Shown here piece after piece: positions 1 to 64,000 of a stretch of 64,000 nucleotides of DNA. This DNA comes from Planctomycetota bacterium (lineage in GTDB: Bacteria > Planctomycetota > J058). The stretch covers positions 1 to 64,000 of the forward strand of contig JAMLIC010000022.1 in assembly GCA_023954375.1 (NCBI GenBank), written 5' to 3'. How positions within the stretch are numbered: position 1 is the stretch's first letter; the number at the start of each line of letters is the position of its first letter. The notes below the pieces were generated by a model. The model saw nothing but the letters and a program-made list of their open reading frames with translations, was not told the DNA's origin and did no database searches. The position numbers were made by a program, and so were the translations under genes.

Positions 1-133
1 CCACCGTCCCCCCCGGGACGGCCGCCCCGGCCGCCTCGAAGCGCACGTCGACGTGCGCCGGGTCCTGCGCCGCGGCCGCGCCGGCCCGGGCCGGCAGGAG
101 GAGGAGGGCGACATGGAGGAGCGGTCGTGGCAT
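1..133 (-). CDS. N-terminus of an exported protein (partial, runs off the left edge)
   Basis: An ATG at 133 on the minus strand opens a frame of 44 codons that leaves the window. The first residues (MPRPLLHVALLLLPARAG) form a signal peptide: an early Arg, a hydrophobic leucine/valine core and an Ala-rich cleavage region ending AAAAQ. The mature part begins DPAHVDVRFEAAG and looks beta-rich. Openings like this occur in DsbD-type N-terminal domains, but too little is present to assign a family. It lies on the same strand as the ABC operon upstream, separated from it by about 100 bases, so it could be its last gene or an independent unit. Confidence 0.6.
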   Translation of the reverse strand, partial: MPRPLLHVALLLLPARAGAAAAQDPAHVDVRFEAAGAAVPGGTV

Positions 134-234
134 CCGGGACCTCGCGGGACACACATCTTCCGGCCCCGGCGGGGCCTCGACAAGCCGAACCACCGCCGCG
201 GGGCCGCCATTCCCGGGCGCCCGGTGATCTGGAC

Positions 235-1029
235 TTAGCTGGACGCCGAGGTGTAGTGCCGCAGGGCGTAGCGCCACACGGCGCGGGCGAGGAGGGCGAA
301 GCCCAGGCTCACGCCGCAGGTGGCGAGCAGGAGGCGCGGCTGGAGCTGCCCCCGCAGGGCCATGGCCGGGAACGTGGTGATGAGCCCGACCGGGACGACC
401 CAGGTGAGGATGAAGCGCACGACCCCGCGGTAGTAACCCACGGGCCAGCGGCCGGCGTCGAGGACGCTGCGCAGGAGCACGGACAGGTTGTCCACGCGCA
501 CGAACCAGAACGACGTCGCGACGACGATCGTCCACAGGCCATGGAGGAGCATGAGCCCGGCCACGAGCAGCACGGCCGCGGCGGCCACGTCGCCCCAGCC
601 GGGGAGCGGGTCGAGGCGGCCGGCCGCGACGCCCACGACGACGAGCCCCGACAGCGCGTGCGGCAGCTCGGTGGGCTGGATGCGGTGGATGCTCACGAGG
701 AGCTGGGTGTCGATCGGCTTGAGGAGCGTGTAGTCGAACGTCCCGTCGCGCACCTGCTCGACCACGGCGCGCAGGTTCGGCTCGACCAGCGCGCCGAGGA
801 GCCCCTCGAGCGTGATGAACAGCCCGACGACCAGCAGGGCCTGGTCGCGCGTCCAGCCCTGGACGTCGGCGCGGTACTCGTAGACCACGAGGAGCGGGAT
901 CACGGTCCACGCCACCCAGCCGAACGACATGACCGTCTCGGCGAGGAAGCTCGCCCGGTAGCGCATGGCCAGCATGCCGGCCACGCGCAGCTCGGCCACC
1001 ACCGCCCGCAGGACCGCCGCCGCGCTCAT
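235..1029 (-). CDS. ABC-2 family permease (second of two)
   Basis: This 264-residue inner-membrane protein has about six hydrophobic segments and resembles the ABC-2 type membrane_6 (DUF990) permeases that work in pairs with one ATPase. A conserved-looking stretch near residue 95 (GTFDYTLLKPID) is typical of that family and recurs in related form in the upstream permease. The ATG at 1029 overlaps the stop of the upstream permease as ATGA, so translation is probably coupled. A much longer open frame continues upstream but only shadows the neighbouring gene. With 1026-1844 and 1841-2821 it should form an exporter of unknown substrate, possibly a drug, lipid or polysaccharide. Confidence 0.85.
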   Translation of the reverse strand: MSAAAVLRAVVAELRVAGMLAMRYRASFLAETVMSFGWVAWTVIPLLVVYEYRADVQGWTRDQALLVVGLFITLEGLLGALVEPNLRAVVEQVRDGTFDYTLLKPIDTQLLVSIHRIQPTELPHALSGLVVVGVAAGRLDPLPGWGDVAAAAVLLVAGLMLLHGLWTIVVATSFWFVRVDNLSVLLRSVLDAGRWPVGYYRGVVRFILTWVVPVGLITTFPAMALRGQLQPRLLLATCGVSLGFALLARAVWRYALRHYTSASS

Positions 1030-1844
1030 GCGCCGTAGGCCTCGTAGCGGCGCACGCCCCGGCGCCAGAGGACGCGCGCCAGGAGGCCCACCGCGAGGAC
1101 CCAGGCGACCTGGAGCCCGAGCCCGCCCGCGGCGTCCCAGCCGGTGAGCGCGCCCGTGAGCACCTCGACCGGGATCCCGAGCGTCGCGCGGAAGGGGAGC
1201 ACCTGCACGACGGCGCGCGCGACCGGCGGCATGAGCTCGAGCGGGAACAGGTAGCCCGAGAGGAGCGCCCACAGGCCGAACCAGACCATGTAGAGGCCCA
1301 TGGTCTGCTCGAGGCGGAAGGCCAGGCAGCCGAAGCACACCTGGATGGCGACGTTGAGCAGCCACCCGAGGCCGATCGCCACCGCCGCCAGCGAGAGCTG
1401 CACGGGCGAGAGCGGCAGGGGCATGTCGGGCCGCCACCAGATGAGCAGCGCCACCAGCGGCACGAGGACCGCCGCCCGCAGCGGCTTCTCGGCCAGGCTC
1501 TCGGCGGAGAGGAACAGGAGCGGGTTGAGCGGCTTGAGGAGCGCGGGCGAGAGGCTGCCCGTGCGGATGAGCTGGTTGATCTCCCAGACGACCCACGAGC
1601 CGGTGAGCTGGCGGCAGGCGAGGGTGGCCGTGAAGTAGGCGGCGAACGCGGGCTGGTCGAAGCGGCCGATGTCGCCCGCCTCGGCCACGCGGTCCCACAC
1701 GAGCATCATGATGATCGGCAGGGTCCCGGTGAGGAACCAGATCACGATCTCGGCCCGGTAGGCGACCATGTCGGCCCAGCTGACCCGGAGCAGGTCCGGG
1801 AAGGCCCCGACGGCGTGGCGGACGGTCCCGAGCGGCGCGCTCAC
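1026..1844 (-). CDS. ABC-2 family permease (first of two)
   Basis: This is a 272-residue polytopic membrane protein of the same ABC-2/DUF990 type as its downstream neighbour. A helix near residue 30 (EIVIWFLTGTLPIIMMLVW) is followed by the LIRTGSLSPALLKPLNP loop, which corresponds to the GTFDYTLLKPID loop of the second permease. The GTG start at 1844 overlaps the ATPase stop as GTGA, which fixes the start and indicates translational coupling. The two permeases probably form a heterodimer powered by the ATPase. The substrate cannot be inferred. Confidence 0.85.
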   Translation of the reverse strand: MSAPLGTVRHAVGAFPDLLRVSWADMVAYRAEIVIWFLTGTLPIIMMLVWDRVAEAGDIGRFDQPAFAAYFTATLACRQLTGSWVVWEINQLIRTGSLSPALLKPLNPLLFLSAESLAEKPLRAAVLVPLVALLIWWRPDMPLPLSPVQLSLAAVAIGLGWLLNVAIQVCFGCLAFRLEQTMGLYMVWFGLWALLSGYLFPLELMPPVARAVVQVLPFRATLGIPVEVLTGALTGWDAAGGLGLQVAWVLAVGLLARVLWRRGVRRYEAYGA

Positions 1845-2821
1845 GCCGCGGGCTCCTGCTCGGCGAAGAGCCGCGCGATCACGTCCTCGAGCGGCGGCTC
1901 CTCGACGGCGAGGTCCTGGATGGGCAGGGCGCGCAGGGCCTGGTCGACGGCCGCCTTCACGTCGGCCGCCGGGACCGTGGCCACGAGCTTGCCGTCGTCG
2001 GTCCGCTGGAAGCGGTCGGCGAGCGCGAGCTCCTCGGGCGTGGGCTCGCGCACCGGCGCCACGACCACGCGCCGGTCGGTGCCGTGCCTGCGCACGAGGT
2101 CGACGAGCGCGCCGTCGAAGCGCAGCCGCCCGGCGGCGATCACGATCACCCGCGGGCAGAGGGCCGCGATGTCGGCCATGTAGTGGCTCGTGAGCAGGAT
2201 CGTCGCGCCGGTGCGGCGGTTCCACTCCTCGACGAAGCGGCGCACGACCACCTGCATGCGCACGTCGAGCCCGATCGTCGGCTCGTCGAGGAACAGCACC
2301 TCCGGCCGGTGGAGCAGCGCCGCGACCAGCTCGCACTTCATGCGCTCGCCGAGCGACAGGTTCCGCACGGGGCGGTCGAGGAGGCCGCGCAGCTCGAGGA
2401 GCTCCGTCAGCTCGTCGACCGTGCGGCGCGCCTCGTCGCGCGCCACGCCGAAGAGCGCGCGGTTGAGCTCGAACGTCTCACGCGCCGGCAGGTCCCACAG
2501 GAGCTGCTGCTTCTGCCCCATGACCAGCGTGATCCGCGCCAGGTAGCCCGGCAGGCGGTCGCACGGCCGATGGCCCAGGACCTCGACCTCTCCGGACGTC
2601 GGCACGAGGAGACCGGAGAGCATCTTGAGGGTGGTCGTCTTGCCCGCGCCGTTCGGGCCGAGGAAGCCCACGCGCTCGCCGGGCGCGATCGTGAAGGAGA
2701 CGCCCTCGACGGCCTTGACCGTCTCGTACTCGCGCCGCACCAGCGACCTGATGGAGCCGAGCAGGCCGGGCGCCTTCTTCGGAGTGCGGTAGTGCTTGGT
2801 GAGCCCCGCGACGCGGATCAT
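1841..2821 (-). CDS. ABC transporter ATP-binding protein
   Basis: This is a 326-residue ABC ATPase and the first gene of the exporter operon. Walker A is GPNGAGKT (residues 55-62), the signature is NLSLGERMK, and Walker B plus catalytic Glu is VLFLDEPTIGLD, followed by the H-loop in LLTSHYMAD. The first 45 residues hold an insertion between the first strand and Walker A (APGLLGSIRSLVRREYETV), as in NatA/YhaQ-type and viologen/daunorubicin-type exporters. The last ~80 residues are a C-terminal extension. The ATG at 2821 was chosen because the family motif begins MIRVAGLTKHY; the longer upstream frame lacks family similarity. A TAGGAT -10-like element lies 10 bases upstream. Confidence 0.93.
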   Translation of the reverse strand: MIRVAGLTKHYRTPKKAPGLLGSIRSLVRREYETVKAVEGVSFTIAPGERVGFLGPNGAGKTTTLKMLSGLLVPTSGEVEVLGHRPCDRLPGYLARITLVMGQKQQLLWDLPARETFELNRALFGVARDEARRTVDELTELLELRGLLDRPVRNLSLGERMKCELVAALLHRPEVLFLDEPTIGLDVRMQVVVRRFVEEWNRRTGATILLTSHYMADIAALCPRVIVIAAGRLRFDGALVDLVRRHGTDRRVVVAPVREPTPEELALADRFQRTDDGKLVATVPAADVKAAVDQALRALPIQDLAVEEPPLEDVIARLFAEQEPAA

Positions 2822-2831
2822 GAGGGCCGGG

Positions 2832-2837
2832 ATCCTA
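2832..2837 (-). promoter_or_regulatory. Candidate -10 element for the ABC exporter operon
   Basis: TAGGAT on the minus strand ends 10 bases before the ATG at 2821. No convincing -35 and no Shine-Dalgarno are visible between it and the start. Initiation about 7 bases downstream would give a leader of only a few nucleotides. Confidence 0.4.
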
Positions 2838-3020
2838 CCGCGCGGGCGGCCACCCTGACCGGACGGGCCGGCGGCGCTCCACCTCGACGCGCTGGCCGCG
2901 GCCGCGCGAGACGCGATCACGCGCGACCTCCTCGGGTCCGCGCGAACCGCTCGGCGTGCCACTTCCGCGCTCGTCGCGACCGGCGCCGTCCGCCGACCTG
3001 ATCGGCTGCGCGCCGGCCCG

Positions 3021-3042
3021 AGCGCTCCGCGCGGGTAGCTCC
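3021..3042. repeat. 22-base intergenic repeat, copy 1
   Basis: These 22 bases are identical to 24805-24826. The sequence contains GCGCTCCGCGCGGGTAGCTC. Both copies lie in divergent intergenic regions with a minus-strand gene on the left and a plus-strand gene on the right, and both are in the same orientation. Confidence 0.7.
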
Positions 3043-3083
3043 TCGTGCCGCTCCCGCACACGTCTCGGGCCGGTGAACCGCGC

Positions 3084-3170
3084 GTAACTCCTGAGCCAGG
3101 ACGGCCACGCGCAGCCGCGCCCGCGCGAAGCCGCTTCGTAGCCCTGCGAACGCCGCGGCGGTAACTCCTG
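3084..3170. repeat. GTAACTCCTG short repeats
   Basis: GTAACTCCTG occurs at 3084-3093 and again at 3161-3170, each preceded by a CG-rich run. The related GTAGCTCCTC lies at 3035-3044 inside the 22-base repeat. On the minus strand all read AGGAGYTAC followed by CGC-rich sequence, suggesting degenerate copies of one element. Confidence 0.4.
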
Positions 3171-3224
3171 CGAGTCCAGTCAGGCATCCGACTTGCTCTC
3201 GCCGGGCTACCCTGGGGCGTCGCC

Positions 3225-4853
3225 ATGGCCTACGACCCCGACGGCAAGAGCGAGCACTTCGCCCGCTGGCTCGTGCGCCTGCGCTGGCGAGGGATCGTCC
3301 TCGCGGCGGTCGTCCTGGTCCTCCTCAGCGCGGGCACCGGCCTCGTCCGCAGCCCGTGGCTGTGCGCGCTCGTGCTGGGGATCCTCGCCGCCGCCAACCT
3401 GGCCCTCGATCACCAGCTCCGCCGCGGCAACGTGAGCGACTCGTCGCTCTTCGGCCAGCTCGGGCTCGACGTGGCGGCGATCACGGTCGCCCTCCACCTC
3501 ATGGGCGGCGTCGAGAACCCCTTCCAGGTCTACTACGTGTTCCCGACGATCATCTCCGGGATCGTCCTCCCGCGCTCGGCGGCCTACGGCGTCGCGGGCC
3601 TGGCCAGCGCCCTCTACCTGGCCATGGGCCTGCTCGAGTACGCCGGCGTCCTGCCCCACCACGACGTGGGGCCGCTCCCCTTCTGGCGGGCGACCCCGGC
3701 CGGCCAGGGGCCGGACCAGTTCGAGGACGCGGGCTACCTCCTCGGCGCCGCCTGCGTGCTCCTCTCGACGCTCCTCGTTGCCACCTACCTGACGACGCAG
3801 GTCGCCGAGCGGCTCCGCGCCCAGGAGCACGAGCTCGCGGCGTCGCGCGACCGCATCGAGGCGGTCCTGCGGGCGCTCGGCGAGGGGGTCGCGTTCTTCG
3901 ACCATGACGGCCGGCTCGTGCTCGCCAACGCCGCCTTCGACCGGCTGGTCCCGGCGACCGCCGGGTTGCGCCTCCTCGAGCGCGCCCCGGCCGCGCTGCG
4001 CCCGCCGCTCACGGAGGCGCTCGGACGGCTCGCCGCCGGGGCGCGGCACGAGACGTTCGAGGCGGCCGCTGACGGGCGCGTCCTCGCCTGCGGCCTTTCG
4101 CGCGCGCCGGGCGGCGTGGCCTGGGTGGTCGAGGACGTGACCGACCGCCGCGAGGCGCAGGCCCGGGCCGAGACCGAGCGCCGCCTCATGGACCTGGGCG
4201 TCCTGGCGGCCGGCCTGGCGCACGAGGTCCTGAACCCCCTCGCGTCCGTCGCCTCGAGCGTCCAGCTCGCGCAGGAGGCCGCCGGCGGCGCCGAGCCGGT
4301 CGACGCCCCGCTGCGGCAGGCCCGGCGACGGATCGCCCAGCTGGCCGAGGTCGTGCGGAGCGTCGCCGACCTGGCGCGCCCGCCGGCCGCCCGGGGGGCG
4401 CCCTCGCCCCTCCTGGAGGTCTGCCGGCAGGCGATCGAGCAGGCCAGGGAGGAGCGGCCCGGCGCGGCGGAGATCGCCCTCGACGCGCCGGCGGGCGGTC
4501 CGACCGTCGTCATGGCCGACGGCGCCATGAGCACGGCGCTCAAGAACCTGCTCACCAACGCGATCGACGCCACCGACGGCGAGGGCCCGGTGACCCTGCG
4601 CGTCCGCGCCGAGCCGGACGCGGCCGTGGTGGAGGTCGAGGACGGCGGCCCCGGCCTCGGCGCCGAGCCCGCCGCGCGCCTGTTCGTCCCCTTCTTCACG
4701 ACCAAGCCGCCGAGCCGCGGCACCGGGCTCGGCCTGCCGATCGCGCGCAGCATCGTGCGCGAGCACGGGGGCGAGATCGCGGTCGACTCCGCGCCGGGGC
4801 GCGGGACCCGCGTGACCGTGCGCCTCCCCCGGCAGGAGGAGGACGCCGCGTGA
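3225..4853 (+). CDS. Membrane-bound PAS sensor histidine kinase, NtrB/ZraS-like
   Basis: This 542-residue sensor has about six N-terminal membrane helices (residues 20-190), a short coiled region, a PAS-like domain (about 205-315) and a kinase core. The phosphoacceptor is His333 in GLAHEVLNPLAS. The N box reads NLLTNAIDAT, G1 is EDGGPGLG, the F box is PFFTTKPP and G2 is GTGLGLPIARS. A dimerisation box of the HExxNPL type followed by a compact HATPase domain is typical of kinases paired with sigma-54 activators, and its stop overlaps the start of exactly such a regulator (GTGA at 4850-4853). The ATG at 3225 lies 11 bases after TACCCT, a possible -10. The signal sensed is unknown. Confidence 0.92.
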   Translation: MAYDPDGKSEHFARWLVRLRWRGIVLAAVVLVLLSAGTGLVRSPWLCALVLGILAAANLALDHQLRRGNVSDSSLFGQLGLDVAAITVALHLMGGVENPFQVYYVFPTIISGIVLPRSAAYGVAGLASALYLAMGLLEYAGVLPHHDVGPLPFWRATPAGQGPDQFEDAGYLLGAACVLLSTLLVATYLTTQVAERLRAQEHELAASRDRIEAVLRALGEGVAFFDHDGRLVLANAAFDRLVPATAGLRLLERAPAALRPPLTEALGRLAAGARHETFEAAADGRVLACGLSRAPGGVAWVVEDVTDRREAQARAETERRLMDLGVLAAGLAHEVLNPLASVASSVQLAQEAAGGAEPVDAPLRQARRRIAQLAEVVRSVADLARPPAARGAPSPLLEVCRQAIEQAREERPGAAEIALDAPAGGPTVVMADGAMSTALKNLLTNAIDATDGEGPVTLRVRAEPDAAVVEVEDGGPGLGAEPAARLFVPFFTTKPPSRGTGLGLPIARSIVREHGGEIAVDSAPGRGTRVTVRLPRQEEDAA

Positions 4854-6196
4854 CCGCCGCCCGCGTGCTGGTCGTCGACGACGAGGAGGACCTCCGGGCG
4901 AACCTGGCCCGCTTCCTCGCCCTCCGCGGCTTCGAGGTCGAGCAGGTGGCCGGCGCCCGGGCGGCGATCGCCCGGCTCGCCGACGCCGAGGCGCCGGCGC
5001 TCGACCTCGCCCTCATCGACCTGCGCCTCCCCGACGGCTCGGGGCTCGACGTCCTCGAGCAGGTGACCGCCGGCGCGCTCCCGGTGCAGGTCGTCCTCAT
5101 GACGGCCTACGCCAGCGTCGACACGGCCGTCGCCGCCCTGCGGCGGGGCGCGCGCGACTACCTGCTCAAGCCGTTCGACCTCGCGGCCGTGGCCGCCCGC
5201 CTAACGGCCCTGGCGGCGGCCAGCCGCCCCGAGGCCGCCGGCGGCTTCGACGAGCGCTTCCCCGGCCTCGTCGCCCGGAGCGAGGCCATGCGCCACCTGC
5301 TCCGCCTGGCCTCCGAGGCGGCGAAGAGCCACTTCACGCTCCTCATCACGGGCGAGAGCGGCGTCGGCAAGGAGGTGCTCGCGCGCGCCGTGCACGACCG
5401 CAGCCCGCGCGTCGCCGAGCCGTTCGTGGCCGTGAACTGCGGCGCGCTGCCGCAGGCGCTCGTCGAGAGCGAGCTGTTCGGCCACGAGCGCGGCGCCTTC
5501 TCCGGGGCCACCGCCGCCAAGCGGGGCCTGTTCGAGGTGGCCAGCGGCGGGACGCTGTTCCTGGACGAGGTGGGGGAGCTCGATCAGGCGGCCCAGGTCA
5601 AGCTCCTGCGCGCGGTCGAGCTCAAGGAGGTCCGCCGCGTCGGCGGCACCGAGAGCCGCCGCGTCGACGTGCGGATCGTCGCCGCCACCAACCGCGACCT
5701 GCGCGCGCTCGTGGCCGAGCGCCGCTTCCGCGAGGACCTCTACTACCGCCTGTCCGTGTTCGAGCTGTGGGTGCCGCCGCTGCGCGAGCGGCGCGAGGAC
5801 GTCGTCCCCCTGTTCGAGCACTTCCTGTCCCGCCACGCCGCCGCCCTCGGACGGCCGGCGCCCGCCCCGTCACCGGAGGCGGTGGCGCGCATCGAGGCCT
5901 ACGGCTGGCCCGGGAACGTCCGCGAGCTGGAGAACGTCGCCGCGCGCGGCGCCGTCCTCGCCGTCGATGGCGTCGTCGGGCCCGAGCACCTGCGCCTCCC
6001 CACAGGCGGCGCCGCCGCGGCCGCGCTCGAGCTGGCCGGCGAGGTCGAGGACCTGCGCGCCGCGCGCGCCGCCTTCGAGCGCGCCCACATCCGCCGCGTG
6101 CTCGAGCGCCACGGCGGGAACAAGCCGCGCGCCGCCGAGGCGCTGGGGATCGACCTGAGCTCGCTCTACCGGAAGCTGGAGCGGCCCGAGGCGTGA
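4850..6196 (+). CDS. Sigma-54-dependent NtrC-family response regulator
   Basis: This 448-residue regulator has a receiver domain (1-120; acidic pair Asp10/Asp11, phosphoacceptor Asp57, Lys in DYLLKPFD), a sigma-54 AAA+ domain (about 140-370) and a Fis-type helix-turn-helix at the C-terminus (NKPRAAEALGIDLSSLYRKL). Walker A is GESGVGKE and Walker B is GGTLFLDEVGE. The sigma-54-contacting loop reads GAFSGA rather than GAFTGA, a conservative Thr-to-Ser change. The arginine-rich sensor region follows as DVRIVAATNRDL. The GTG start overlaps the kinase stop, so the pair is one operon. It should activate sigma-54 promoters after phosphorylation; no such target promoter is obvious nearby. Confidence 0.95.
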   Translation: MTAARVLVVDDEEDLRANLARFLALRGFEVEQVAGARAAIARLADAEAPALDLALIDLRLPDGSGLDVLEQVTAGALPVQVVLMTAYASVDTAVAALRRGARDYLLKPFDLAAVAARLTALAAASRPEAAGGFDERFPGLVARSEAMRHLLRLASEAAKSHFTLLITGESGVGKEVLARAVHDRSPRVAEPFVAVNCGALPQALVESELFGHERGAFSGATAAKRGLFEVASGGTLFLDEVGELDQAAQVKLLRAVELKEVRRVGGTESRRVDVRIVAATNRDLRALVAERRFREDLYYRLSVFELWVPPLRERREDVVPLFEHFLSRHAAALGRPAPAPSPEAVARIEAYGWPGNVRELENVAARGAVLAVDGVVGPEHLRLPTGGAAAAALELAGEVEDLRAARAAFERAHIRRVLERHGGNKPRAAEALGIDLSSLYRKLERPEA

Positions 6197-6211
6197 TCGA
6201 GGCCTGACCGT

Positions 6212-6973
6212 TCACATGATGATCGTGATCCGCGTGGCGGCGACGGCCTCCTCGCCGTGCTCGCCGGTCACCAGGCCGACCCCGACCTGGAGGGCGATCG
6301 AGGCGAAGTGGAGGCTCACCTGCGGGAGGATCAGCGCCTCGGGCCACGAGCGCCCGACCTCCCAGGTCACGTTGTGCTCGATCCCCAGCACGAGCCACTC
6401 GGTCACGTCGAAGAAGAGGGTTGGGTTGAGCAGGAGCTCGACGTCGTCGCCGCGGTGGTCCGTCCGGACCCCCGCCATGACCATCGCGCTCCAGCGGGCG
6501 TCGAAGCGGACCGCCGTCAGGTGCAGGGCGGACAGCTCGCACAGGCGGTCGTCGAGGCGCCACTCGGCGATGAGCTGGAACCCGTGGACGAGGCGCTCGG
6601 GGACGAGCACGCCGAAGGTCCCCTGCAGCGCCACCTTCACGGCCGCGAGCTCGCGGTCGAGCATCGGCAGCTCGAGCTCGACGGCGTAGCCGTCGAGGAA
6701 GGCGTACTCGAGCTCGGGCGCCCAGGCCACCGGCCTCCCGTCGTGCCGCAGGCGGATCTCGGTCAGCGTGTTGACCTCGAGCTCTCCCCGGCGCGCGGCC
6801 AGCGGCCGGACGAGGTCGAAGAGGAGCGGCTCGTGGACCTCGGGCGCGTCGTGGAAGCGCCCCGTCCCGGCGCCGGAGCCCGAGGCCCCGTCGCCCTCCT
6901 TCGCGCCGGCGGGTGCCCCCCCCAGCGCGACGAGCATCAGCACCCAGCCCGCGACCCCCCGCCACCTGCTCAC
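6212..6973 (-). CDS. Exported protein, probable outer-membrane barrel or solute-binding hypothetical
   Basis: This 253-residue protein has a signal peptide (SRWRGVAGWVLMLVALGG, cleavage near AGA-KEG). The mature part alternates short amphipathic strands (for example YAVELELPMLD, VELLLNPTLFF, SIALQVGVGLV), and strands continue to the hydrophobic C-terminus TRITIIM, a pattern seen in outer-membrane beta-barrels. I do not recognise the family. The GTG at 6973 was chosen because the signal peptide starts there. It converges with the response regulator, leaving only 15 bases between stops. A large imperfect hairpin sits upstream of it. Confidence 0.65.
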   Translation of the reverse strand: MSRWRGVAGWVLMLVALGGAPAGAKEGDGASGSGAGTGRFHDAPEVHEPLLFDLVRPLAARRGELEVNTLTEIRLRHDGRPVAWAPELEYAFLDGYAVELELPMLDRELAAVKVALQGTFGVLVPERLVHGFQLIAEWRLDDRLCELSALHLTAVRFDARWSAMVMAGVRTDHRGDDVELLLNPTLFFDVTEWLVLGIEHNVTWEVGRSWPEALILPQVSLHFASIALQVGVGLVTGEHGEEAVAATRITIIM

Positions 6974-6985
6974 GTGCGCCTCCCG

Positions 6986-7063
6986 GCGGCGCCGTAAGCA
7001 GGGGGAGTGCCATGACGTAACCCGTTGGCTGTCCTGCGTCTCGCCTCCCCCTGGCTGCGCCGC
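6986..7063 (-). terminator. Large imperfect hairpin between the DUF1501 gene and the exported-protein gene
   Basis: CAGGGGGAG (6999-7007) pairs with CTCCCCCTG (7045-7053), and GCGGCGC (6986-6992) pairs with GCGCCGC (7057-7063), giving a nested two-part stem. No T-run follows. It could end the DUF1501 transcript or fold in the leader of the next gene. Confidence 0.4.
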
Positions 7064-7094
7064 TGCGAGCGGGTTCGCAGCCGCGCCAGCAGCC

Positions 7095-8324
7095 TCAGGC
7101 CAGGAGGCGCGCGAGCGGCCGCCCCTCGACGAGCCGCACCGGGCGACCCTGCGGCGTGAAGAGCTCGCGGTCCCCGTCGATCCCGAGGACCCGGTAGAGC
7201 GTCGCGAAGACCTCGGGCGGGGTCACGGGGTCGGCGGGCGGGCGCTCGCCCTCGGGGTCGGTCGACCCGATCACCACGCCCGGCCGCAGCCCGCGACCGG
7301 CGAGCAGCATGGAGAAGCCGCGCGTCCAGTGGTCGCGCCCGTCGAGCGGGTTCACCCGGGGCGTGCGGCCGAACTCGCCCGCGACGACGACCACCACCCG
7401 CCGCAGCAGGTCGCGGGCCTCCAGGTCGTCGAGGAGCGCCGCGAGCCCCCGGTCGAGGACGTCGGCGAGCCGGGCGTGCAGGGTGAAGTTGTCGACGTGC
7501 GTGTCCCAGCCGGCGAGGGTCACCTCGACGGCAGGCACCCCCGCCTCGACCAGGCGGCGTGCGACCAGGCAGCCGCGGCCGAACGGCGTGTCGCCGTACT
7601 CCTCGCGCGCGGCGGCCGGCTCGCCCGCGAGCGAGAAGGCGGCGAGCTGGGGCGAGTCCATCATGGCGCGCGCGCTGTGCGTCAGCTCGGCGTGCCGCGG
7701 CGCGCGGCCGCGCCGCGGCCGCCCCGCGGCGAAGCCCGCGCCGAGCCGCTCGAGCGCGGCCAGCCGCGCGTCGAGGCGGGCGAGGCCCACGGGCGACGTC
7801 AGGTCCTGGAGGGGCGCGGCCGGGTCCCCCATGGCGAACGCGTCCCAGCGCGCCCCGAGGAGGCCGCCGCGCGGCGGCTCCTGGGCGAGGACGGCCACGT
7901 GGGGCGGCACGACCAGGCCCGCCGGGGCGAGGTCGTGCGCGGCCACGGCGGTCAGCGCCGGGTGGCTCACGGTCGGCGACATGGGCTGCCCGGTGCGCAG
8001 GAGGTAGGTCCCGCGCTGGTGCTCGCCCTCGGTGGTCACGAGCGAGCGGATGAGCGCCAGCCGGTGCATGCGCTCGGCCAGCCGGGGGTAGCCGGCCGCC
8101 ACCTGCACGCCGGGGACGGACGTCGCGATCGCGCGCGTCGGCCCGCCGATGCGGCCGCCGGGGTGGGGGTCGAACGTCTCGAGCTGGCTCGGCCCGCCCG
8201 CCAGCCACACGACGATGATCGCCGGCCCCGGCCCGACCGCCGGCTCGTCCTCGGCGCGGCCGAGCGCGCCGCCGGCGACGGTCGCGGCGGCCAGGCGCAG
8301 GAGGTCACGGCGCGTCAGGGGCAT
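7095..8324 (-). CDS. DUF1501 domain protein, Tat-exported
   Basis: This 409-residue protein begins with a twin-arginine signal (TRRDLLRLAAATVAGGAL) and continues with the sulfatase-like fold of DUF1501: VVWLAGGPSQLETFDPHP near residue 40, the internal VTLAGWDTHVDNF motif and GEFGRTPRVN near residue 300, the last resembling the metal or substrate site seen across the family. DUF1501 proteins are abundant in planctomycetes, usually next to large DUF1549/DUF1553 cytochrome-type proteins, but no such partner is adjacent here. Length is close to the family norm. It follows the kinase and FHA genes on the same strand (40-base gap), so it is probably co-transcribed with them. The biochemical role of the family is not established. 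Confidence 0.9.
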   Translation of the reverse strand: MPLTRRDLLRLAAATVAGGALGRAEDEPAVGPGPAIIVVWLAGGPSQLETFDPHPGGRIGGPTRAIATSVPGVQVAAGYPRLAERMHRLALIRSLVTTEGEHQRGTYLLRTGQPMSPTVSHPALTAVAAHDLAPAGLVVPPHVAVLAQEPPRGGLLGARWDAFAMGDPAAPLQDLTSPVGLARLDARLAALERLGAGFAAGRPRRGRAPRHAELTHSARAMMDSPQLAAFSLAGEPAAAREEYGDTPFGRGCLVARRLVEAGVPAVEVTLAGWDTHVDNFTLHARLADVLDRGLAALLDDLEARDLLRRVVVVVAGEFGRTPRVNPLDGRDHWTRGFSMLLAGRGLRPGVVIGSTDPEGERPPADPVTPPEVFATLYRVLGIDGDRELFTPQGRPVRLVEGRPLARLLA

Positions 8325-8363
8325 GGAGGGGTCTACCGGCGAGGGGGAGGGCGGGTTTCCCGG

Positions 8364-9389
8364 TCACTCCTCCAGCCGGAACCCCTCGAGCATGGCCCGC
8401 CCGCGCGGGGTCAGGTCGCACGTGCCGTCCCCCCAGTCGTCGGGGAACCAGGCCTCGGCGCGCGCGCCGGGCCGCGGCCCGACGAAGCCGAGCGCCTGGA
8501 GGCGGCGCAGCTCGGCATCCAGGGCCGCCTTCGAGACGTCGGGCGCGTAGATCGACGTGAGCTCGTAGACCATGCGCTCGAGGTCCACCTGCGCGAGCCC
8601 CCCGCCAGGCCGGTAGGCGCGGGCGACCATGCGCAGCGGCTTGAAGAGCTTGCCCTGGCGCACCTGGTAGCGGAGCGCGGCCATCTCGTTCCAGATCGCG
8701 CGCTGCCCGGAGAGCTGCAGGCGCAGCTTCTCGGCGCGCTTGGTGAGCGCGCAGCCGCGCAGGACCTCGTCGAGGCCGAGCCCGCGCAGCCCGCGCCGGG
8801 TGTCGGCCGGCCGCAGGACGCCGAGCTGCAGGAGCTCCCACAGGAGGGCCTCGTCGCGCCCGACGTCGCGGAACCAGGCGGTCAGGTCGTCGCCGCCCGC
8901 CGACGGGAGCGCCAGGAGCTCCTCGCGCAGGCCGAGCCGCTGGCGCAGCCAGCCGAGCTCGTCGTACTCGAAGACCTTCTGGTGGAGGACGGCCGTCCGC
9001 GAGTAGATGCGCGTCTCGTTGGTCGGCTCGAACTCGGGCGCCGGCGCGGCGGGGTTGGTGTCCTCCTCGCGGCTCGCCTGCTCGGACGAGGGCGGGGCGG
9101 GCGGGCCGTCGGAGACCTGCACGAGCAGGGTGATGTCGCCCAGACGCACGACGTCGCCGTGCCGCAGCGAGTGGCGCGCGATCCGGTCGAGCCCCACGAA
9201 GGTGCCGTTCAGGGACTCGAGGTCGAAGAGCACGGGGCGGCCGTTCTCCCAGCGCACGCGCGCGTGCTCGCGCGAGAGCATGCTGGAGTAGAGGCAGAGG
9301 TCGCAGCTCTGCCCTCGCCCGATCGTGACGTCGACGCCCTCGCGCAGCTCGAAGGGCGGCGACCCGCGCACGGTCAGCCAGTACGCCAT
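8364..9389 (-). CDS. FHA domain protein with helical C-terminal domain
   Basis: Residues 1-95 form a forkhead-associated domain: GRGQSCDL, then SMLSREHARV and SLNGTFVG, the conserved Gly-Arg, Ser-x-x-His and Asn residues needed for phosphothreonine recognition. A Pro/Ser/Glu-rich linker (about 100-130) leads to a ~210-residue helical region I do not recognise, ending in a winged-helix-like segment (AALDAELRRLQALGFV). It starts 9 bases after the stop of the Ser/Thr kinase, which suggests that it reads the kinase's phosphorylated products or is itself a substrate. The ATG at 9389 is directly upstream of the FHA fold. Confidence 0.88.
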   Translation of the reverse strand: MAYWLTVRGSPPFELREGVDVTIGRGQSCDLCLYSSMLSREHARVRWENGRPVLFDLESLNGTFVGLDRIARHSLRHGDVVRLGDITLLVQVSDGPPAPPSSEQASREEDTNPAAPAPEFEPTNETRIYSRTAVLHQKVFEYDELGWLRQRLGLREELLALPSAGGDDLTAWFRDVGRDEALLWELLQLGVLRPADTRRGLRGLGLDEVLRGCALTKRAEKLRLQLSGQRAIWNEMAALRYQVRQGKLFKPLRMVARAYRPGGGLAQVDLERMVYELTSIYAPDVSKAALDAELRRLQALGFVGPRPGARAEAWFPDDWGDGTCDLTPRGRAMLEGFRLEE

Positions 9390-9398
9390 GCAGCCCGC

Positions 9399-11159
<1,761 letters not shown>

Positions 11160-11181
11160 CGCGGGCTCCTTGCCGCCGAGG

Positions 11182-11187
11182 ATCTTA
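11182..11187 (-). promoter_or_regulatory. Candidate promoter of the kinase-FHA operon
   Basis: TAAGAT on the minus strand has TTTCGG 17 bases further upstream as a weak -35 candidate. AAGGAG follows before the GTG at 11159, giving a normal leadered mRNA. Confidence 0.45.
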
Positions 11188-11299
11188 CCCGGGGCCGACC
11201 GGTCCCGAAACGGCGGGTCGCGCCCCTACAGACGGTCTCCGCGAGGTGGTAACCTGGCCGCTCGCGCCGAGCCGCGCGCCAACCCCCCCCACGGACACG

Positions 11300-13648
11300 A
11301 TGAACGCTGGTCAGCCGAAGGTCGTCACGACCGACCGTATCCCCGAGGCCGCGATCGACCCCGACGCGCTCAAGGTCATCCGCCGCCTCCGCCGCTACGG
11401 CCACGAGGCCTACCTCGTCGGGGGTTGCGTGCGCGACCTGCTCCTGGGCGTGCAGCCCAAGGACTTCGACGTGATCACCTCGGCGCGCCCGCGCCAGGTG
11501 CGGCGGCTGTTCTCGAACAGCCGCGTGATCGGCCGGCGCTTCCGGCTGGTGCACGTGATCTTCGGCGACAACGTCGTCGAGGTCTCGACCTTCCGCGCCG
11601 ACCCCGCGCAGTTCACCGCCGAGCAGGAGCCGGGGGTCGAGGCGGTCGCGCCGGGCGAGGCCGACGCCGAGGCGCCGGAGGTGGTCGATGCCGGCGTCGA
11701 CGAGGTCGACGTCGACGGGGCGGAAGAGGCCGACGACGACCTCGACGGCGAGCCGGACGAGGCCGACGAGGACGAGGCCGACGAGGACGAGGCCGACGAG
11801 GAGGACGGCGGCGCGGGCGAGGCCCCGGTGAGCCTCTCCGAGCTCGGCCAGCTCGTCGAGACGGTGCACGACCCCCTCGACCCCGACGACCCGGGGCCCA
11901 AGCGCGAGCTCGAGCCGGATGTCGACGAGGTCGCCGAGGAGGGAGACGACGAGGCCGAGCCGCTCGACGACGACGGCCGTCGGCGCGCCCGCGGGCCCCG
12001 CGACGAGGACATCGACGCCAACAACCTGTTCGGCGACCCCGAGCAGGACGCGCGCCGGCGAGACTTCACCATCAACGCGCTGTTCTACGACCCCGACCGC
12101 GGCGAGCTGATCGACTACACGGGCGGGCTCGAGGACCTCGAGCGGCGGCTCGTCAACCCGATCCGCGACCCCGAGGTGGCGTTCGTCGAGGACCCGGTGC
12201 GCATGATCCGGGCCGCGCGCTTCGCCGCCAAGCTGGGGTTCACGATCGAGGAGCGGGCCCTGACGGCGATCGCGCGCCACCGGGGCCTCCTCGCCGAGTG
12301 CTCGCAGCGGCGCCTGCTCGAGGAGGTGCTGAAGATCCTCAAGGGCGGATACGCCTCGCGCTGCATGGAGCTGCTCATCACCACGGGCCTCGTCGAGCAG
12401 TTCCTGCCCGACGTGGCCGGCTGGTTGGCGGAGGGCCCGCCCCCTGCGGGGAGGCCCGCGGACGACGGGGCGCCGGCCGCGGCGACGCCGCCCGGGAGCG
12501 GCGAAGGCGCCGAGGCGCACTCGGGCGAGGTCGCCGCCCTCGCGCAGGGGGACGAGGCCACCGCCGGCGCCTCGACGGACGACGCCACGGCGGACGACGA
12601 GCCGGGCGGCGACGAGCCGGGCGGCGACGAGTCGGGCGCGCAGCGGCCGGCGGCGAGTGTCCCCGAGGAGATCCCGCCGGTCGAGGCGGCCGAGGACCCC
12701 CGGGAGGACTGGGGGCCGGCGGTCCCCGTGGCCGAGACCGGCGTGGTCCTCCACCCGCACGACGACTGGGAGCCCGACCGCCGCATGGTCGACGCCTACC
12801 TGCGGGTCACGTGGGAGCGCCCGCCGCTGGAGGGCGCCAACGACTGGGTGGAGGACCCGCACGTCTACCTGATGGACGGGATCTTCGAGGCGGCCGCGTT
12901 CGCCCGCGACACCGTCCTGCAGGAGACCGGGCGCGCCGACCTCGCGGCGCTCGCCGCCGAGCGGGACCGCGCCGGCGCGCTGCTCCGGGTCCTGCGCTGG
13001 AATGGGCGCCTGGAGCAGATCGTGGCCTCCTTCCCCGAGGAGGAGGAGAGCCGCGCCGGGCGGCGGCGCCGCCGCCGCCGCGAGCACGAGCCGGGCGGGC
13101 GCCGCGCCGCCACTGCCGCGCGCGCGGAGCGCGCCGCCTCCGCCGCGCACGCGGGCGGGGCCGCCGACGAGGCGCCGGTCGTGGCGTCGCTCCTGGGGCT
13201 CGAGCGGCAGCCGCTGCTCCTGGCGTACCTCGAGGGGCTCGACCGACTGAACGCCCGCGGCGTGCCGCTCACCCCGGCGATCCAGCTGGCCGTCCTGTTC
13301 GCCCCGCTCCTGCTCACGCGCCTGGAGGAGGGCGCGCGGGCCCGCGGCAACCGGAGCCAGCCGTCGAGCGAGGAGCTGGCCGACGGGCTGCTCTTCCCGA
13401 TCGCCCGCCGGCACAGCCTCGCGCGGCGCGACCGCGACCGGATGAAGCGGATCGTCCTCTCGCTCCGGCGCATGCTCTCGGGCGAGCTGCGGCGCCGGGC
13501 GCGCCACGGCGGCCGGCTGGCCAAGGTCGTCGGCCGCGACTACTTCCGCGAGGCGATCGTGCTCTTGTGGCTCCACTGCCGCGCCACGAGCGCCGGCTGG
13601 GAGGACTTCCGCTACTGGGAGGGCCGCGCCAAGCTCCGCGGCCGCTGA
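11300..13648 (+). CDS. pcnB: PcnB-type poly(A) polymerase / tRNA-type nucleotidyltransferase with acidic inserts
   Basis: This 782-residue class II nucleotidyltransferase carries GGCVRDLLLG and the catalytic Asp pair in PKDFDV (about residue 55), then EVSTFRAD, RRRDFTINALFYDP, IDYTGGLEDLERR and EDPVRMIRAARFAAKLGF, which match PcnB more closely than CCA-adding enzymes. Two low-complexity acidic stretches interrupt it: about residues 105-240, between EVSTFRAD and NNLFGDPEQD, and about 375-495 after the head domain. The conserved part alone would be close to the usual ~450 residues. The C-terminus is Arg-rich and helical. The ATG at 11300 keeps the family start; a GTG at 11246 would add 18 residues. 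Whether it adds A tails or CCA cannot be decided from sequence. Confidence 0.85.
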   Translation: MNAGQPKVVTTDRIPEAAIDPDALKVIRRLRRYGHEAYLVGGCVRDLLLGVQPKDFDVITSARPRQVRRLFSNSRVIGRRFRLVHVIFGDNVVEVSTFRADPAQFTAEQEPGVEAVAPGEADAEAPEVVDAGVDEVDVDGAEEADDDLDGEPDEADEDEADEDEADEEDGGAGEAPVSLSELGQLVETVHDPLDPDDPGPKRELEPDVDEVAEEGDDEAEPLDDDGRRRARGPRDEDIDANNLFGDPEQDARRRDFTINALFYDPDRGELIDYTGGLEDLERRLVNPIRDPEVAFVEDPVRMIRAARFAAKLGFTIEERALTAIARHRGLLAECSQRRLLEEVLKILKGGYASRCMELLITTGLVEQFLPDVAGWLAEGPPPAGRPADDGAPAAATPPGSGEGAEAHSGEVAALAQGDEATAGASTDDATADDEPGGDEPGGDESGAQRPAASVPEEIPPVEAAEDPREDWGPAVPVAETGVVLHPHDDWEPDRRMVDAYLRVTWERPPLEGANDWVEDPHVYLMDGIFEAAAFARDTVLQETGRADLAALAAERDRAGALLRVLRWNGRLEQIVASFPEEEESRAGRRRRRRREHEPGGRRAATAARAERAASAAHAGGAADEAPVVASLLGLERQPLLLAYLEGLDRLNARGVPLTPAIQLAVLFAPLLLTRLEEGARARGNRSQPSSEELADGLLFPIARRHSLARRDRDRMKRIVLSLRRMLSGELRRRARHGGRLAKVVGRDYFREAIVLLWLHCRATSAGWEDFRYWEGRAKLRGR
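11756..11800 (+). repeat. Three in-frame 15-base tandem repeats
   Basis: Three perfect copies of GACGAGGCCGACGAG encode DEADE within the first acidic insert of the PcnB-type protein. Repeat slippage is a likely way for this insert to grow or shrink. Confidence 0.9.
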
Positions 13649-13725
13649 GCTCGAACGTGCAGCGGACGGAGATGTCCCCAGGCTCTCTGCGCCGGCGGCG
13701 CCTCGCGCCTGGGCGCCGCGCCGCA

Positions 13726-13731
13726 TAGAAT
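13726..13731 (+). promoter_or_regulatory. Candidate -10 element of the HEAT/VWA gene
   Basis: TAGAAT lies 20 bases before the ATG at 13752. GGAGGA in between serves as ribosome site. No good -35 is visible. Confidence 0.5.
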
Positions 13732-13751
13732 CGCGCGCCCGGAGGACGACC

Positions 13752-15311
13752 ATGCCCTCGACCGTCTCGCGCCGCCTGGCGCTCGGACTCCAGGCCGTCC
13801 TGCTGGCCCTCGTCGTCGTCGGCGGCGCCGACGCCGCGGAGGACCAGGCGCGCGCCCGCAAGGACCTGAAGAAGAACGCCAAGCGGCTGGCCAGCGTCGA
13901 CCAGGCGCTCGGGCAGAAGCAGCAGCAGCTCGAGCAGATCCTCGGCGCGGCGAAGCTCGACGAGGCGCGGCAGCGGGCCGTCGAGCAGGAGATCGTGCAG
14001 CTCCGCGACGCGGCCGGCGAGCTCATCGCGAGCGTGGCCCTGGCGGACAACGAGGACGCGGCGGAGTTCCTGGTCGGCTTCGCCGTCGCGACGCCCAGCA
14101 ACGACCTCTACGAGCGCACGCTGAGCGAGCTCGGGCGGCTCGACGACGCAGGCGCGGTCGGCTGGCTCGCGTCGGCCCTCGGCGCCGGCGTGCTCGAGGA
14201 CGACAAGCGCGGCCGCGGACGCGCCGCCCGGCGCGGCGGCGACGACGCCTGGAAGGCGCAGGTCCTCATCGCGCGGGCGTTCGAGGGGATCGGGAGCCCG
14301 CTGACGGTCCCGTCGCTCGCCGCGCAGATCGAGAAGGGCACGACGCCCCAGGTGGTCAACGCCTGCGTCAAGACCGCCGCGCGCAAGCGCGACAAGCGGC
14401 TCATCCCGGCGCTCATCAGCTTCCTCGGCCGCGTCGAGCGGCAGGGCGGCTGGGAGTACTACCACGTTCGTCAGGCGCTGGTCGACCTGACCGGCGAGGA
14501 CTTCCTCACCCAGGAGCGGTGGTCCGGCTGGTGGGCGGCGAACGAGGCCACGTTCGACTTCGACCGGCGCGGCGATGCGCGCGAGGCGGCCACCCGCGAG
14601 CGCGGTCCGCAGGAGAAGGTCCCGACCTTCTTCGGCTCGGAGATCGCGTCGAACCGCATGTGCTTCATCATCGACATCTCCGGCAGCATGGTGATGACGG
14701 ATCGGCCGCTCGAGCACCCCGCGACGAGCGATGAGGAGTTCGCCCGCCTCGACCCGGAGTCGCCGGAGATCAAGCCGTTCAAGCGCATGGAGCGGGCCAA
14801 GAAGGCGCTGGTCGAGGCGGTGCGGGGGCTCCAGCCCACGCAGCGCTTCAACATCATCGCCTTCTCCTCGAACAACCGCATGTGGAAGTCGACCACGGTC
14901 GAGGCGTCCGACGCGAACCGGGCCGACGCGATCAAGTTCATCGAGGGGCTGCGCGAGGACGGCGGCACGAACACCTACGACGCGTTCGAGGCGGCCCTGC
15001 GCGACCCGCTCATCGACACCATCTACCTGCTCTCGGACGGGGCCCCCATGGTGAAGGTGGGCAACCCCGGCGAGCAGATGCGCCTGTTCGCGCGCGACGA
15101 GACGCGCCGGGTCCTGGACTTCGTGCGGCGCGAGAACCGCTTCCGGGGCGTGCGCATCTACACCTTCGGGATGGACGGCCCGGGCGTGTGGCACACGAAG
15201 TGGGGCCCGCGGCCGGTCACGCTGCCGACCGAGGCCGACTTCCTGAGCATCCTGTCGGGCTTCATGCGCGACCTGGCGAACATGACCGGGGGCACGTTCA
15301 AGTCGATCTGA
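13752..15311 (+). CDS. Exported HEAT-repeat / von Willebrand factor A domain protein
   Basis: This 519-residue protein has a signal peptide (RRLALGLQAVLLALVVVG, cleavage after ADA), a coiled-coil stretch rich in Lys and Gln (about 30-85), HEAT-like helical repeats (about 90-265) and a VWA domain (about 295-519). The metal-site motif is DISGS (Asp308, Ser310, Ser312), with the later Thr and Asp contributed by GGTNTYDAFE and YLLSDGAP. The architecture is common among planctomycete-type exported proteins and suggests a periplasmic or surface adhesion or scaffold role rather than an enzyme. The gene is monocistronic, with its own -10-like TAGAAT and a GGAGGA ribosome site. A 17-base direct repeat spans its stop codon. 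Confidence 0.85.
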   Translation: MPSTVSRRLALGLQAVLLALVVVGGADAAEDQARARKDLKKNAKRLASVDQALGQKQQQLEQILGAAKLDEARQRAVEQEIVQLRDAAGELIASVALADNEDAAEFLVGFAVATPSNDLYERTLSELGRLDDAGAVGWLASALGAGVLEDDKRGRGRAARRGGDDAWKAQVLIARAFEGIGSPLTVPSLAAQIEKGTTPQVVNACVKTAARKRDKRLIPALISFLGRVERQGGWEYYHVRQALVDLTGEDFLTQERWSGWWAANEATFDFDRRGDAREAATRERGPQEKVPTFFGSEIASNRMCFIIDISGSMVMTDRPLEHPATSDEEFARLDPESPEIKPFKRMERAKKALVEAVRGLQPTQRFNIIAFSSNNRMWKSTTVEASDANRADAIKFIEGLREDGGTNTYDAFEAALRDPLIDTIYLLSDGAPMVKVGNPGEQMRLFARDETRRVLDFVRRENRFRGVRIYTFGMDGPGVWHTKWGPRPVTLPTEADFLSILSGFMRDLANMTGGTFKSI

Positions 15312-15330
15312 AGACGTTCAAGTCGATCTG
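15294..15330 (+). repeat. 17-base direct repeat across a stop codon
   Basis: ACGTTCAAGTCGATCTG occurs at 15294-15310 and 15314-15330, separated by AAG. The first copy includes the last sense codons of the VWA gene and the first two bases of its TGA. Confidence 0.9.
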
Positions 15331-15344
15331 GCCAGGATGATCGG

Positions 15345-16607
15345 CTACATCCCCGCGCCGATGTCGGCGCGGTAGTGCATGCCCTCGAAGTGGATCTTCT
15401 TCACCGCCGCGTAGGCCCGCTCGCGGGCCTGCGCGACGGTCGCGCCCAGGCCGACGACGTTGAGCACGCGGCCGCCGTCGGTGACGATCCGCTCGCCCTT
15501 GCGCTCGGTGCCGGCGTGGAAGATCCGCACGTCGGGGTCCTCGGCCGCCGCCTCGAGGCCGTGGATGGCGAAGCCGCGCTTGAACTCGCCCGGGTAGCCG
15601 CCGGAGGTCAGGACGACGCACACGGCCTTGCGCTCGTCCCACTCGGCCTGGACCCGGTCGAGCGTGCCGTCGACCGCGCCGAGGAGGATCGGCACGAGGT
15701 CGCTCTTCAGGCGGGCGAGCGTCGGCTGGGCCTCGGGGTCGCCGAAGCGCACGTTGTACTCGAGCAGGCGCGGTCCGGCCTGGGTCAGCATGAGGCCGGC
15801 GTAGAGCACGCCCTTGAAAGGGTGCCCCTCGCGCGCCATGGCATGGATCGTCGGGATGAGGATCTTCTCCTCGATCCGGGTCATCGTCTCGGGCGGCAGC
15901 GGCGCCGGCGAGACGGCGCCCATGCCGCCGGTGTTCGGCCCGCGGTCGCCGTCGAGGGCCGTCTTGTAGTCGCGCGCGGGCTCGAGCACGAGCAGCGTCT
16001 TGCCGCAGGTGACGACGAGGACGCTGGCCTCGTTCCCCTTGACGAAGTCCTCGACGACGACGCGTGCGCCGGCCTCGCCGAAGCGGCCGCGCTCGAGGCA
16101 GTCGAGCAGGTGCTCCTTGGCCTCGGCCTCGTCGTGGCACACCCGCACGCCCTTGCCGGCGGCCAGGCCGTCCGCCTTGATCACGAGCGGGTAGTGGGCG
16201 GCGCGCTCGAGGTAGGCGAGCGCGGACGGGAGCGACTGGAACACGCGGAAGTCGGGCGACGGGATGTTGTGGGTGCGCGCCAGCGCCTTGGCGTAGCCCT
16301 TGCTCCCCTCGAGGCGGGCCGCGTCCTTCGTCGGCCCGAACGCCTTGAGCCCGAGCTTGGTCAGGCGGTCGACGAGGCCGCCCACGAGCGCCGCCTCGGG
16401 GCCGACCACCGTCAGGTCGATCTTCCGCGAGTGGACGAAGTCGGTGAGGACGTCGATCTGAGTCGGCTGGATGGCCACGCGCTCGGCCACGGCGGCGCAG
16501 CCAGCGTTGCCGGGGGCCACGTAGAGCTTCTTCACGAGGGGCGACTGGGCGAGCTTCCAGCAGAGCGCGTGCTCGCGCCCGCCGCCGCCGACCACGAGGA
16601 CTTGCAT
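15345..16607 (-). CDS. purD: Phosphoribosylamine-glycine ligase (GAR synthetase)
   Basis: This 420-residue ATP-grasp enzyme of purine synthesis joins phosphoribosylamine and glycine using ATP. It shows the family's opening VLVVGGGGREHAL, APGNAGC, VVGPEAAL, the ATP-grasp block PLVIKADGLAAGKGV (about 138-152), GPNTGGMGAVSPAP and the metal-binding end of the fold near EYNVRFGDPEAQ. Length is normal (about 420-430). The ATG at 16607 gives the canonical N-terminus. It stands alone on the minus strand, convergent with the VWA gene and divergent from the rubrerythrin-like gene; no other pur gene is in the window. Confidence 0.97.
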   Translation of the reverse strand: MQVLVVGGGGREHALCWKLAQSPLVKKLYVAPGNAGCAAVAERVAIQPTQIDVLTDFVHSRKIDLTVVGPEAALVGGLVDRLTKLGLKAFGPTKDAARLEGSKGYAKALARTHNIPSPDFRVFQSLPSALAYLERAAHYPLVIKADGLAAGKGVRVCHDEAEAKEHLLDCLERGRFGEAGARVVVEDFVKGNEASVLVVTCGKTLLVLEPARDYKTALDGDRGPNTGGMGAVSPAPLPPETMTRIEEKILIPTIHAMAREGHPFKGVLYAGLMLTQAGPRLLEYNVRFGDPEAQPTLARLKSDLVPILLGAVDGTLDRVQAEWDERKAVCVVLTSGGYPGEFKRGFAIHGLEAAAEDPDVRIFHAGTERKGERIVTDGGRVLNVVGLGATVAQARERAYAAVKKIHFEGMHYRADIGAGM

Positions 16608-16733
16608 GGCGCGCTCCAGCCGCCGGGGGGTCGGCGGGCCGAGATGCTTTACGGGATCGCCCCAGGTCGGTCAAGGGCGCCCCGCCCGCGGGGCGCGTTC
16701 GGCGGTTCCGCTTGCCCGCGTCCGGGGCGCGGC

Positions 16734-16739
16734 TAGCAT
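16734..16739 (+). promoter_or_regulatory. Candidate -10 element of the rubrerythrin-like gene
   Basis: TAGCAT lies about 80 bases before the ATG at 16821. The leader that would follow contains the hairpin at 16775-16799 and a GCAGGAGG ribosome site. There is no clear -35. Confidence 0.35.
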
Positions 16740-16774
16740 CGCGGTGATGTCGGGGAGACGCCTCCGACGCCCGA

Positions 16775-16799
16775 GGGCCCGGCGGGGAACGCCGGGCCC
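16775..16799 (+). promoter_or_regulatory. 5' leader hairpin of the rubrerythrin-like gene
   Basis: GGGCCCGGCG and CGCCGGGCCC form a perfect 10-bp stem with a GGGAA loop. It ends 21 bases before the start codon and just upstream of the ribosome site, so it could protect the mRNA or act in regulation. Confidence 0.5.
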
Positions 16800-16820
16800 G
16801 CGCCGTCGGCAGGAGGATGC

Positions 16821-17309
16821 ATGGCACCGGAGCACGACGACCCGCAGGTCCCGGACCTCAAGGAGTCGCGCACGTTCGAGAACCTGAAGGCCGCCTTCGC
16901 CGCCGACGCCCAGGCGCTCGGCCGCTACGCCTTCTTCGCCTCGCGGGCCGACATCGAGGGCCACGACGAGGTGGGCCACGTCTTCCGCAGCGCGGCGCGC
17001 GCGGGCGAGACGGTCCTCCTGGGGCACCTCGAGTTCCTGCGCGCCGTCGCCGACCCGCAGACCGGCCTGCCGATCGGCGGGTCGGAGCCGAACCTGCTCT
17101 CGGCGATCGAGCGCGAGACCTACGCCGCGGAGATCCTCTTCGCCGGCTTCGCGCGCACGGCGCGCGAGGAGGGGTTCGACCAGGTGGCGGAGTGGTTCTC
17201 GACCCTGTCGCGCGCCGGGCAGGCGCGCGCGCGCTGCCTCCAGCGGGCGCTCGACGCGCTTCGGGCCGAGACCTACGTGGGCGAGGAGCCGCGGCCGAAT
17301 CGCCGCTGA
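16821..17309 (+). CDS. Rubrerythrin-family protein with degraded diiron site
   Basis: This 162-residue four-helix ferritin-like protein aligns with rubredoxin-less rubrerythrins: RTFENLKAAFAADAQALGRY, ADIEGHDEVGHVFRSAA, HLEFLRAVADPQTGLPIG and AREEGFDQVAEWF. The residues expected to bind iron are largely changed. The Glu of the first helix is Asp (AFAADAQA). The first ExxH is replaced (GETVLLGH shifts the Glu and puts Val at the His position). The second ExxH appears as Gly and Arg in SRAGQARARC. It may therefore be a structural or regulatory relative rather than a peroxidase. The ATG at 16821 follows a GCAGGAGG ribosome site. It is the first gene of the coaX cluster, with 25 bases to coaX. 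Confidence 0.85.
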   Translation: MAPEHDDPQVPDLKESRTFENLKAAFAADAQALGRYAFFASRADIEGHDEVGHVFRSAARAGETVLLGHLEFLRAVADPQTGLPIGGSEPNLLSAIERETYAAEILFAGFARTAREEGFDQVAEWFSTLSRAGQARARCLQRALDALRAETYVGEEPRPNRR

Positions 17310-17334
17310 GGGCCCGACCGGCGGGAGCGGAGCG

Positions 17335-18090
17335 ATGGACCTCCTGGCGGACCTGGGCAACACACGCGGGCACCTGGCGCTCGCCGGCGCCGAGGGGCCG
17401 GAGGAACGCGTCGACGTCCTCAACGACGACCCCGCCGCGCTGGGCCCGGCGCTCGACGCGCTGGTCGCCCGGCGCGGTCCCCCCCGGCGCGCCGCCCTGC
17501 TGGCCGTGAGCCCGCGCCTGCGGCCCGCGCTCGAGGCGTGGCTCGCCGGGCGCGGGCTGACGGCGGTCGCCCTCGGTGAGTCGCTGCGCGCGCCCATCCC
17601 GCTCCTGGTCGACGCGCCGGGGCAGGTCGGCCCCGACCGCGTGGCCGACGCGGTGTGGGCGGCGGGCGCGCGCCCCGGACGCGCCGTCCTCGTGGCGGAC
17701 CTGGGCACCGCGATCACGCTCAACGTCGTCTCCGCCGCGGGGGCGTTCGTCGGCGGCGCGATCGGCCCCGGCCTGCGCACCCAGGCCTGGGCCCTGGCCG
17801 AGCGCACGGCCCGGCTGCCCTTCGTCGACCCGCCGCTGCGCGACGGCGACGCCGCGCTCGGGCGCGACACGACGGCCTGCATCCGGGCCGCGCTCCGATG
17901 GGGCGCCGTCGGGCTGATCACGGTCTACGCCGAGCAGGTCGAGCGGGCGCTCGGCGAGCGCCCGCTCGTCGTGGCTACGGGCGGGGACGCGGCGGCGATC
18001 GCCCCGGACTGCCCGCGTATCGACGAGGTCGTGCCGGACGTGACGCTGCGCGGCCTCCACCGCGCGCTCGTCGAGCAGGCCGGGCCGTGA
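17335..18090 (+). CDS. coaX: Type III pantothenate kinase
   Basis: This 251-residue ASKHA-fold kinase catalyses the first step of CoA synthesis, pantothenate to phosphopantothenate. It shows the phosphate motif LLADLGNTRGHLA at the N-terminus, the GPDRVADAV block, the second phosphate motif VADLGTAITLNVV with its Asp, and FVGGAIGPGLRTQ and VVATGGDAAAI. Length matches CoaX (about 250-260). The ATG is preceded by GGGAGCGGAG. Its stop overlaps the GTG of a 52-codon frame as GTGA. BirA, often next to CoaX, is absent here; rubrerythrin-like and MnmE-like genes flank it instead. Confidence 0.95.
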   Translation: MDLLADLGNTRGHLALAGAEGPEERVDVLNDDPAALGPALDALVARRGPPRRAALLAVSPRLRPALEAWLAGRGLTAVALGESLRAPIPLLVDAPGQVGPDRVADAVWAAGARPGRAVLVADLGTAITLNVVSAAGAFVGGAIGPGLRTQAWALAERTARLPFVDPPLRDGDAALGRDTTACIRAALRWGAVGLITVYAEQVERALGERPLVVATGGDAAAIAPDCPRIDEVVPDVTLRGLHRALVEQAGP

Positions 18091-18245
18091 CGGCGCGGCC
18101 GCGACGCGGCTCGCCGCCAGGGCGCGGGCCGACGCCCCTGCTCGGCGTCGCCGGCCCCGCCGCGTTCGAGGCTCCGCACCGGGTCGTGCCGGACGCCGCC
18201 CGGCGCCCGCTCCGCCGGACGGCGCGCGAGCAGGTCGAGCCGTGA
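18087..18245 (+). CDS. Small ORF bridging coaX and the MnmE-like gene
   Basis: A 52-codon GTG frame overlaps the coaX stop as GTGA at one end, and its own stop overlaps the next GTG start in the same way. The product is rich in Arg, Pro and Ala (TARPRRGSPPGRGPTPLL at the start) and has no recognisable fold. The overlaps on both sides are what coupled genes look like, but random frames in such GC-rich DNA also stay open. It may be a true small protein, a ribosome relay, or the decayed N-terminus of its neighbour. Confidence 0.35.
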   Translation: MTARPRRGSPPGRGPTPLLGVAGPAAFEAPHRVVPDAARRPLRRTAREQVEP

Positions 18246-19396
18246 CGACGGTCGTGCGTCGCCTCACCCCCGCGGGGCGCGGGGCCGTGGCCCTGCTGGG
18301 CCTCGAGGGGCCGGGCGCGGCGGGGGTGGTCGCGCGGCTGCTCCGGCGCGAGCTGCCCGCCACGGGGCGGGTGGCCGCCGGGCTGCTCGTGGACCTCGCC
18401 GGCGAACCTGTCGACGAGGTGCTCGTCGCCCGGTCGGCTCCCGACGCCTTCGAGGTGGGCTGTCACGGGGGTCCGGCGGTGGTCACCCGGGTGGTCGCCG
18501 CCCTCGTCGCCGCGGGCGCGCGCGAGGCGCCGGCCGCCCCGGGCGGCGCTCCGCTCGACCTCACCGCGGCCACCGATCGACCCGCCATGGAGGCGCTGGC
18601 GCTCCTGCCCGCGGCGCTGACCGAGCTCGGCTGCCGCGTCCTCCTGGCGCAGGCGCACGGGGCCCTCGCCCGGGCCACGCGCGACCTCGCGGCCCGTCTC
18701 GACGCCGAACTCGCCGCGGCTCAGGCCGGCGTGGACGCGCTCCTCGCCACCTGGCCGCTCGGGCGCGCCCTCACCGCGCCGCCGAGCGTGGTCCTCGTCG
18801 GCGCGGTGAACGCTGGCAAGAGCAGCCTGCTCAACGCGCTGCTCGGGCACGAGCGCGTCCTCGTCTCACCCGAGCCGGGGACGACCCGCGACGCGGTGGA
18901 GGAGGTCGCCGTCCTCGACGGCGTCCCGGCCCGCGTCAGCGACACCGCCGGCCAGCGCGAGGCGCGGGACCCCGTCGAGGCGGCCGGCGTGTCGCGGGCG
19001 GTCGCGGTGGCCGCCGGGGCCGACCTGCGGGTGGCCGTGGTCGACGCCGCCCTCGCTGGCGCCGACCTGCGGGAGGCGCTCGCTCGCGCCCGAGCGGCGG
19101 CGCCGCCGCGGATGGTCGCGCTCACCAAGGCGGACCTCCTCGACGCGGCCATCCGCGCGGCCGTCCTCGAGGCGGCGGCCGACCTCGCCCCGACCCTCGT
19201 GTCCGCCCGCAGCGGCGAGGGGGTCGCCGCGCTGCGCGGCCGGCTCCGGCGCGCGCTCACCGGGCCGCCGCTCGCCGACGACGCGCCGGTCCTCTTCACG
19301 TCCCGCCAGCAGGGCCTGGCCGCCGGCGCCGCCCGCGCGCTCCACCGCGGGGACCTGACGCGTGCCCGCGCCTGCCTCGGCGCCCTGGCTGGCTGA
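18242..19396 (+). CDS. mnmE: MnmE/TrmE-like tRNA-modification GTPase, short and lacking the C-terminal CxGK
   Basis: This 384-residue protein has the MnmE order of domains: an N-terminal folate-binding-type domain (about 1-110, with FEVGCHGGPAVV), a shortened helical domain and an inserted G domain (about 175-330). GTP motifs are GAVNAGKSSLLN (G1), PGTTRD (G2), DTAGQRE (G3), TKAD (G4) and SARSGEG (G5). Standard MnmE is about 450 residues and ends in FCIGK, whose Cys is needed for wobble-uridine modification; here the end is ARACLGALAG, so that motif is gone. The usual opening DTIAAxAT is also replaced by VVRRLTPAGRG. It may be a divergent MnmE with altered chemistry. It is coupled to the preceding frame by GTGA. 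Confidence 0.85.
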   Translation: MTTVVRRLTPAGRGAVALLGLEGPGAAGVVARLLRRELPATGRVAAGLLVDLAGEPVDEVLVARSAPDAFEVGCHGGPAVVTRVVAALVAAGAREAPAAPGGAPLDLTAATDRPAMEALALLPAALTELGCRVLLAQAHGALARATRDLAARLDAELAAAQAGVDALLATWPLGRALTAPPSVVLVGAVNAGKSSLLNALLGHERVLVSPEPGTTRDAVEEVAVLDGVPARVSDTAGQREARDPVEAAGVSRAVAVAAGADLRVAVVDAALAGADLREALARARAAAPPRMVALTKADLLDAAIRAAVLEAAADLAPTLVSARSGEGVAALRGRLRRALTGPPLADDAPVLFTSRQQGLAAGAARALHRGDLTRARACLGALAG

Positions 19397-19500
19397 GGGA
19401 CTTCACGCGCCCAGGCCCGGGCGCTCGGGCCGAGCGCGCCCCCTCGCGAGCGCGTCACGCATCACGGGCCGGCGGCCCCGGGCGACCCCATCTGGACCGA

Positions 19501-19532
19501 GCGCCCGCCGTGCCGTAAGGTTCGGCGGGCGC
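19501..19532 (+). promoter_or_regulatory. Leader hairpin upstream of pyrR
   Basis: GCGCCCGCCG (19501-19510) and CGGCGGGCGC (19523-19532) form a perfect 10-bp stem with a 12-base loop containing GTAAGG. It ends 18 bases before the pyrR start. No T-run follows, so it is not a classical attenuator terminator. I could not identify the known PyrR-binding loop in it. Confidence 0.45.
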
Positions 19533-19550
19533 CGCGCGCGCCCCGAGGGG

Positions 19551-20108
19551 GTGAACGTGGGCGCGGGTCGCAGGATCCTGGACAAGAAGGCCGTCGATGC
19601 GTGCATGGACCGGCTCGCCCGGGACATCCTCAAGCGCAGCCGGGGGCTCGACGACCTGGCCGTGATCGGGATCCGCCGGCGCGGCGTCCCGATCGCCGAG
19701 CGGGTGGCGGCGCGGATCAAGGAGCTCGAGGGCCATGCGCCGCGCACGGGCGCGCTCGACATCACGCTCTACCGCGACGACCTGACCCTGGTCGCCGCGC
19801 AGCCGGTCGTCTCCAAGACCGAGATCGACTACCCCGTCGAGGGGCTGCGCGTGGTCCTCTGCGACGACGTGCTCTTCACCGGGCGCACCGTGCGCGCGGC
19901 CATGGACGCGCTGCTCGCGATCGGCCGGCCGGCCCGGATCGAGCTGGCCGTGCTCGTCGACCGCGGGTTCCGGGAGCTGCCGGTCGAGGCGAACTACGTC
20001 GCCGAGCGCGTCGAGACGACGATCAACGAGGTCGTGAAGGTCCACCTCGCCGAGATCGACGGCGAGGACTTCGTCGAGGTCCTCACGATGGAGGAGAACG
20101 TCAAGTAG
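19551..20108 (+). CDS. pyrR: PyrR bifunctional pyrimidine regulator / uracil phosphoribosyltransferase
   Basis: This 185-residue type I phosphoribosyltransferase carries the PyrR hallmarks: GIRRRGVPIAERVA, DITLYRDDL, and the PRPP loop VLCDDVLFTGRTVRAAMDAL around residue 105. In Gram-positives PyrR binds pyr leader RNA when UMP is high. Here pyrR is directly followed by pyrB and pyrC (0 and -4 bases), so the three are one operon. The GTG at 19551 has GAGGGG just before it; a second GTG two codons later is also possible. Length agrees with the family (about 180). Enzymatic activity is well supported; RNA attenuation is not shown by the leader. Confidence 0.93.
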   Translation: MNVGAGRRILDKKAVDACMDRLARDILKRSRGLDDLAVIGIRRRGVPIAERVAARIKELEGHAPRTGALDITLYRDDLTLVAAQPVVSKTEIDYPVEGLRVVLCDDVLFTGRTVRAAMDALLAIGRPARIELAVLVDRGFRELPVEANYVAERVETTINEVVKVHLAEIDGEDFVEVLTMEENVK

Positions 20109-21107
20109 GTGACCGTCTCCGCCCCGGCGGCCGCCCGCGAGGATCGGCCGCACGTCGCCTGGACCCGCAAGGACCTGCTCGGCCTGCGCGAGCTGACCCG
20201 GGAGGAGCTCCTCGCGCTCCTCGACACCGCCAAGGGCTTCGCCGAGATCTCCACCCGCTCGATCCGCAAGGTGCCGACCCTGCGCGGGCGGGTGGTCGTG
20301 AACCTGTTCTTCGAGCCCTCCACCCGGACACGGCTCTCCTTCTCGCTGGCGGCGCAGCGCCTCTCGGCGGACGTGCTGGACTTCGGCAAGGAGGGCTCGT
20401 CCACCTCGAAGGGCGAGACCCTCGTCGACACGGCCCGGAACATCGAGGCCATGGGCGTCGACCTCTTCGTCGTGCGCCACGCGGCCCCCGGCGCCGCCGC
20501 CGTCCTGGCCCGCCACCTGCAGGCGTCCGTCGTCAACGCGGGCGACGGCGCTCACGAGCATCCGACTCAGGCGCTGCTCGACTGTTACACGATCCGCGAG
20601 CGCCTGGGCCGCGTCGACGGGCTGCACGTGGCGATCGTGGGCGACATCGGCCACAGCCGCGTCGCGCGCTCGAACATCTGGGCCCTCCAGAAGCTCGGCG
20701 CGAAGGTCACCGTGGTGGGGCCGCCGACGCTCGTCCCGGCGGCCTTCACGCAGCTCGGCGTGAACGTGTGCCACGACCTCGACGCCGTGCTGCCCGAGGT
20801 CGACGTCCTCAACATGCTGCGCATCCAGCGCGAGCGCGGCGGGGGCGGGCTCAACTTCCCCTCGGTCGAGGAGTACTCGCGGCTGTTCGGCCTCACCCAG
20901 CGCCGCCTCGAGCGGGCCAGGAAGGACGTCCTGATCATGCACCCGGGGCCGCTCAACCGAGGGGTCGAGATCGCGCCGGAGGTCGCCGACGGCCCGAACA
21001 GCGTGATCCTCCAGCAGGTCTCCGCGGGGCTCGCCGTGCGCATGGCCGCCCTGTTCCTCTGCTCCCTGGCGCAGTCGAAGCCCGAGGCGGCGGCGGAGGG
21101 CGTGTGA
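20109..21107 (+). CDS. pyrB: Aspartate carbamoyltransferase catalytic subunit
   Basis: This 332-residue enzyme of UMP synthesis condenses carbamoyl phosphate and aspartate. The carbamoyl-phosphate site reads [12 protein letters not shown], the K-loop region is [13 protein letters not shown], and [10 protein letters not shown] and the aspartate-site MLRIQRER follow; [11 protein letters not shown] is near the C-terminus. It is about 20 residues longer than the Escherichia coli protein at the N-terminus. The GTG start immediately follows the pyrR TAG. No pyrI regulatory chain is present. Its stop overlaps pyrC as GTGA. Confidence 0.97.
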
Positions 21108-22402
21108 GCGAGACGCTGCTGATCGCCCACGGGCGCGTCGTCGATCCGGCGCGCGGCGTCGACGGCGCGCTCGACGTGCTCGTCGAGGACGGCAAGGTCC
21201 GCGCCGTCGCGCCCAACCTGCTGCGCGAGGGCCGCTACGACCGGGTCATCGACGCCGCCGGGATGGTCGTCGCGCCGGGGCTCGTCGACATGCACGTCCA
21301 CTTCCGCGAGCCCGGACGCGAGGCGGACGAGACGATCGCCACCGGCGCCGCGGCCGCCGTGCGCGGCGGCTTCACCAGCGTCGCGGTCATGCCCAACACG
21401 GAGCCGGCCGTCGACGACCAGGCCGACGCCGAGTTCCAGGTCCTCCAGGGCAAGCGCGCGGGGAAGGCGCGCATCTACCCGATCGGCGCGGTGACCCGCG
21501 AGCGCAAGGGCGAGGCGCTCTCCGAGATGGACGGGCTCGTCCGCGGCGGCGCCGTCGCGTTCTCGGACGACGGCGACCCCGTCCGCTCGGCCGAGGTCAT
21601 GCGGTGCGCGCTGCTCTACGCCAAGATGCTCGGGCGCGTGGTCATCCAGCACGCCGAGGACCCGGACCTCGCCAAGAACGGCGCGATGAACGCCGGGCTC
21701 GTGTCGCTCATGCTCGGCCTCTCCGGCAAGTCGGCCGCCTCCGAGGAGGTCATGGTCGCCCGCGACATCACCCTGGCGAGCATCACGGGCGGGCGGCTGC
21801 ACATCGCCCACTGCTCGACCGCGGGCTCGGTCGAGCTCGTGCGGCAGGCCAAGCGGCGCGGGCTCAAGGTCACCTGCGAGGCCTGCCCGCACCACTTCTC
21901 GCTCACCGACCAGGCGGTGTGCAGCTTCGACCCGAACTTCAAGATGAACCCGCCCCTGCGCACGCAGCAGGACCTCGAGGCGCTCGTCGAGGGGCTCCTC
22001 GATGGCACGATCGATGCCATCGCCTCGGATCACGCGCCCCACTCGCGGGAGAAGAAGGAGGTCGAGTTCCAGGACGCCCCCAACGGCGTCATCGGGCTGG
22101 AGACCATGGTGCCGGTCTCGGTGACCAAGCTCCTCGTCGAGCGCGGCATGAAGCTCGCCCGCCTGATCGAGCTCCTCTCCACGGGCCCGGCGCGGATCCT
22201 CGGGCTCCCGGCCGGGTCCCTCGCCCCCGGCGCGCCGGCCGACGTGGCGGTCCTCGACCTCGACACCACCTACACGATCGAGCCCCGCTTCCGCTCGCGC
22301 TCGAGCAACTGCCCGTTCGTGGGCTGGCAGGTGCGGGGCCGCGCGATGTGGACGGTCGTCGGCGGTCGTGTGGTCTACGACCGCGCGGCCGAGGACCACT
22401 GA
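21104..22402 (+). CDS. pyrC: Dihydroorotase (class I)
   Basis: This 432-residue zinc amidohydrolase catalyses the third step of pyrimidine synthesis. Metal ligands lie in [10 protein letters not shown] (two His), FSDDGDPV (the Asp of class I enzymes), [15 protein letters not shown] and ASDHAPH. Substrate contacts NTEPAVDD and the C-terminal [11 protein letters not shown] are conserved. The GTG at 21104 overlaps the pyrB stop. Class I dihydroorotases often associate with PyrB, in keeping with their coupling here. It converges on the HNH-RuvB gene with a 7-base gap. Confidence 0.97.
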
Positions 22403-22409
22403 CGGACGC

Positions 22410-24707
22410 TCAGCCCGCCTTGCGGGCGATCGCGTCGGCGGGGGCAGCCAGGACCCGTCCGAGCGGCGTGATCTCCACGAGCCCGCGCCGGACGAGGATC
22501 GGCTCGTGGATGGTCCTCAGCGCCTCCTCGCTCACGTCGAGCCGAGCGGCCAGGGTGCCGAGCCCGAGCGGCCGACCGGACTGCTGGAGCTCCCGCACGT
22601 ACGCCCGCTCGATCCCGTCGAGTCCGACGGCGTCCACCTGCTCCCGCCGGAGCGCACGTTCGACGAGCCGCTCGTCCACCGTCGTCACGCCCTCGACCGC
22701 GGCCTCATCGCGCACGGTCCCCAGCAGCGCCAGCGCTCCCCGTGGGGTCTCCCGGGAGGCGCGCGCGAGCTGCTCCGCCGCGGCGGGCGTGAGCTCGAGG
22801 CCCGCGCGCCGCGATGCGCGCGACACGATCGTCGCGAGCTCGCCCGTGCCATAGGGCTCGAGCCTCAGCACGCGGAGGCGCCCCAGCAGCGGCCGCGGGA
22901 GCCTGTCTGGGTCGGTCGTGGCGCCCACGAGCGTCAAAGGGGCGAGTCGAAGCCGGACGGTCCGCATCCGCAGACCTTGCCGAACGGGCAGGCTCACCGT
23001 GCCCCTGTCGAGCGCCTCGTACAGGACCTCGGCCGCGCGCGGCGGGATGGCGTGGAGCTCGTCGACGAACAGGACCCCGCCACGCCGGAGCGAGGCCAAC
23101 GCGCGGACCAGCGCGTCAGGCGTCCGCAGGTGCGGCGCCGGCAGCTCGGCCAGCGGCGCGCCGAGCTCGGCCGCGACCGCCCGCGCGAACGAAGACTTCC
23201 CGAGGCCCGGCGGCCCCACGAACAGGAGGCTCCTCAGCGGCTCGCCTCGGCGCCCCGCCGCGGCGATCGCCAGCGCCAGGCGCTCTCGGACGGCGGATTG
23301 ACCCACCAGCGCGTCGAGGCCGCTAGACTCGCTCCGGTCAGCCAGGGGGAGCTTCGACGCCGCCCCCGCGCCGTCCTCGAGCTCCCGCGGCGCGCCGGGC
23401 GTGAGCATGAGCTCCCCCTGCCGCTCGTTCCAGGAGAGCAGGTGCTCGTGACGCGCCCACCAGGAGGTGTCGACCTCCGGCGGCAGACGGTCGAGGTCGA
23501 CGAGCTCCGACGCCGGCTTCGCTGCCGCCGGTACGAAGTGGAGCTCGACTGGAGTGAGGGGCACCTGCTCGACCGGACGGCCCGTCCGGTCGAGGAACCG
23601 CAGGGCTCCTTCCGGGTCGCCCAGCGCGATCAGCAGCCGCGCGTGGATGAGCGCGTGACACGGCTCGCAGACGCTGAGCAGGTTGGACCGCTCCGTCCTT
23701 CCTCCGTAGCTGCGCCAGACCAGGTGATGGACGGTCAAGCGCTCCCGGGAGCCGCAGCAGCGACACTGGTAGCCGTCCCGGCCGAGGACCTCGTCGCGCA
23801 GCGCCGGGCTGGTCGCGGGGGCTCGCAGGTGCGCGGGGACGAGCGATCCGCCGTTCGCCGGGTCGAGCACCGCGGCGTCCTCCTGCTTCGGGTCTACCAC
23901 CCCCGGCTCGTCGGACGGACGCCTCTCGAGCCCCGCCGTCAGCTCGCGCAGGTCGATCGTGACCTCCTCGCCCTCCTCCCCGATCGTGGCCACGCTGAGG
24001 CCTTCACGTCCCGGGGCCCCGCGGGGCCAGGCGTGAAGCAAGTAGTGCCGGTCGTTGACCGGTCGCCAGCCCGGTACGCTCCCGTCGGGTCGCATGCGCA
24101 GGATCCACTGCGCGACCTCCATCATCATGTCCTGGTCCGTGAGCCGCTCGCCGCACGCCGCCTCGAGCTTCTCTCGCGCCCGCCGCCAGACCTCGTAGCG
24201 GGTCGGTGTCAGGTCCGCCCCCACGCGTTGACGGGGTTCGTGGATCGTGCGCCGCTCGGGCGCGGTGGGGAGGTCGCCCTTCTCGCGCCGCGCCACCTGA
24301 CGCTCGAGCTCTCTGGTCGTATGCGTCGCCGCCCAGTTCGCCCAGGCTCGGTCGGTCTCCGGAGTGGCGATCGTGACCAGGACCTTCACGTGGGTCCAGG
24401 TGAGGCGATCGCTCGCGAAACCCGCGTCGATCTCGGGGAGTGAGCGGAGCGCCCGCCCCGTGGCGATCAGGTTCCGCGCCGTGGAGACCGGCAGCCTGAG
24501 CCGGTGCCTCGCGAAGTGCTTCAGGGTGGGGTGCCCGAGCTCGAGATAACCTCGGCGATCGGCGAGATCCGCAAGGTAGAACGCCGCGACGCGGGCACCT
24601 ACATCACCTCCACGCAGCGCGGACTGGGCCCGCGACGCGGCGAGCTCGGGCGCGAGACCCTCGCGCAGCTCCGTCTCGAGGGCGACGGTCGGGGAGTGGC
24701 TTCGCAT
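22410..24707 (-). CDS. HNH endonuclease fused to a RuvB-type AAA+ branch-migration helicase
   Basis: This 765-residue protein has three parts. Residues 1-170 resemble the helical domain that precedes many HNH nucleases (LADLADRRGYLELGHPT, DRLTWTHVKVLVTIATPE). Residues 300-355 are an HNH nuclease with zinc knuckles: YQCRCCG, LTVHHLVWRSYGG, SNLLSVCEPCHALIH, with the His-His, Asn and final His all present. Residues 465-765 match RuvB end to end: LDALVGQSAVRERL, Walker A VGPPGLGKSS (about 496-506), Walker B LFVDELHAI, sensor 1 LTLVGATTDPDR, then the winged helix LGLGTLAARLDVSEEALRTI and GLVEITPLGRVLA. The ATG at 24707 has a strong CGGAGGAA ribosome site. A DNA-targeting role, possibly at branched DNA, is inferred. 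Confidence 0.88.
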   Translation of the reverse strand: MRSHSPTVALETELREGLAPELAASRAQSALRGGDVGARVAAFYLADLADRRGYLELGHPTLKHFARHRLRLPVSTARNLIATGRALRSLPEIDAGFASDRLTWTHVKVLVTIATPETDRAWANWAATHTTRELERQVARREKGDLPTAPERRTIHEPRQRVGADLTPTRYEVWRRAREKLEAACGERLTDQDMMMEVAQWILRMRPDGSVPGWRPVNDRHYLLHAWPRGAPGREGLSVATIGEEGEEVTIDLRELTAGLERRPSDEPGVVDPKQEDAAVLDPANGGSLVPAHLRAPATSPALRDEVLGRDGYQCRCCGSRERLTVHHLVWRSYGGRTERSNLLSVCEPCHALIHARLLIALGDPEGALRFLDRTGRPVEQVPLTPVELHFVPAAAKPASELVDLDRLPPEVDTSWWARHEHLLSWNERQGELMLTPGAPRELEDGAGAASKLPLADRSESSGLDALVGQSAVRERLALAIAAAGRRGEPLRSLLFVGPPGLGKSSFARAVAAELGAPLAELPAPHLRTPDALVRALASLRRGGVLFVDELHAIPPRAAEVLYEALDRGTVSLPVRQGLRMRTVRLRLAPLTLVGATTDPDRLPRPLLGRLRVLRLEPYGTGELATIVSRASRRAGLELTPAAAEQLARASRETPRGALALLGTVRDEAAVEGVTTVDERLVERALRREQVDAVGLDGIERAYVRELQQSGRPLGLGTLAARLDVSEEALRTIHEPILVRRGLVEITPLGRVLAAPADAIARKAG

Positions 24708-24726
24708 GGCTCTTCCTCCGCCCGCG

Positions 24727-24732
24727 AGTCTA
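24727..24732 (-). promoter_or_regulatory. Candidate -10 element of the HNH-RuvB gene
   Basis: TAGACT on the minus strand lies 19 bases before the ATG at 24707, with the GGAGGAA ribosome site between. No -35 at proper spacing is convincing. Confidence 0.4.
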
Positions 24733-24804
24733 GCAACGAGCCCTGACAACTCACGAACCTCACGAGGCCGCCCGAGCCATCGAGCGTGCGGCATCCGCTC
24801 TCAA

Positions 24805-24826
24805 AGCGCTCCGCGCGGGTAGCTCC
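24805..24826. repeat. 22-base intergenic repeat, copy 2
   Basis: This is identical to 3021-3042. It lies between the HNH-RuvB gene and the phosphotransferase gene, 59 bases before the latter's start. The bases after it differ from those after copy 1 apart from a shared CCGCAC. Confidence 0.7.
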
Positions 24827-24885
24827 CGGCAGGCCCCGCACGCGCCACGCGACAGGGCCCGGCGCTTGCCACGTCCAGGCTCCCC

Positions 24886-25818
24886 ATGACGCGCCTTCTT
24901 CCGGTGTTCACGACCGAGGCCGACTACGCGAGGCTCCGGTGGACCTCTGGCGCCTGGGCGCCGGCGCTCGAGGCGCTCTGTGTCCGGCACGACCTCGACC
25001 CGACCTCCTTCGTCCGCGCCGGGGATGGGACGCACGTCGTCTACCTCGGGCCGGGGGTCGTCCTCAAGCTCTTCGTCCACCTGTGGGCCGACGACGCCGC
25101 CCGCGAGCGCGCCGCCCTGCGGGCGATCGACGGCCGCCTCCCCGTTCCGCGTGTCCTGGCCGAGGGCGACCTGGAGGGTTGGCCGTACGTGCTGATCGAG
25201 CGCCTCCCCGGCATCGCGATCAAGCATGTGTGGGCCGACCTCGACCGGACCGACCAGGAGGCGCTCGCGGAGGAGGTCGGCGCGTTCGCGCGGCGCCTGC
25301 ACGACGAGGTCGCGCCGGGGCAGGGATGGGCGCAGCCGACCTGGGACGACTTCATCGCTGACCGCCGGGCGCGGTGCCTGGAGCACCACGCCAGGCGCGG
25401 CGCGACGCGCGAGTGGCTGGAGCGGATCGAGGCCTGGCTCGCCGGGCTGCCGCCCGTCGCGCCGACCGACCTCCGGCCGCGGCTCCTGCACGCCGACTTG
25501 ACGCACGACCACCTGCTGGTCGAGCAGGTCGATGGTCGGTGGCGCCTCCGCGGCGTCATCGACTGGGCCGACGCGCAGGCGGGCGACCCGCTGTACGACC
25601 TCGCCGTCCTGGCCGTGTTCCTGGCGCAGGGCCGCTCGACCGTCGGCCGCGCCCTCCGGCGGGGGTACGGGCTACCGGACGACGAGGCCACCGCGCGCCG
25701 CCTGCTCGAGCACGCGCTCCTGCACCGGTTCGGGCACATCGCCGGCATCCTGCGTCTCGCCCATGGCCCGCAGGCCCAGGACCTGGCCGCGCTCCAGGCC
25801 GCCCTGTGGGGCGCCTGA
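24886..25818 (+). CDS. Aminoglycoside-phosphotransferase-family (APH) kinase-like protein
   Basis: This 310-residue protein has the APH/choline-kinase fold: a nucleotide-loop region GDGTHVVYLGPGVVLKLF with the ATP-binding Lys, the linker YVLIERLPG, the catalytic motif LLHADLTHDHLL and the metal motif VIDWADAQAGDPLYDLA. Catalytic Asp is present, but the usual Asn of HGDLxxxN is His (HADLTHDH), a variant seen in some APH relatives. The substrate cannot be inferred; the family covers antibiotics, sugars, choline and homoserine. The ATG is close behind the 22-base repeat. It precedes the VanZ-like gene by 56 bases, but that gene has its own -10-like element. Confidence 0.88.
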   Translation: MTRLLPVFTTEADYARLRWTSGAWAPALEALCVRHDLDPTSFVRAGDGTHVVYLGPGVVLKLFVHLWADDAARERAALRAIDGRLPVPRVLAEGDLEGWPYVLIERLPGIAIKHVWADLDRTDQEALAEEVGAFARRLHDEVAPGQGWAQPTWDDFIADRRARCLEHHARRGATREWLERIEAWLAGLPPVAPTDLRPRLLHADLTHDHLLVEQVDGRWRLRGVIDWADAQAGDPLYDLAVLAVFLAQGRSTVGRALRRGYGLPDDEATARRLLEHALLHRFGHIAGILRLAHGPQAQDLAALQAALWGA

Positions 25819-25862
25819 TCGACGCGTCGTGGGCCGCGCTCCCGCGCGCGCAGCCTCGCGTA

Positions 25863-25868
25863 TAGAAT
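25863..25868 (+). promoter_or_regulatory. -10 element giving a probable leaderless VanZ-like mRNA
   Basis: TAGAAT within GTATAGAATC ends 6 bases before the GTG at 25875. No ribosome site fits in the gap, so transcription would begin at or next to the start codon. Confidence 0.5.
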
Positions 25869-25874
25869 CGCCTC

Positions 25875-26303
25875 GTGGAGACGGCCGAGGAGCACCGGAG
25901 GGCCCCGCGGGGCGCCCGCATCATGGCGTGGGGGCTGGCGGCCGGCTGGGCCGCGCTGATCTTCGTCGCCTCCTCGATCCCCAGGGGGGCCGGCGTGCCC
26001 CTGCCCGGCGCCGGCACCGACAAGGTCGTCCACGCGGGCGTGTTCGCCGTCCTCGGCGCGCTCCTTGCCCTGGCGCTCCGCGCCGAGGGGCTCCGGCGCT
26101 GGCGGGCGGCGGGAGCGGCGGCGCTCCTGGGCCTGGCCTACGGCGCCCTCGACGAGGTCCACCAGGCCTTCACGCCGGGGCGGTCGATGGACGCCGAGGA
26201 CGTCGTCGCGGACGCCGCCGGCGCGGCCCTCGGGGCGCTCGTCGGCAGCGGCCGGGCCGCCGAGGTCGTGCTGGCCCGCTGGCCGCGGGAGGAGCGTCGA
26301 TGA
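25875..26303 (+). CDS. VanZ-like membrane protein
   Basis: This 142-residue protein has about four hydrophobic segments and the VanZ-family pattern: FVASSIPRG after the first helix, DKVVHAGVFAVLGALL, and GALDEVHQAFTPGRSMDAEDVVAD before the last helix. VanZ itself gives low-level teicoplanin resistance, but most family members have no known role. Length is normal. The GTG start lies 6 bases after a TAGAAT element. SurE follows after about 115 bases. Confidence 0.88.
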   Translation: METAEEHRRAPRGARIMAWGLAAGWAALIFVASSIPRGAGVPLPGAGTDKVVHAGVFAVLGALLALALRAEGLRRWRAAGAAALLGLAYGALDEVHQAFTPGRSMDAEDVVADAAGAALGALVGSGRAAEVVLARWPREERR

Positions 26304-26418
26304 CGGTGTGTCGCCGGAGCGAGCGGAGGCCCACGGCTGCGTCCGTGCCCGGGGACGGGGGCGGCAGCAGGCGGCCAGCGCAGCCGCGGGACCGGAGCTC
26401 GCGGAGGCGGGACAGACG

Positions 26419-27198
26419 ATGACGCGCCGTCGCATCCTGCTCACCAACGACGACGGCGTGCGCGCGCCCGGGCTCCGCGCGATCTACGAGCAGCTCCGCG
26501 ACCTCGCGGAGGTGACCGTCGTGGCCCCGGTGGATCAACGCAGCGGCGCCTCGCACCACATCACGCTCGAGAGCCCGCTCCGCGCGCACCGCCTCGCCGA
26601 CCTGCCCGGCTGGATGGTCGACTTCACCCCGGTCGACTGCGTGAAGCTGGCCCTCCGCCGGCTCCTGCCCGCCCCGCCGGACCTCGTCGTCTCGGGGATC
26701 AACCGCGGGTCGAACGCGGGTTACCTCGTCCACTACTCCGGGACCGTGAACGCCGCGACCGAGGCCGCCATGGCCGGCGTGCAGGCGATCGCCGTGAGCC
26801 TCTGCGCCCACGACGAGCCCGACTTCGGGCCGTCGGCCCGGGTCGCTCGGGCCCTGGTCGAGCGGCTCCTCGCAAGCCCGCTGCCGCCGCGGACCGTCCT
26901 CAACGTCAACGTCCCGCCGCTCCCGTGGGAGCGCCTCGAGGGCCTGCGCTGGTGCCGCCAGAGCCTGTCCGCGTTCGACGACGCCTACGAGGAGCGGGTC
27001 GACCCCCGGCGCTCGCCCTACTACTGGCTCACCGGCTCCCCCACCCCGGTCGGCTCCGAGCCCGATGACGACCTCCGGGCCATCCGGGACGGGTGGGTGG
27101 CGGTCACCCCCCTGACCGTCGACTGGACCCATGAGGGCCTCTTCCGGGACGGCGCCGGCCTGCTCGACGGGCTCGAACTCGGCCCACGGAGCCCCTGA
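26419..27198 (+). CDS. surE: 5'/3'-nucleotidase SurE
   Basis: This 259-residue metal-dependent nucleoside monophosphatase acts in stress survival and phosphate release. Its metal site is LLTNDDGVRAPG (Asp-Asp) with the Ser of QRSGASHHIT and the Asn of VVSGINRGSNAG, all conserved. The ATG at 26419 follows GGAGGCGGGA, and the upstream frame has no family similarity. SurE is often beside pcm or L-isoaspartyl genes; here it lies between the VanZ-like gene and the fab cluster, whose promoter begins 56 bases after its stop. Confidence 0.96.
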   Translation: MTRRRILLTNDDGVRAPGLRAIYEQLRDLAEVTVVAPVDQRSGASHHITLESPLRAHRLADLPGWMVDFTPVDCVKLALRRLLPAPPDLVVSGINRGSNAGYLVHYSGTVNAATEAAMAGVQAIAVSLCAHDEPDFGPSARVARALVERLLASPLPPRTVLNVNVPPLPWERLEGLRWCRQSLSAFDDAYEERVDPRRSPYYWLTGSPTPVGSEPDDDLRAIRDGWVAVTPLTVDWTHEGLFRDGAGLLDGLELGPRSP

Positions 27199-27253
27199 CG
27201 GAGACCCGGCAGCACCGTCGAAAAGTCGACGCTCCGCGTCCGATGTCGGCCAG

Positions 27254-27281
27254 TTGACGGGGTTTCGGGCGGCCCTATAAT
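27254..27281 (+). promoter_or_regulatory. Sigma-70 promoter of the rpmF-fab operon
   Basis: TTGACG at 27254-27259 and TATAAT at 27276-27281 are separated by 16 bases. This is the closest match to the sigma-70 consensus in the window. It gives a leader of about 50 bases before rpmF, ending in a GGGAGG ribosome site. Confidence 0.85.
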
Positions 27282-27337
27282 CCCGCCCTTCGCTCCTTCC
27301 CGCAGGCCCAGCCGCGGGCTCAGAGCGGGAGGTCACC

Positions 27338-27526
27338 GTGTCCGTACCCAAGAAGAAGAAGTCTCACAGCCGGACCCGCATGCAGCGGAACCACCAGGCG
27401 CTGAAGCCGCTCTGCCTGGCCACCTGCCCCCGCTGCGGTAACGCGCGTCGTCCCCACACCGTGTGCAGCAACTGCGGGACGTACCGCGACCGCACCATCG
27501 TCGACGTCGAGGCCGAGGCCGAGTAG
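27338..27526 (+). CDS. rpmF: Large-subunit ribosomal protein L32
   Basis: This 62-residue ribosomal protein begins SVPKKKKSHSRTRMQRNH, the L32 signature, and has a zinc-ribbon CPRCGN and CSNCGTYRD. All four Cys are present, so this is the zinc-binding (C+) form. The GTG start follows GGGAGG. As in many bacteria it leads the fatty acid genes, here without plsX between it and fabH. It has the best promoter of the window. Confidence 0.97.
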   Translation: MSVPKKKKSHSRTRMQRNHQALKPLCLATCPRCGNARRPHTVCSNCGTYRDRTIVDVEAEAE

Positions 27527-27650
27527 ACCGCGCCACGCGCGTCTGCTCGCCCGCGGAGGATGGGGTCCGCCCCCCGGGGGCGCCGATCCGGCCCGTCTCG
27601 CCTGACGGGCCGCGCCGGGACCCTCTCCGTCGAGGGCAGGAGGAACGTCG

Positions 27651-28637
27651 TTGATCAGCAAGGGCGTCCGCTTCGCCGGCACGGGCTCGTACTTGCCCGA
27701 GCGCGTCGTCACGAACGACGACATGTCGAAGACCCTCGACACCAACGACGAGTGGATCCGGACCCGCACGGGCATCGCGGAGCGGCGCTTCGCCGCGCCG
27801 GACCAGGCCACGAGCGACCTCGGCATCGAGGCCGCCCGCCGGGCCCTCGACGCGGCGGGCGTCGCGCCGGCCGAGGTCGACCTGGTCATCTGCGCGACGA
27901 TGACGTTCGACTACGTCATCCCGTCCACCGCCGCGCTGATCCAGCGCGCCCTCGGCGCCGAGCGTGCCGGCGGCTTCGACCTGTGCTCCGCCTGCTCGGG
28001 CTTCGTGCTCTCGGTCGGCGCCGCCTCGGGATACATCAAGACGGGCGCGGCGCGGAACGTCCTCGTGGTGGGCGCCGAGAAGATGTCGGTCGCCATGGAC
28101 ATGCAGGACCGGACGACCGCCGTGATCTTCGCCGACGGCGCCGGGGCGGCGGTCCTGCAGCCCGCGAGCGAGCCAGGGTCGGACGTGCTGGCGCAGCGGC
28201 ACGGCCTGAAGGGCGACGTCGACGTCCTCTCGATCCCGGCCGGCGGGTCCCGCAAGCCGGCCTCGCTCGAGACGGTCCAGGGCCGCGAGCACTACATCAA
28301 GATGGCCGGCCGCGAGACGTTCAAGTTCGCGGTCAAGACCTTCTCCTCGCTGATCGAGGGCACCTGCGCCGACGCGGGCGTGACGCCGGCGGACCTCAAG
28401 GTGATCGTGCCGCACCAGGTGAACCAGCGGATCATCGAGGCGGCGTGCGAGCGCAGCAAGATCGACATGTCGAAGTGCGTGATCAACATCGACCGCGTCG
28501 GCAACACGTCCGCGGCGAGCGTGGCGATCGCGCTGGACGAGGCGGTCCGCGCGGGGCGGATCGAGCGGGGAGACCTCGTGCTCCTCGTCGCCTTCGGCGC
28601 CGGACTCTCCTGGGCCTCGGCCCTCTTGCGGTGGTGA
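27651..28637 (+). CDS. fabH: Beta-ketoacyl-ACP synthase III
   Basis: This 328-residue thiolase-fold enzyme starts fatty acid chains by condensing acyl-CoA with malonyl-ACP. The catalytic triad is Cys115 (DLCSACSGF), His in VIVPHQVNQRI and Asn in RVGNTSAASV. NDEWIRTRTGI near residue 40 and the final FGAGLSWASALL are canonical. The start is a TTG at 27651, seven bases after AGGAGG; no ATG or GTG gives a better N-terminus. FabD follows after 7 bases. Length is normal. Confidence 0.97.
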   Translation: MISKGVRFAGTGSYLPERVVTNDDMSKTLDTNDEWIRTRTGIAERRFAAPDQATSDLGIEAARRALDAAGVAPAEVDLVICATMTFDYVIPSTAALIQRALGAERAGGFDLCSACSGFVLSVGAASGYIKTGAARNVLVVGAEKMSVAMDMQDRTTAVIFADGAGAAVLQPASEPGSDVLAQRHGLKGDVDVLSIPAGGSRKPASLETVQGREHYIKMAGRETFKFAVKTFSSLIEGTCADAGVTPADLKVIVPHQVNQRIIEAACERSKIDMSKCVINIDRVGNTSAASVAIALDEAVRAGRIERGDLVLLVAFGAGLSWASALLRW

Positions 28638-28644
28638 GGCTGCC

Positions 28645-29604
28645 ATGACGCTCGCCTTCCTCTTCGCTGGCCAGGGCGCCCAGCAGGTCGGGATGGGCAA
28701 GGACCTCCACGAGGCCTACCCGGCCGCCCGCGCCATCTGGGAGCGCGCCGACGGCGCCGTCCCGGGCCTCGTACGGGTCGCCTTCGAGGGCCCCGACGAG
28801 GAGCTGCGCCGCACCGACTGGAGCCAGCCGGCGATCGTCGCCTGCTCGCTGGCCGCCCTCGCCGCGCTCGAGGCGGAGCTCGGGGGCAAGCTGCCCGTGG
28901 TCACCTGCGCGGCGGGCCTGTCGCTCGGGGAGTACTCGGCCCTGTGCTTCGCGGGGGCCCTCTCGCTCGAGGACACGCTGCGCCTGGTGATCGCCCGCGG
29001 CAAGCTCATGCAGCAGTGCTGTGACGCGCAGGAGAGCGGCATGACGAGCCTGCTCGGCCTCGGCGCGGCGGAGCTGGCGCCGGCCGTCGAAGCGGGTCGG
29101 GCCCACGGGCCGGTCGGCGTCGCCAACGACAACGCGCCCGCGCAGGTGGTCCTGTCCGGCGCCCGCGCGGCCCTAGACGCCGCCGTCGAGCAGGCCAAGG
29201 CGCTCGGCGCCAAGCGGGCGATCCCCCTCAACGTCGCCGGCGCGTATCACTCGACGCTCATGGCCCCGGCCGGCGAGGCGCTGCGGGCGGAGCTCGAGGC
29301 GGCGCAGGTCACCTCCCCCCGCGTGCCGGTGGTCTCGAACGTGACGGCGGAGCCCCACGGCGACCCGGCCTCGATCCGCCGCCTGCTCGTCGAGCAGGTG
29401 AGCGCGACGGTCCGCTGGCGGGAGTCGATGACCCGCATGTTCGCCCTGGGCGTCGACCGCTGCTTCGAGTTCGGCCCCGGGGGCGTGCTCAAGGGGCTGG
29501 TCCGCCAGAACGACCGGAGCAAGGCCTGCAGCTCGGTCTTCACCGTCGAGGATGTCCGCGCGGCCGCGCAGGAGCTCGCCGGCGCCGCGGGCGCGGCCGG
29601 GTAG
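28645..29604 (+). CDS. fabD: Malonyl-CoA:ACP transacylase
   Basis: This 319-residue enzyme loads malonyl groups onto ACP. It opens with FLFAGQGAQQVGMGKDL, places the nucleophile Ser93 in GLSLGEYSAL, and has the catalytic His in GAYHSTLM. The residue before the nucleophile, nearly always His (GHSLGE), is Leu here. VANDNAPAQVVLSG and FEFGPGGVLKGL are typical of the family. It is tightly packed between fabH (7 bases) and fabG (12 bases). The function is not in doubt despite the substitution. Confidence 0.96.
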   Translation: MTLAFLFAGQGAQQVGMGKDLHEAYPAARAIWERADGAVPGLVRVAFEGPDEELRRTDWSQPAIVACSLAALAALEAELGGKLPVVTCAAGLSLGEYSALCFAGALSLEDTLRLVIARGKLMQQCCDAQESGMTSLLGLGAAELAPAVEAGRAHGPVGVANDNAPAQVVLSGARAALDAAVEQAKALGAKRAIPLNVAGAYHSTLMAPAGEALRAELEAAQVTSPRVPVVSNVTAEPHGDPASIRRLLVEQVSATVRWRESMTRMFALGVDRCFEFGPGGVLKGLVRQNDRSKACSSVFTVEDVRAAAQELAGAAGAAG

Positions 29605-29616
29605 GGGAGCGGTCTC

Positions 29617-30363
29617 ATGGGCAACCTGCTCGAGGGGCGCAAGGCGCTCGTGACCGGCGCGTCGCGCGGCATCGGCCGCGCCGTGGCGGCCCAGCTGGCC
29701 GAGGAGGGGGCCGACCTGGCGCTCCTGGCCACCAAGGCCGACCTGCTCGAGGCGGTGGCCGAGGAGCTGCGCGGGCTCGGCCGCAAGGTGGTCACGCTGC
29801 CGGTCGACCTGGCCAACGGCGCTGCGGTGGCCGAGGCGGTCGAGCGGGCGAAGACCGAGCTGGGCGGACTCGACATCGTCGTCAACAACGCCGGCATCAC
29901 GGCCGACCAGCTGCTCCTCCGCCAGAAGGAGGAGGACTGGGTCCGCGTCCTCGACGTCAACCTGACGGGCGCCTTCCGGGTCACGAAGGCCGCCTGCCGC
30001 CACGTGATGAAGTCGAAGCACGGGCGCGTGATCACGATCACGTCGGTCGTCGGCCTCACCGGCAACGCCGGCCAGGCCGCCTACGCGGCGTCGAAGGCCG
30101 GGCTGGTCGGCTTCACCAAGAGCCTGGCCCAGGAGCTCGCCAGCCGCGGCGTGACGGTCAACGCGATCGCCCCCGGCTTCATCGACACCGACATGACCGC
30201 CGCGCTCACCCCCGAGCAGCAGGCGGCCATCACGCAGAGGATCCCGATGGGCCGCATGGCGAGCCCGCTCGACATCGCCTACGCCGCCGTCTTCCTGGCC
30301 AGCGACCGCGCCGCCTACATCACGGGCGAGGTCCTGCGGGTCGACGGGGGCCTGGCCATGTGA
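29617..30363 (+). CDS. fabG: 3-oxoacyl-ACP reductase
   Basis: This 248-residue NADPH-dependent short-chain dehydrogenase reduces ketoacyl-ACP. The cofactor motif is TGASRGIG, NNAG follows at about 90, catalytic Ser lies in TITSVVG, and Tyr and Lys lie in YAASKAG. The end, ITGEVLRVDGGLAM, is the standard FabG C-terminus. The gene sits in the fab operon, after fabD and 93 bases before acpP, a gap that holds an extra promoter. Confidence 0.96.
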   Translation: MGNLLEGRKALVTGASRGIGRAVAAQLAEEGADLALLATKADLLEAVAEELRGLGRKVVTLPVDLANGAAVAEAVERAKTELGGLDIVVNNAGITADQLLLRQKEEDWVRVLDVNLTGAFRVTKAACRHVMKSKHGRVITITSVVGLTGNAGQAAYAASKAGLVGFTKSLAQELASRGVTVNAIAPGFIDTDMTAALTPEQQAAITQRIPMGRMASPLDIAYAAVFLASDRAAYITGEVLRVDGGLAM

Positions 30364-30378
30364 CCGCCGGGTGAGTGT

Positions 30379-30406
30379 TTGTTCCGTGGAGACGGAAGGT
30401 TAGAAT
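30379..30406 (+). promoter_or_regulatory. Internal promoter for acpP
   Basis: TTGTTC at 30379-30384 and TAGAAT at 30401-30406 are 16 bases apart. It lies between fabG and acpP and would raise ACP expression over the upstream enzymes. Confidence 0.6.
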
Positions 30407-30456
30407 CCAGGGCCGTTCCGAGCATCCCGCGCCAGGGGCGTGGGGTGGAGGGTGTT

Positions 30457-30699
30457 GTGGCAGCGTCGATTTCGGAGAAGGTGACGGACATCGTCTGCGA
30501 CCAGCTCGGTGTCCCCCGCGAGAAGGTGACGCCCGAGACGTCGTTCATCAACGACCTCGGGGCGGACTCGCTCGACACCGTCGAGCTCGTCATGGAGCTC
30601 GAGGAGGAGTTCGACATCAGCATCCCCGACGAGGACGCTGAGAAGATCCAGACGGTCGGCGAGGCGATCAAGTACATCGAGGAGCACATCAACCAGTAG
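30457..30699 (+). CDS. acpP: Acyl carrier protein
   Basis: This 80-residue acidic helical protein carries growing acyl chains on a phosphopantetheine attached to Ser38 in [26 protein letters not shown] and the final helix [12 protein letters not shown] are standard. The GTG at 30457 is preceded by GGAGG at 30447-30451 and gives the usual length; a longer frame upstream would run into the promoter. It has its own promoter before it and a strong hairpin after it, fitting its need for high expression. Confidence 0.97.
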
Positions 30700-30753
30700 G
30701 GCGACCGCGGCGGCCATCCGGTCACCTGTCATCAGAGCACCCACGGCCCGCGC

Positions 30754-30780
30754 CCGCTCCCGGGAGAGCCCCGGGAGCGG
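30754..30780 (+). terminator. Strong hairpin between acpP and fabF
   Basis: CCGCTCCCGGG (30754-30764) and CCCGGGAGCGG (30770-30780) form a perfect 11-bp stem with an AGAGC loop. It lacks a T-run. It may partly end acpP transcription or protect the acpP 3' end, and it ends 30 bases before the fabF start. Confidence 0.55.
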
Positions 30781-30810
30781 CGCTCGTCCGCGGGCACGTG
30801 AGCGAGGGCG

Positions 30811-32055
30811 ATGAAGCGAAGGGTCGTCATCACGGGCGTCGGAGCGATCAGCCCCTTCGGCGTCGGCGTGCCGGCGCTGTGGGACGGGGTGAAGGCGGGC
30901 AAGAGCGCCATCGGCCCGATCTCCCTCTTCGACACGAAGGACTTCCCGGTGACGTTCGCCGGCGAGGTGCGGGGGTTCGACCCCGAGGCCTACTTCGACC
31001 GGAAGGAGGTCCGCCACCTCGACCGCGTCACGCAGTTCGCGCTCGTGGCCGCCATGGAGGCGCGCAAGGACGCCGGCCTGGACCTCGACGGGGTCGACCG
31101 GACGCGCGTCGGCGCGATCATCGGCTCGGGCATCGGCGGCCTCGACACGACCGAGAAGCAGGTGCTGACCCTGCACGAGAAGGGGGTCCGGCGCGTCTCG
31201 CCCTTCCTCGTCCCCATGATGATGATCAACGCCCCCACGGGGCAGGTCGCCATCCACCTGGGCCTCCTCGGCCCGAACTTCTGCGTCTCGTCGGCCTGCG
31301 CGTCGGCCAACCACGCCATCGGCGTCGGCCTCATGACGGTGCGCGCGGGCGCGGCGGACGTGATGTTCGTCGGCGGCAGCGAGGCGGCCCTCACGCCGAT
31401 CGGGCTCGCGGGCTTCTGCTCGGCCCGGGCGCTCTCGAAGCGCAACGACGACCCCCAGCGGGCGAGCCGCCCCTTCGACAAGGACCGCGACGGCTTCGTC
31501 TTCGGCGAGGGCTGCGGCGTCCTGTGCATCGAGGAGCGCGAGCACGCGCTGCGGCGGGGCGCGCGGATCTACGCCGAGCTTTCGGGCTTCGGCAACACCG
31601 ACGACGCGTTCCACATCACCGCCCCGCACGAGCGGGGGGAGGGCGCCGCCCGGGCCATGCAGGTGGCCCTCGCCGACGCGGGCCTGCAGACGACCGACAT
31701 CACCTACATCAACGCGCACGGCACCTCCACGGACCTCAACGACCGCCTGGAGACCATGGCGATCAAGCGGGTCTTCGGCGACCACGCCCGGGCGCTGGCC
31801 GTGTCGTCGACGAAGTCGATGATCGGCCACCTCCTGGGCGCGGCGGGCGGCGTGGAGGCGATCGTCACGGCCCTGGCGATCCACGAGAAGCTGGCCCCGC
31901 CGACGATCAACCTCGACAACCCCGACCCGGACTGCGACCTCGACTACGTGCCCCACACGGCGCGGCCGCTCGACATCCGGGCCGCGATCTCGAACACGTT
32001 CGGGTTCGGCGGCCACAACGCCTGCGTCCTGCTCGAGAGGCATCACGCCTCGTGA
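30811..32055 (+). CDS. fabF: Beta-ketoacyl-ACP synthase II
   Basis: This 414-residue condensing enzyme elongates acyl chains. The nucleophile is Cys163 (VSSACASAN); the two His lie in NAHGTSTDLND and MIGHLLGAAGG, and the gating region NTFGFGGHNACVLL closes the fold. It begins KRRVVITGVGAISPFG. Length is normal (about 410). The ATG at 30811 follows GAGGGC. The stop overlaps the start of a small downstream gene as GTGA. No fabZ or fabI is in this operon. Confidence 0.97.
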   Translation: MKRRVVITGVGAISPFGVGVPALWDGVKAGKSAIGPISLFDTKDFPVTFAGEVRGFDPEAYFDRKEVRHLDRVTQFALVAAMEARKDAGLDLDGVDRTRVGAIIGSGIGGLDTTEKQVLTLHEKGVRRVSPFLVPMMMINAPTGQVAIHLGLLGPNFCVSSACASANHAIGVGLMTVRAGAADVMFVGGSEAALTPIGLAGFCSARALSKRNDDPQRASRPFDKDRDGFVFGEGCGVLCIEEREHALRRGARIYAELSGFGNTDDAFHITAPHERGEGAARAMQVALADAGLQTTDITYINAHGTSTDLNDRLETMAIKRVFGDHARALAVSSTKSMIGHLLGAAGGVEAIVTALAIHEKLAPPTINLDNPDPDCDLDYVPHTARPLDIRAAISNTFGFGGHNACVLLERHHAS

Positions 32056-32315
32056 CGCTCCTGCCGCGGGTGACGCGGGAGACGGGCTTCGCGGTCTGCC
32101 GGGAGCTCGAGCAGGAGGACAACAACGACTACATCATCGCCATGCTGGCGCGGCTGGAGGGGGAGAACCCCTGCGTGGCCGAGTTCGTCAGCCGGCTCGC
32201 GATCCAGCACGACGACCCGGTGGGGATCACCACCGCCGCCCTGCTCGTCTACCGGCTGCTCGAGTCGCAGGCCGAGGCCGACGACTTGCGCCGCCAGCTC
32301 GACGCGAGTAAGTAA
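32052..32315 (+). CDS. Small helical protein coupled to fabF
   Basis: An 87-residue frame starts with GTG overlapping the fabF stop. The product looks like a real protein: a mixed, non-repetitive composition with predicted helices (GFAVCRELEQEDNNDYIIAM, TTAALLVYRLLESQAEADDL) and one Cys at each of residues 16 and 40 or so. I do not recognise a family. Base use at third positions follows the surrounding genes. The coupling to fabF suggests a role linked to lipid synthesis, but this is only context. Confidence 0.65.
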   Translation: MTLLPRVTRETGFAVCRELEQEDNNDYIIAMLARLEGENPCVAEFVSRLAIQHDDPVGITTAALLVYRLLESQAEADDLRRQLDASK

Positions 32316-32351
32316 AGGACCATGACGGGTGTCCCCGGGCGGCGGTCGCGT

Positions 32352-32357
32352 TAGGAT
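32352..32357 (+). promoter_or_regulatory. Candidate -10 element of the double-FHA gene
   Basis: TAGGAT lies 83 bases before the GTG at 32441. The leader contains an 11-base tandem duplication. No clear -35 was found. Confidence 0.4.
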
Positions 32358-32404
32358 CAAGCGCGCTCTCGCGCGGGACCTGCCGAGCGCGCGTGAAAGG
32401 CCGT

Positions 32405-32426
32405 CCTTGAAGGCGCCTTGAAGGCG
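32405..32426 (+). repeat. 11-base tandem duplication in the leader of the double-FHA gene
   Basis: CCTTGAAGGCG is repeated directly at 32405-32415 and 32416-32426, followed by GAAGG just upstream of the start. It may alter ribosome-site spacing. Confidence 0.8.
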
Positions 32427-32440
32427 AAGGTGCACGCACC

Positions 32441-33160
32441 GTGGGGATCAAGCTGACGCTGACGCTCTCGGGCCGGACGCTCGAGCGGTTCGAGTTCAAC
32501 GAGTTCGAGCGCCTGCGCATCGGCCGCAGCGAGGACTGCGAGATCACGATCGACAACCTTGGCGTGTCCCGCTACCACGCCGAGATCGTGCGCAAGGATG
32601 GGTTCAACATCCTCCGCGACCTGCGCAGCAACAACGGCACGTTCGTCAACGGCCGGCGCGTCGACAGCCACAACCTCAACGACAACGACGAGATCTCCAT
32701 CGGCAAGTTCACCCTGACCTTCCAGGGTGACGGGGGCGCGGCCCCCGCCCTGGAACCGCCCACCGAGGCGCCCCGCGGCGCCGAGGACTTCGGCGGCATG
32801 ACCATGCAGATGGACCAGGCCGCCCTCGCCGCCCTGCAGCGCGAGAAGGCCTCGCGGGTCCGCGGCTACCTGGTCATGCACGAGTCGGGCGCCAAGAAGA
32901 ACGTCTTCCTGGAGAAGTCGGTGTTCGTCTTCGGCAAGTGCGAGGACGCCGACGTGAAGCTCAAGGGCTGGTTCACGCCCCGCAAGATCGCGATCATCTT
33001 CCGCGACGAGTCGGGGTTCCGCCTGATCAACGTCACGCCCAAGGGCGACCTGGTCTCCGTCAACGGCAAGCCCATCGACGACGTGCGGCTCGGCGACAAC
33101 GACGAGATCCAGGTCGGCCCGCTGAAGATGAACTTCATGCGCGGCGTGCCCGTGGCCTAG
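32441..33160 (+). CDS. Protein with two FHA domains
   Basis: This 239-residue protein has a canonical FHA domain at 1-100 (RIGRSEDCEITID, SRYHAEI, RSNNGTFVNGRRV) and a second, less conserved one at about 145-235 (VFVFGKCEDADVKL, GDLVSVNGKPIDD, GDNDEIQVGPLKM). In the second copy the Arg and Ser-x-x-His of the phosphothreonine site are missing, so it may be structural. A linker rich in Pro, Ala and Met-Gln lies between. There is no membrane segment. It is the kind of adaptor expected to read Ser/Thr kinase signalling; the kinase-TPR gene is nearby on the other strand. The GTG start is at 32441. Confidence 0.88.
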   Translation: MGIKLTLTLSGRTLERFEFNEFERLRIGRSEDCEITIDNLGVSRYHAEIVRKDGFNILRDLRSNNGTFVNGRRVDSHNLNDNDEISIGKFTLTFQGDGGAAPALEPPTEAPRGAEDFGGMTMQMDQAALAALQREKASRVRGYLVMHESGAKKNVFLEKSVFVFGKCEDADVKLKGWFTPRKIAIIFRDESGFRLINVTPKGDLVSVNGKPIDDVRLGDNDEIQVGPLKMNFMRGVPVA

Positions 33161-33167
33161 AGGCCCC

Positions 33168-33563
33168 TCACAGGGGCGCGAGCGGGTCGCCGCCTTCGAG
33201 CGGGGGCGGGCCGTCGGTCTCGGTAGGCGGGGAGTAGGGCTGGCGATAGTCGCCGCCGCCGCGCCGCGCGTCCTCGCCGCCGTCGAAGATGAAGAACGAG
33301 ATCGGCGAGAGCAGCATGTCCATGACGAAGCTCAGCGGCAGGTCGACGATCCAGTAGAGGTTCGTCAGGACCAGGCCGACGGGACCGGCGACGATCGGCC
33401 GCTCCGTCCCGAGCCTGAACTCCGCCTGGGTGATCGGGAACGGGCGCTCGATGAGCGCCCGGGTCCCGCCGAAGAGCCGCGGCGCCTCGGTCAGGCTGGT
33501 GCACCCGGACACCAGGACGAGCAGCAGAGCTCCCGCGCGATGCCTCCTCGTCGTGTTCTTCAT
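33168..33563 (-). CDS. YceK/YidQ-like lipoprotein
   Basis: This 131-residue lipoprotein has the signal GALLLVLVSGCTSLTEA, with the lipobox LVSGC at about residue 20. The mature part resembles the small YceK/YidQ lipoproteins, with NLYWIVDLPLSFVMDMLLSP as the conserved hydrophobic core. The C-terminus is Pro- and Gly-rich. The ATG at 33563 was chosen so the signal begins with Lys-Asn and the Arg pair; an upstream extension has no signal character. It converges with the double-FHA gene (7-base gap). The function of the family is unknown. Confidence 0.8.
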   Translation of the reverse strand: MKNTTRRHRAGALLLVLVSGCTSLTEAPRLFGGTRALIERPFPITQAEFRLGTERPIVAGPVGLVLTNLYWIVDLPLSFVMDMLLSPISFFIFDGGEDARRGGGDYRQPYSPPTETDGPPPLEGGDPLAPL

Positions 33564-33770
33564 GGCCGTCCGGGCGAGCACCCTGGGTGCCGCGACGTTT
33601 CGGGCATGGGACGCCTGGAGCTGAACGTAAGTCTTTTGAGCTTCGTCGTGGACACCCACCCGTGGCGCCACTTCGACCGGCCCGCTGCGGACGTTCACCC
33701 GGTTCGGGGTGAAAAGCCCCGGCGAGGCTGACGTAGGGTCTGCGTTTACGACCGCGGCGCGGCGCGCAGG
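33564..33770. other. Intergenic region between the kinase-TPR gene and the lipoprotein gene
   Basis: About 200 bases hold no convincing gene. The stretch around 33625-33650 is less GC-rich than its surroundings (GTAAGTCTTTTGAGC) and is the likely promoter region for the lipoprotein gene. Confidence 0.4.
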
Positions 33771-36821
<3,051 letters not shown>

Positions 36822-36874
36822 GCCGCCGAGCGTGCCAGGGCGGCGCGGGCCGCGCAACCATGGTCCGCGCGCCT

Positions 36875-36918
36875 CTGAGCTCGAGAAGAAATCGCTGCGC
36901 GATTTCTCTCGAGCTCAG
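36875..36918. other. Near-perfect 20-bp palindromic hairpin
   Basis: The arms at 36875-36895 and 36899-36918 pair over 20 bp with a single bulged A and a three-base loop. Each arm contains CTGAGCTCGAGA and GAAATCGC. It lies 54 bases upstream of the kinase-TPR start, in a locally AT-richer stretch, and could be a terminator for the gene before it, a binding site or a small mobile palindrome. Confidence 0.8.
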
Positions 36919-37038
36919 ACCTGCGATGAGTGATGCGCTCGCGAGGGGGGCGCGATCGGAGCAAGTCCCGGACTGGCACGATCGGGCCCGTTCCGCGCCT
37001 CCCCATCGCTCGCTTTGGCGGGTCGAACACGGGCAGCG

Positions 37039-37073
37039 CACAGAGAGTTCTCAAGCCCTCTGTGCTCTCTGTG
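37039..37073. terminator. Second hairpin downstream of the two-helix membrane protein
   Basis: CACAGAGAG (37039-37047) pairs with CTCTCTGTG (37065-37073) over 9 bp with a 17-base loop. It begins 31 bases after the stop at 37104 on the minus strand. The CTCTGTGCTCTCTGTG text is unlike the rest of the window in composition. Confidence 0.45.
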
Positions 37074-37103
37074 ATCCAAATCAACTCGAGTGAAGCCCTG
37101 CTG

Positions 37104-37355
37104 TCAGAGCAGGATGGCGATCGACGCCGCGAACAGCACGATGCCGAGCGCGGTGCCTGCCCCGCCCATGGCGAGGCACGCGCCCATCAGCGGCGTGGCG
37201 TCCGTCGTGCGGGGCGGGAGCGGCGGCAGCCCGGCCCGGGCGCGCTCGGCGGCGACCTCCCGCTCCTGGGCCGCGTAGAGGGAGTCGAGGTAGATCAGGC
37301 CGCCCAGCGAGGCGACCACCAGCACCACACCCACCACCGCCATGCTCGGGATCAC
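37104..37355 (-). CDS. Small two-helix membrane protein
   Basis: This 83-residue protein has a first transmembrane helix (MAVVGVVLVVASLGGLIYL), a charged middle (YAAQEREVAAERARAG), a Pro-rich turn and a second helix at the end (GTALGIVLFAASIAILL). I do not recognise the family. The GTG at 37355 has GGAGGCGG before it; an internal ATG four codons on is an alternative. It could be co-transcribed with the kinase-TPR gene downstream, although two hairpins lie between them. Confidence 0.65.
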   Translation of the reverse strand: MIPSMAVVGVVLVVASLGGLIYLDSLYAAQEREVAAERARAGLPPLPPRTTDATPLMGACLAMGGAGTALGIVLFAASIAILL

Positions 37356-37437
37356 GACACCGCCTCCGTCCCACCCGACTCGGGGCGCAGAGCATACGAC
37401 GCCTGGCGCCCCGCGTCACGGGTGGGCGCGCCGGGGG

Positions 37438-38448
37438 TCAACCTCCGGCGTCGCCGCCCAGGGCCCGGGTGCGGTGGGGCTCATCGAGGCGACCCGCGGC
37501 GCGCCGGAGGGCCGCCGGGTCCGCCTTGCCGGCGAGCGCGGCGAGGACCTCGGCGGTCCACTCCTGGCGCAGCGTCGTGGCGGCGTCGATCGCCCGCCCC
37601 GCCTGCGCCGGCGTCAGCGGCAGCCGCGCGGCGACCTCGAGGAGGAGCTGCCGCCGCTCCGCCGGCTCGAGGCCGGCCGCCGCCGTGAGCGCGTCGTCGG
37701 CGTCGACCGGTGCCAGCGGGGCGCCGATGAGCGCCAGGAGGACGGCCGCCCGGTCGGCCGAGCGCGGCAGCTCGCGCGAGGCAGCGAGCAGGGCCTTCCC
37801 CTCCGCCGGGCCCAGCTCGGGCCGCGCCGCGAGGGCGCGCAGCGGCGGCACGAGGGCGTGGGCGACCTCCCCGCCGACCGGGATCGCGTCGGGGCCGGGG
37901 CCGAGGGCGACGTGGGCCCGGTGGACCGTGACCGCGCCGACCAGGGCCTGGAGCGACGTCGGGTGCAGCCCCTCGGCCGCCGCCGCCTGCGCCAGCAGCG
38001 CGCCGCGCGTCGAGCAGCGGTGCAGCCGCGAGAGCCCGGCGAGGACCCCGTCGACGTCCGGCGGGGACACGAGCAGCGCGGCCGCGAGCGCCGAGGCGGT
38101 CTCGGGGTCGGGGTGCGCGACGGTCCGGCCGTCAGGCAGGCGCAGGGAGACCGGCGGCTCGAGCCCGGCGAACACCCAGCGCAGCTCGCGCCCGGGGTCT
38201 CGCCCCTCGCGCGGCGGCGGGTCGGACCAGACCAGGCGCAGGACCTCGGCGCCCTCAGGCCCTGCGGCCTCCGGGTCGACGATGGCCCGACGCGCGCGCT
38301 GCCCGTCGTGGACCCACACGTCGAAGGCCGTGGGCGGCCGCACCACGAGGTCCTCGCCGGGGCGCGCGGCCACCGCGCATCCCCCGACGACCCCGAGCAG
38401 GACCCCGAGCAGGACCCCGACCAGCAGGCTCGCGACGCCCGCGCGCAT
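37438..38448 (-). CDS. Lipoprotein of unknown function
   Basis: This 336-residue protein starts with a lipoprotein signal (RAGVASLLVGVLLGVLLGVV, lipobox VVGGC near residue 25). The mature part opens with a beta-rich region (FDVWVHDGQRARRAIVD) and then becomes Ala- and Leu-rich and helical (for example DDALTAAAGLEPAERRQLL), perhaps forming repeats. I recognise no family. The ATG at 38448 follows GGAGGTG, and a TATGCT -10-like element lies upstream, back to back with the promoter of the divergent gene. Confidence 0.7.
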   Translation of the reverse strand: MRAGVASLLVGVLLGVLLGVVGGCAVAARPGEDLVVRPPTAFDVWVHDGQRARRAIVDPEAAGPEGAEVLRLVWSDPPPREGRDPGRELRWVFAGLEPPVSLRLPDGRTVAHPDPETASALAAALLVSPPDVDGVLAGLSRLHRCSTRGALLAQAAAAEGLHPTSLQALVGAVTVHRAHVALGPGPDAIPVGGEVAHALVPPLRALAARPELGPAEGKALLAASRELPRSADRAAVLLALIGAPLAPVDADDALTAAAGLEPAERRQLLLEVAARLPLTPAQAGRAIDAATTLRQEWTAEVLAALAGKADPAALRRAAGRLDEPHRTRALGGDAGG

Positions 38449-38468
38449 GCGCACCTCCGCTCCCGTCG

Positions 38469-38474
38469 AGCATA
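38469..38474 (-). promoter_or_regulatory. Candidate -10 element of the lipoprotein gene at 37438-38448
   Basis: TATGCT on the minus strand lies 20 bases before the ATG at 38448, with GGAGGTG in the leader. It is 16 bases from the -10 of the divergent gene. Confidence 0.45.
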
Positions 38475-38490
38475 CGCGCCCACCGTCCGG

Positions 38491-38496
38491 TACGCT
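38491..38496 (+). promoter_or_regulatory. -10 element giving a probable leaderless mRNA for 38503-39144
   Basis: TACGCT ends 6 bases before the GTG at 38503. The intervening GGCGGG offers no usable ribosome-site spacing. Confidence 0.4.
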
Positions 38497-38502
38497 GGCG
38501 GG

Positions 38503-39144
38503 GTGACCGACGACGCGCAGCAGGCGGCGCGACGGCGCTGGGATGAGACGGGCGCGGCGCATGACGGGCGGCGCTACCTCGCGCTCCTCTGGCGCGCCGG
38601 CGAGGAGGTCGAGGCGCTCCGCGTCGGGCTGGCGATCGGGGCCGTGCACGACGAGCGCGCGCGCCTCGCCGCCCACGTGGGGCACGTGCCGGCGCGCGAG
38701 GCGCTCGGCCTCGGCCCGCCGGCCGCCCTGCCGCTGACCGCGTGGGCGCAGCGGCTGTTCGACTGGGGGCAGGGGGCCGCGGTCCGCGCGGCCGTGGCGG
38801 CCGCGCGCGGCTGCCTCGAGCGCGCCCCCGACGAGGGCGCCGCCGCCGCCCTGGCCGCCGCCGACGCCTGGCTCGCCTGCCCCTGCCCGCGCCACCACGC
38901 GGCGGCGGAGGCGCGGTTCAACCCGCTCCGCGCGGCGCTCCCGCCCTGGGCCTGGGAGGCCGTGACGGCCGCCCACTGCCCGCCCCGGGCCTGCTGGCAC
39001 CACGTGCGCGCCCTGTCCGCCGCCGCCCACGTCGTGGGCGAGCAGGCCGTGCGTGGCGCGGCGCGGGACGCCCTCCTCGCCTGGGCGCTCGCGGCCGGCG
39101 ACCTGGCGGCGCCGCTCGAGCGCCCCTCCGTCGCCCTCCGCTGA
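38503..39144 (+). CDS. Helical protein of unknown family
   Basis: This 213-residue, Ala-rich, mostly helical protein has no signal peptide. Features are an N-terminal EALRVGLAIGAVHDERARL segment and a cluster of Cys, His and Trp residues in the second half (ACPCPRHHAAA, AAHCPPRACWHHVRAL) that could bind metal. The opposite strand is also open here for a long way, but the plus-strand product has balanced helices and the start fits a -10-like TACGCT. I recognise no family. Confidence 0.6.
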   Translation: MTDDAQQAARRRWDETGAAHDGRRYLALLWRAGEEVEALRVGLAIGAVHDERARLAAHVGHVPAREALGLGPPAALPLTAWAQRLFDWGQGAAVRAAVAAARGCLERAPDEGAAAALAAADAWLACPCPRHHAAAEARFNPLRAALPPWAWEAVTAAHCPPRACWHHVRALSAAAHVVGEQAVRGAARDALLAWALAAGDLAAPLERPSVALR

Positions 39145-39296
39145 CCCCGCTGGCGCGCCGAGCGCCTGGCCGGAGGGTCAGCGCTGTCCCGCCCGCGGCG
39201 GCCGCCGCGGGGCTCCCCGCCGGGGTGGAGGCCCCGGGGCGCCGGCCCGGAGCGTGCTCGTCCCCCAGGAGGCCCAACAACGCGGGGAGGGGCGCC

Positions 39297-40334
39297 ATGG
39301 GAGCGCTGGTCTTCAACGACCCGTGCCTGGTCGCGGTGTGGCCCGGGATGGGCTGCGTGGCCGAGATCGCGGGCGCGTATCTGACGCAGAAGCTCGCCGC
39401 CCGGCCGTTCGCCGAGATCGGGCCCGCGCCCTACTTCGACCAGCGGCAGGCGCACGTCAAGGACGGCCTCCTCCTGCCCGTGTCGCTCCCGCGGAGCGTG
39501 TTCTACGGCTGGCGCAGCCCGACCGACGGCCGCGACGTGCTGGTCCTGCTCGGCGAGGCGCAGCCGACCACCCGCGCCTGGGCGTTCTGCCAGGAGGTCG
39601 TCAGCTTCGCCCAGGCCCTCGGCGTCCGCCGGCTGTTCACGTTCTCGGCCGTGGCCTCGCCGATCGACCCGCGCGCCGACCCGCGGGTGTTCGCCTTCGC
39701 CAGCGAGCCGCGGGTCCTCGCGCAGGTGCGCCGGCTCGGGGCCGAGGTCTTCTGGGACGGCGAGGTCTCCGGCCTCAACGCCGTGCTCCTCTCGGCGGCG
39801 ATCGAGCGCGGCCTCTCGGGGGTGTGCCTCCTGGGCGAGTTCCCCTACTTCGCCAGCTCGATCCCGAACCCGAAGGCCGCGGCCGCCGTCCTGCGGACCT
39901 TCGCCTGCCTGGGGGAGGTCGAGCTCGACCTCGACGAGATCGACCAGGAGGCCCAGCGCCTCGAGCCCGAGCTGTGCGACCTGCACGACCGGCTCAAGGA
40001 GGCCATGGGCGGGAGCATGCCGGGCGAGGAGCTGCTCGACCCCGAGGTCGCGCCGGCGGAGCCCGTCGCGGAGCCGCCGGGCATCGAGGCCGAGGTGCGG
40101 ATCGACATCGTCGTGCCCGACCCCGACCCCCTCGGCGGCGGCGGGCCGCCCGACGAGGCGGCGCCCGCCGACACGCTCGCTCCGGAGACGATCGCCGAGG
40201 TCGAGGCGCTGTTCGAGGAGGCGCGCGGCGACCGCGACCGCGCCCCGGAGCTCAAGGACCTGCTCGACCGCCACGGCCTCTTCGACCGCTACGAGGACCG
40301 CTTCCTGGACCTGTTCCGGCCGCCCGGCGGCTGA
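39297..40334 (+). CDS. PAC2-family protein (paralogue A)
   Basis: This 345-residue protein has the PAC2 (proteasome assembly chaperone 2-like) fold in residues 1-225: VAVWPGMGCVAEIAGAYL, VLVLLGEAQPTTRAWAF, VRRLFTFSAVA and CLLGEFPYFASSIPNPKAA. An acidic Pro-rich linker follows, then a short C-terminal module (LKDLLDRHGLFDRYEDRFLD) shared with the second PAC2 gene. In archaea and actinobacteria such proteins are proposed ATP-grasp-linked or chaperone-like factors; the function here is unknown. The ATG follows GGGGAGGGG. No proteasome genes are in the window. The SDR gene follows after 25 bases. Confidence 0.88.
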   Translation: MGALVFNDPCLVAVWPGMGCVAEIAGAYLTQKLAARPFAEIGPAPYFDQRQAHVKDGLLLPVSLPRSVFYGWRSPTDGRDVLVLLGEAQPTTRAWAFCQEVVSFAQALGVRRLFTFSAVASPIDPRADPRVFAFASEPRVLAQVRRLGAEVFWDGEVSGLNAVLLSAAIERGLSGVCLLGEFPYFASSIPNPKAAAAVLRTFACLGEVELDLDEIDQEAQRLEPELCDLHDRLKEAMGGSMPGEELLDPEVAPAEPVAEPPGIEAEVRIDIVVPDPDPLGGGGPPDEAAPADTLAPETIAEVEALFEEARGDRDRAPELKDLLDRHGLFDRYEDRFLDLFRPPGG

Positions 40335-40359
40335 CCCGCGGGCCACGAGAGGAGGAGAC

Positions 40360-41397
40360 GTGAAGCTCACGAGGCGAGCAGGCCGCCGCGGCCTGGAGCT
40401 CGCGGCCGGCCTGGCCCTGGGCGGCCTGGCCCTGCTCGCGCGGCGCAGGCCGCTCGACCTGCGCGGGCGGGTGGTGCTGATCACCGGCGGCTCGCGCGGC
40501 CTGGGGCTCGTGCTCGCCCGTCGGTTCGCCGCCGCCGGCGCGCGCCTCGCGCTGATCGCGCGCGACCCGCTCGCGCTCGACCGCGCGGCCGCCGAGCTGC
40601 GCGCGGGCGGCGCCGAGGCGCTGCCCCTGCCCTGCGACGTCCGCGTCCGCGACCAGGTCGAGGACGCCGTGCGCCGGGTCGTGCTGGCCTTCGGCCGCCT
40701 CGACGTGCTCGTCAACGGCGCGGGCGTGATCCAGGTGGGGCCGCTCGAGCACATGACGCCCGCCGACTTCGAGGACGCCATGGCCGTGCACGCCTTCGGG
40801 CCCCTCCACACGACGCTGGCGGCGCTCCCGCACCTGCGCGCCAGCGGCGCGGGGCGCGTCGTGAACATCACCTCGATCGGCGGCAAGGTCGCCGTGCCGC
40901 ACCTCCTGCCCTACACCGCGAGCAAGTTCGCCGCGGTCGGCCTCTCGGACGGGCTGCGCGTCGAGCTGCGGCGCCAGGGCATCCGGGTGACCACCGTCTG
41001 CCCCGGGCTCATGCGGACCGGCTCCGCGCCCAACGCCCTGTTCAAGGGCCGGCACCGGGCCGAGCACGCCTGGTTCGCGCTCGGGGCGGCCCTGCCGCTC
41101 GTGTCGATCGACGCCGACCGCGCCGCGGCCCGGATCGTCCGCGCCTGCCGCCGCGGCGACGCGCGGCTGATCATCACCCCCCAGGCGAAGGCGGCCGCCC
41201 TCCTGAACGAGCTCGCCCCGGGCCTCGTCACGACCCTCCTCTCGGTCGTCAACCGCCTCCTCCCCCGCCCCGCCCCCGGCCACTCGCCCGAGACGCACCC
41301 GGGCCACGACAGCGCCTCGTTCGTCGCGCCGTCGTGGCTGACCCGCCTGGCCGACCGCGCCAGCGAGGAGAACAACGAGCTCGCGGGTCAGCGATGA
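40360..41397 (+). CDS. Short-chain dehydrogenase/reductase
   Basis: This 345-residue SDR has a short hydrophobic N-terminal leader (LELAAGLALGGLALLARR), then the classical fold: cofactor motif ITGGSRGLG, NGAG at about 120, catalytic Ser in VNITSIGG, and Tyr and Lys in YTASKFA. After the fold comes an extra ~80-residue C-terminal part with a hydrophobic patch (LVTTLLSVVNRLL) that could hold it to the membrane. Substrate unknown. The GTG is preceded by AGGAGGAG. It is probably co-transcribed with the PAC2 gene before it. Confidence 0.9.
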   Translation: MKLTRRAGRRGLELAAGLALGGLALLARRRPLDLRGRVVLITGGSRGLGLVLARRFAAAGARLALIARDPLALDRAAAELRAGGAEALPLPCDVRVRDQVEDAVRRVVLAFGRLDVLVNGAGVIQVGPLEHMTPADFEDAMAVHAFGPLHTTLAALPHLRASGAGRVVNITSIGGKVAVPHLLPYTASKFAAVGLSDGLRVELRRQGIRVTTVCPGLMRTGSAPNALFKGRHRAEHAWFALGAALPLVSIDADRAAARIVRACRRGDARLIITPQAKAAALLNELAPGLVTTLLSVVNRLLPRPAPGHSPETHPGHDSASFVAPSWLTRLADRASEENNELAGQR

Positions 41398-41459
41398 GCG
41401 GAACGAAGACTCCTCGACCAGCCTGCGCTCGCGCTCGCCATCCTCCGCCGCAGCCGCGA

Positions 41460-42938
41460 TCACACCACAGGGCGCCAGGGGCGGGCCGCCTCGAGCTGCG
41501 CCGCGAGCCGCAGGAGCGTCCCCTCCTCGCCCAGGCGCGCGGCGAACTGGACGCCCACGGGCAGCCCGTCGGGCGTCCAGCGGAGCGGGACGCTCATGGC
41601 GGGCTGGCCGCTGGCGTTGAAGGGCGCCGTGAAGGCGGCGAAGCCGTACGCCGTCGCCGCGAGCCTCTCCAGGACCCCGAGCGCCCGGAGCGCGCCGGCG
41701 GCCCCGAGGCGCGTGAGCGCCATCATGAGCGCCCGCTCGGCGCCGCGCGGGGTGAGCGCGCCCACCTCGAGCGGCGGCGTGGCGAGCGTCGGCGTCAGCA
41801 GGAGGTCGTGCCGCGCGAAGAACGGGGCCAGGACCCGGCCGGTCGCCTTGAGGTCGCGCACGGCGAGCGCGAAGTCGGCGGCCGAGTAGGCCTCGGCCAG
41901 CAGGCGCAGGACGTGGGTCCCGGGCTCCACGTCGCCGTGGCGCACGCGGCGGCCGAGGACCCGCTCGGCCGCGCGCAGGTCGGCGGCGGCCTCGCCGATG
42001 ACCATCATCACGAACGCCCGGGCGAAGGCGTCGCCGTCGAGCGGCGGGTGGGCCTCCTCGACGTCGTGGCCCAGCTCGGCGCACAGCGCCGCGGCCTCGT
42101 CGACCGCCGCGACGCACTCGGGGTGCACACCCGGCGCCGGCAGGAGCGGGCGCCGCGTGAAGGCGATCCGCAGCCGCCCGGGCGGCGCCCCGACCTCCTC
42201 CAGGAACGGCCGCGGCGGCGGCGGCGCCACGTAGGGGGCGCCCGGGTCGGGCCCGTGCGTCGCGTCGAGGACCGCGGCGGAGTCGCGCACGCTCCGCGTG
42301 AGCACGTGCTCCACCGCGCAGCCCTGCCAGTGGTCGACGGCCTCGGGCCCCGTGGGCGTCCGGCCGCGCGACGGCTTGAGCCCGAACAGGCCGCAGCAGG
42401 AGGCCGGGATGCGGATCGACCCGCCCCCGTCGCCGCCGCTGGCCAGCGGCACGACCCCCGCCGCGACCATGGCCGCCGACCCCCCGCTGGAGCCGCCCGG
42501 CGTCCGCGAGGGGTCCCAGGGGTTGCGCGCCGGCCCGTAGGCCTCGGGCTCGGTCACGGGCAGGAGGCCCAGCTCGGGCGTGCTCGTGCGGCCGACGACG
42601 ATGAGCCCGGCGCGTCGCCAGCGGCGCACGAGCTCCGTGTCGCACGCGGCGGCGTGGCCCCGCCACAGGCGGCTGCCGCAGGTGGTGCTCTCGCCCTGGA
42701 GCGCGCCCAGCAGGTCCTTGACGAGGAACGGGACGCCCGCGAGGGGCCCCTCGAGCGGCCCCTGCGCCTCCGACCGCGCCGCCGCCGCGCGCACGGCGAC
42801 GACGGCGTTCAGCCGCGGGTTCGTCGCCTCGATGCGCGCCAGCGCCTCGTCGACGAGCTCGCGCGGGCTGACCTGGCCCGCGCGCACGAGCGCGGCGAGC
42901 CCGAGGGCGTCATGGTCGGCGTAGTCCGGGAGGCTCAC
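41460..42938 (-). CDS. Amidase signature family enzyme
   Basis: This 492-residue enzyme has the amidase signature core: catalytic Lys in [15 protein letters not shown] (about residue 75), the glycine/serine stretch [15 protein letters not shown] with cis-Ser, and the nucleophile Ser in [14 protein letters not shown]. It opens like GatA-type and aryl-amide amidases. It lacks the GatB partner and other gat genes, so it is more likely a general amide hydrolase than a tRNA amidotransferase subunit. The GTG at 42938 is 8 bases after TATGAT. It lies downstream of the USP gene but probably has its own promoter. Confidence 0.92.
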
Positions 42939-42946
42939 GCGGCGCG

Positions 42947-42952
42947 ATCATA
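42947..42952 (-). promoter_or_regulatory. -10 element giving a probable leaderless amidase mRNA
   Basis: TATGAT on the minus strand ends 8 bases before the GTG at 42938, preceded by GGCGGGCG. The same GGCGGGCGTAT text precedes the NRDE gene promoter. Confidence 0.5.
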
Positions 42953-42980
42953 CGCCCGCCCGGGCCCGCGCCGGGCCTGC

Positions 42981-43844
42981 TCAGGCCCCGGGGGGCGCCC
43001 CGGCGCGCACGAGGAGGAGCGGCGTCGTGCAGTGCCGCACGACCTGCTCGGCGACCGACCCGAACCACCAGCGGGACGCGCCGCCGCGGCCGTGCGTGGT
43101 CATCGCCACGAGGTCGCAGTCGCGCGCGGCGCGGAGCACCTCGATCGGGACCACGCCGTGCGCGGTCATCACGCTCGTCGGCGCGCCCGCCCGCGTCAGC
43201 CGCGCGCGGGGCCCCTCCACGAGCGCCTCGAGCGCGCGGGGGTCCGTCGGCGACGCCACGAGCGGCGTGGGCGCGAGCGTGTACTCGTAGGGCTCGACCG
43301 TCAGGAGGAGCACCTCCGACCCGTAGACGCGGGCCAGCCGCTCGACGTGCGGCAGGACCTCGGCGGCGAGGTCCGAGCCGTCGAGGGGCACGAGGATGCG
43401 CCGGAAGGGCGGCGTCGGCGCGCCCTCGGCGCCGGCCAGGACGTCGGGGTTGCAGAGGAGCACCGGCGCCGACGCGTGGCGCAGGACGCGCTCCGCGGTG
43501 CTCCCGCGCACGAGGCGCGACACGCCGCTCCGGCCGTGCGTCGCCATGGCCAGGTAGTCGGGGCGCAGGGCGCGCGAGAACGCCAGGATCTGCTCGGCCG
43601 GGTCGCCGCGGACGAGCTTGGCCTGGCAGCGGAGCCCCTCGCGCTCGAGCCGGTCCTGGAGCCGCTGCAGCGCCGCGCCGGCCTCGTCCGCCTCGACCTC
43701 CACGTCGGCGAGCGTGCCGCGCGAGGGCACGACCCGCAGGAGCACGACGCTCGCCTCGAGCGCGTCGATCAGCGGCCGCGCCGGGCCGAGGACCTTCTCG
43801 GCCAGCGACGACCCATCGACCGGCACCAGGACCGTTCCGGACAT
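42981..43844 (-). CDS. Tandem universal stress protein
   Basis: This 287-residue protein has two UspA domains. The first (about 1-145) has TVLVPVDGSSLAEK and the ATP-type motif THGRSGVSRLVRGSTAERV. The second (about 155-285) has RILVPLDGSDLAAEV and THGRGGASRWWFGSVAEQVV. Both keep the Gly-rich nucleotide motif, so ATP binding is likely. The ATG at 43844 is 7 bases after the PAC2 stop; a GTG at 43859 overlapping that stop is also possible. It forms an operon with the PAC2 gene before it. Confidence 0.93.
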   Translation of the reverse strand: MSGTVLVPVDGSSLAEKVLGPARPLIDALEASVVLLRVVPSRGTLADVEVEADEAGAALQRLQDRLEREGLRCQAKLVRGDPAEQILAFSRALRPDYLAMATHGRSGVSRLVRGSTAERVLRHASAPVLLCNPDVLAGAEGAPTPPFRRILVPLDGSDLAAEVLPHVERLARVYGSEVLLLTVEPYEYTLAPTPLVASPTDPRALEALVEGPRARLTRAGAPTSVMTAHGVVPIEVLRAARDCDLVAMTTHGRGGASRWWFGSVAEQVVRHCTTPLLLVRAGAPPGA

Positions 43845-43851
43845 GCTCGCC

Positions 43852-44865
43852 TCACTCACCGCAGCGGAAGAGGTCCAGGAAGCGGTCCTCGTAACGCTTG
43901 AAGAGCCCCCGCCGGTCCAGCTCCGCCTTGAGCTCGAGCGCCTTGTCGCGGTCGCGCCGGGCCGCCTCGAACAGGGCGTCGATCCGCCGCCGCTCGTCGC
44001 GGTCGACCGGGTCCGCCGGGGGGTCGTCGTCGTCGTCCGGCTCCTCGTCGAGCGCCGCCTCGTCCGCCCGGTCGAGCGGCTGCGCGAGGGCCTCGGCCCC
44101 GGCCAGCGGGTCGGGCTGCGACCACGGGTCGGGCGGCGGGTTGACCACCGGCGGGTCGGGCGACCGCTGGAGCCGCTCGAGCAGCTCGAGCAGCCGCTCC
44201 TCGACGACCTCCGCCTGCTCGTCGATCTCCGACAGGTCCAGCTCGACGCGCGACAGCTGCATGAAGGTGCGCAGCACCGAGCTGGCCGGCTTCGGGTTGG
44301 GGACGGTGCTCGCGAAGTAGGGGAACTCGCCCAGGAGGCACGCGCCGGGGATCCCGCGGGCCGCGCCCGCGGCCAGGAGCACGCCGTTGAGGCCGCTGAT
44401 CTCCCCCTCCGAGAGCAGCTCCACCCGCAGGCCCCGCAGCTCCTCGCGCAGGCTGGCGTGCGTGGCCACGCCGAAGACGCGCGGCGCCGAGAGCGGGTGG
44501 CTCGGGGTGGCCATGGCGGCGAACGTGACGATCCGCCGCACCCCGAGCTCCTGCGCCGTCCCGAGGAGCTCCTCGCAGAAGGCGTAGCCCTGCCCGCCGG
44601 GCTGCGCATCGCTGGTGAAGATCACGAGGTCGCGCCGGCCGGCTGGGTCCTTCCACGCGTAGAGGGTGCTCCGCGGCAGCTCCGCCGGGAGCACCAGGCC
44701 GTCCTTGACCTTGACCTGCTGGACGTCGAAGTAAGCATCAGGGAGCACCTGAGCCACGGGCATCGCGCCAAGCTTCTCCAGGAGATAGGTGCCCGCGAGC
44801 AGCGCGACCCCCCCCATCCCGGGCCAGGCGGCCACGAGCCAGGGGTCGCTCAGGTGAACGGCCAT
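43852..44865 (-). CDS. PAC2-family protein (paralogue B)
   Basis: This 337-residue paralogue of the PAC2 protein at 39297-40334 shows the same blocks: VAAWPGMGGVALLAGTYLL, KVKDGLVLPAELPRSTLY, VRRIVTFAAMA, CLLGEFPYFASTVPNPKPA, then a Pro- and Asp-rich linker and the C-terminal module LKAELDRRGLFKRYEDRFLD. The order and length of parts match paralogue A, so they arose by duplication. The ATG at 44865 was chosen because the family match begins there. It is followed by the USP gene. The divergent CBS gene starts 152 bases away. Confidence 0.88.
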   Translation of the reverse strand: MAVHLSDPWLVAAWPGMGGVALLAGTYLLEKLGAMPVAQVLPDAYFDVQQVKVKDGLVLPAELPRSTLYAWKDPAGRRDLVIFTSDAQPGGQGYAFCEELLGTAQELGVRRIVTFAAMATPSHPLSAPRVFGVATHASLREELRGLRVELLSEGEISGLNGVLLAAGAARGIPGACLLGEFPYFASTVPNPKPASSVLRTFMQLSRVELDLSEIDEQAEVVEERLLELLERLQRSPDPPVVNPPPDPWSQPDPLAGAEALAQPLDRADEAALDEEPDDDDDPPADPVDRDERRRIDALFEAARRDRDKALELKAELDRRGLFKRYEDRFLDLFRCGE

Positions 44866-45017
44866 CGGCGCCTCTTGGCCCCCTCGCCGCGGCCCAACGC
44901 ACATCGCGCGCCAGGGTGCTCGCGCCGTGGCGAGCAGGGAACTTGCCCCGGCGCGCCAGGCGCCGCCTTTGCATTGGAGTCGCGCAGGGGGCGCTCCAGG
45001 GCGCCGGAGGTGCGGCG

Positions 45018-45470
45018 ATGGCCAGGATCGAGACCTACGAGCCGACGCGGGTGGGACGCTGGATGTCCGGGGATGTGGTCACGATCGACCCAAGGGCGAC
45101 CGTCCACGAGGCGCTCGAGGTCATGAGCGACCACCGGATCCGTCACCTGCCGGTCGTCGACGACGCGGGCGCGCTCATCGGGATCCTCTCCAACCGCGAC
45201 GCCGTGCGCTGCGCCGTGCAGCCCTCCCCGCGCAAGGGCTGGGAGCCCGCCCGCCACGTGAAGGTGCAGGAGGTGATGACCACCGGCCAGCTGCACTGCG
45301 TGAGCCCCGGCGCCCTCGTCCTCGACGCCGCCGAGCTCATCTGCCGCGAGAAGGTCAGCGCCCTGCCGGTCGTGCAGGGCAAGAAGCTGCTCGGGATCGT
45401 CAGCAGCGAGGACCTCCTCTGGGCGCTCCTCGACGAGCTCGGGCGGCGCGAGGGCGAAGAGGAGGTGTGA
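45018..45470 (+). CDS. Tandem CBS domain protein
   Basis: This 150-residue protein consists of two CBS motifs: VGRWMSGDVVTIDPRATVHE with HLPVVDDAGALIGILSNRD, and VQEVMTTGQLHCVSPGA with ALPVVQGKKLLGIVSSED. CBS pairs bind adenine nucleotides and usually regulate a partner; none is fused here. The ATG at 45018 follows CCGGAGGTG; a longer upstream frame lacks CBS character. The divergent USP/PAC2 operon may share its context, as in many stress-linked clusters. Confidence 0.92.
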   Translation: MARIETYEPTRVGRWMSGDVVTIDPRATVHEALEVMSDHRIRHLPVVDDAGALIGILSNRDAVRCAVQPSPRKGWEPARHVKVQEVMTTGQLHCVSPGALVLDAAELICREKVSALPVVQGKKLLGIVSSEDLLWALLDELGRREGEEEV

Positions 45471-45492
45471 CCCGCTGCGCCGAGCAGCCGCG

Positions 45493-47319
45493 TCAGCGGC
45501 CGCCGGCGCGGAAGGCCGCGAGGTCCGGCGCGTCGGGGGCGTGGCGCAGGAGCGTCCTGTGCATGGCCACCAGCGCGCCGCCGCCCCAGGAGGCCGCCTC
45601 GTCGGCGGCGACGCGCATGACCTGGTCGCCGTAGGCGTCGGCGAGCGCCAGACGCCGCCCGCGGACCAGCGCGATGTCGATGGCGGCCACGAGCACGACG
45701 GAGAGGCCGAGCGCCGACACCGCGACCCGCCGCTCGTACGCGCGCACGGCGGCGCGGACGTCCGCGGGCAGCCCGCTCAGCCGCAGCGCCCACGCGCAGC
45801 CGGCGGCGCCGGCGATGATCAGCGCCAGCGCCAGCAGGAAGAGGTCGTCCCCGTCGGGCCCGACCCAGCCGGTGGCCACCACGAGCCCGAGTCCGAGCAG
45901 CCAGGCGCCCACCCGGGCGCGGGCCGGCGCCGCCGGCGCCAAGCCGTGCCGCTCGAGCGTCGCCCGACGCAGCAGCACGCGGGCGGCGAGGACGGTGATG
46001 ACGACCGCCGCCAGGAGGTGGATCATGAGGGCGCCGAGGTCGCCCCACGCGCGAGCGGGATGGAGCCGGGCGAGCGCCAGCACCAGCGCGGCGCCCGCGC
46101 CGAAGCTGCCGAGGACCAGCCCGAGCAGGTCGCCGAGCGTCCAGCCGGCGGCCCCGGCCGGGGGTGGCTCGCGCCGGGCGAGGGCGAGCGCCACGACGAG
46201 CCCCAGGGCGGCCGCCCCCAGGAGCAGCCACAGCGCCGCCGCCTCTGCCGTCGCCTGCTCCATGCGCCGCCCGAGCGAGGCGTCCCAGCGCTCCGGGCTC
46301 CAGCCGCCGCCCGGGACGAACGCGGCGTCGAGCTGGCCCATGCGGTCGATCGCCACGCCGTGCAGCGTCTGGTCCTCCTTGAAGGCGCGCTCGAGCATCA
46401 GCCGCTCGTGGTCGATCGCGACGGCCAGCCCGCCGTCCCCCTCCTCGGCCGCGCTGAAGACCCAGCCGCGGTCGGCCGTGTGCACGACGGCCTGCCCGAT
46501 CATCAGGTCGAGGAGCGTCCGGGCCTCGCCGGCCAGGCGCAGGCCGAGCCGGCGCGCGGCCCGCAGCGGCCTCGCCGGGGAGGCCACCTCGGGGGTCAAG
46601 GCGAGCCGGTGCCCGATCAGGACCAGCGCCTCCGCCCCGTCGCGCAGGGAGAGCAGGCTGGCGACGCTCGCCGGCGTGTGACCGACGAGGCGGCGCTCCA
46701 GGCGGACGAGGCCCTGCCCCTCGGCGGGGTCGTCGGGCTCGCCGGGCGGGGACGAGAGGCGGAGCCGGGGCCGCGCGAGCCCGCGCTCCAGCCGATCCAG
46801 CGCCTCGGCCAGGCGCGCCGTGTCGCGCACCTGCACGAGCCGACGGCGGGCGGCGGGGTCGTCGTGGTGGCGCGAGGACGACAAGAACCGCGCCTCGCCC
46901 GAGCAGCGCGCCGGCCACACCGCCAGGTCCAGCAGCGCGAAGCCAGCGAGGACGTCCGCCGCGCCGTCGTCGGGGTCGAGCGCCCGCGCGGCCTCGAGGT
47001 CGACCAGGGCGCGCTCGAGCGCCGACCGCAGGGCCGGCCAGGCCCGGTCGCGCCGCTCGTGGTAGCGCGCCCAGCCCTCCGGGGTGCTCGGCGCGATCGA
47101 CTCGACCTCCCGCTGGAACGCGTCCGCGGCCGCCCGCCAGGGGCCGACCGCGGCCGTCAGCGCGGCCAGCGCGGGGTCGCGAGGAGGCGGCTCCTCCCCG
47201 GGCGCCTCGGCGGCGGCCGTGAGGAAGGGCGCCAGGAACATGTCCCGGTCGAGCCAGGCGGTCACGCCGAGGGCGGCGACGCCGGCGAGAGCGAACAGCG
47301 TGCGGGCGTGCGGGCGCAT
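45493..47319 (-). CDS. Large membrane protein of the ECF sigma module
   Basis: This 608-residue protein has an N-terminal anchor (TLFALAGVAALGVTAWL), a ~270-residue soluble part and six or more transmembrane helices between about 285 and 545 (for example ALWLLLGAAALGLVVALAL, ALMIHLLAAVVITVLAA). The soluble part contains LDPDDGAADVLAGFALLDL and long helices that may form a sensor. I recognise no family. The ATG is one base after the anti-sigma stop with a perfect AGGAGG ribosome site, so it belongs to the sigma/anti-sigma operon and may be its effector or sensor. Confidence 0.75.
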   Translation of the reverse strand: MRPHARTLFALAGVAALGVTAWLDRDMFLAPFLTAAAEAPGEEPPPRDPALAALTAAVGPWRAAADAFQREVESIAPSTPEGWARYHERRDRAWPALRSALERALVDLEAARALDPDDGAADVLAGFALLDLAVWPARCSGEARFLSSSRHHDDPAARRRLVQVRDTARLAEALDRLERGLARPRLRLSSPPGEPDDPAEGQGLVRLERRLVGHTPASVASLLSLRDGAEALVLIGHRLALTPEVASPARPLRAARRLGLRLAGEARTLLDLMIGQAVVHTADRGWVFSAAEEGDGGLAVAIDHERLMLERAFKEDQTLHGVAIDRMGQLDAAFVPGGGWSPERWDASLGRRMEQATAEAAALWLLLGAAALGLVVALALARREPPPAGAAGWTLGDLLGLVLGSFGAGAALVLALARLHPARAWGDLGALMIHLLAAVVITVLAARVLLRRATLERHGLAPAAPARARVGAWLLGLGLVVATGWVGPDGDDLFLLALALIIAGAAGCAWALRLSGLPADVRAAVRAYERRVAVSALGLSVVLVAAIDIALVRGRRLALADAYGDQVMRVAADEAASWGGGALVAMHRTLLRHAPDAPDLAAFRAGGR

Positions 47320-47320
47320 G

Positions 47321-47761
47321 TCACACCTCCTGGAGCGCGCGGAGCGCGGAAGGGCGGGGGTCGGGGGCCACGTCGCGGGGCGTGGCCTCGGGCGGGAGCG
47401 GGGCGCCGCGCAGCGGCAGCGGGTCGCGCGGCGCGACCGGACGGGCCGGCGCGCGCAGGTCGGCCGCGGCCGCGAGGGCCAGGACGAACGCCACGAGCGC
47501 CACGAGCGGCCACGGGATCGGCGTCGGCGCGGGCCGCCGGCCGAGCGCCTCGAGCGCGGCGAGCGCGCGGCCCGGGGCGTCCGCCACGGGCCGCGCGCGC
47601 TCGCGGACGAGGGCGGCCTCGAGGGCGTCGTCGGCCCGGGCCTCCGCCGCGCAGGCGGCGCAGGCGCCGAGGTGCGCGTCGACGGCGGCCGCGCGCGCGT
47701 CGTCGAGGGCGCCCGCGCGCCAGGCGGCCAGGTCGTCGAGGACGTGCCTGCACTCAGCCAC
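47321..47761 (-). CDS. Anti-sigma factor with zinc-finger (ZAS) domain
   Basis: This 146-residue protein has an N-terminal anti-sigma zinc finger (HLGACAACAAEA: the His-x3-Cys-x2-Cys of ZAS domains), one transmembrane helix near 85-100 (WPLVALVAFVLALAAAADL) and a Pro- and Arg-rich periplasmic tail. It should bind the ECF sigma factor encoded just upstream and release it on a signal. The GTG start overlaps the sigma stop by 8 bases. Confidence 0.88.
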   Translation of the reverse strand: MAECRHVLDDLAAWRAGALDDARAAAVDAHLGACAACAAEARADDALEAALVRERARPVADAPGRALAALEALGRRPAPTPIPWPLVALVAFVLALAAAADLRAPARPVAPRDPLPLRGAPLPPEATPRDVAPDPRPSALRALQEV

Positions 47762-48314
47762 GGTGGTCCCTCCTCAGGGCGGCGCGGCCGCGCGAGAGCG
47801 CCTGCCACACCGCCGCCTCGCTCGTCCCGAGCGCCCGCGCGGCGTCCGCCGCCGGGAGCCCCTCGAGGCTCACGAGCACCAGCGCCGCCCGCTGCATGTG
47901 CGGCAGCCGGGCGATCGCCGCGCGCAGCGCGCGCCCCTCGTCGTCCCCCTCCGCCCGCGCGGCCGGGCCGGCGCCCGGCGCGGCCGGCTCGCCGCCCGCC
48001 TCGACCAGGAGCCCCAGGCTGAAGAGGCGCCGGAGCGCCCGGCGTCGCAGCTCGTTCTTCGCCTGGTTGAGCAGGATCGAGCAGAACCAGGTGAACGGCC
48101 GCGCGTCGCCGCGGAAGCGCCCGCGCGCGGCGAAGGCGCGCACGAACGTCTCCTGCACGAGGTCCTCGGCCGCGTGCGCGTCGCCGACCATGCGCGCGGC
48201 GACGCGCAGCAGGGCCGCGTGGCAGCCCTCGGCCGCGGCGCGGAAGCCCTCGGGCGTCGCCACGTCGGGCGTCGTCGCGGGGGCCTCCTCATCGCGTGTC
48301 ATGGTCGCGCTCAC
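47754..48314 (-). CDS. ECF-type RNA polymerase sigma factor
   Basis: This 186-residue sigma-70 family factor has only regions 2 and 4. Region 2 carries DAHAAEDLVQETFVRAFAA and the -10-binding FTWFCSILLNQAKNELRR; region 4 carries LPHMQRAALVLVSLEGL and the helix-turn-helix GTSEAAVWQALSRGRAAL. A short linker of Ala, Gly and Pro joins them. The GTG at 48314 is used; an ATG at 48302 is the alternative. It heads an operon with the anti-sigma gene and the large membrane protein, the usual ECF arrangement. Confidence 0.93.
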   Translation of the reverse strand: MSATMTRDEEAPATTPDVATPEGFRAAAEGCHAALLRVAARMVGDAHAAEDLVQETFVRAFAARGRFRGDARPFTWFCSILLNQAKNELRRRALRRLFSLGLLVEAGGEPAAPGAGPAARAEGDDEGRALRAAIARLPHMQRAALVLVSLEGLPAADAARALGTSEAAVWQALSRGRAALRRDHRG

Positions 48315-48365
48315 GGGAGGTTGGACACGGGAGGTCAGGGCGACCTGACGCCGCGCCCGAGATCG

Positions 48366-49226
48366 TCACAACCCCTTGGCGTCGCTGGCGTGCTCGAGCA
48401 CGAGGCGGGCGACGTCGTCCGTCGCCTCGAGCGGGAGGAAGTGGCCCTTGCCGGGGAGGACGATCAGCCGCCGGGGGGCCACGAAGCCGTCGTCGAGGCG
48501 GTCGAAGGCCGGGGGCGCGATGCAGCCGTCGGCCTCGCCGGTGATCACGAGCGTCGAGACCGGGACGCGGCCGAGGGCCAGCGGCAGGTCGGCGCGCGCC
48601 GGCCAGGTCAGGGCCCGGTAGTAGCCCAGCGCCGCCTCGAGCGCCCCGGGCGCCGAGAGGGTGCGCTTGACCTCGTCGAGCCGCCCCGGCGGCGGCGTGA
48701 ACGACGAGGCCCAGCGCGTCCAGAGGCGCTCGACGAACGCCATGTCGCGCGCGCGGACGGCGGCCTCGGCGAGGCCGCGGAGCTGGAAGAAGCCCATGTA
48801 GGCGCTGCGCGCCAGCTGCGTGGGATGGCGGACGAGGTTCCTCGCGAACACGCGCGGCGGCGGCACCGACAGGGTGACGAGCCGCGCGACGCGGTCCGGG
48901 TCGGCGACCGCCGCCGCGTAGCCGGCGACGGCGCCCCAGTCGTGGCCGACGACGAGCGCCCGCCGGCGCCCCAGCGCCTCGATCAGGCCGAGGACGTCCC
49001 GCGCCAGGGCCGCCGCGCCGTAGCGGCCGTCGGGCGCCGGGTCGCTCGGCGGGTAGCCGCGCAGGTAGGGCGCGGCCGCGGTCCAGCCGGCCGCGGCGAG
49101 CCGCTCGGCCAGCGGCAGCATGGACCCGGCGTCGTCGGGGAAGCCGTGGAGGAGGAGCGCCAGGCGCGGCCCGTCGCCGCGCACGTGCACGCCGAACGAC
49201 AGCCCGCCCGCGCGCAGCGTCCTCAC
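48366..49226 (-). CDS. Alpha/beta hydrolase, epoxide-hydrolase type
   Basis: This 286-residue hydrolase has the oxyanion motif LLHGFPDD, the nucleophile elbow VVGHDWGAVAGY with Asp in place of Ser, as in epoxide hydrolases and haloalkane dehalogenases, and a late catalytic His in PGKGHFLPLE. The cap domain lies at about 120-200. The acid residue is probably the Asp in VITGEADG. The GTG at 49226 overlaps the methyltransferase stop as GTGA, so it is the last gene of a three-gene coupled operon. The substrate is unknown. Confidence 0.9.
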   Translation of the reverse strand: MRTLRAGGLSFGVHVRGDGPRLALLLHGFPDDAGSMLPLAERLAAAGWTAAAPYLRGYPPSDPAPDGRYGAAALARDVLGLIEALGRRRALVVGHDWGAVAGYAAAVADPDRVARLVTLSVPPPRVFARNLVRHPTQLARSAYMGFFQLRGLAEAAVRARDMAFVERLWTRWASSFTPPPGRLDEVKRTLSAPGALEAALGYYRALTWPARADLPLALGRVPVSTLVITGEADGCIAPPAFDRLDDGFVAPRRLIVLPGKGHFLPLEATDDVARLVLEHASDAKGL

Positions 49227-50014
49227 GGCGCCCGCCACCCGACCACGTACGCGATCCAGGCCTCCTCGGCCGGCGCGCGCTCGCAGGGCACGAACGTCCG
49301 GTCGCCCTCGCCGTCGTCGCCCGGCCCCTCCCACAGGACGACCGACGCGGCGAAGCCGGCCTCGGCCAGGAGCTCGCGCAGCTCGACGATCGACCACACG
49401 CGCCACTCGTAGGTGAACGCGTCGCGCAAGGCGCTGCCGTCGGGGAAGGAGAAGTGGATCGCGCAGCGGGCGCGCGAGTGGATCGGGTCGTAGGCCTGCT
49501 GGTCCCACACGAAGGTGAAGTCGCCGTGGTCCGTGGCCTCCTCCCCGCGCTCCTGCAGCTCGGGCCCGCCGGCGACCTCGAGGACGAGCGCGCCGCCGGG
49601 GCGCAGGCCCTCGCGCGCGCGCGCGAGGTAGGCGCGCAGCCGCGCCCGCTCGGTGAGGAGGAAGAACGAGTAGTTGAGCGCGACGACCACGTCGACCGGC
49701 GGTACGGCCGGCGGGCCCACGTCGACCACGTCGGCCTGCACGAGCGTGAGGCGCGGCTCGTCGCCGACGCCGCGCGCGCGCGCCCACGCGAGCGGCGCCG
49801 GGTCGAGGTCGACCGCCCAGGCGCGGCGCGCCGGGTCGCCCTGGACGAACGTGCGGGCGAACAGGGCCGTGCCGGCGAAGTCCTCCCGCAGGTCGACCGG
49901 GGCCCGGCCGGTCCGCGCGCGGAACAGGTCCTCGACGACGCGCACCTGCACGGCGGGCTCCTGCACGGCGCGCTCGTAGAGGGCGAAGCGGTCGGCCTGG
50001 CCGGCGAGGGTCAC
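49223..50014 (-). CDS. Class I SAM-dependent methyltransferase
   Basis: This 263-residue methyltransferase has motif I in DLREDFAGTALFAR, the acidic residue of motif II in AWAVDLDPAPLAWA, and VDVVVALNYSFFLL and GGALVLEVAGGPEL as motifs IV and V. It shows no substrate-specific features I recognise. The GTG at 50014 overlaps the NRDE stop as GTGA; its own stop overlaps the hydrolase start likewise. The pair may act on the same metabolite. Confidence 0.88.
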   Translation of the reverse strand: MTLAGQADRFALYERAVQEPAVQVRVVEDLFRARTGRAPVDLREDFAGTALFARTFVQGDPARRAWAVDLDPAPLAWARARGVGDEPRLTLVQADVVDVGPPAVPPVDVVVALNYSFFLLTERARLRAYLARAREGLRPGGALVLEVAGGPELQERGEEATDHGDFTFVWDQQAYDPIHSRARCAIHFSFPDGSALRDAFTYEWRVWSIVELRELLAEAGFAASVVLWEGPGDDGEGDRTFVPCERAPAEEAWIAYVVGWRAP

Positions 50015-50772
50015 GCGGCGCTCCACAGGGTCGAGCGGTCCTCGAACGGCGCCTCGCAGGGCGGCCCGTCGGCGAACAGCACCCGCGGCCGGCCCGCCGG
50101 CGGCACGATCGTGATGCTCGCCGACCGCGTCCCGTAGGGGCCCGCGTGGACGCACGGCGCGCCGAGCGCGAGCGGCCGCTCCTCGTCGGCGGGGCCGTCG
50201 GGCACGTCGTGCCGCCGCAGGACCGCGGCGAGCCCCTCGACGAGCGCGTCGCCGCGCCAGGCGACGGCGTCGGCGAGCGCCGCCCCGACGCGCGAGGCCT
50301 TGGGGGACGCGGGCAGGAGCGGGCGGTTCTCGAGCACGTGGACGCCGGGCGCGAGGCGCTGCGCCCTCGGCGGCCCGCGGCCCTCGACCGCGACGAACCA
50401 CAGCGCGTCGCGGTCGCCGACGAGCAGCCAGCAGGGGTTGTAGTCCTCGCAGCGCAGGCGCCCGGCGTTCAGGCGCACGCCGACCTCGGCGTCGGCCTCG
50501 GCCGTGAACAGGATCGGCAGCTCGCCGCGGGTGCGCCGCGCCGGGTCGCGGCCGCCCTGCGACGGCTGGTTCGTCAGGCCGGCGACCACGCCGGAGCCGT
50601 TGACCGCCAGCCACGTCCCGCCCGCCTGCGCGTCGCGCCCGCCGAGCGTCCTCGGCACCTGCCGCAGCACGCCCAGGGGCTCCGCCGGCCGCGCCAGCCA
50701 CTCGTCGCGGTTGGCCGCGACGACGAGGGGCGCGTCGGGGTGGACCTGGAAGAGCACGGCGAGGAGGCACAT
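50011..50772 (-). CDS. NRDE (TANGO2-like) family protein
   Basis: This 253-residue protein begins with Met-Cys-Leu-Leu, placing a Cys at position 2 as in N-terminal nucleophile hydrolases of this family. The name-giving motif is [10 protein letters not shown], followed by [18 protein letters not shown]. Bacterial and eukaryotic members (TANGO2) are linked to haem and lipid handling but lack a settled function. The ATG at 50772 is preferred over the GTG one codon earlier because it exposes Cys2. TATAGT lies 8 bases upstream. It leads the methyltransferase/hydrolase operon. Confidence 0.92.
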
Positions 50773-50780
50773 CACGGCCG

Positions 50781-50786
50781 ACTATA
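50781..50786 (-). promoter_or_regulatory. -10 element giving a probable leaderless NRDE mRNA
   Basis: TATAGT on the minus strand ends 8 bases before the ATG at 50772. GGCGGGCG precedes it, the same text as upstream of the amidase gene. Confidence 0.5.
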
Positions 50787-50849
50787 CGCCCGCCCGACCG
50801 CCTGGCGAGGCGCCCCGCGCGGCGGCATCATCGCCCCGACGAGGGAGCC

Positions 50850-51389
50850 ATGCCGCACACGATCGAGGAGGCGAAGTCCGGCCGGGCGACGTGCCGCACC
50901 TGCAAGGCGAAGATCGACAAGGGCGTCCTGCGCTTCGGCGAGGAGGTCCCCAACCAGTTCGCCGAGGGGCCCAGCTACCAGTGGCACCACCTCGCCTGCG
51001 CGGCGAAGAAGAAGCCGGCGCAGCTGCAGCAGGCGCTCGAGGCCTTCCCGGGCGAGGTCCCCGACCGCGCGGCGCTCGAGCAGACGATCCAGGAGCACAA
51101 GGGCAAGGCCAGGGCCACGACCCTCCCCTACGCCGAGCGGGCCCCGACCGGCCGCTCGAGGTGCATGGTGTGCGAGGCGCCGATCGCCAAGGGCGAGCTG
51201 CGCGTGGCCGTCGAGCGCGAGGTGGACACGGGCAGCTTCGTCTCGCGCGGCGCCGGCTACCTGCACCCGGCCTGCGCCAAGGAGCACGCCGAGGCCGACC
51301 CCGACCTGCTGGACGGGGTGCGCCAGAACAGCGTCTCGCTCGCGCCCGCCGACCTCGAGGCGATCGCGGCGGCGCTCGGGGCGGAGTGA
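50850..51389 (+). CDS. Protein with two PARP-type zinc fingers
   Basis: This 179-residue protein is almost entirely two PARP-type (zf-PARP) zinc fingers. The first has [20 protein letters not shown] and YQWHHLACA, with Cys15, Cys18, His47 and Cys50 as ligands. The second has [20 protein letters not shown] and [11 protein letters not shown] helical linker joins them, and a short helix ([13 protein letters not shown]) ends the protein. No ADP-ribosyltransferase, ligase or nuclease domain is attached. In eukaryotic PARP1 and DNA ligase III these fingers bind DNA nicks and breaks, so a DNA-damage-binding role is plausible. The ATG follows GAGGGAG. Confidence 0.88.
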
Positions 51390-51413
51390 TGCCAGCTGGC
51401 GCCGGCCGGTCTG

Positions 51414-51419
51414 TAGAGT
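51414..51419 (+). promoter_or_regulatory. Candidate -10 element of the PPC-domain gene
   Basis: TAGAGT lies 21 bases before the ATG at 51441. CAGGGAGG in the leader is the ribosome site. No clear -35. Confidence 0.45.
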
Positions 51420-51440
51420 AGCCTCGCTCAGGGAGGCCCC

Positions 51441-53345
51441 ATGCGCCGCGCCGTCGCCCCGCTCCTCGCGCTCGCGCTCCTGCCCGCCGCCGCCCGGGCG
51501 CAGCAGGACCGCTTCGAGCCCAACCAGACGCGCCGCACGGCGGCCCGCATCGAGCCGGGCGACTACAAGGGCCTCTTCTGCAACGACGAGGACTGGTACG
51601 CCGTCGACGTGCCGGCCGGGCAGCGGCTGGAGGTCCAGGTCAAGTTCAGCCACGCGCAGGCCGACCTCGAGCTCGAGGCGCAGGACGGCCGCGGGCGCGT
51701 CCTGGCCTGGTCGCGCGGGCAGAAGGACGAGGAGGCCCTGGCGCTCGTCCCGCTCGCCGCGGGCCCCGTCTACGTGCGCGTGCACGGCGGCAGCGCGCCC
51801 TACGACCTGCACCTCGGGGTCGCCCCGGCGGGCGCCAGGGGGCCGGCCGGCGGGCGCACGGCGCAGGCGGTCTGCTGGGGGTCGGACTGGTACCCCGTCG
51901 AGGTCGCGGCGGGGCAGCGGGTCCGCGCCGAGCTGAGCTTCCGCCACGCCGACGGCGACCTCGACCTCGGGATCCTGGCCGCGGACGGCAAGGAGCTGGC
52001 CGACTCGTCGGGCGACGACGACCGCGAGGAGGTCACGTGGACGGCGCGCGAGGCGGCGCTGGTCCTCGTGCACGTGCGGCACGTCCACCGCGCGCGCAGC
52101 CCCTACACGCTGCGCCTGGAGGTCGGCGCGGCCGCCGCGCCGGACCTGGCGCAGGTCTTGCGCGTGGAGCGGCCGGAGGGGCGGGGGCGCGACCTCCTCG
52201 AGCTGCGCTCGGGCGACGTCCTCGAGGGGACGGTGCTGAACGAGTCGTTCACGATCGTGACCGCCTACGCCCAGCTCGAGGTGCCGGCCGCGCGGGTCGC
52301 CGGCCTCGACCTCGAGCGGCGGGTCGCGGACGTCGAGGCGATCGTCACCGTCGACGAGGACCGCTTCAGCGGCTTCATCCGCACCGAGCGGCTGCGCGTC
52401 AAGCTCCCGGCCCTGGCCGAGCCGGTGGAGATCCGCCGCGAGCGGCTCGTCCGGGTCGTCTTCGGCCGGCGCGGCGACGAGCGGCGCGCCCCGCCGCTCG
52501 ATGGGCACCGCGTCGTCCTCCACAGCGGCGACGAGTTCACCGGGCGCGCGCGGGCGGGGAGCTGGACGCTCGACCTGGGCTTCGCCGCGCTCCCCCTGGC
52601 GCTCGACCAGGTCGAGTCGCTGGCCTTCGAGGGCGAGGGCGTGGTCAGCCTGGTGCGGCCCGACCGGACGGTCCTGCGCGGCCGCCTCGACACGGAGGTG
52701 ATCGAGGTCGAGCTCAGCCCCGGGGACCGGCCCGTGGTCGTGCGCCTGCACCCTGACCGGCTCGCCTTCCTCCGCCGCGGCGGCGGCGGCGCCGGCGCCC
52801 TCGGCCCGGCGGAGCTCCTCCAGGTCCTGCGCCAGCTCGCCCCGGCCGCGCCGCGCGCCCTCGTGCGCGAGCTCACCGAGGGCGGCGCCATCGTCGAGCG
52901 CGTCAACCAGCTCCGCCCCCTGGTGGCCGTGCGGGAGGAGGGCTGCCCGCCCCTCCTGCGCCACGTGCTCGCCCTCGACGACCGGCCGGCGCAGTACGCC
53001 TGGCTCCAGGTGCTCCTCCGGGTCGACCGGCCCCTGCGCGACCGGCTCGTGCGCCTGTGCGGCGAGGACCACGAGGACCGGAAGCTGCGCCTCGGGGCCG
53101 CCCAGGCCCTCGTCGACCTCGCCGGCGGGGACGGCCCCGTGCAGCCCCTCGAGCAGGTCTGCAGCGCGCCGGTGGGGGCCGAGCTCGTGTTCGGGATCAT
53201 CATGGCGACGAACGACGACGTGCTCATGCAGCGGCTCATGCCCCTCATGCGGGGCGGCTGGCGCGGGGCGCGCGGCGCCGAGGCGCCGGGGCAGCGCGAG
53301 AAGGACCTCCTGCTGGAGGCGCTCCCGCGGCTCCTCGACAGGTAG
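51441..53345 (+). CDS. Exported protein with two PPC (pre-peptidase C-terminal) domains
   Basis: This 634-residue protein has a signal peptide (APLLALALLPAAARA, cleavage before QQD) and two bacterial PPC domains near 25-125 (FEPNQTRRTAARI, CNDEDWYAVDVPAGQRLEV) and 135-225 (CWGSDWYPVEVAAGQ, DGDLDLGILAADG). A beta-rich middle (about 235-440) of unknown family and a helical C-terminal third with HEAT-like features (PPLLRHVALDD-type helices) follow. PPC domains normally trail proteases, but no protease domain is present. Calcium or carbohydrate binding at the surface is possible. It appears to be monocistronic. Confidence 0.85.
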   Translation: MRRAVAPLLALALLPAAARAQQDRFEPNQTRRTAARIEPGDYKGLFCNDEDWYAVDVPAGQRLEVQVKFSHAQADLELEAQDGRGRVLAWSRGQKDEEALALVPLAAGPVYVRVHGGSAPYDLHLGVAPAGARGPAGGRTAQAVCWGSDWYPVEVAAGQRVRAELSFRHADGDLDLGILAADGKELADSSGDDDREEVTWTAREAALVLVHVRHVHRARSPYTLRLEVGAAAAPDLAQVLRVERPEGRGRDLLELRSGDVLEGTVLNESFTIVTAYAQLEVPAARVAGLDLERRVADVEAIVTVDEDRFSGFIRTERLRVKLPALAEPVEIRRERLVRVVFGRRGDERRAPPLDGHRVVLHSGDEFTGRARAGSWTLDLGFAALPLALDQVESLAFEGEGVVSLVRPDRTVLRGRLDTEVIEVELSPGDRPVVVRLHPDRLAFLRRGGGGAGALGPAELLQVLRQLAPAAPRALVRELTEGGAIVERVNQLRPLVAVREEGCPPLLRHVLALDDRPAQYAWLQVLLRVDRPLRDRLVRLCGEDHEDRKLRLGAAQALVDLAGGDGPVQPLEQVCSAPVGAELVFGIIMATNDDVLMQRLMPLMRGGWRGARGAEAPGQREKDLLLEALPRLLDR

Positions 53346-53443
53346 CGCCCGCCCGGCAGGGGCTTGACTTCGCCCCGGCGGGTGGGTCGCATCGCCTGAC
53401 CGCCCGCGGCGTCGGGACCGCGGCGAAGAGCGAGGAGCCCACC

Positions 53444-53908
53444 ATGCCCGCGACGAAGGCCCTGCCCAAGGGCAAGCAGAAGAAGAAGACCGGCGCCGCC
53501 AAGGCCAAGAAGGCGGCCCGGGCGAAGAAGCAGAAGAAGGCGAAGAAGGCGCCGATCGGCGCGATCAAGCGCGCGGCGCGCGTGATCCTCTACGTGACCG
53601 ACTTCGACCGCGCGGTCGAGTTCTACACGCGTACCCTGGGCCTGACGCTCGCCTACCCGGCCGGCGGCGGGTGGGCGGAGTTCCGGACCGGCGACGCGGC
53701 CCTGTGCCTCCACGCCGGCCGCGACGCCGCCATGCCGACGAAGGGGATCGCCTCGGTGGGCCTGGCCGTCGACGACTTCGACGCCGCGCTGGCGCGCCTG
53801 ACGGCGGCCGGCGTGACGATGAGCGCGCCGTTCGACCCGTGCGGCGGCCTGCGGGTCTCGAGCTTCAGCGACCCGGACGGCAACGAGCTGAGCATCGAGG
53901 GCAAGTAG
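53444..53908 (+). CDS. VOC/glyoxalase-family protein with a lysine-rich N-terminal tail
   Basis: This 154-residue protein has a ~45-residue N-terminal tail rich in Lys and Ala (GKQKKKTGAAKAKKAARAKK) resembling bacterial histone H1-like sequences, then a complete VOC domain: VILYVTDFDRAVEFYTRTLG, the second beta-alpha unit GLAVDDFDAALARLTAAG, and FSDPDGNELSIEG with the usual Asp, Asn and Glu. The metal His/Glu pattern is incomplete, so catalytic type is uncertain. The tail could bind nucleic acid or polyphosphate. The ATG lies 9 bases after GAGGAG. Confidence 0.88.
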   Translation: MPATKALPKGKQKKKTGAAKAKKAARAKKQKKAKKAPIGAIKRAARVILYVTDFDRAVEFYTRTLGLTLAYPAGGGWAEFRTGDAALCLHAGRDAAMPTKGIASVGLAVDDFDAALARLTAAGVTMSAPFDPCGGLRVSSFSDPDGNELSIEGK

Positions 53909-53982
53909 CGCGGCTCGACCCCGTCTGGACGTCGGGGGCGCAGCAGGCTGCGCCCCGGCGTCCGACGGCCCATGTCCGGCGC

Positions 53983-55419
53983 TCAGCCGACGAGCGCCGG
54001 CGCCGGCCGGTGCGCCGCCGCCAGCGGGAGTCGCACCCGGAACGTGGAGCCGAGGCCGCGCGCGCTCTCGACCTCGATCCGGCCGCCGTGCGCCTCGACG
54101 ATCCGGCGGGCGACGCACAGCCCGAGCCCCACGCCGGGGATCGCGGCGCCCCGGACCCGCGCGCCGCGGCGGAAGGGCTCGAAGATCCGGCCCAGCTCCT
54201 CGGGCGGGATCCCGACGCCGTGGTCGCGGACGGCGAAGACGGCCTCGTCGCCCTCGCGCCCGAGCGACAGCTCGACCCGTGACCCCGGGGGCGAGTACTT
54301 CATGGCGTTGCTCACCAGGTTGTTCAGGACCTGCTCCACGCGCAGGGCGTCGCAGCGCACCGGGAGCGGCCCGGTCGGGCCGGACGCCACGAGCTCGTGC
54401 GTCCCCGCCGCCGCGTGGAGGCGCGCCACGTCGTCGAGCAGCGCGCCGGCGTCGTGGTCGGCCGCGCGCAGCTCGAGGTGGCCGGCCTCGATCCGCGCCG
54501 TCTCGAGCAGGTCCCCGATCATCCGCTCGAGCCGCTCCACCTGGCGCCCCACCAGCCCCAGGGTCCTCCGCGCCCGCTCGGGCGTCACGTCGGCGCCGGC
54601 CGCGGAGGCGGCCAGCTTCAGCGGGGTGAGCGGGTTCCTGAGGTCGTGGGCCACCCCGCCGAGGAAGGCGAGCTGCTCCTCGCGGCGCCGCCCGAGCGCG
54701 GCGGCCATCTCGTTGAACGTGCGGGCGATCTCGCGCACCTCGCTCGCGCCCTCCTCGGGCGCGCGGGCGTCCCGGTCACCCGCGCCGTAGCGACGGATCG
54801 CCGCGTCCACCCGCAGGATCGGCCGCAGCGCCTGCCGCCGCAGGAGGAGGGTCGCCGCGCCGGCGCCGAGCAGCAGGACCAGCACCGCCGCGGTGGCCAG
54901 CGCGTCGGCGGCCTCGTCGCGCCGGCGCGCCTCGCGCTGCGCCTGGCGCGCCTCGACCACGTTGAGCTCCGCGAGCGCGTGCAGCTCCGCCTGCGCCTCC
55001 TCGAGGTGCGGCCCCTTGCGCCGGTAGGCCTCGAGCGGGTCGGCGGCGCGGTCGACCTCGTCCCACGCCTGGAAGTACCTCGCCAGCCGCGCGCGCGCGC
55101 TCGCGAGGAGCGCCTGCTCCTCCGGCGAGCCCACGAACGCCTCGACCTCCTCCAGCTCGCGCCACACCGCCAGCTGGGAGGCCGCCCGCAGCCTCCGCAG
55201 CTCGGGCTCGCCCGTGACCAGCTCGCGCGTCGCGAGGCGGTTGTGGAGGAGGAGCTGCGTCTCGACCTCGTCGGCGGCGCGGATCGCCTCGGTGTGCGTC
55301 CCGAGGTCCTCCACGAGCTTGTGGAGCGACGCGGTGAGCAGCGCCAGGGCCCCGGCGGCGACCAGGGCCACGGTGACCAGGCCAAGGACGGTGCCGGCGA
55401 AGACGTGCTGGAGCCTCAC
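53983..55419 (-). CDS. Orphan HAMP histidine kinase
   Basis: This 478-residue sensor has an N-terminal helix (FAGTVLGLVTVALVAAGALA), a ~140-residue coiled, probably periplasmic sensor region, a second helix (ALATAAVLVLLLGAGAATLL), a HAMP domain, and a kinase core: phosphoacceptor His258 in GGVAHDLRNPLTPLK, N box NNLVSNAMKYSPPG, G1 VRDHGVGIP, F box IFEPFRRG and G2 VGLGLCVARRI. The core resembles PhoR/BaeS-type kinases. No response regulator adjoins it. The GTG at 55419 has GGAGGAGGG upstream. Confidence 0.92.
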   Translation of the reverse strand: MRLQHVFAGTVLGLVTVALVAAGALALLTASLHKLVEDLGTHTEAIRAADEVETQLLLHNRLATRELVTGEPELRRLRAASQLAVWRELEEVEAFVGSPEEQALLASARARLARYFQAWDEVDRAADPLEAYRRKGPHLEEAQAELHALAELNVVEARQAQREARRRDEAADALATAAVLVLLLGAGAATLLLRRQALRPILRVDAAIRRYGAGDRDARAPEEGASEVREIARTFNEMAAALGRRREEQLAFLGGVAHDLRNPLTPLKLAASAAGADVTPERARRTLGLVGRQVERLERMIGDLLETARIEAGHLELRAADHDAGALLDDVARLHAAAGTHELVASGPTGPLPVRCDALRVEQVLNNLVSNAMKYSPPGSRVELSLGREGDEAVFAVRDHGVGIPPEELGRIFEPFRRGARVRGAAIPGVGLGLCVARRIVEAHGGRIEVESARGLGSTFRVRLPLAAAHRPAPALVG

Positions 55420-55490
55420 GACGCCCTCCTCCGCGCTCGGGGGTGACCATCCTCGCCCGGCGCGGCGTCCCGTCCAGCGACGGGCCCGGG

Positions 55491-56210
55491 TCACCTCCGG
55501 CGCAGGCGATCGGCGTGGAGGCGGGCCAGGTGCGCCAGGAAGTCGACGACGGCGCGGGGGCCGAACTTCGAGCGGCCCCAGGCGCGGTCGCGGAAGACGA
55601 ACGGCACCTGCGCCACCCGCGCGACCCGCCCGCGGGCCAGGACCTCGAGGGCGATCTTCCAGCCGCGCGGGCGCAGGGCGACCCCCTCGATCACCTCCCG
55701 CCGCAGGACGAAGAAGCCCGAGAGCGGGTCGCGCGCCGTGACGACCGTACGGCCGAGGAGCGACGCCGCCCGTGACACGACCCGGCGGCGCAGCGGCCAG
55801 CCCTCGACGCCCCCGCCGGGCACGTAGCGCGAGGCGATCGCCACGTCGGCCCCGGCCTCGACCTCCTCGACGAGCCGCGGGAGGAGGTCGGGCGGATGGC
55901 TCAGGTCCGCGTCCATGACCCCCAGGAGCGGGGCCGTCGCGCCCGCCCAGCCCTCGAGCACCGAGGCCGACAGGCCGCGGGGCCCCGCGCGCACGACGAC
56001 GCGCGCCAGGTCGGCGGCGCCGAGGCGGGCGACCGCGGCCCGCGCCAGGTCCGCCGTCCCGTCCTCCGAGCGGTCGTCGACCACGACGACCTCGGCGCCC
56101 AGGGCGCGCGCGACGGGCAGGAGCGCGGCGAGGAACGCCTCGATCCCGTGCGCCTCGCGCAGGGTCGGCACGACCAGGCGCAGGGTGGGCCGGCGCTCCA
56201 CGTCGATCAC
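55491..56210 (-). CDS. Family 2 glycosyltransferase, polyprenol-phosphate mannosyl/glucosyl transferase type
   Basis: This 239-residue GT-A fold enzyme resembles Dpm1: RLVVPTLREAHGIEAFL, VVVVDDRSEDGTADLAR, GVMDADLSHPPDLLP (the metal-binding DxD is DAD) and the acceptor-region SRYVPGGGVEGWP. A Dpm1-type end with RAWGRSKFGPRAVVDFLAHL is present, and there is no C-terminal membrane domain. It probably charges a lipid carrier for envelope glycosylation. The GTG at 56210 is adjacent to the GAF gene on the same strand (13 bases). Confidence 0.9.
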   Translation of the reverse strand: MIDVERRPTLRLVVPTLREAHGIEAFLAALLPVARALGAEVVVVDDRSEDGTADLARAAVARLGAADLARVVVRAGPRGLSASVLEGWAGATAPLLGVMDADLSHPPDLLPRLVEEVEAGADVAIASRYVPGGGVEGWPLRRRVVSRAASLLGRTVVTARDPLSGFFVLRREVIEGVALRPRGWKIALEVLARGRVARVAQVPFVFRDRAWGRSKFGPRAVVDFLAHLARLHADRLRRR

Positions 56211-56223
56211 GGCGCCCGCCGGG

Positions 56224-57528
56224 TCACGCGCCCGCGAGCTCCCCCTTGTAGTCCGACGGCGCGACCCACTGCCCCTGGTCCCAGATCCGGACCGTCTTCA
56301 CCAGCGCCGACAGCGCGGCCGGGTCGCGGCGGGCCTTGGCCTGCTCGGCCTCCAGCTCGTCGATCGTCCGGCGCGCCAGCGCGAACAGCTCCGCGGGCGT
56401 CTTCGCGCCCGGGGCGCCGAACGGGATCGCGCGCAGGCTGACGGTGACGTCGCCCGTGACGAGGAACTCCTCGGCCTCGAAGCGGTAGGCGATCACGTCC
56501 TGCGAGAGGCGCGTGCACCACATGCCCAGCTCGAACGGCTTGACCAGGGGGAGGAGCACGCCGAAGGCCTGGTGGCCGATGCGGCCCGGGAGGCCGCAGC
56601 GCAGCTCCTCGTTGGGGCCGAGCTGGTGGTCGCGCGCGCGGCGCCACACGCACTGGGCGACGCCGCGCAGGGCCTCGGAGATCTTGTGGCTCACGTCGGC
56701 CGGGTCGACCTTCCCCGTGGCCTCGAGGGTCTGCTTGTAGAGGCGCAGGCAGTCGACCATCCCGACCACGAAGGCCCCGCCCAGCTGCCCGCCCGTGAGG
56801 TCGAACATGTTCACGTAGCGGGCGAGCTCGTCGCGCAGGTGCGCCTCGGTGTAGAGCCGCGTGACCGGGTCGCGCAGGACGCAGCTGCTGCTCACGAGGG
56901 CGTGGGCGAGGAGCGCGCGCATGCCGCGCTCGAGCTCGCCCAGCTCCCGCCGCACCGGCGTCTTGAAGAGCGCGAGCACGCCGACGCGCGTCTGCTCGAG
57001 CACGCGCCCCACCTTGTTGCCGTACTGCAGCGGGATCGCGAGCACCGACAGGTCGCCCGAGCCGAGGTCGTCCTCGGCGCGCGGCTCCTTGAGCAGCACG
57101 ACCTTGTTCTGCTCGATGTCGCAGCCGTAGAAGGTGTTCTCCTCGAACGCCAGCGCGATCGCCTTGAGCGCCGCCTGCTGGGCCACCGTCTCGGAGTACT
57201 TGATCGGGCGGCCGGGCTGCAGGTCGGGGAGCACGCGCGCGTCGCCCTGCGAGACGCGGTTCCCCTCGCCGAAGCCGCTCTTGACCGTGAGCACCCAGTC
57301 GCCCTCGCCGCCGCCGGGCGCCTCGTCGGGGTCGTAGGCGAAGAGCGAGATGTCGTCGCAGGCGAAGATCTGCTTCACCTCGCTGCGGATCTGCCGGTAG
57401 GTCTCCTCCTCGTCGCCGCCCTCGAAGATCCGCGCCAGCCCCGCGATGACCTTGCCGAAGAAGTCCTCGCCGGCCAGGTCCTTCTTGCGGAAGAAGCGCG
57501 TCCAGCCGCTCTGCTTGTCGTCGGCCAT
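56224..57528 (-). CDS. GAF-like protein with degenerate GGDEF domain
   Basis: This 434-residue cytoplasmic protein has a GAF-like domain (about 30-215: TYRQIRSEVKQIFACDDIS, IAIPLQYGNK-type strands ahead of VGVLALFKTPV) and a diguanylate-cyclase-like domain (about 235-420) recognisable from DPVTRLYTEAHLRDELARYV. The active-site loop is RIGHQAFGVLLPL in place of GGDEF or GGEEF, so synthesis of cyclic di-GMP is unlikely. It may be a GTP-binding sensor. The ATG follows CCGGAGGC. It lies upstream of the GT2 gene with a 13-base gap. Confidence 0.85.
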   Translation of the reverse strand: MADDKQSGWTRFFRKKDLAGEDFFGKVIAGLARIFEGGDEEETYRQIRSEVKQIFACDDISLFAYDPDEAPGGGEGDWVLTVKSGFGEGNRVSQGDARVLPDLQPGRPIKYSETVAQQAALKAIALAFEENTFYGCDIEQNKVVLLKEPRAEDDLGSGDLSVLAIPLQYGNKVGRVLEQTRVGVLALFKTPVRRELGELERGMRALLAHALVSSSCVLRDPVTRLYTEAHLRDELARYVNMFDLTGGQLGGAFVVGMVDCLRLYKQTLEATGKVDPADVSHKISEALRGVAQCVWRRARDHQLGPNEELRCGLPGRIGHQAFGVLLPLVKPFELGMWCTRLSQDVIAYRFEAEEFLVTGDVTVSLRAIPFGAPGAKTPAELFALARRTIDELEAEQAKARRDPAALSALVKTVRIWDQGQWVAPSDYKGELAGA

Positions 57529-57648
57529 GGTGCCTCCGGGCGTGGGCGGGGATCTTCCCAGACCCGCGCGGGCCGAGGAAGGCCCGGACGGGCGCTCGAC
57601 GCCCGGCGCGACGTGCGCTAGAAGGGGGCGCCGGAGGAGGGAGCGAGC

Positions 57649-57891
57649 GTGATCACCGCCGACGAGATCGTCCAGCGCATCCAGACCGCGATCCCGGGCG
57701 CCGTCGTGCGCGTCCAGGACACGGGCGGCGGCGACCACTGGTCCGCCGTCGTCATCGCCCAGGCGTTCGAGGGCAAGACGCGGGTCGAGCAGCACAAGAT
57801 GGTGCAGGCGCCGCTCAAGGACAAGATCGCCGACAACTCGATCCACGCCCTGCAGCTCAAGACGATGACGCCGAAGGAGGCGGGGCTGTAG
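57649..57891 (+). CDS. BolA-family protein
   Basis: This 80-residue BolA-fold protein has the core VRVQDTGGGDHWSAVVIA, FEGKTRVEQHKMV and HALQLKTMTPKEAG. BolA proteins partner with monothiol glutaredoxins in Fe-S handling, the variable loop and the His in EQHKM being the usual cluster ligands. No glutaredoxin gene is in the window. The GTG follows GGAGGAGGG. Its 3' end overlaps the end of the convergent transglutaminase gene by 35 bases. Confidence 0.93.
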   Translation: MITADEIVQRIQTAIPGAVVRVQDTGGGDHWSAVVIAQAFEGKTRVEQHKMVQAPLKDKIADNSIHALQLKTMTPKEAGL

Positions 57892-60013
57892 CGGCGCGCA
57901 GCGCCGCGAGCGCCCGGCGCGCGGCGGCGTTGGCGGCGGCGTCGCTCGGCCGGCCGCCGAAGCGGGCGGCGTGGTACGCCGGCAGCCAGGCGACGAGGTC
58001 GTCGACGGGCGGGCCGAGCGCGGGGCGCGCGCGCGCGAGGACCTCCTTGAGCGTCTCGCCGTCGCGGCGGACCACGCCGCGGCGGGCGAGCGCGTCGAGG
58101 ACCTCGGCCACGAGCGGCGCGTCGGGGCCCGTGACGCCGCGCCGGGCCGCGCGGCGCGCGCCCTGGCCGCGGGCGAGGGCGACCAGGCCCGCGGCCGCGG
58201 CGCCGGCGATCGCCAGCGCGACGGCCGGGCGCGCCCGCCGGCGCCCGGGACGTCGACGGCCGCGAGGACGGCGGCGGGCGCCGCGAGGGCGGCCGGCAGC
58301 CGCCCGGCACGGCGCGCAGGGCGGCGCGCTGGTCGTAGGGGCGTCGAAGGCGATGACCCACTTGTACCAGCGGAGCTCGAGCCAGTCGGTCAGGGCGGCG
58401 GTCAGCTCGAACAGGCGGGTCAGCGCGCCGCCGCCGCCGGCCTCGTCGAGGTCCGGCGTGGCGTCGAGGCGCACCCACCCGTGCTCCGTCTCGGCCTCGA
58501 CCCAGGCGTGCGCGTCGCGCTGGCGCACGGTCCAGGTCCCCGCCCAGGCGTTGAAGACGCCGCCGCGGAAGCCGCTCACGAGGCGGCTGGGGATGCCGTT
58601 GACGCGCAGGAGCACGGCCAGCGCCGACGCGAAGTACTCGCAGTGGCCGGCGCGCAGGGTGAAGAGGAAGTCGGCCACGGGCTCGGTGCCCGGCGTGCGG
58701 TTCGCGTCGAGGGAGTAGCGGAAGGTCGTCTGGAGGTGGTCCTCGAGCGCGCGGGCCACCGCCGACGCCGGCGCGTCCTCGGGGACGCCGCGGGCGCGGA
58801 GGACGCGAGCGCTGTACTCGGCGAGCCGCGGCCGGTCGACGGCGTCGGGCAGGCGCTGGCAGTGCTCGCGGACGCGGCGGGCCCCGACCGCCGTGAGGTG
58901 GAGGCGCGGGACCTCGACCTGGGGGTGCGCGACGAGCCGGTAGGCGATCGGGACGGCGGGCACCGGGAAGCAGAGGATCGTGCCCAGGGCGTCGCGGTCG
59001 ACGACCGCGGGGCGGGCCGACTTGAAGTGCAGGCCGCGGGTCGTGCCGACGGTGAACAGGCAGCGCGTGCCCAGGGCCTCCTGATAGATCACGACCTCGG
59101 CCGTCGGCGCGTCCTCGGGCACGGCCACCAGCGGATCGCGCAGCTCGTCGGTCCCGTCGAGGCGCACGCCGGCGAAGCCGAAGACCCGCGTCGCGTGCCA
59201 CGAGGCGCCGTCGTAGTGGTCGAGGGCGCGGCCGCGCCAGTAGGGGGCGACGGGGAGCGTGCCCGCGACGAGCTCCGCCCGGAAGGCGGTCGCGTCGCTC
59301 TGCTGGATGCGGCCGATGTCGTCGAGGCCCACCACCTCGGTGAACCCCGAGAGGCGGTCGCGAGAGTCGCGCTGCTGCGGGAGGAGGTGGGCGCCGACGC
59401 GCGGGAAGGCGAAGAAGAAGGCGCCGGCGAGGGCGAGCCCCGGGGCGAGGGCGAGGGCGCGGCGGAGCGCGGCCGCGGGGCGGCGCGCCGTCGGGCCGGG
59501 CGCGGCGACGACGGGCGCCCGCGCGCCGGCCGCGACCTCGATGAGGTCGCGGCGCGCGCGGAGGCTCGCCAGGGCGAGGAGGCAGGCGATGTCGGCCAGG
59601 AGCACGAGGCCGAACAGCGGCGACACCCCCTCGGAGGCGGCGGCTCCCGCGAGGACGAGCCCCACGACCAGCCCGAGCCCCTCGTCGCGGCGCGTCCGTG
59701 GCGCCGCGAGCTTGATCGCCTGGGCGACCAGCAGGAACAGCGCGAGCCCCGGCCCGGCGCGGCGCTCGTGGAGGCTCACGAGGAGCCCCAGGGCGGCGGC
59801 GAGGAGGCCGAGGAGCCCCTCGAGCGCCGGCGGCGCGGCGACGCGGCGCGGGCGCACCAGGGCGACGAGGAGCGCCGTCAGGAGCGTGGCGCCGGCGAGC
59901 CCCCAGGACTCGAAGCCGAGCGCGAGCGCCGCGCCGCCGAGCGCGTGGACGGCCACGAGCAGGCGGTCCTCCCGGCGGTCCGCGGGGCGGAGGAGCGGGG
60001 CGCGCGCCGTCAC
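57857..60013 (-). CDS. TgpA-type transglutaminase-like membrane protein, frameshifted near its C-terminus
   Basis: This nominal 718-residue protein has about six N-terminal membrane helices (residues 10-190), a domain with GFTEVVGLDDIGRIQQSD, and a papain-like transglutaminase core near residues 470-545 with Cys in RAGHCEYFASALAVLL, His in RQRDAHAWVEAE and Asp in VRLDATPDLD. After ELRWYKWVIAFDAP (plus-strand 58340) the product degenerates into Arg and Pro; YDQRAALRAV appears in a second frame, and AVALAIAGAAAAGLVALARG returns in the first, so at least two single-base shifts lie in 58230-58340. The GTG start overlaps the DUF58 stop. With DUF58 it forms a typical cell-envelope pair. Confidence 0.8.
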   Translation of the reverse strand: MTARAPLLRPADRREDRLLVAVHALGGAALALGFESWGLAGATLLTALLVALVRPRRVAAPPALEGLLGLLAAALGLLVSLHERRAGPGLALFLLVAQAIKLAAPRTRRDEGLGLVVGLVLAGAAASEGVSPLFGLVLLADIACLLALASLRARRDLIEVAAGARAPVVAAPGPTARRPAAALRRALALAPGLALAGAFFFAFPRVGAHLLPQQRDSRDRLSGFTEVVGLDDIGRIQQSDATAFRAELVAGTLPVAPYWRGRALDHYDGASWHATRVFGFAGVRLDGTDELRDPLVAVPEDAPTAEVVIYQEALGTRCLFTVGTTRGLHFKSARPAVVDRDALGTILCFPVPAVPIAYRLVAHPQVEVPRLHLTAVGARRVREHCQRLPDAVDRPRLAEYSARVLRARGVPEDAPASAVARALEDHLQTTFRYSLDANRTPGTEPVADFLFTLRAGHCEYFASALAVLLRVNGIPSRLVSGFRGGVFNAWAGTWTVRQRDAHAWVEAETEHGWVRLDATPDLDEAGGGGALTRLFELTAALTDWLELRWYKWVIAFDAPTTSAPPCAPCRAAAGRPRGARRRPRGRRRPGRRRARPAVALAIAGAAAAGLVALARGQGARRAARRGVTGPDAPLVAEVLDALARRGVVRRDGETLKEVLARARPALGPPVDDLVAWLPAYHAARFGGRPSDAAANAAARRALAALRAATAPPPSASSS

Positions 60014-61195
60014 GGCGCCGCCTCCTCGGGGTGGGCCGCCGCGGCGAGGTCCGTCCGCGGGGGGTGGCGGCGCGCCGGCCCGTCGCGCGCTGCGCCGTCC
60101 CGTCGGTCGTCCTGGAGCAGGCGCGTCAGGTCCTCGTCGCCGGCCACCGTCAGCGTCAGGGCCCCGGCGAGGCGGGCGCCGGCGTCCCCCGCCGCGACGA
60201 CGATCGTGCGCGCGGCGGGGGCGCCCGCGCGCGTCGCCTGGTCGGCGGCCGCGAGGTCGGCGTCGCCCGGCCCGGCGAGGGCCAGCGCCTCGAGGGCGCG
60301 GCGCAGGGCGGCCTCCCCCTCGCCCGGCGCCACGACGACGGGCGCGCCCGCCCCGGCGATCGCCAGGGCGAGGCGCTCGCCGCGGCGCAGGAGGTGGGCG
60401 GCGACCGAGGCGGCCACGGTGACGGCCCCCTCCACGGCGTCCTCGGCCGCCGCGGCGGGCAGCCGGACGAGGAGCCGCGCCTCGCGCGGGGCCGTGCGCT
60501 CGAACTCCTTGACCAGGAGCGCGCCGCGCCGGGCGCTCGAGCGCCAGTGGATCGTGCGCACGTCGTCGCCGGGGCGGAGCTCGCGCAGGCCGCGGACGAC
60601 GTCGCGCCGCTCGGGGGTGAACGCCAGGCGCCGCGCGACCGCCTCGGCCGGCGGCGCGGGCGCGGCGTCGAGCGCGCCCGGCGCAGGGGCCGCGCCCGGG
60701 GCAGGACGAGGACCTTCGGCCGGCAGGTCGAGCGCGCGCCAGCGCTCGACGAGCCCGAACGGCCCTTCCGGGCCACCACGCACGGGCCAGGGCAGGGCGG
60801 GCGCGCCCGCGGCGCAGGCAGCGGCCGGCGCGCCGCGCGCGGCGCGGGCGCCCGGCGGAGCTCGAGGACGACCGCCCGCGGCGCGCCGCGTCGAGCGCGG
60901 CGCCCTCGACCCGCTCCTCGACGAGCACCGGGGCGGCGGTGCCGTCGTCGGCCTCGACGAGCAGGGCCACCTCCAGCGGCTCGCCGGCGACGCCCGGGTC
61001 GGGCGCTGGCCGGCGGACGCGCACGGCGCGGACGGCGCGGCCGGCCAGGCGGTGGTTCAGCCACAGGACGGCGACGATGACCCCCGCGACCAGGTAGAGG
61101 AGGTTCGTGCCCGTGTTCAGCGCGCCGAGGAGGAAGCCGACGCCCAGGAGCGCGACGACCTTGCCTTCCTTCGTCAGGCGCGAGCGGACGGCCAC
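60010..61195 (-). pseudogene. DUF58 protein gene with multiple frameshifts
   Basis: The N-terminal part from the ATG at 61195 reads well as a DUF58 opening (two helices: VVALLGVGFLLGALNTG, LLYLVAGVIVAVLWLNHRL) up to about 60880. It then runs into Arg- and Gly-rich sequence. VVLELRRAPAPRAARR continues the fold in a second frame, and GPFGLVERWRALDLPAE, LRPGDDVRTIHWRSSARRG and the C-terminus are in a third frame to the stop at 60010. Two or more indels therefore lie in about 60650-60880, mostly in G or C runs. Either the gene is decaying or the assembly has indel errors here. DUF58 genes usually sit beside transglutaminase genes, as here. Confidence 0.7.
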
Positions 61196-61215
61196 GCGGC
61201 CACTCTACCCCGGCC

Positions 61216-62013
61216 TCAGCGCACCTCGAACTCGAACAGGAACACGCCGTTGCTCGACGCGGCGGCGGCCCAGGAGGAGGCGTCGAGGCCGTAGACCAGG
61301 AGGCCCCAGGTCCCCGCGGGGAGGCGGCCGCCGCCGAGCGCGGAGCCGCCGCGGAAGTAGCTGGCCAGCCCCGGGTCGTCGAAGGCGAGGCGAGGGGTCG
61401 TCCCCGGGACCTCGACCAGCCGCTCGAGGTGGTAGGCCCGGCCGGAGACCATCGCGCTCTGCGCGAGCACGTCGAGGCGGTACAGGGCCACGAGGAAGCG
61501 GTCCGCCTGCGGGGCGGCCCAGGTCGCCTCGGCGGGCGGCGCCACGACGGGCGGCGGGAGGAAGGGGTCGAGCCGACCGGCCGGCGAGAGGATGGTGATC
61601 GCGGTCGGAGACGGCGTCGCCCCGACGACGGCCACGTTGCTGACGGTCGGCGCCCCGCCGCGGGCCCCTTGAACCTGCAGGCGCGCGCCTGGCGGCGCGG
61701 CGACCGTGAAGAAGAGCTGCTCGGGGGAGGCGACCGCGGGCGCGAGGTTCGTGTCGATGAGGCCGCGGCCGCTGTCCATGAGCAGCCGCGGCGTCTGGAG
61801 GTCGGGGTCGCTCACCAGGACCGTGACCCCGAGCCCCTGCCCGAAGACCGGCGCGGCGTCGTCGAGCGCCACGATCCGCAGCGCGGCGACCCCGCCTGCC
61901 GGGGGGCCCGCCGAGAACTTGCGCTGGCCGGGACCCGGCGAGCCGGTGTTGCACCCGGCGGCCAGCAGGCCCAGGAGCAGGGGCAGGACGAATCGTGTCA
62001 GGTGAGCGCTCAT
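61216..62013 (-). CDS. Lipoprotein of unknown function
   Basis: This 265-residue lipoprotein has the signal HLTRFVLPLLLGLLAAGC, with lipobox LAAGC at about residue 20. The mature part is beta-rich, with segments such as GLGVTVLVSDPDLQ, NVAVVGATPSPTAI and TWGLLVYGLDASSWAAA, suggesting an Ig- or jelly-roll-like fold. I do not recognise a family. The ATG at 62013 has GGAGG upstream and keeps the signal at the start. It is divergent from the caspase-like gene (176 bases). Confidence 0.7.
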   Translation of the reverse strand: MSAHLTRFVLPLLLGLLAAGCNTGSPGPGQRKFSAGPPAGGVAALRIVALDDAAPVFGQGLGVTVLVSDPDLQTPRLLMDSGRGLIDTNLAPAVASPEQLFFTVAAPPGARLQVQGARGGAPTVSNVAVVGATPSPTAITILSPAGRLDPFLPPPVVAPPAEATWAAPQADRFLVALYRLDVLAQSAMVSGRAYHLERLVEVPGTTPRLAFDDPGLASYFRGGSALGGGRLPAGTWGLLVYGLDASSWAAAASSNGVFLFEFEVR

Positions 62014-62176
62014 GTCGACGACCTCCACGTTGGCGAGGTCGAGACTCAAGTGCCGGTCCGGGCGCAACGCCGCGCCTCGTCGAGGCCCTGTCGCCGGGCG
62101 TAGACACTTGCGTGTCGCCGCGGAAAGCCGGCCGCCTTGACGCCAGGTCGCGGGTGCAGCCAGGCGCGGCGGCGGC

Positions 62177-62182
62177 TACCCT
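62177..62182 (+). promoter_or_regulatory. -10 element giving a probable leaderless caspase-like mRNA
   Basis: TACCCT ends 7 bases before the ATG at 62190. The spacer GGGCGCC leaves no room for a ribosome site. The same CTACCCTGG text precedes the histidine kinase at 3225. Confidence 0.5.
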
Positions 62183-62189
62183 GGGCGCC

Positions 62190-63377
62190 ATGCGCCGGGT
62201 CCTCGCCGCGTCCGTCGTCGCCTTCGCCCTGGGGCTGGTCGTCGCCCACGCGCCTGCCCCCGCCGTCGCGCGGGCGCAGGACGCGCCGCGGCTGCTCGAG
62301 CTCGACCTCGACCCGGCGCGGACGACCGTGTTCGCCGTCGGCGTCCTCACCTACCGCGACGCTCGCCTGGCGAGCTTCCCGCAGGAGGGCCGGCGCGACG
62401 CCGAGCTCGTGGCGCACCTCCGCGGGCGCGGGGCCAAGGACGTCGTGTTCCTCACCGACCGCGAGGCCACCCTGCGCCGGATCCAGGCCGAGTTCGCCGC
62501 CCACCTCGAGCGCAGCCAGCCCGGCCAGACGCTCGTCGTCTACTACACGGGCCACGGCCTGCGCGACGAGGGGGAGGTCGGCTTCACCCCCTGGGACGCG
62601 GGGCGGCGCGGCCTGGCCACGACGTGGCGCGTGCGGGCGATCGTCGAGGCGATCCGGGCGCGCTTCCGGGGCGAGCGGGTGCTCCTGGTGATCGACTGCT
62701 GCCACTCGGGGGCGATGACCGACGCGGTCGTCGCGCTCGGCCCCGACGGAGAGGTCGCCTGGACCTCCATGGCCTCGGCCCACGCCGCCGCGCAGTCGAC
62801 GGGCAACTGGACCTTCACCGAGGCGGTCCTCGACGGCCTGCGCGGCGACCCGCGGCTCGACGCCGACGACGACGGCCTCGTCGACCTCGGCGAGGTCGCC
62901 GCCTTCGCCGAGGTCGAGATGGCCTTCGCCGAGGAGCAGCTCACGTCCTTCCACGCCCACCCGCGCTTCGGGCCTCGCACGCGCCTGGCGCGCGTGAGCG
63001 CCCCGCGGCCGCCGCCGCGGACGGGCGAGCGCGTGGAGGTCTTCTCCGAGGACGCCTGGTGGAAGGCGCGGATCCTCGAGATGCGCGGCGAGCGGGCGAA
63101 GGTCCGCTACTACGGCTGGGGCCCCGAGCACGACGAGTGGGTCGAGCCGCGCCAGATGCGCGCCTACGCGCCGCGCGCCTGGGCCGTCGGCGCCCGCGTC
63201 GAGGTGGAGTCCGACGGCCGCTGGTACCCGGCGTCGATCATCGAGGTCCGGCCGCTCGGCCTGCACAAGGCGCGCTACGACGACTACGACGCGTCCTGGG
63301 ACGAGTGGGTGCCGTCGAGCCGCATCCGCGAGCCGGGCGCCGCGCCGGACGACCGCCGCCGTCGGCGGCGGCGCTGA
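62190..63377 (+). CDS. Exported caspase-like protein with EF-hand and two Tudor-knot repeats
   Basis: This 395-residue protein has a signal peptide (RRVLAASVVAFALGLVVA, Ala-rich cleavage region to AQD), a caspase/metacaspase (C14) domain at about 40-245 with the catalytic His122 (YYTGHGLRDEG) and Cys171 (LVIDCCHSGAM), and an EF-hand-like calcium loop DADDDGLVDLGE at about 224-235. Two ~48-residue repeats follow: GERVEVFSEDAWW with VRYYGWGPEHDEWVEPRQMR, and GARVEVESDGRWY with DYDASWDEWVPSSRIR. These match Tudor-knot/chromo-barrel folds. The tail is Arg-rich. It should be a secreted, possibly calcium-dependent protease or scaffold. Confidence 0.88.
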   Translation: MRRVLAASVVAFALGLVVAHAPAPAVARAQDAPRLLELDLDPARTTVFAVGVLTYRDARLASFPQEGRRDAELVAHLRGRGAKDVVFLTDREATLRRIQAEFAAHLERSQPGQTLVVYYTGHGLRDEGEVGFTPWDAGRRGLATTWRVRAIVEAIRARFRGERVLLVIDCCHSGAMTDAVVALGPDGEVAWTSMASAHAAAQSTGNWTFTEAVLDGLRGDPRLDADDDGLVDLGEVAAFAEVEMAFAEEQLTSFHAHPRFGPRTRLARVSAPRPPPRTGERVEVFSEDAWWKARILEMRGERAKVRYYGWGPEHDEWVEPRQMRAYAPRAWAVGARVEVESDGRWYPASIIEVRPLGLHKARYDDYDASWDEWVPSSRIREPGAAPDDRRRRRRR

Positions 63378-63896
63378 TCACTTCCCGTCGCGGTAGATCT
63401 CGGGCATCTCGGGCCCGAGGAGCCCCGTGATCTGCCCCTCGAACACGAGCTTCGAGCCGACGAACGCCTGCGTCTTGTAGCTCGAGCGGCGGAGCTTCAG
63501 CTCCTCGACGACGACCACGATCGTGACCCGGTCGCCGGGGCGGATCGCGTCGCGGAACTTCACCCCGTCGATCCCGCCGAAGAGCATCACGCGCCCGGGC
63601 GCCTCCGAGCGGCCGACCACGTGGCGCCAGTAGAAGACGCACAGCTGCGCCACGCTCTCGACGAGGAGCACGCCGGGGAAGTAGGGCTGGTTGGGGAAGT
63701 GGCCCCGGCACCAGAACTCGTCGCCGCCGACGTCGCGGAAGCCGACCGCGTGGCCCTGCTCGGGGTCGATCCGGTAGACCCCATGGAGCTGCCGCATCTC
63801 GTGACACTGCGGCAGGTAGATGTCGAGCGCCGCGGCGTCGAACGCGACCTCCCGCGGGTCGATGCTCTCCAGCTCGATGAGCGGCTTCGGCGGCAT
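63378..63896 (-). CDS. FabZ-like 3-hydroxyacyl-ACP dehydratase
   Basis: This 172-residue hot-dog fold protein has the dehydratase motif WCRGHFPNQPYFPGVLLVES, with the catalytic His and Glu conserved, and FGGIDGVKFRDAIRPGD as the substrate-channel region. It is about 25 residues longer than standard FabZ at the N-terminus, and the His position is preceded by Gly as in FabZ rather than FabA. The ATG at 63896 has GGGGACGGGAC before it; an earlier GTG would add a poor extension. Its stop abuts that of the caspase-like gene. It may complete the fatty acid cycle, as no fabZ is in the fab operon, or act in a lipid A-like pathway. Confidence 0.85.
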   Translation of the reverse strand: MPPKPLIELESIDPREVAFDAAALDIYLPQCHEMRQLHGVYRIDPEQGHAVGFRDVGGDEFWCRGHFPNQPYFPGVLLVESVAQLCVFYWRHVVGRSEAPGRVMLFGGIDGVKFRDAIRPGDRVTIVVVVEELKLRRSSYKTQAFVGSKLVFEGQITGLLGPEMPEIYRDGK

Positions 63897-63920
63897 GTCC
63901 CGTCCCCCCCGGAAACACCG

Positions 63921-63947
63921 ACGCGCCGGGGGGGCCCCCCGGCGCGT
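63921..63947 (-). terminator. GC-rich palindrome upstream of the FabZ-like gene
   Basis: ACGCGCC followed by seven G pairs with six C followed by GGCGCGT, giving a 13-bp palindrome with one central base. On the minus strand TGTTTCC follows. It may end transcription from the gene at the right edge, or block the FabZ-like ribosome site. Confidence 0.5.
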
Positions 63948-63967
63948 GTGGAAGACCAACGTCGGGC

Positions 63968-64000
63968 CTAGCGCTTGACGGTCGCGACGATCGCCTCGAA
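63968..64000 (-). CDS. C-terminal codons of a gene continuing past the right edge
   Basis: On the minus strand the last 10 codons (FEAIVATVKR) and a TAG at 63968-63970 are visible. The end resembles a helical carrier or regulatory protein, but no identity can be given. Its position just upstream of the FabZ-like gene suggests an operon. Confidence 0.4.
   Translation of the reverse strand, partial: FEAIVATVKR

Follow-up and report, generated by a model that had tools for sequence, protein, structure and literature searches.

Results

Gene and Surroundings

The window, a 64,000-nucleotide stretch of the draft genome of a Planctomycetota bacterium (G000; 10.1 Mb, 115 contigs, ∼6% contamination; the other assemblies used here are also drafts), carries on its minus strand a gene that joins an HNH nuclease to the motor protein RuvB (Table 1). 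The first-pass annotation had described an uninterrupted frame with a strong ribosome site, lying between pyrC and a phosphotransferase, and each of these points is borne out. The frame runs unbroken from its ATG at 24707 to 22410 and encodes 765 aa, the bases ahead of the start read GGAGGAAGAGCC-ATG with GGAGG 7 nt upstream, and Pfam identifies both flanking genes. The GC content of the gene is that of its surroundings.

Table 1. Features of the HNH-RuvB locus, with positions in the window
Feature	Position	Strand	Basis and remarks
pyrC, left flank	21104..22402	plus	Pfam; G001 homology (blastn) ends at pyrC stop codon
HNH-RuvB fusion gene	22410..24707	minus	765 codons plus stop; open frame, translation, full-length homologues elsewhere
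Shine-Dalgarno GGAGG	24715..24719	minus	7 nt before ATG; sequence read directly
N-terminal helical head, DUF222-like, residues ∼17-222	24042..24659	minus	Paralogue matches; common to multi-copy HNH paralogues
HNH nuclease domain, residues 315-357	23637..23765	minus	Pfam; 17-way alignment A4
Linker motif WWxRHxHL, residues 416-423	23439..23462	minus	Alignments A1, A4
RuvB AAA+ large domain, residues 464-613	22869..23318	minus	Pfam; residues compared with housekeeping RuvB
RuvA-docking beta-hairpin region, residues ∼566-588	22944..23012	minus	Comparison with housekeeping RuvB; PMC10272136 for role
RuvB AAA+ lid, residues 619-692 (P655, R656 invariant)	22632..22853	minus	Pfam
RuvB winged helix, residues 694-754	22446..22628	minus	Pfam; contact residues per PMC10071043
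APH-family phosphotransferase, right flank	24886..25818	plus	Pfam; G001 homology (blastn) resumes at 24872

A second genome of the same genus, G001, matches the window across both flanks (92% and 81%), but the homology stops exactly at 22402 and restarts at 24872. Between pyrC and aph, the window genome holds 2.5 kb including the fusion, whereas G001 holds ∼39 kb of other DNA and no fusion. The fusion is thus an accessory gene. What lies at the pyrC-aph junction is variable; the G001 side is represented by L145, L149, L156, and L157 (G001:C24:52000-91600). Next to pyrC, the G001 insert begins with a pair of short, near-identical genes (L149:740-1306), which we take to resemble DUF4351 proteins. 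Elsewhere in the window, a plus-strand frame (13752-15311) encodes a 519-aa protein that, by the appearance of its sequence, has repeats followed by a putative von Willebrand A domain.

The scanned neighbors of fusion loci are metabolic or housekeeping genes, among them those for uroporphyrinogen decarboxylase, a carbamoyltransferase, a phosphoribosyltransferase, a purine phosphorylase, and tyrosyl-tRNA synthetase. Across the neighborhoods of 19 fusion loci, the only shared gene families are the fusion itself and apparent general protein kinases, and neither a conserved partner gene, such as a methylase, nor a defense island was found at these loci. A search for mobile-element ends at the fusion gave no informative repeats, and the fusion loci are free of arrays and flanking repeats.

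Domain Architecture

From N- to C-terminus, the protein consists of a divergent DUF222-like helical head, a zinc HNH domain, a WWxRHxHL linker, and a complete RuvB. Pfam places the HNH domain (E 2.2e-7; 31.3 bits against a cutoff of 21.4), RuvB_N (5e-34), the RuvB lid (2e-13), and the RuvB winged helix (3e-9) all above cutoff, in agreement with the earlier description of an HNH nuclease with zinc knuckles and a complete RuvB in one protein. The zinc cysteine pairs are C315/C318 and C347/C350. In the large domain, we find Walker A (GPPGLGKS, with K504), Walker B (D549, E550), sensor 1 (T597, T598), and an arginine finger at R610, equivalent to E. coli R174. The nearest solved chains to residues 463-757 are RuvB structures (E ∼1e-51), and in the PDB, the HNH part is close to the HNH domains of McrA and IscB. 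A single-sequence AlphaFold model reached a pLDDT of 37 and is unusable as a structure.

The fusion is thus like RuvB in having all three RuvB domains with Walker A/B, sensor 1, arginine finger, and lid residues, but it differs in its N-terminal HNH head and in falling below both NCBIfam RuvB equivalog cutoffs (247.8 vs 282 and 231.2 vs 299.05 bits). It also misses the NCBIfam IscB cutoff (41.9 vs 175 bits, over the HNH part only). The helical head followed by HNH, and the presence of several copies in a genome, recall the DUF222/13E12-type HNH endonucleases. Pfam, however, recognizes DUF222 in the head of just 3 of 17 homologues (best E 5e-4); in the other 14, the window protein included, the head is too divergent. 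A further difference lies at the C-terminus, which is a RuvB motor here and a tail resembling RuvA domain III in the paralogues described below. The linker motif is invariant in the three fusions of the window's family (f1); several other fusions have a recognizable form of it, and some have lost it.

Distribution and Conservation

We scanned 392 genomes of the phylum with the head plus HNH as query; scoring was confined to the four best candidates of each genome, so the counts are minimum values. Once follow-up loci are added, HNH and RuvB share one open frame at at least 19 loci in at least 12 genomes from six families. Among 57 relatives, the full fusion occurs in two other genera of the window's family, as proteins of 773 aa (G005) and 826 aa (G004). 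These two and G000 represent f1, and the remaining genomes are G086 (f40), G103 (f12), G122, G201, and G233 (f60), G133, G175, and G199 (f72), and G305 (f54), in the last of which the head lies in a different frame from HNH-RuvB. Two copies occur in G103 and three each in G122, G175, and G233. What might have been read as a one-off is therefore a conserved accessory family. In the order that holds f60, a query with the RuvB part showed that almost all of 17 genomes have a separate RuvB outside any fusion and that five (G122, G178, G201, G222, G233) have a fusion or part of one. Plasmid and phage records yielded matches to the RuvB part only, none covering 80% of the query, and no fusion. A scan of genome contigs with degenerate peptides, whose reach is limited to close relatives, also found none.

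Across 17 aligned fusions (alignment A4), the HNH residues C315, C318, H327, H328, C347, C350, H351, and H355 are invariant, as are K504, D549, E550, T597, T598, R610, P655, and R656 in the RuvB part. Nei-Gojobori dN/dS values of 0.06-0.31, alike for head and RuvB parts and with some pairs near synonymous saturation, point to purifying selection on both halves. Broken relatives are also present: in L130:1227-2546 and 2488-3255 (G133), L135 (G305), and L097 (G222), HNH and RuvB lie in overlapping frames, the RuvB is short, or it runs into unrelated repeats, damage that stems from either mutation or assembly error.

The fusion could in principle be an assembly chimera or a decaying gene, a suspicion raised by the fragmented, partly contaminated draft and by these three truncated or frameshifted relatives. 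We consider the chance of this negligible, given that the same junction recurs in three genera of the window's family and in five other families with invariant active sites and signs of purifying selection. The refuting condition named beforehand, an interruption of the frame by a stop or frameshift somewhere in residues 355 to 465, is answered by the single-frame homologues in these groups.

Host RuvABC and Origin of the Fused RuvB

The first-pass annotation noted that the gene lies apart from ruvA and ruvC and proposed to look for separate ruvA, ruvB, and ruvC genes. All three are present in G000, on other contigs: a complete ruvA on C30, an ordinary ruvB on C91 (230 bits to RuvB_N), and ruvC on C48. 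The fusion is therefore additional to a normal RuvABC set. Besides the ruvC on C48, a second RuvC-family match (E 2e-11) lies at G000:C1:131211-131561, in a 412-aa frame.

The proposed comparison with housekeeping RuvB was made as a maximum-likelihood tree, in which a single branch separates 19 fused RuvB domains from 30 housekeeping RuvBs (support 100/98); the split persists without the two most aberrant rows (100/99). The fused RuvBs thus form one separate lineage. Both the tree and an AU test (p-AU 0.003) reject the idea that the host's own RuvB was recently fused. The long branch of the window copy (1.62) leaves its precise position uncertain and makes long-branch effects possible.

RuvA Docking and DNA Contacts

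RuvB is known as a motor that depends on RuvA for locating junctions and on RuvC for cutting them. The part of RuvA that binds RuvB is domain III, which engages a hairpin in the RuvB N-terminal domain (PMC10071043, PMC10272136). All 23 positions of this hairpin are filled in each of 30 housekeeping RuvBs. In six fusions, four from f72 and two from G122 (f60), it is cut to 4-6 residues, and one G133 fusion keeps 16 of the 23. The hairpin therefore does not define the fusion family. The window copy retains it, with V584 and L586 at the positions of E. coli I148 and I150, so RuvA could still bind this copy. At the first of the winged-helix DNA-contact positions (taken from PMC10071043), the residue is K or R in 30/30 housekeeping RuvBs and hydrophobic in 17/18 fusions. 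The window copy has I, L, and R at the three positions; with only R751 kept, its grip on DNA is perhaps weakened. Besides reference sequences of RuvA, RuvB, and EF-Ts from E. coli, the main comparisons in this work draw on sequences of the scanned genomes. Taken together, the hairpin and contact comparisons indicate that some members of the family can do without RuvA docking and that the DNA grip is altered, while the ATPase residues are kept.

These features bear on two other explanations. In the first, the fusion would supplement the housekeeping resolvasome, backing up RuvABC in recombination repair with the HNH domain in the role of RuvC. The RuvB core and its Holliday-junction ancestry fit this idea, but the gene is patchy within its genus, and within an order where housekeeping RuvB is near-universal, and the docking hairpin has been lost repeatedly; we judge this explanation improbable. 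In the second, the fusion would be a defense or restriction enzyme whose head senses a foreign or modified feature and whose RuvB ring licenses HNH cutting of invading duplex DNA. The ring would then be an ATP-driven translocase or switch like McrB in McrBC, and Holliday junctions would not be the target. McrBC-type systems couple an AAA+ ring to a nuclease; the fusion differs from them in that its motor belongs to the RuvB clade and its nuclease is of the HNH type and in the same chain. A defense role would suit the patchy, accessory occurrence at a site that varies within the genus, the kinship of the HNH domain to those of McrA and IscB, and the alteration of both the DNA-contact and the RuvA-docking parts of RuvB. 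Against it, PADLOC gave no full-length match, only partial ones of HNH or P-loop size, and the examined neighbors are metabolic genes with no conserved methylase-like partner. We therefore hold a defense role to be rather unlikely, although less so than a backup resolvasome. An earlier reading had offered a stand-alone branch-processing or defense enzyme; the stand-alone part gains from the loss of the hairpin in six relatives, and for the defense part, the outcome was partial PADLOC matches and ordinary metabolic neighbors.

RuvB-less Paralogues

The head and HNH are common to a multi-copy family without RuvB. Nine such copies were read in G000, of which seven have intact tails; for G001, the matches point to a dozen or more. 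The last ∼50 residues of these paralogues resemble RuvA domain III, whereas the fused proteins end in RuvB and lack such a tail. An hhalign comparison of 13 tails with RuvA domain III of the phylum gave a probability of 96.9% (E 1.9e-10, score 47.3), and the tail profile still aligns on domain III when the target is the whole of RuvA. Control scores were lower: at most 14.9 for 150 column shuffles, 12.2 for the reversed profile, and 8.7 for the UBA-like domain of EF-Ts. Among single tails, L108, L050, and L047 are significant alone; L113 and L136 are not, and neither is L112, which lies outside the alignment. Pfam RuvA_C matched none of the single paralogues, the similarity having emerged from profile comparison, and one paralogue matched the NCBIfam RuvA model weakly (E 0.26). 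Unlike RuvA, the paralogues join this domain-III-like tail to a nuclease and have no RuvA domains I and II. From this likeness, it seems that a single DUF222-like/HNH nuclease family has two routes to a RuvB motor, docking one or being fused to it. The closest head-plus-HNH proteins are those of G067 (L104, L138, L139; 374-401 aa, ∼217 bits, four copies per genome), which have no RuvB, no RuvA-III-like tail, and no adjoining RuvB gene.

Long tandem arrays flank the RuvB-less HNH genes (L042-L050 in G000, L057-L059 in G001), with units of 66-71 nt in up to ∼25 copies (for example, L058:390-1451 and L058:3215-4999). At 9 of 12 loci, the upstream array matches the downstream one in inverted orientation, over up to ∼900 nt at 78-80%; matches in direct orientation never exceed 30 nt. 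Among nine genomes compared, the array unit was seen only in the window's genus. Inverted repeats of large size can extrude as cruciforms, structures that resemble Holliday junctions.

The arrays bear on a further explanation, that the fusion is a selfish or mobile gene, in which the HNH domain would open target DNA for spread of the gene and the RuvB part would aid the recombination by which the gene is copied or resolved. Several dispersed fusion copies per genome, the insertion exactly between pyrC and aph, and the position of the RuvB-less paralogues inside inverted tandem arrays are in keeping with this idea, as is the behavior of mycobacterial REP13E12/HNH/DUF222 genes as repetitive elements (PMC10589994). 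The fusion loci themselves, however, have neither arrays nor flanking repeats, the GC content matches the surroundings, and the copies are divergent, which speaks against a recent burst. We regard mobility as an unlikely explanation, placed between a defense role and a backup resolvasome.

Discussion

The fusion unites known modules in an undescribed, conserved combination. The first-pass annotation knew of no description of this architecture, and our search of the open full-text literature likewise found no account of HNH-RuvB, HNH-RuvA, or such a nuclease-motor arrangement. What sets it apart from ordinary RuvB, beyond the nuclease head, is the set of altered DNA-contact residues, the hairpin lost in six members, the separate lineage, and the location away from ruvA and ruvC.

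On balance, we favor the reading that the fusion is an accessory nuclease-motor independent of RuvA, its head recognizing and cutting DNA and its RuvB ring moving it. The conservation of the fusion suggests a DNA-cutting machine complete in itself, possibly with no need of RuvA. In the mechanism we propose, fused chains would build a RuvB-type AAA+ ring that moves duplex DNA or a branch point past the DUF222-like/HNH head, which would recognize and cut it while occupying the usual place of RuvA as loader. In the RuvB-less paralogues, a similar head would dock a RuvB ring through its RuvA-domain-III-like tail; since the paralogue heads appear to dock RuvB in this way, the fusion would be the covalent form of a docking partnership. 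Branched DNA, such as junctions, forks, and cruciforms, is the likeliest substrate by analogy with the known role of RuvB, and branch processing is one candidate biological role of the fusion. More tentatively, and as something we hold to be less likely than not, the large DUF222-like HNH family as a whole may be RuvB-driven: many members would borrow the ring by their tail and a minority would carry their own RuvA-independent RuvB, acting on branched DNA such as cruciforms formed by the inverted arrays around docked members.

With a nuclease head where RuvA would act, and with members that lack the docking hairpin, the fusion family makes the loading and working of RuvB without RuvA directly testable. 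The RuvA-like docking tails of the paralogues suggest that RuvB is open to recruitment by other nucleases as well, in which case its set of known partners would grow.

Follow-up and report, generated by a model that had tools for sequence, protein, structure and literature searches.

A predicted exported caspase-family protein with tandem chromo-like barrels and an EF-type loop in a planctomycete

Background

What would a bacterium do with a caspase-type protease that appears to be exported and that ends in two chromo-like barrels? The question is raised by one gene of the window, the 64,000-nucleotide stretch of DNA analysed here, which is contig 31 of a 10.1 Mb genome (115 contigs) of the phylum Planctomycetota. 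The combination itself has a precedent. Kaur et al. (2018, Sci Rep 8:6196; PMC5906684) describe secreted proteins of planctomycetes, cyanobacteria, Bacteroidetes and Chloroflexi in which chromo-like domains are joined to caspase peptidases, propose that these domains bind methylated-lysine-like groups with modified surface or wall peptides as targets, stress that bacterial SH3 domains and chromo-like domains occur in parallel architectures, and raise matrix nucleic acid as a ligand. The architecture has been known since 2018, and the window protein, with its hydrophobic N-terminus, caspase-like domain, chromo-like barrels and a subset of the cage aromatics, is a new example of it; it has in common with the published proteins a signal peptide (here predicted), a peptidase of caspase-like type, a tandem of chromo-like domains with an aromatic cage and a planctomycete host, and no essential difference was found. 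An earlier note on this DNA, which regarded an exported Tudor-knot fold next to a caspase domain as unusual for a bacterium, overstated the case in view of that report, and its idea of modified surface proteins as targets coincides with the hypothesis given there. In the literature searched, we found no later paper on the caspase plus chromo-like combination and no report of an experimental test of any family member.

Methods

The AlphaFold2 model of the whole protein was built from 11 aligned sequences. Relatives (33, from at least five phyla) were aligned, and a tree was inferred from the caspase domains alone (window residues 43-268), using these 33 members and 25 bacterial caspases without barrels. 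Cage positions in both barrels were placed via sequence alignments with the MRG701 cage, to which H18, Y26, Y46, W49 and W53 of MRG15 are equivalent. The MRG701 cage consists of H37, Y42, Y62, W65 and W69 (PMC5084153), which is also the source for MRG15 W49.

Results and discussion

Reading frame, export signal and genomic setting

The frame is open for 395 amino acids, from an ATG at 62190 to a stop at 63375-63377 (Table 1). An alternative upstream GTG at 61995 lengthens it; we favour the ATG because an export signal is gained with it and because this start is common to a same-genus orthologue, 90% identical, on a contig of MAG ACE_PLA31 (L024). Against this copy dN/dS was 0.063/0.283 overall, which indicates purifying selection on the frame, and 0.034/0.158 across the barrels. 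The secretion claimed in the earlier note agrees with what we see at the N-terminus, where a hydrophobic stretch with an A-x-A, judged only by eye and with a hydropathy window, predicts export, with cleavage likely after ARA. Residues 2-19 are helical in the model, with low confidence thereafter, and by the same approach nearly all relatives begin with a hydrophobic, export-type N-terminus.

Table 1. Features of the caspase gene and of its immediate neighbours in the window
Feature	Residues	Coordinates	Strand	Basis or remarks
Whole gene, predicted exported caspase with two chromo-like (Tudor-knot/Agenet) barrels	1-395	62190..63377	+	ORF, profiles, orthologues
Sec-type export signal peptide (predicted)	1-29	62190..62276	+	Basic start, hydrophobic core, A-x-A from sequence
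Caspase-fold (C14) domain	43-268	62316..62993	+	AlphaFold2 model vs metacaspase 4, MALT1, caspases; Pfam C14
Asp70, proposed acidic S1 residue	70	62397..62399	+	Start of helix alpha1 (69-80); invariant 33/33
Catalytic His122	122	62553..62555	+	33/33; GHG begins at residue 121
Asp169-Cys170-Cys171, putative S1 Asp and catalytic Cys171	169-171	62694..62702	+	D169, C171 33/33; CHSG from 171
EF-type calcium loop (putative), DADDDGLVDLGE	224-235	62859..62894	+	Helix-loop-short strand-helix in model
Barrel 1 (Agenet/chromo-like)	279-325	63024..63164	+	Cage W291, Y307, W310, H314
Barrel 2 (Tudor-knot/chromo-like)	333-380	63186..63329	+	Cage Y346, Y363, Y366, W370
Arg-rich C-terminal tail, lineage-specific		63351..63374	+	Sequence; pLDDT <50 at 391-395; missing from most relatives
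Likely lipoprotein gene		61216-62067	minus	LLAAGC lipobox; upstream, divergent
FabA/FabZ-like dehydratase gene		63378-63932	minus	Downstream, convergent

The divergent upstream neighbour, for which a Pfam search gave zero matches, and the convergent downstream neighbour suggest that the caspase gene stands alone. The neighbour search put forward in the earlier note was run as an all-against-all ORF comparison of family loci in planctomycetes and other phyla, and brought up as conserved neighbour only a protein-kinase-like gene at three loci; as this gene is of a common planctomycete type, the neighbourhoods point to no functional partner. Elsewhere in the window, a long open frame (57860-61195, minus strand) with TgpA_N and transglutaminase-core matches is the common membrane transglutaminase, with probably a separate gene ahead of it in this frame.

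The caspase domain and its likely specificity

Pfam placed Peptidase_C14 just below its cut-off when run on the whole protein (E = 5.3e-4; 20.2 vs 21.4 bits), and the PADLOC caspase profile matched at E = 9.9e-12. In the whole-protein model (mean pLDDT 86.2, pTM 0.81), residues 44-268 align with Arabidopsis metacaspase 4 over 203 residues (Z 20.1, 2.4 A), and further with MALT1, several caspases and legumain (Z about 19-20 for metacaspase 4, MALT1 and the caspases). H122, C171, D169, D70, D136, W207, D224, E235 and Q250 are invariant across the 33 aligned members, so that the intact His122/Cys171 dyad read from the sequence earlier extends to the whole family. Caspase fold, HC dyad and an acid two residues before the Cys are shared with C14 orthocaspases and metacaspases (metacaspase 4, TbMCA2, GSU0716); the window protein differs from metacaspases in that a p10 is not recognised in its sequence (the fold aligns over 44-268 but Pfam C14 spans only 93-178), and in that, with no evident counterpart to the four-Asp calcium site of TbMCA2, it carries an EF-type loop instead. 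Only 8/33 members have Asp at residue 178, which corresponds in register to TbMCA2 Asp220.

The S1 residues proposed for TbMCA2 are Cys92, Asp95, Ser156 and Asp211 (PMC4357240), and the acids Asp95 and Asp211 are reported to be important for basic substrates, with basic P1 (PMC6426788; PMC4357240). In the window protein, D169 lies two residues ahead of Cys171, which is the register of Asp211, and D70 was matched to Asp95 by position alone, at the start of alpha1, the helix that bears Asp95. From these two acids, cleavage after Arg or Lys is likely.

Two narrower assignments were considered and rejected. NCBIfam NF047832 (caspase, EACC1-associated type) matches residues 50-241 with E = 2.8e-17, but its 62.9 bits fall far short of the 140 required, and membership in a defence system is not claimed, as no profile beyond the generic PADLOC caspase one matches and partners are missing. 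The source genome holds one further C14 protein.

The EF-type loop

The claim that a calcium loop of EF type lies inside the caspase fold is borne out by both pattern and model: residues 224-235 fit the canonical 12-residue DxDxDGxhxxxE pattern and are modelled between helix 208-217 and helix 233-248, residues 230-232 forming a short strand. The strict pattern arises in 0.14% of shuffles of the protein; D224 and E235 are kept in 33/33 members and G229 in 28/33. A search of the protein for a second EF-hand found the strict pattern only once, so the EF-hands are not paired. A similar loop occupies the same place in 6/26 plain bacterial caspases, and EF-hand motifs have been noted in archaeal orthocaspases (PMC6426788). 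The loop is best regarded as a known accessory of prokaryotic caspases that is fixed in the barrel-bearing family and sporadic in plain bacterial caspases; given its presence in the latter, its role may lie in structure and not in switching, and the cautious view is that of a structural calcium site.

The barrels and their aromatic cages

Both repeats, with the cores GWGPEHDEWV (from residue 309) and SWDEWV (from 369), were recognised by Pfam above cut-off (Agenet, E = 6.2e-15, two stretches; Tudor-knot, 1.6e-7), in keeping with the Tudor-knot assignment in the earlier note. Modelled by itself, the two-barrel part reached a pLDDT of 92. Barrel 2 superposes on MRG2 with H3K4me3 or H3K36me3 (Z 11.1, 0.8 A, 53 residues) and on MRG15 (Z 10.9, 1.6 A), while barrel 1 matches the UHRF1 tandem Tudor, PHF1 Tudor and Eaf3 chromo folds with Z about 9-10. 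The models thus place the barrels in the SH3-fold Royal family, and the outcome that had been named as counting against this assignment, SH3-like repeats unrelated to Tudor-knots, did not occur. For the pair, the top Foldseek matches were the tandem Agenet domains of ADCP1/AGDP1 (including those bound to H3K9me peptides) and the FMRP/FXR Tudors; a low overall TM-score and a high rmsd over both barrels indicate that the relative placing of the barrels differs from that in ADCP1/AGDP1 and FXR1/2.

Each barrel of the window protein has four aromatic cage positions, His314 included. In barrel 1 these are aromatic in 33/33 (W291), 33/33 (Y307), 28/33 (W310) and 28/33 (H314) members, and in barrel 2 in 29/29 (Y346), 29/29 (Y363), 25/29 (Y366) and 13/29 (W370), the last position being Asp in another 13/29 relatives. 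The fifth position (MRG15 H18) is S286 and S341 in the window protein, though position 341 is aromatic in 25/29 of the family. The likeness to the chromo-barrels of MRG15, MRG2 and Eaf3 lies in the fold (0.8-1.6 A) and in aromatics at four of the five cage positions; those proteins are nuclear histone readers, whereas the window barrels are tandem, predicted to be exported, and carry Ser at the fifth position in both. Judging from these residues, the cages may bind a cationic group. Agenet and Tudor-knot profiles found no other Royal-family protein in the source genome. A flagellin lysine methylase was considered as the source of a mark and rejected, since its profile gave two weak partial matches there, below cut-off.

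Family and distribution

When the architecture was sought in related genomes, as suggested with the first description of the gene, it was found in full in 24/392 sampled genomes of the phylum Planctomycetota at E < 1e-100. Relatives on named contigs belong to Planctomycetota, Chloroflexota (Oscillochloris), Sericytochromatia, Eremiobacterota/Vulcanimicrobiota and Myxococcota; relative to the main text of PMC5906684, the Vulcanimicrobiota and Myxococcota members are new for this architecture. In the caspase-domain tree all 33 members fall on one side of a branch (100/100, all 200 bootstrap trees). As their caspase domains form one clade with the barrels left out, the members constitute one single-origin family in the sample, and repeated independent fusions are rejected for that sample. 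Barrel number varies, from one in Eremiobacterota (L028-L030, L032) through two in most members to apparently four in L073-L075.

The last three, from planctomycete family f66, are about 500 aa long with two barrel matches beyond the usual two. In Sericytochromatia, tandem caspase-plus-barrels copies occupy overlapping open frames (L027:1649-2869 and 2844-4082), the second with DFCHAG in its active-site Cys stretch. Barrels of related type were also seen in other settings. Euryarchaeota (UBA495, Poseidoniaceae) have open frames of ~446 aa (L037:313-1650, L040:1835-3172) whose beginning resembles a zinc ribbon and which also contain an EF-hand stretch of calmodulin type (EAELIEAFEIFDEDNTGTIS) and two matches of Tudor-knot type, the second of them carrying YDASWDEWV as in window barrel 2, an unusual and apparently non-exported combination. 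A planctomycete locus (L012:1528-1662, minus strand) joins a prenyltransferase/squalene-cyclase-looking repeat region to two C-terminal barrels of Royal-family type, and in the alphaproteobacterium Pelagibacterium lacus (L048:5001-5144) one barrel of the same type occurs alone in a small, apparently exported protein, a case that bears on the mitochondrial-origin idea of PMC5906684.

Proposed function and alternatives

The reading that we prefer, with a probability of roughly one half, is that of an exported Arg/Lys-cleaving C14 protease that is docked on its substrate by the barrels and stabilised by calcium. The protein would be a cysteine endopeptidase of the caspase family (orthocaspase-like) that probably cuts after Arg or Lys, while its two C-terminal Royal-family barrels would hold it on extracellular or envelope targets that have an amino group with a methyl or other alkyl modification, or that present a similar cationic group. 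One calcium ion is probably bound by the EF-type loop, which lies between two helices in the latter half of the caspase domain, and would stabilise or permit the active conformation outside the cytoplasm. This reading is favoured by the caspase fold at Z about 20, the invariant H122, C171, D169 and D70, the MRG-like barrel 2, the conserved cage aromatics, the export-type N-termini, the fixed D224 and E235, the 100/100 clade and the independent proposal of the same logic in PMC5906684; Asp at the fourth cage position of barrel 2 in 13/29 members, the non-aromatic S341 of the window copy, the match of D70 to Asp95 by position alone, and the failure to find a conserved neighbour that points to a target, or a flagellin lysine methylase above cut-off in the source genome, count against it. 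A stronger form, an extracellular reader-protease whose caspase is directed to its targets by marks of methyl-lysine or methyl-arginine that exported proteins carry, strikes us as doubtful. It is possible, though less likely than the preferred reading, that the barrels, much as bacterial SH3 domains do and with no methyl preference, simply anchor a housekeeping envelope protease to peptidoglycan stem peptides or matrix: the SH3 parallels drawn in that paper and a barrel number between one and apparently four, which fits anchoring by avidity, speak for this, but the conserved cage positions and the fact that the nearest solved folds are methyl-lysine readers do not.

The invariance of D224 and E235, the calcium activation of metacaspases (PMC4357240) and the PADLOC match would suit a death or processing factor in which outside calcium triggers the loop and thereby the caspase, leading to death or remodelling of the cell or its kin; we consider this unlikely, as there is a single EF-type loop, its occurrence in plain caspases marks it as no special gate, and the gene, apparently stand-alone, has neither partner genes nor a defence-like neighbourhood. 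Binding of nucleic acid, by which the barrels would localise the protease to DNA or RNA of the extracellular matrix, seems more unlikely still. The Tudor-knot of yeast Esa1 binds RNA, Pfam describes the domain as 'RNA binding activity-knot of a chromodomain', and matrix nucleic acid is raised in PMC5906684, but the kept cage positions point to a small cationic ligand. Very improbable, finally, is a mainly intramolecular role, in which the barrels cover or order the active site as an autoinhibitory or maturation module; a short linker sets them directly after the caspase domain in the model, whose pTM suggests a fairly defined arrangement, yet one barrel in some relatives and more in others would be odd for a fixed lid.

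Conclusions

What is modestly new here is the single-clade evidence, the variable barrel number and an EF loop with invariant ends. The value of the docked, calcium-stabilised protease that we favour lies not in discovery but in a clean test case for a published hypothesis: a single-origin family that crosses phyla, with fixed catalytic and EF residues and a mostly kept cage. Such a small, stand-alone protein lends itself to direct measurement of cage binding, P1 specificity and calcium dependence. Royal-family domains are regarded as readers of chromatin, and a bacterial family, predicted to be exported, that joins such barrels and cage residues to a protease offers a direct test of the published idea that their earliest role was with peptides outside the bacterial cell. 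If the reader-protease form were true, it would mean that bacteria use the Royal-family cage outside chromatin, and that an unrecognised methyl mark exists outside bacterial cells.
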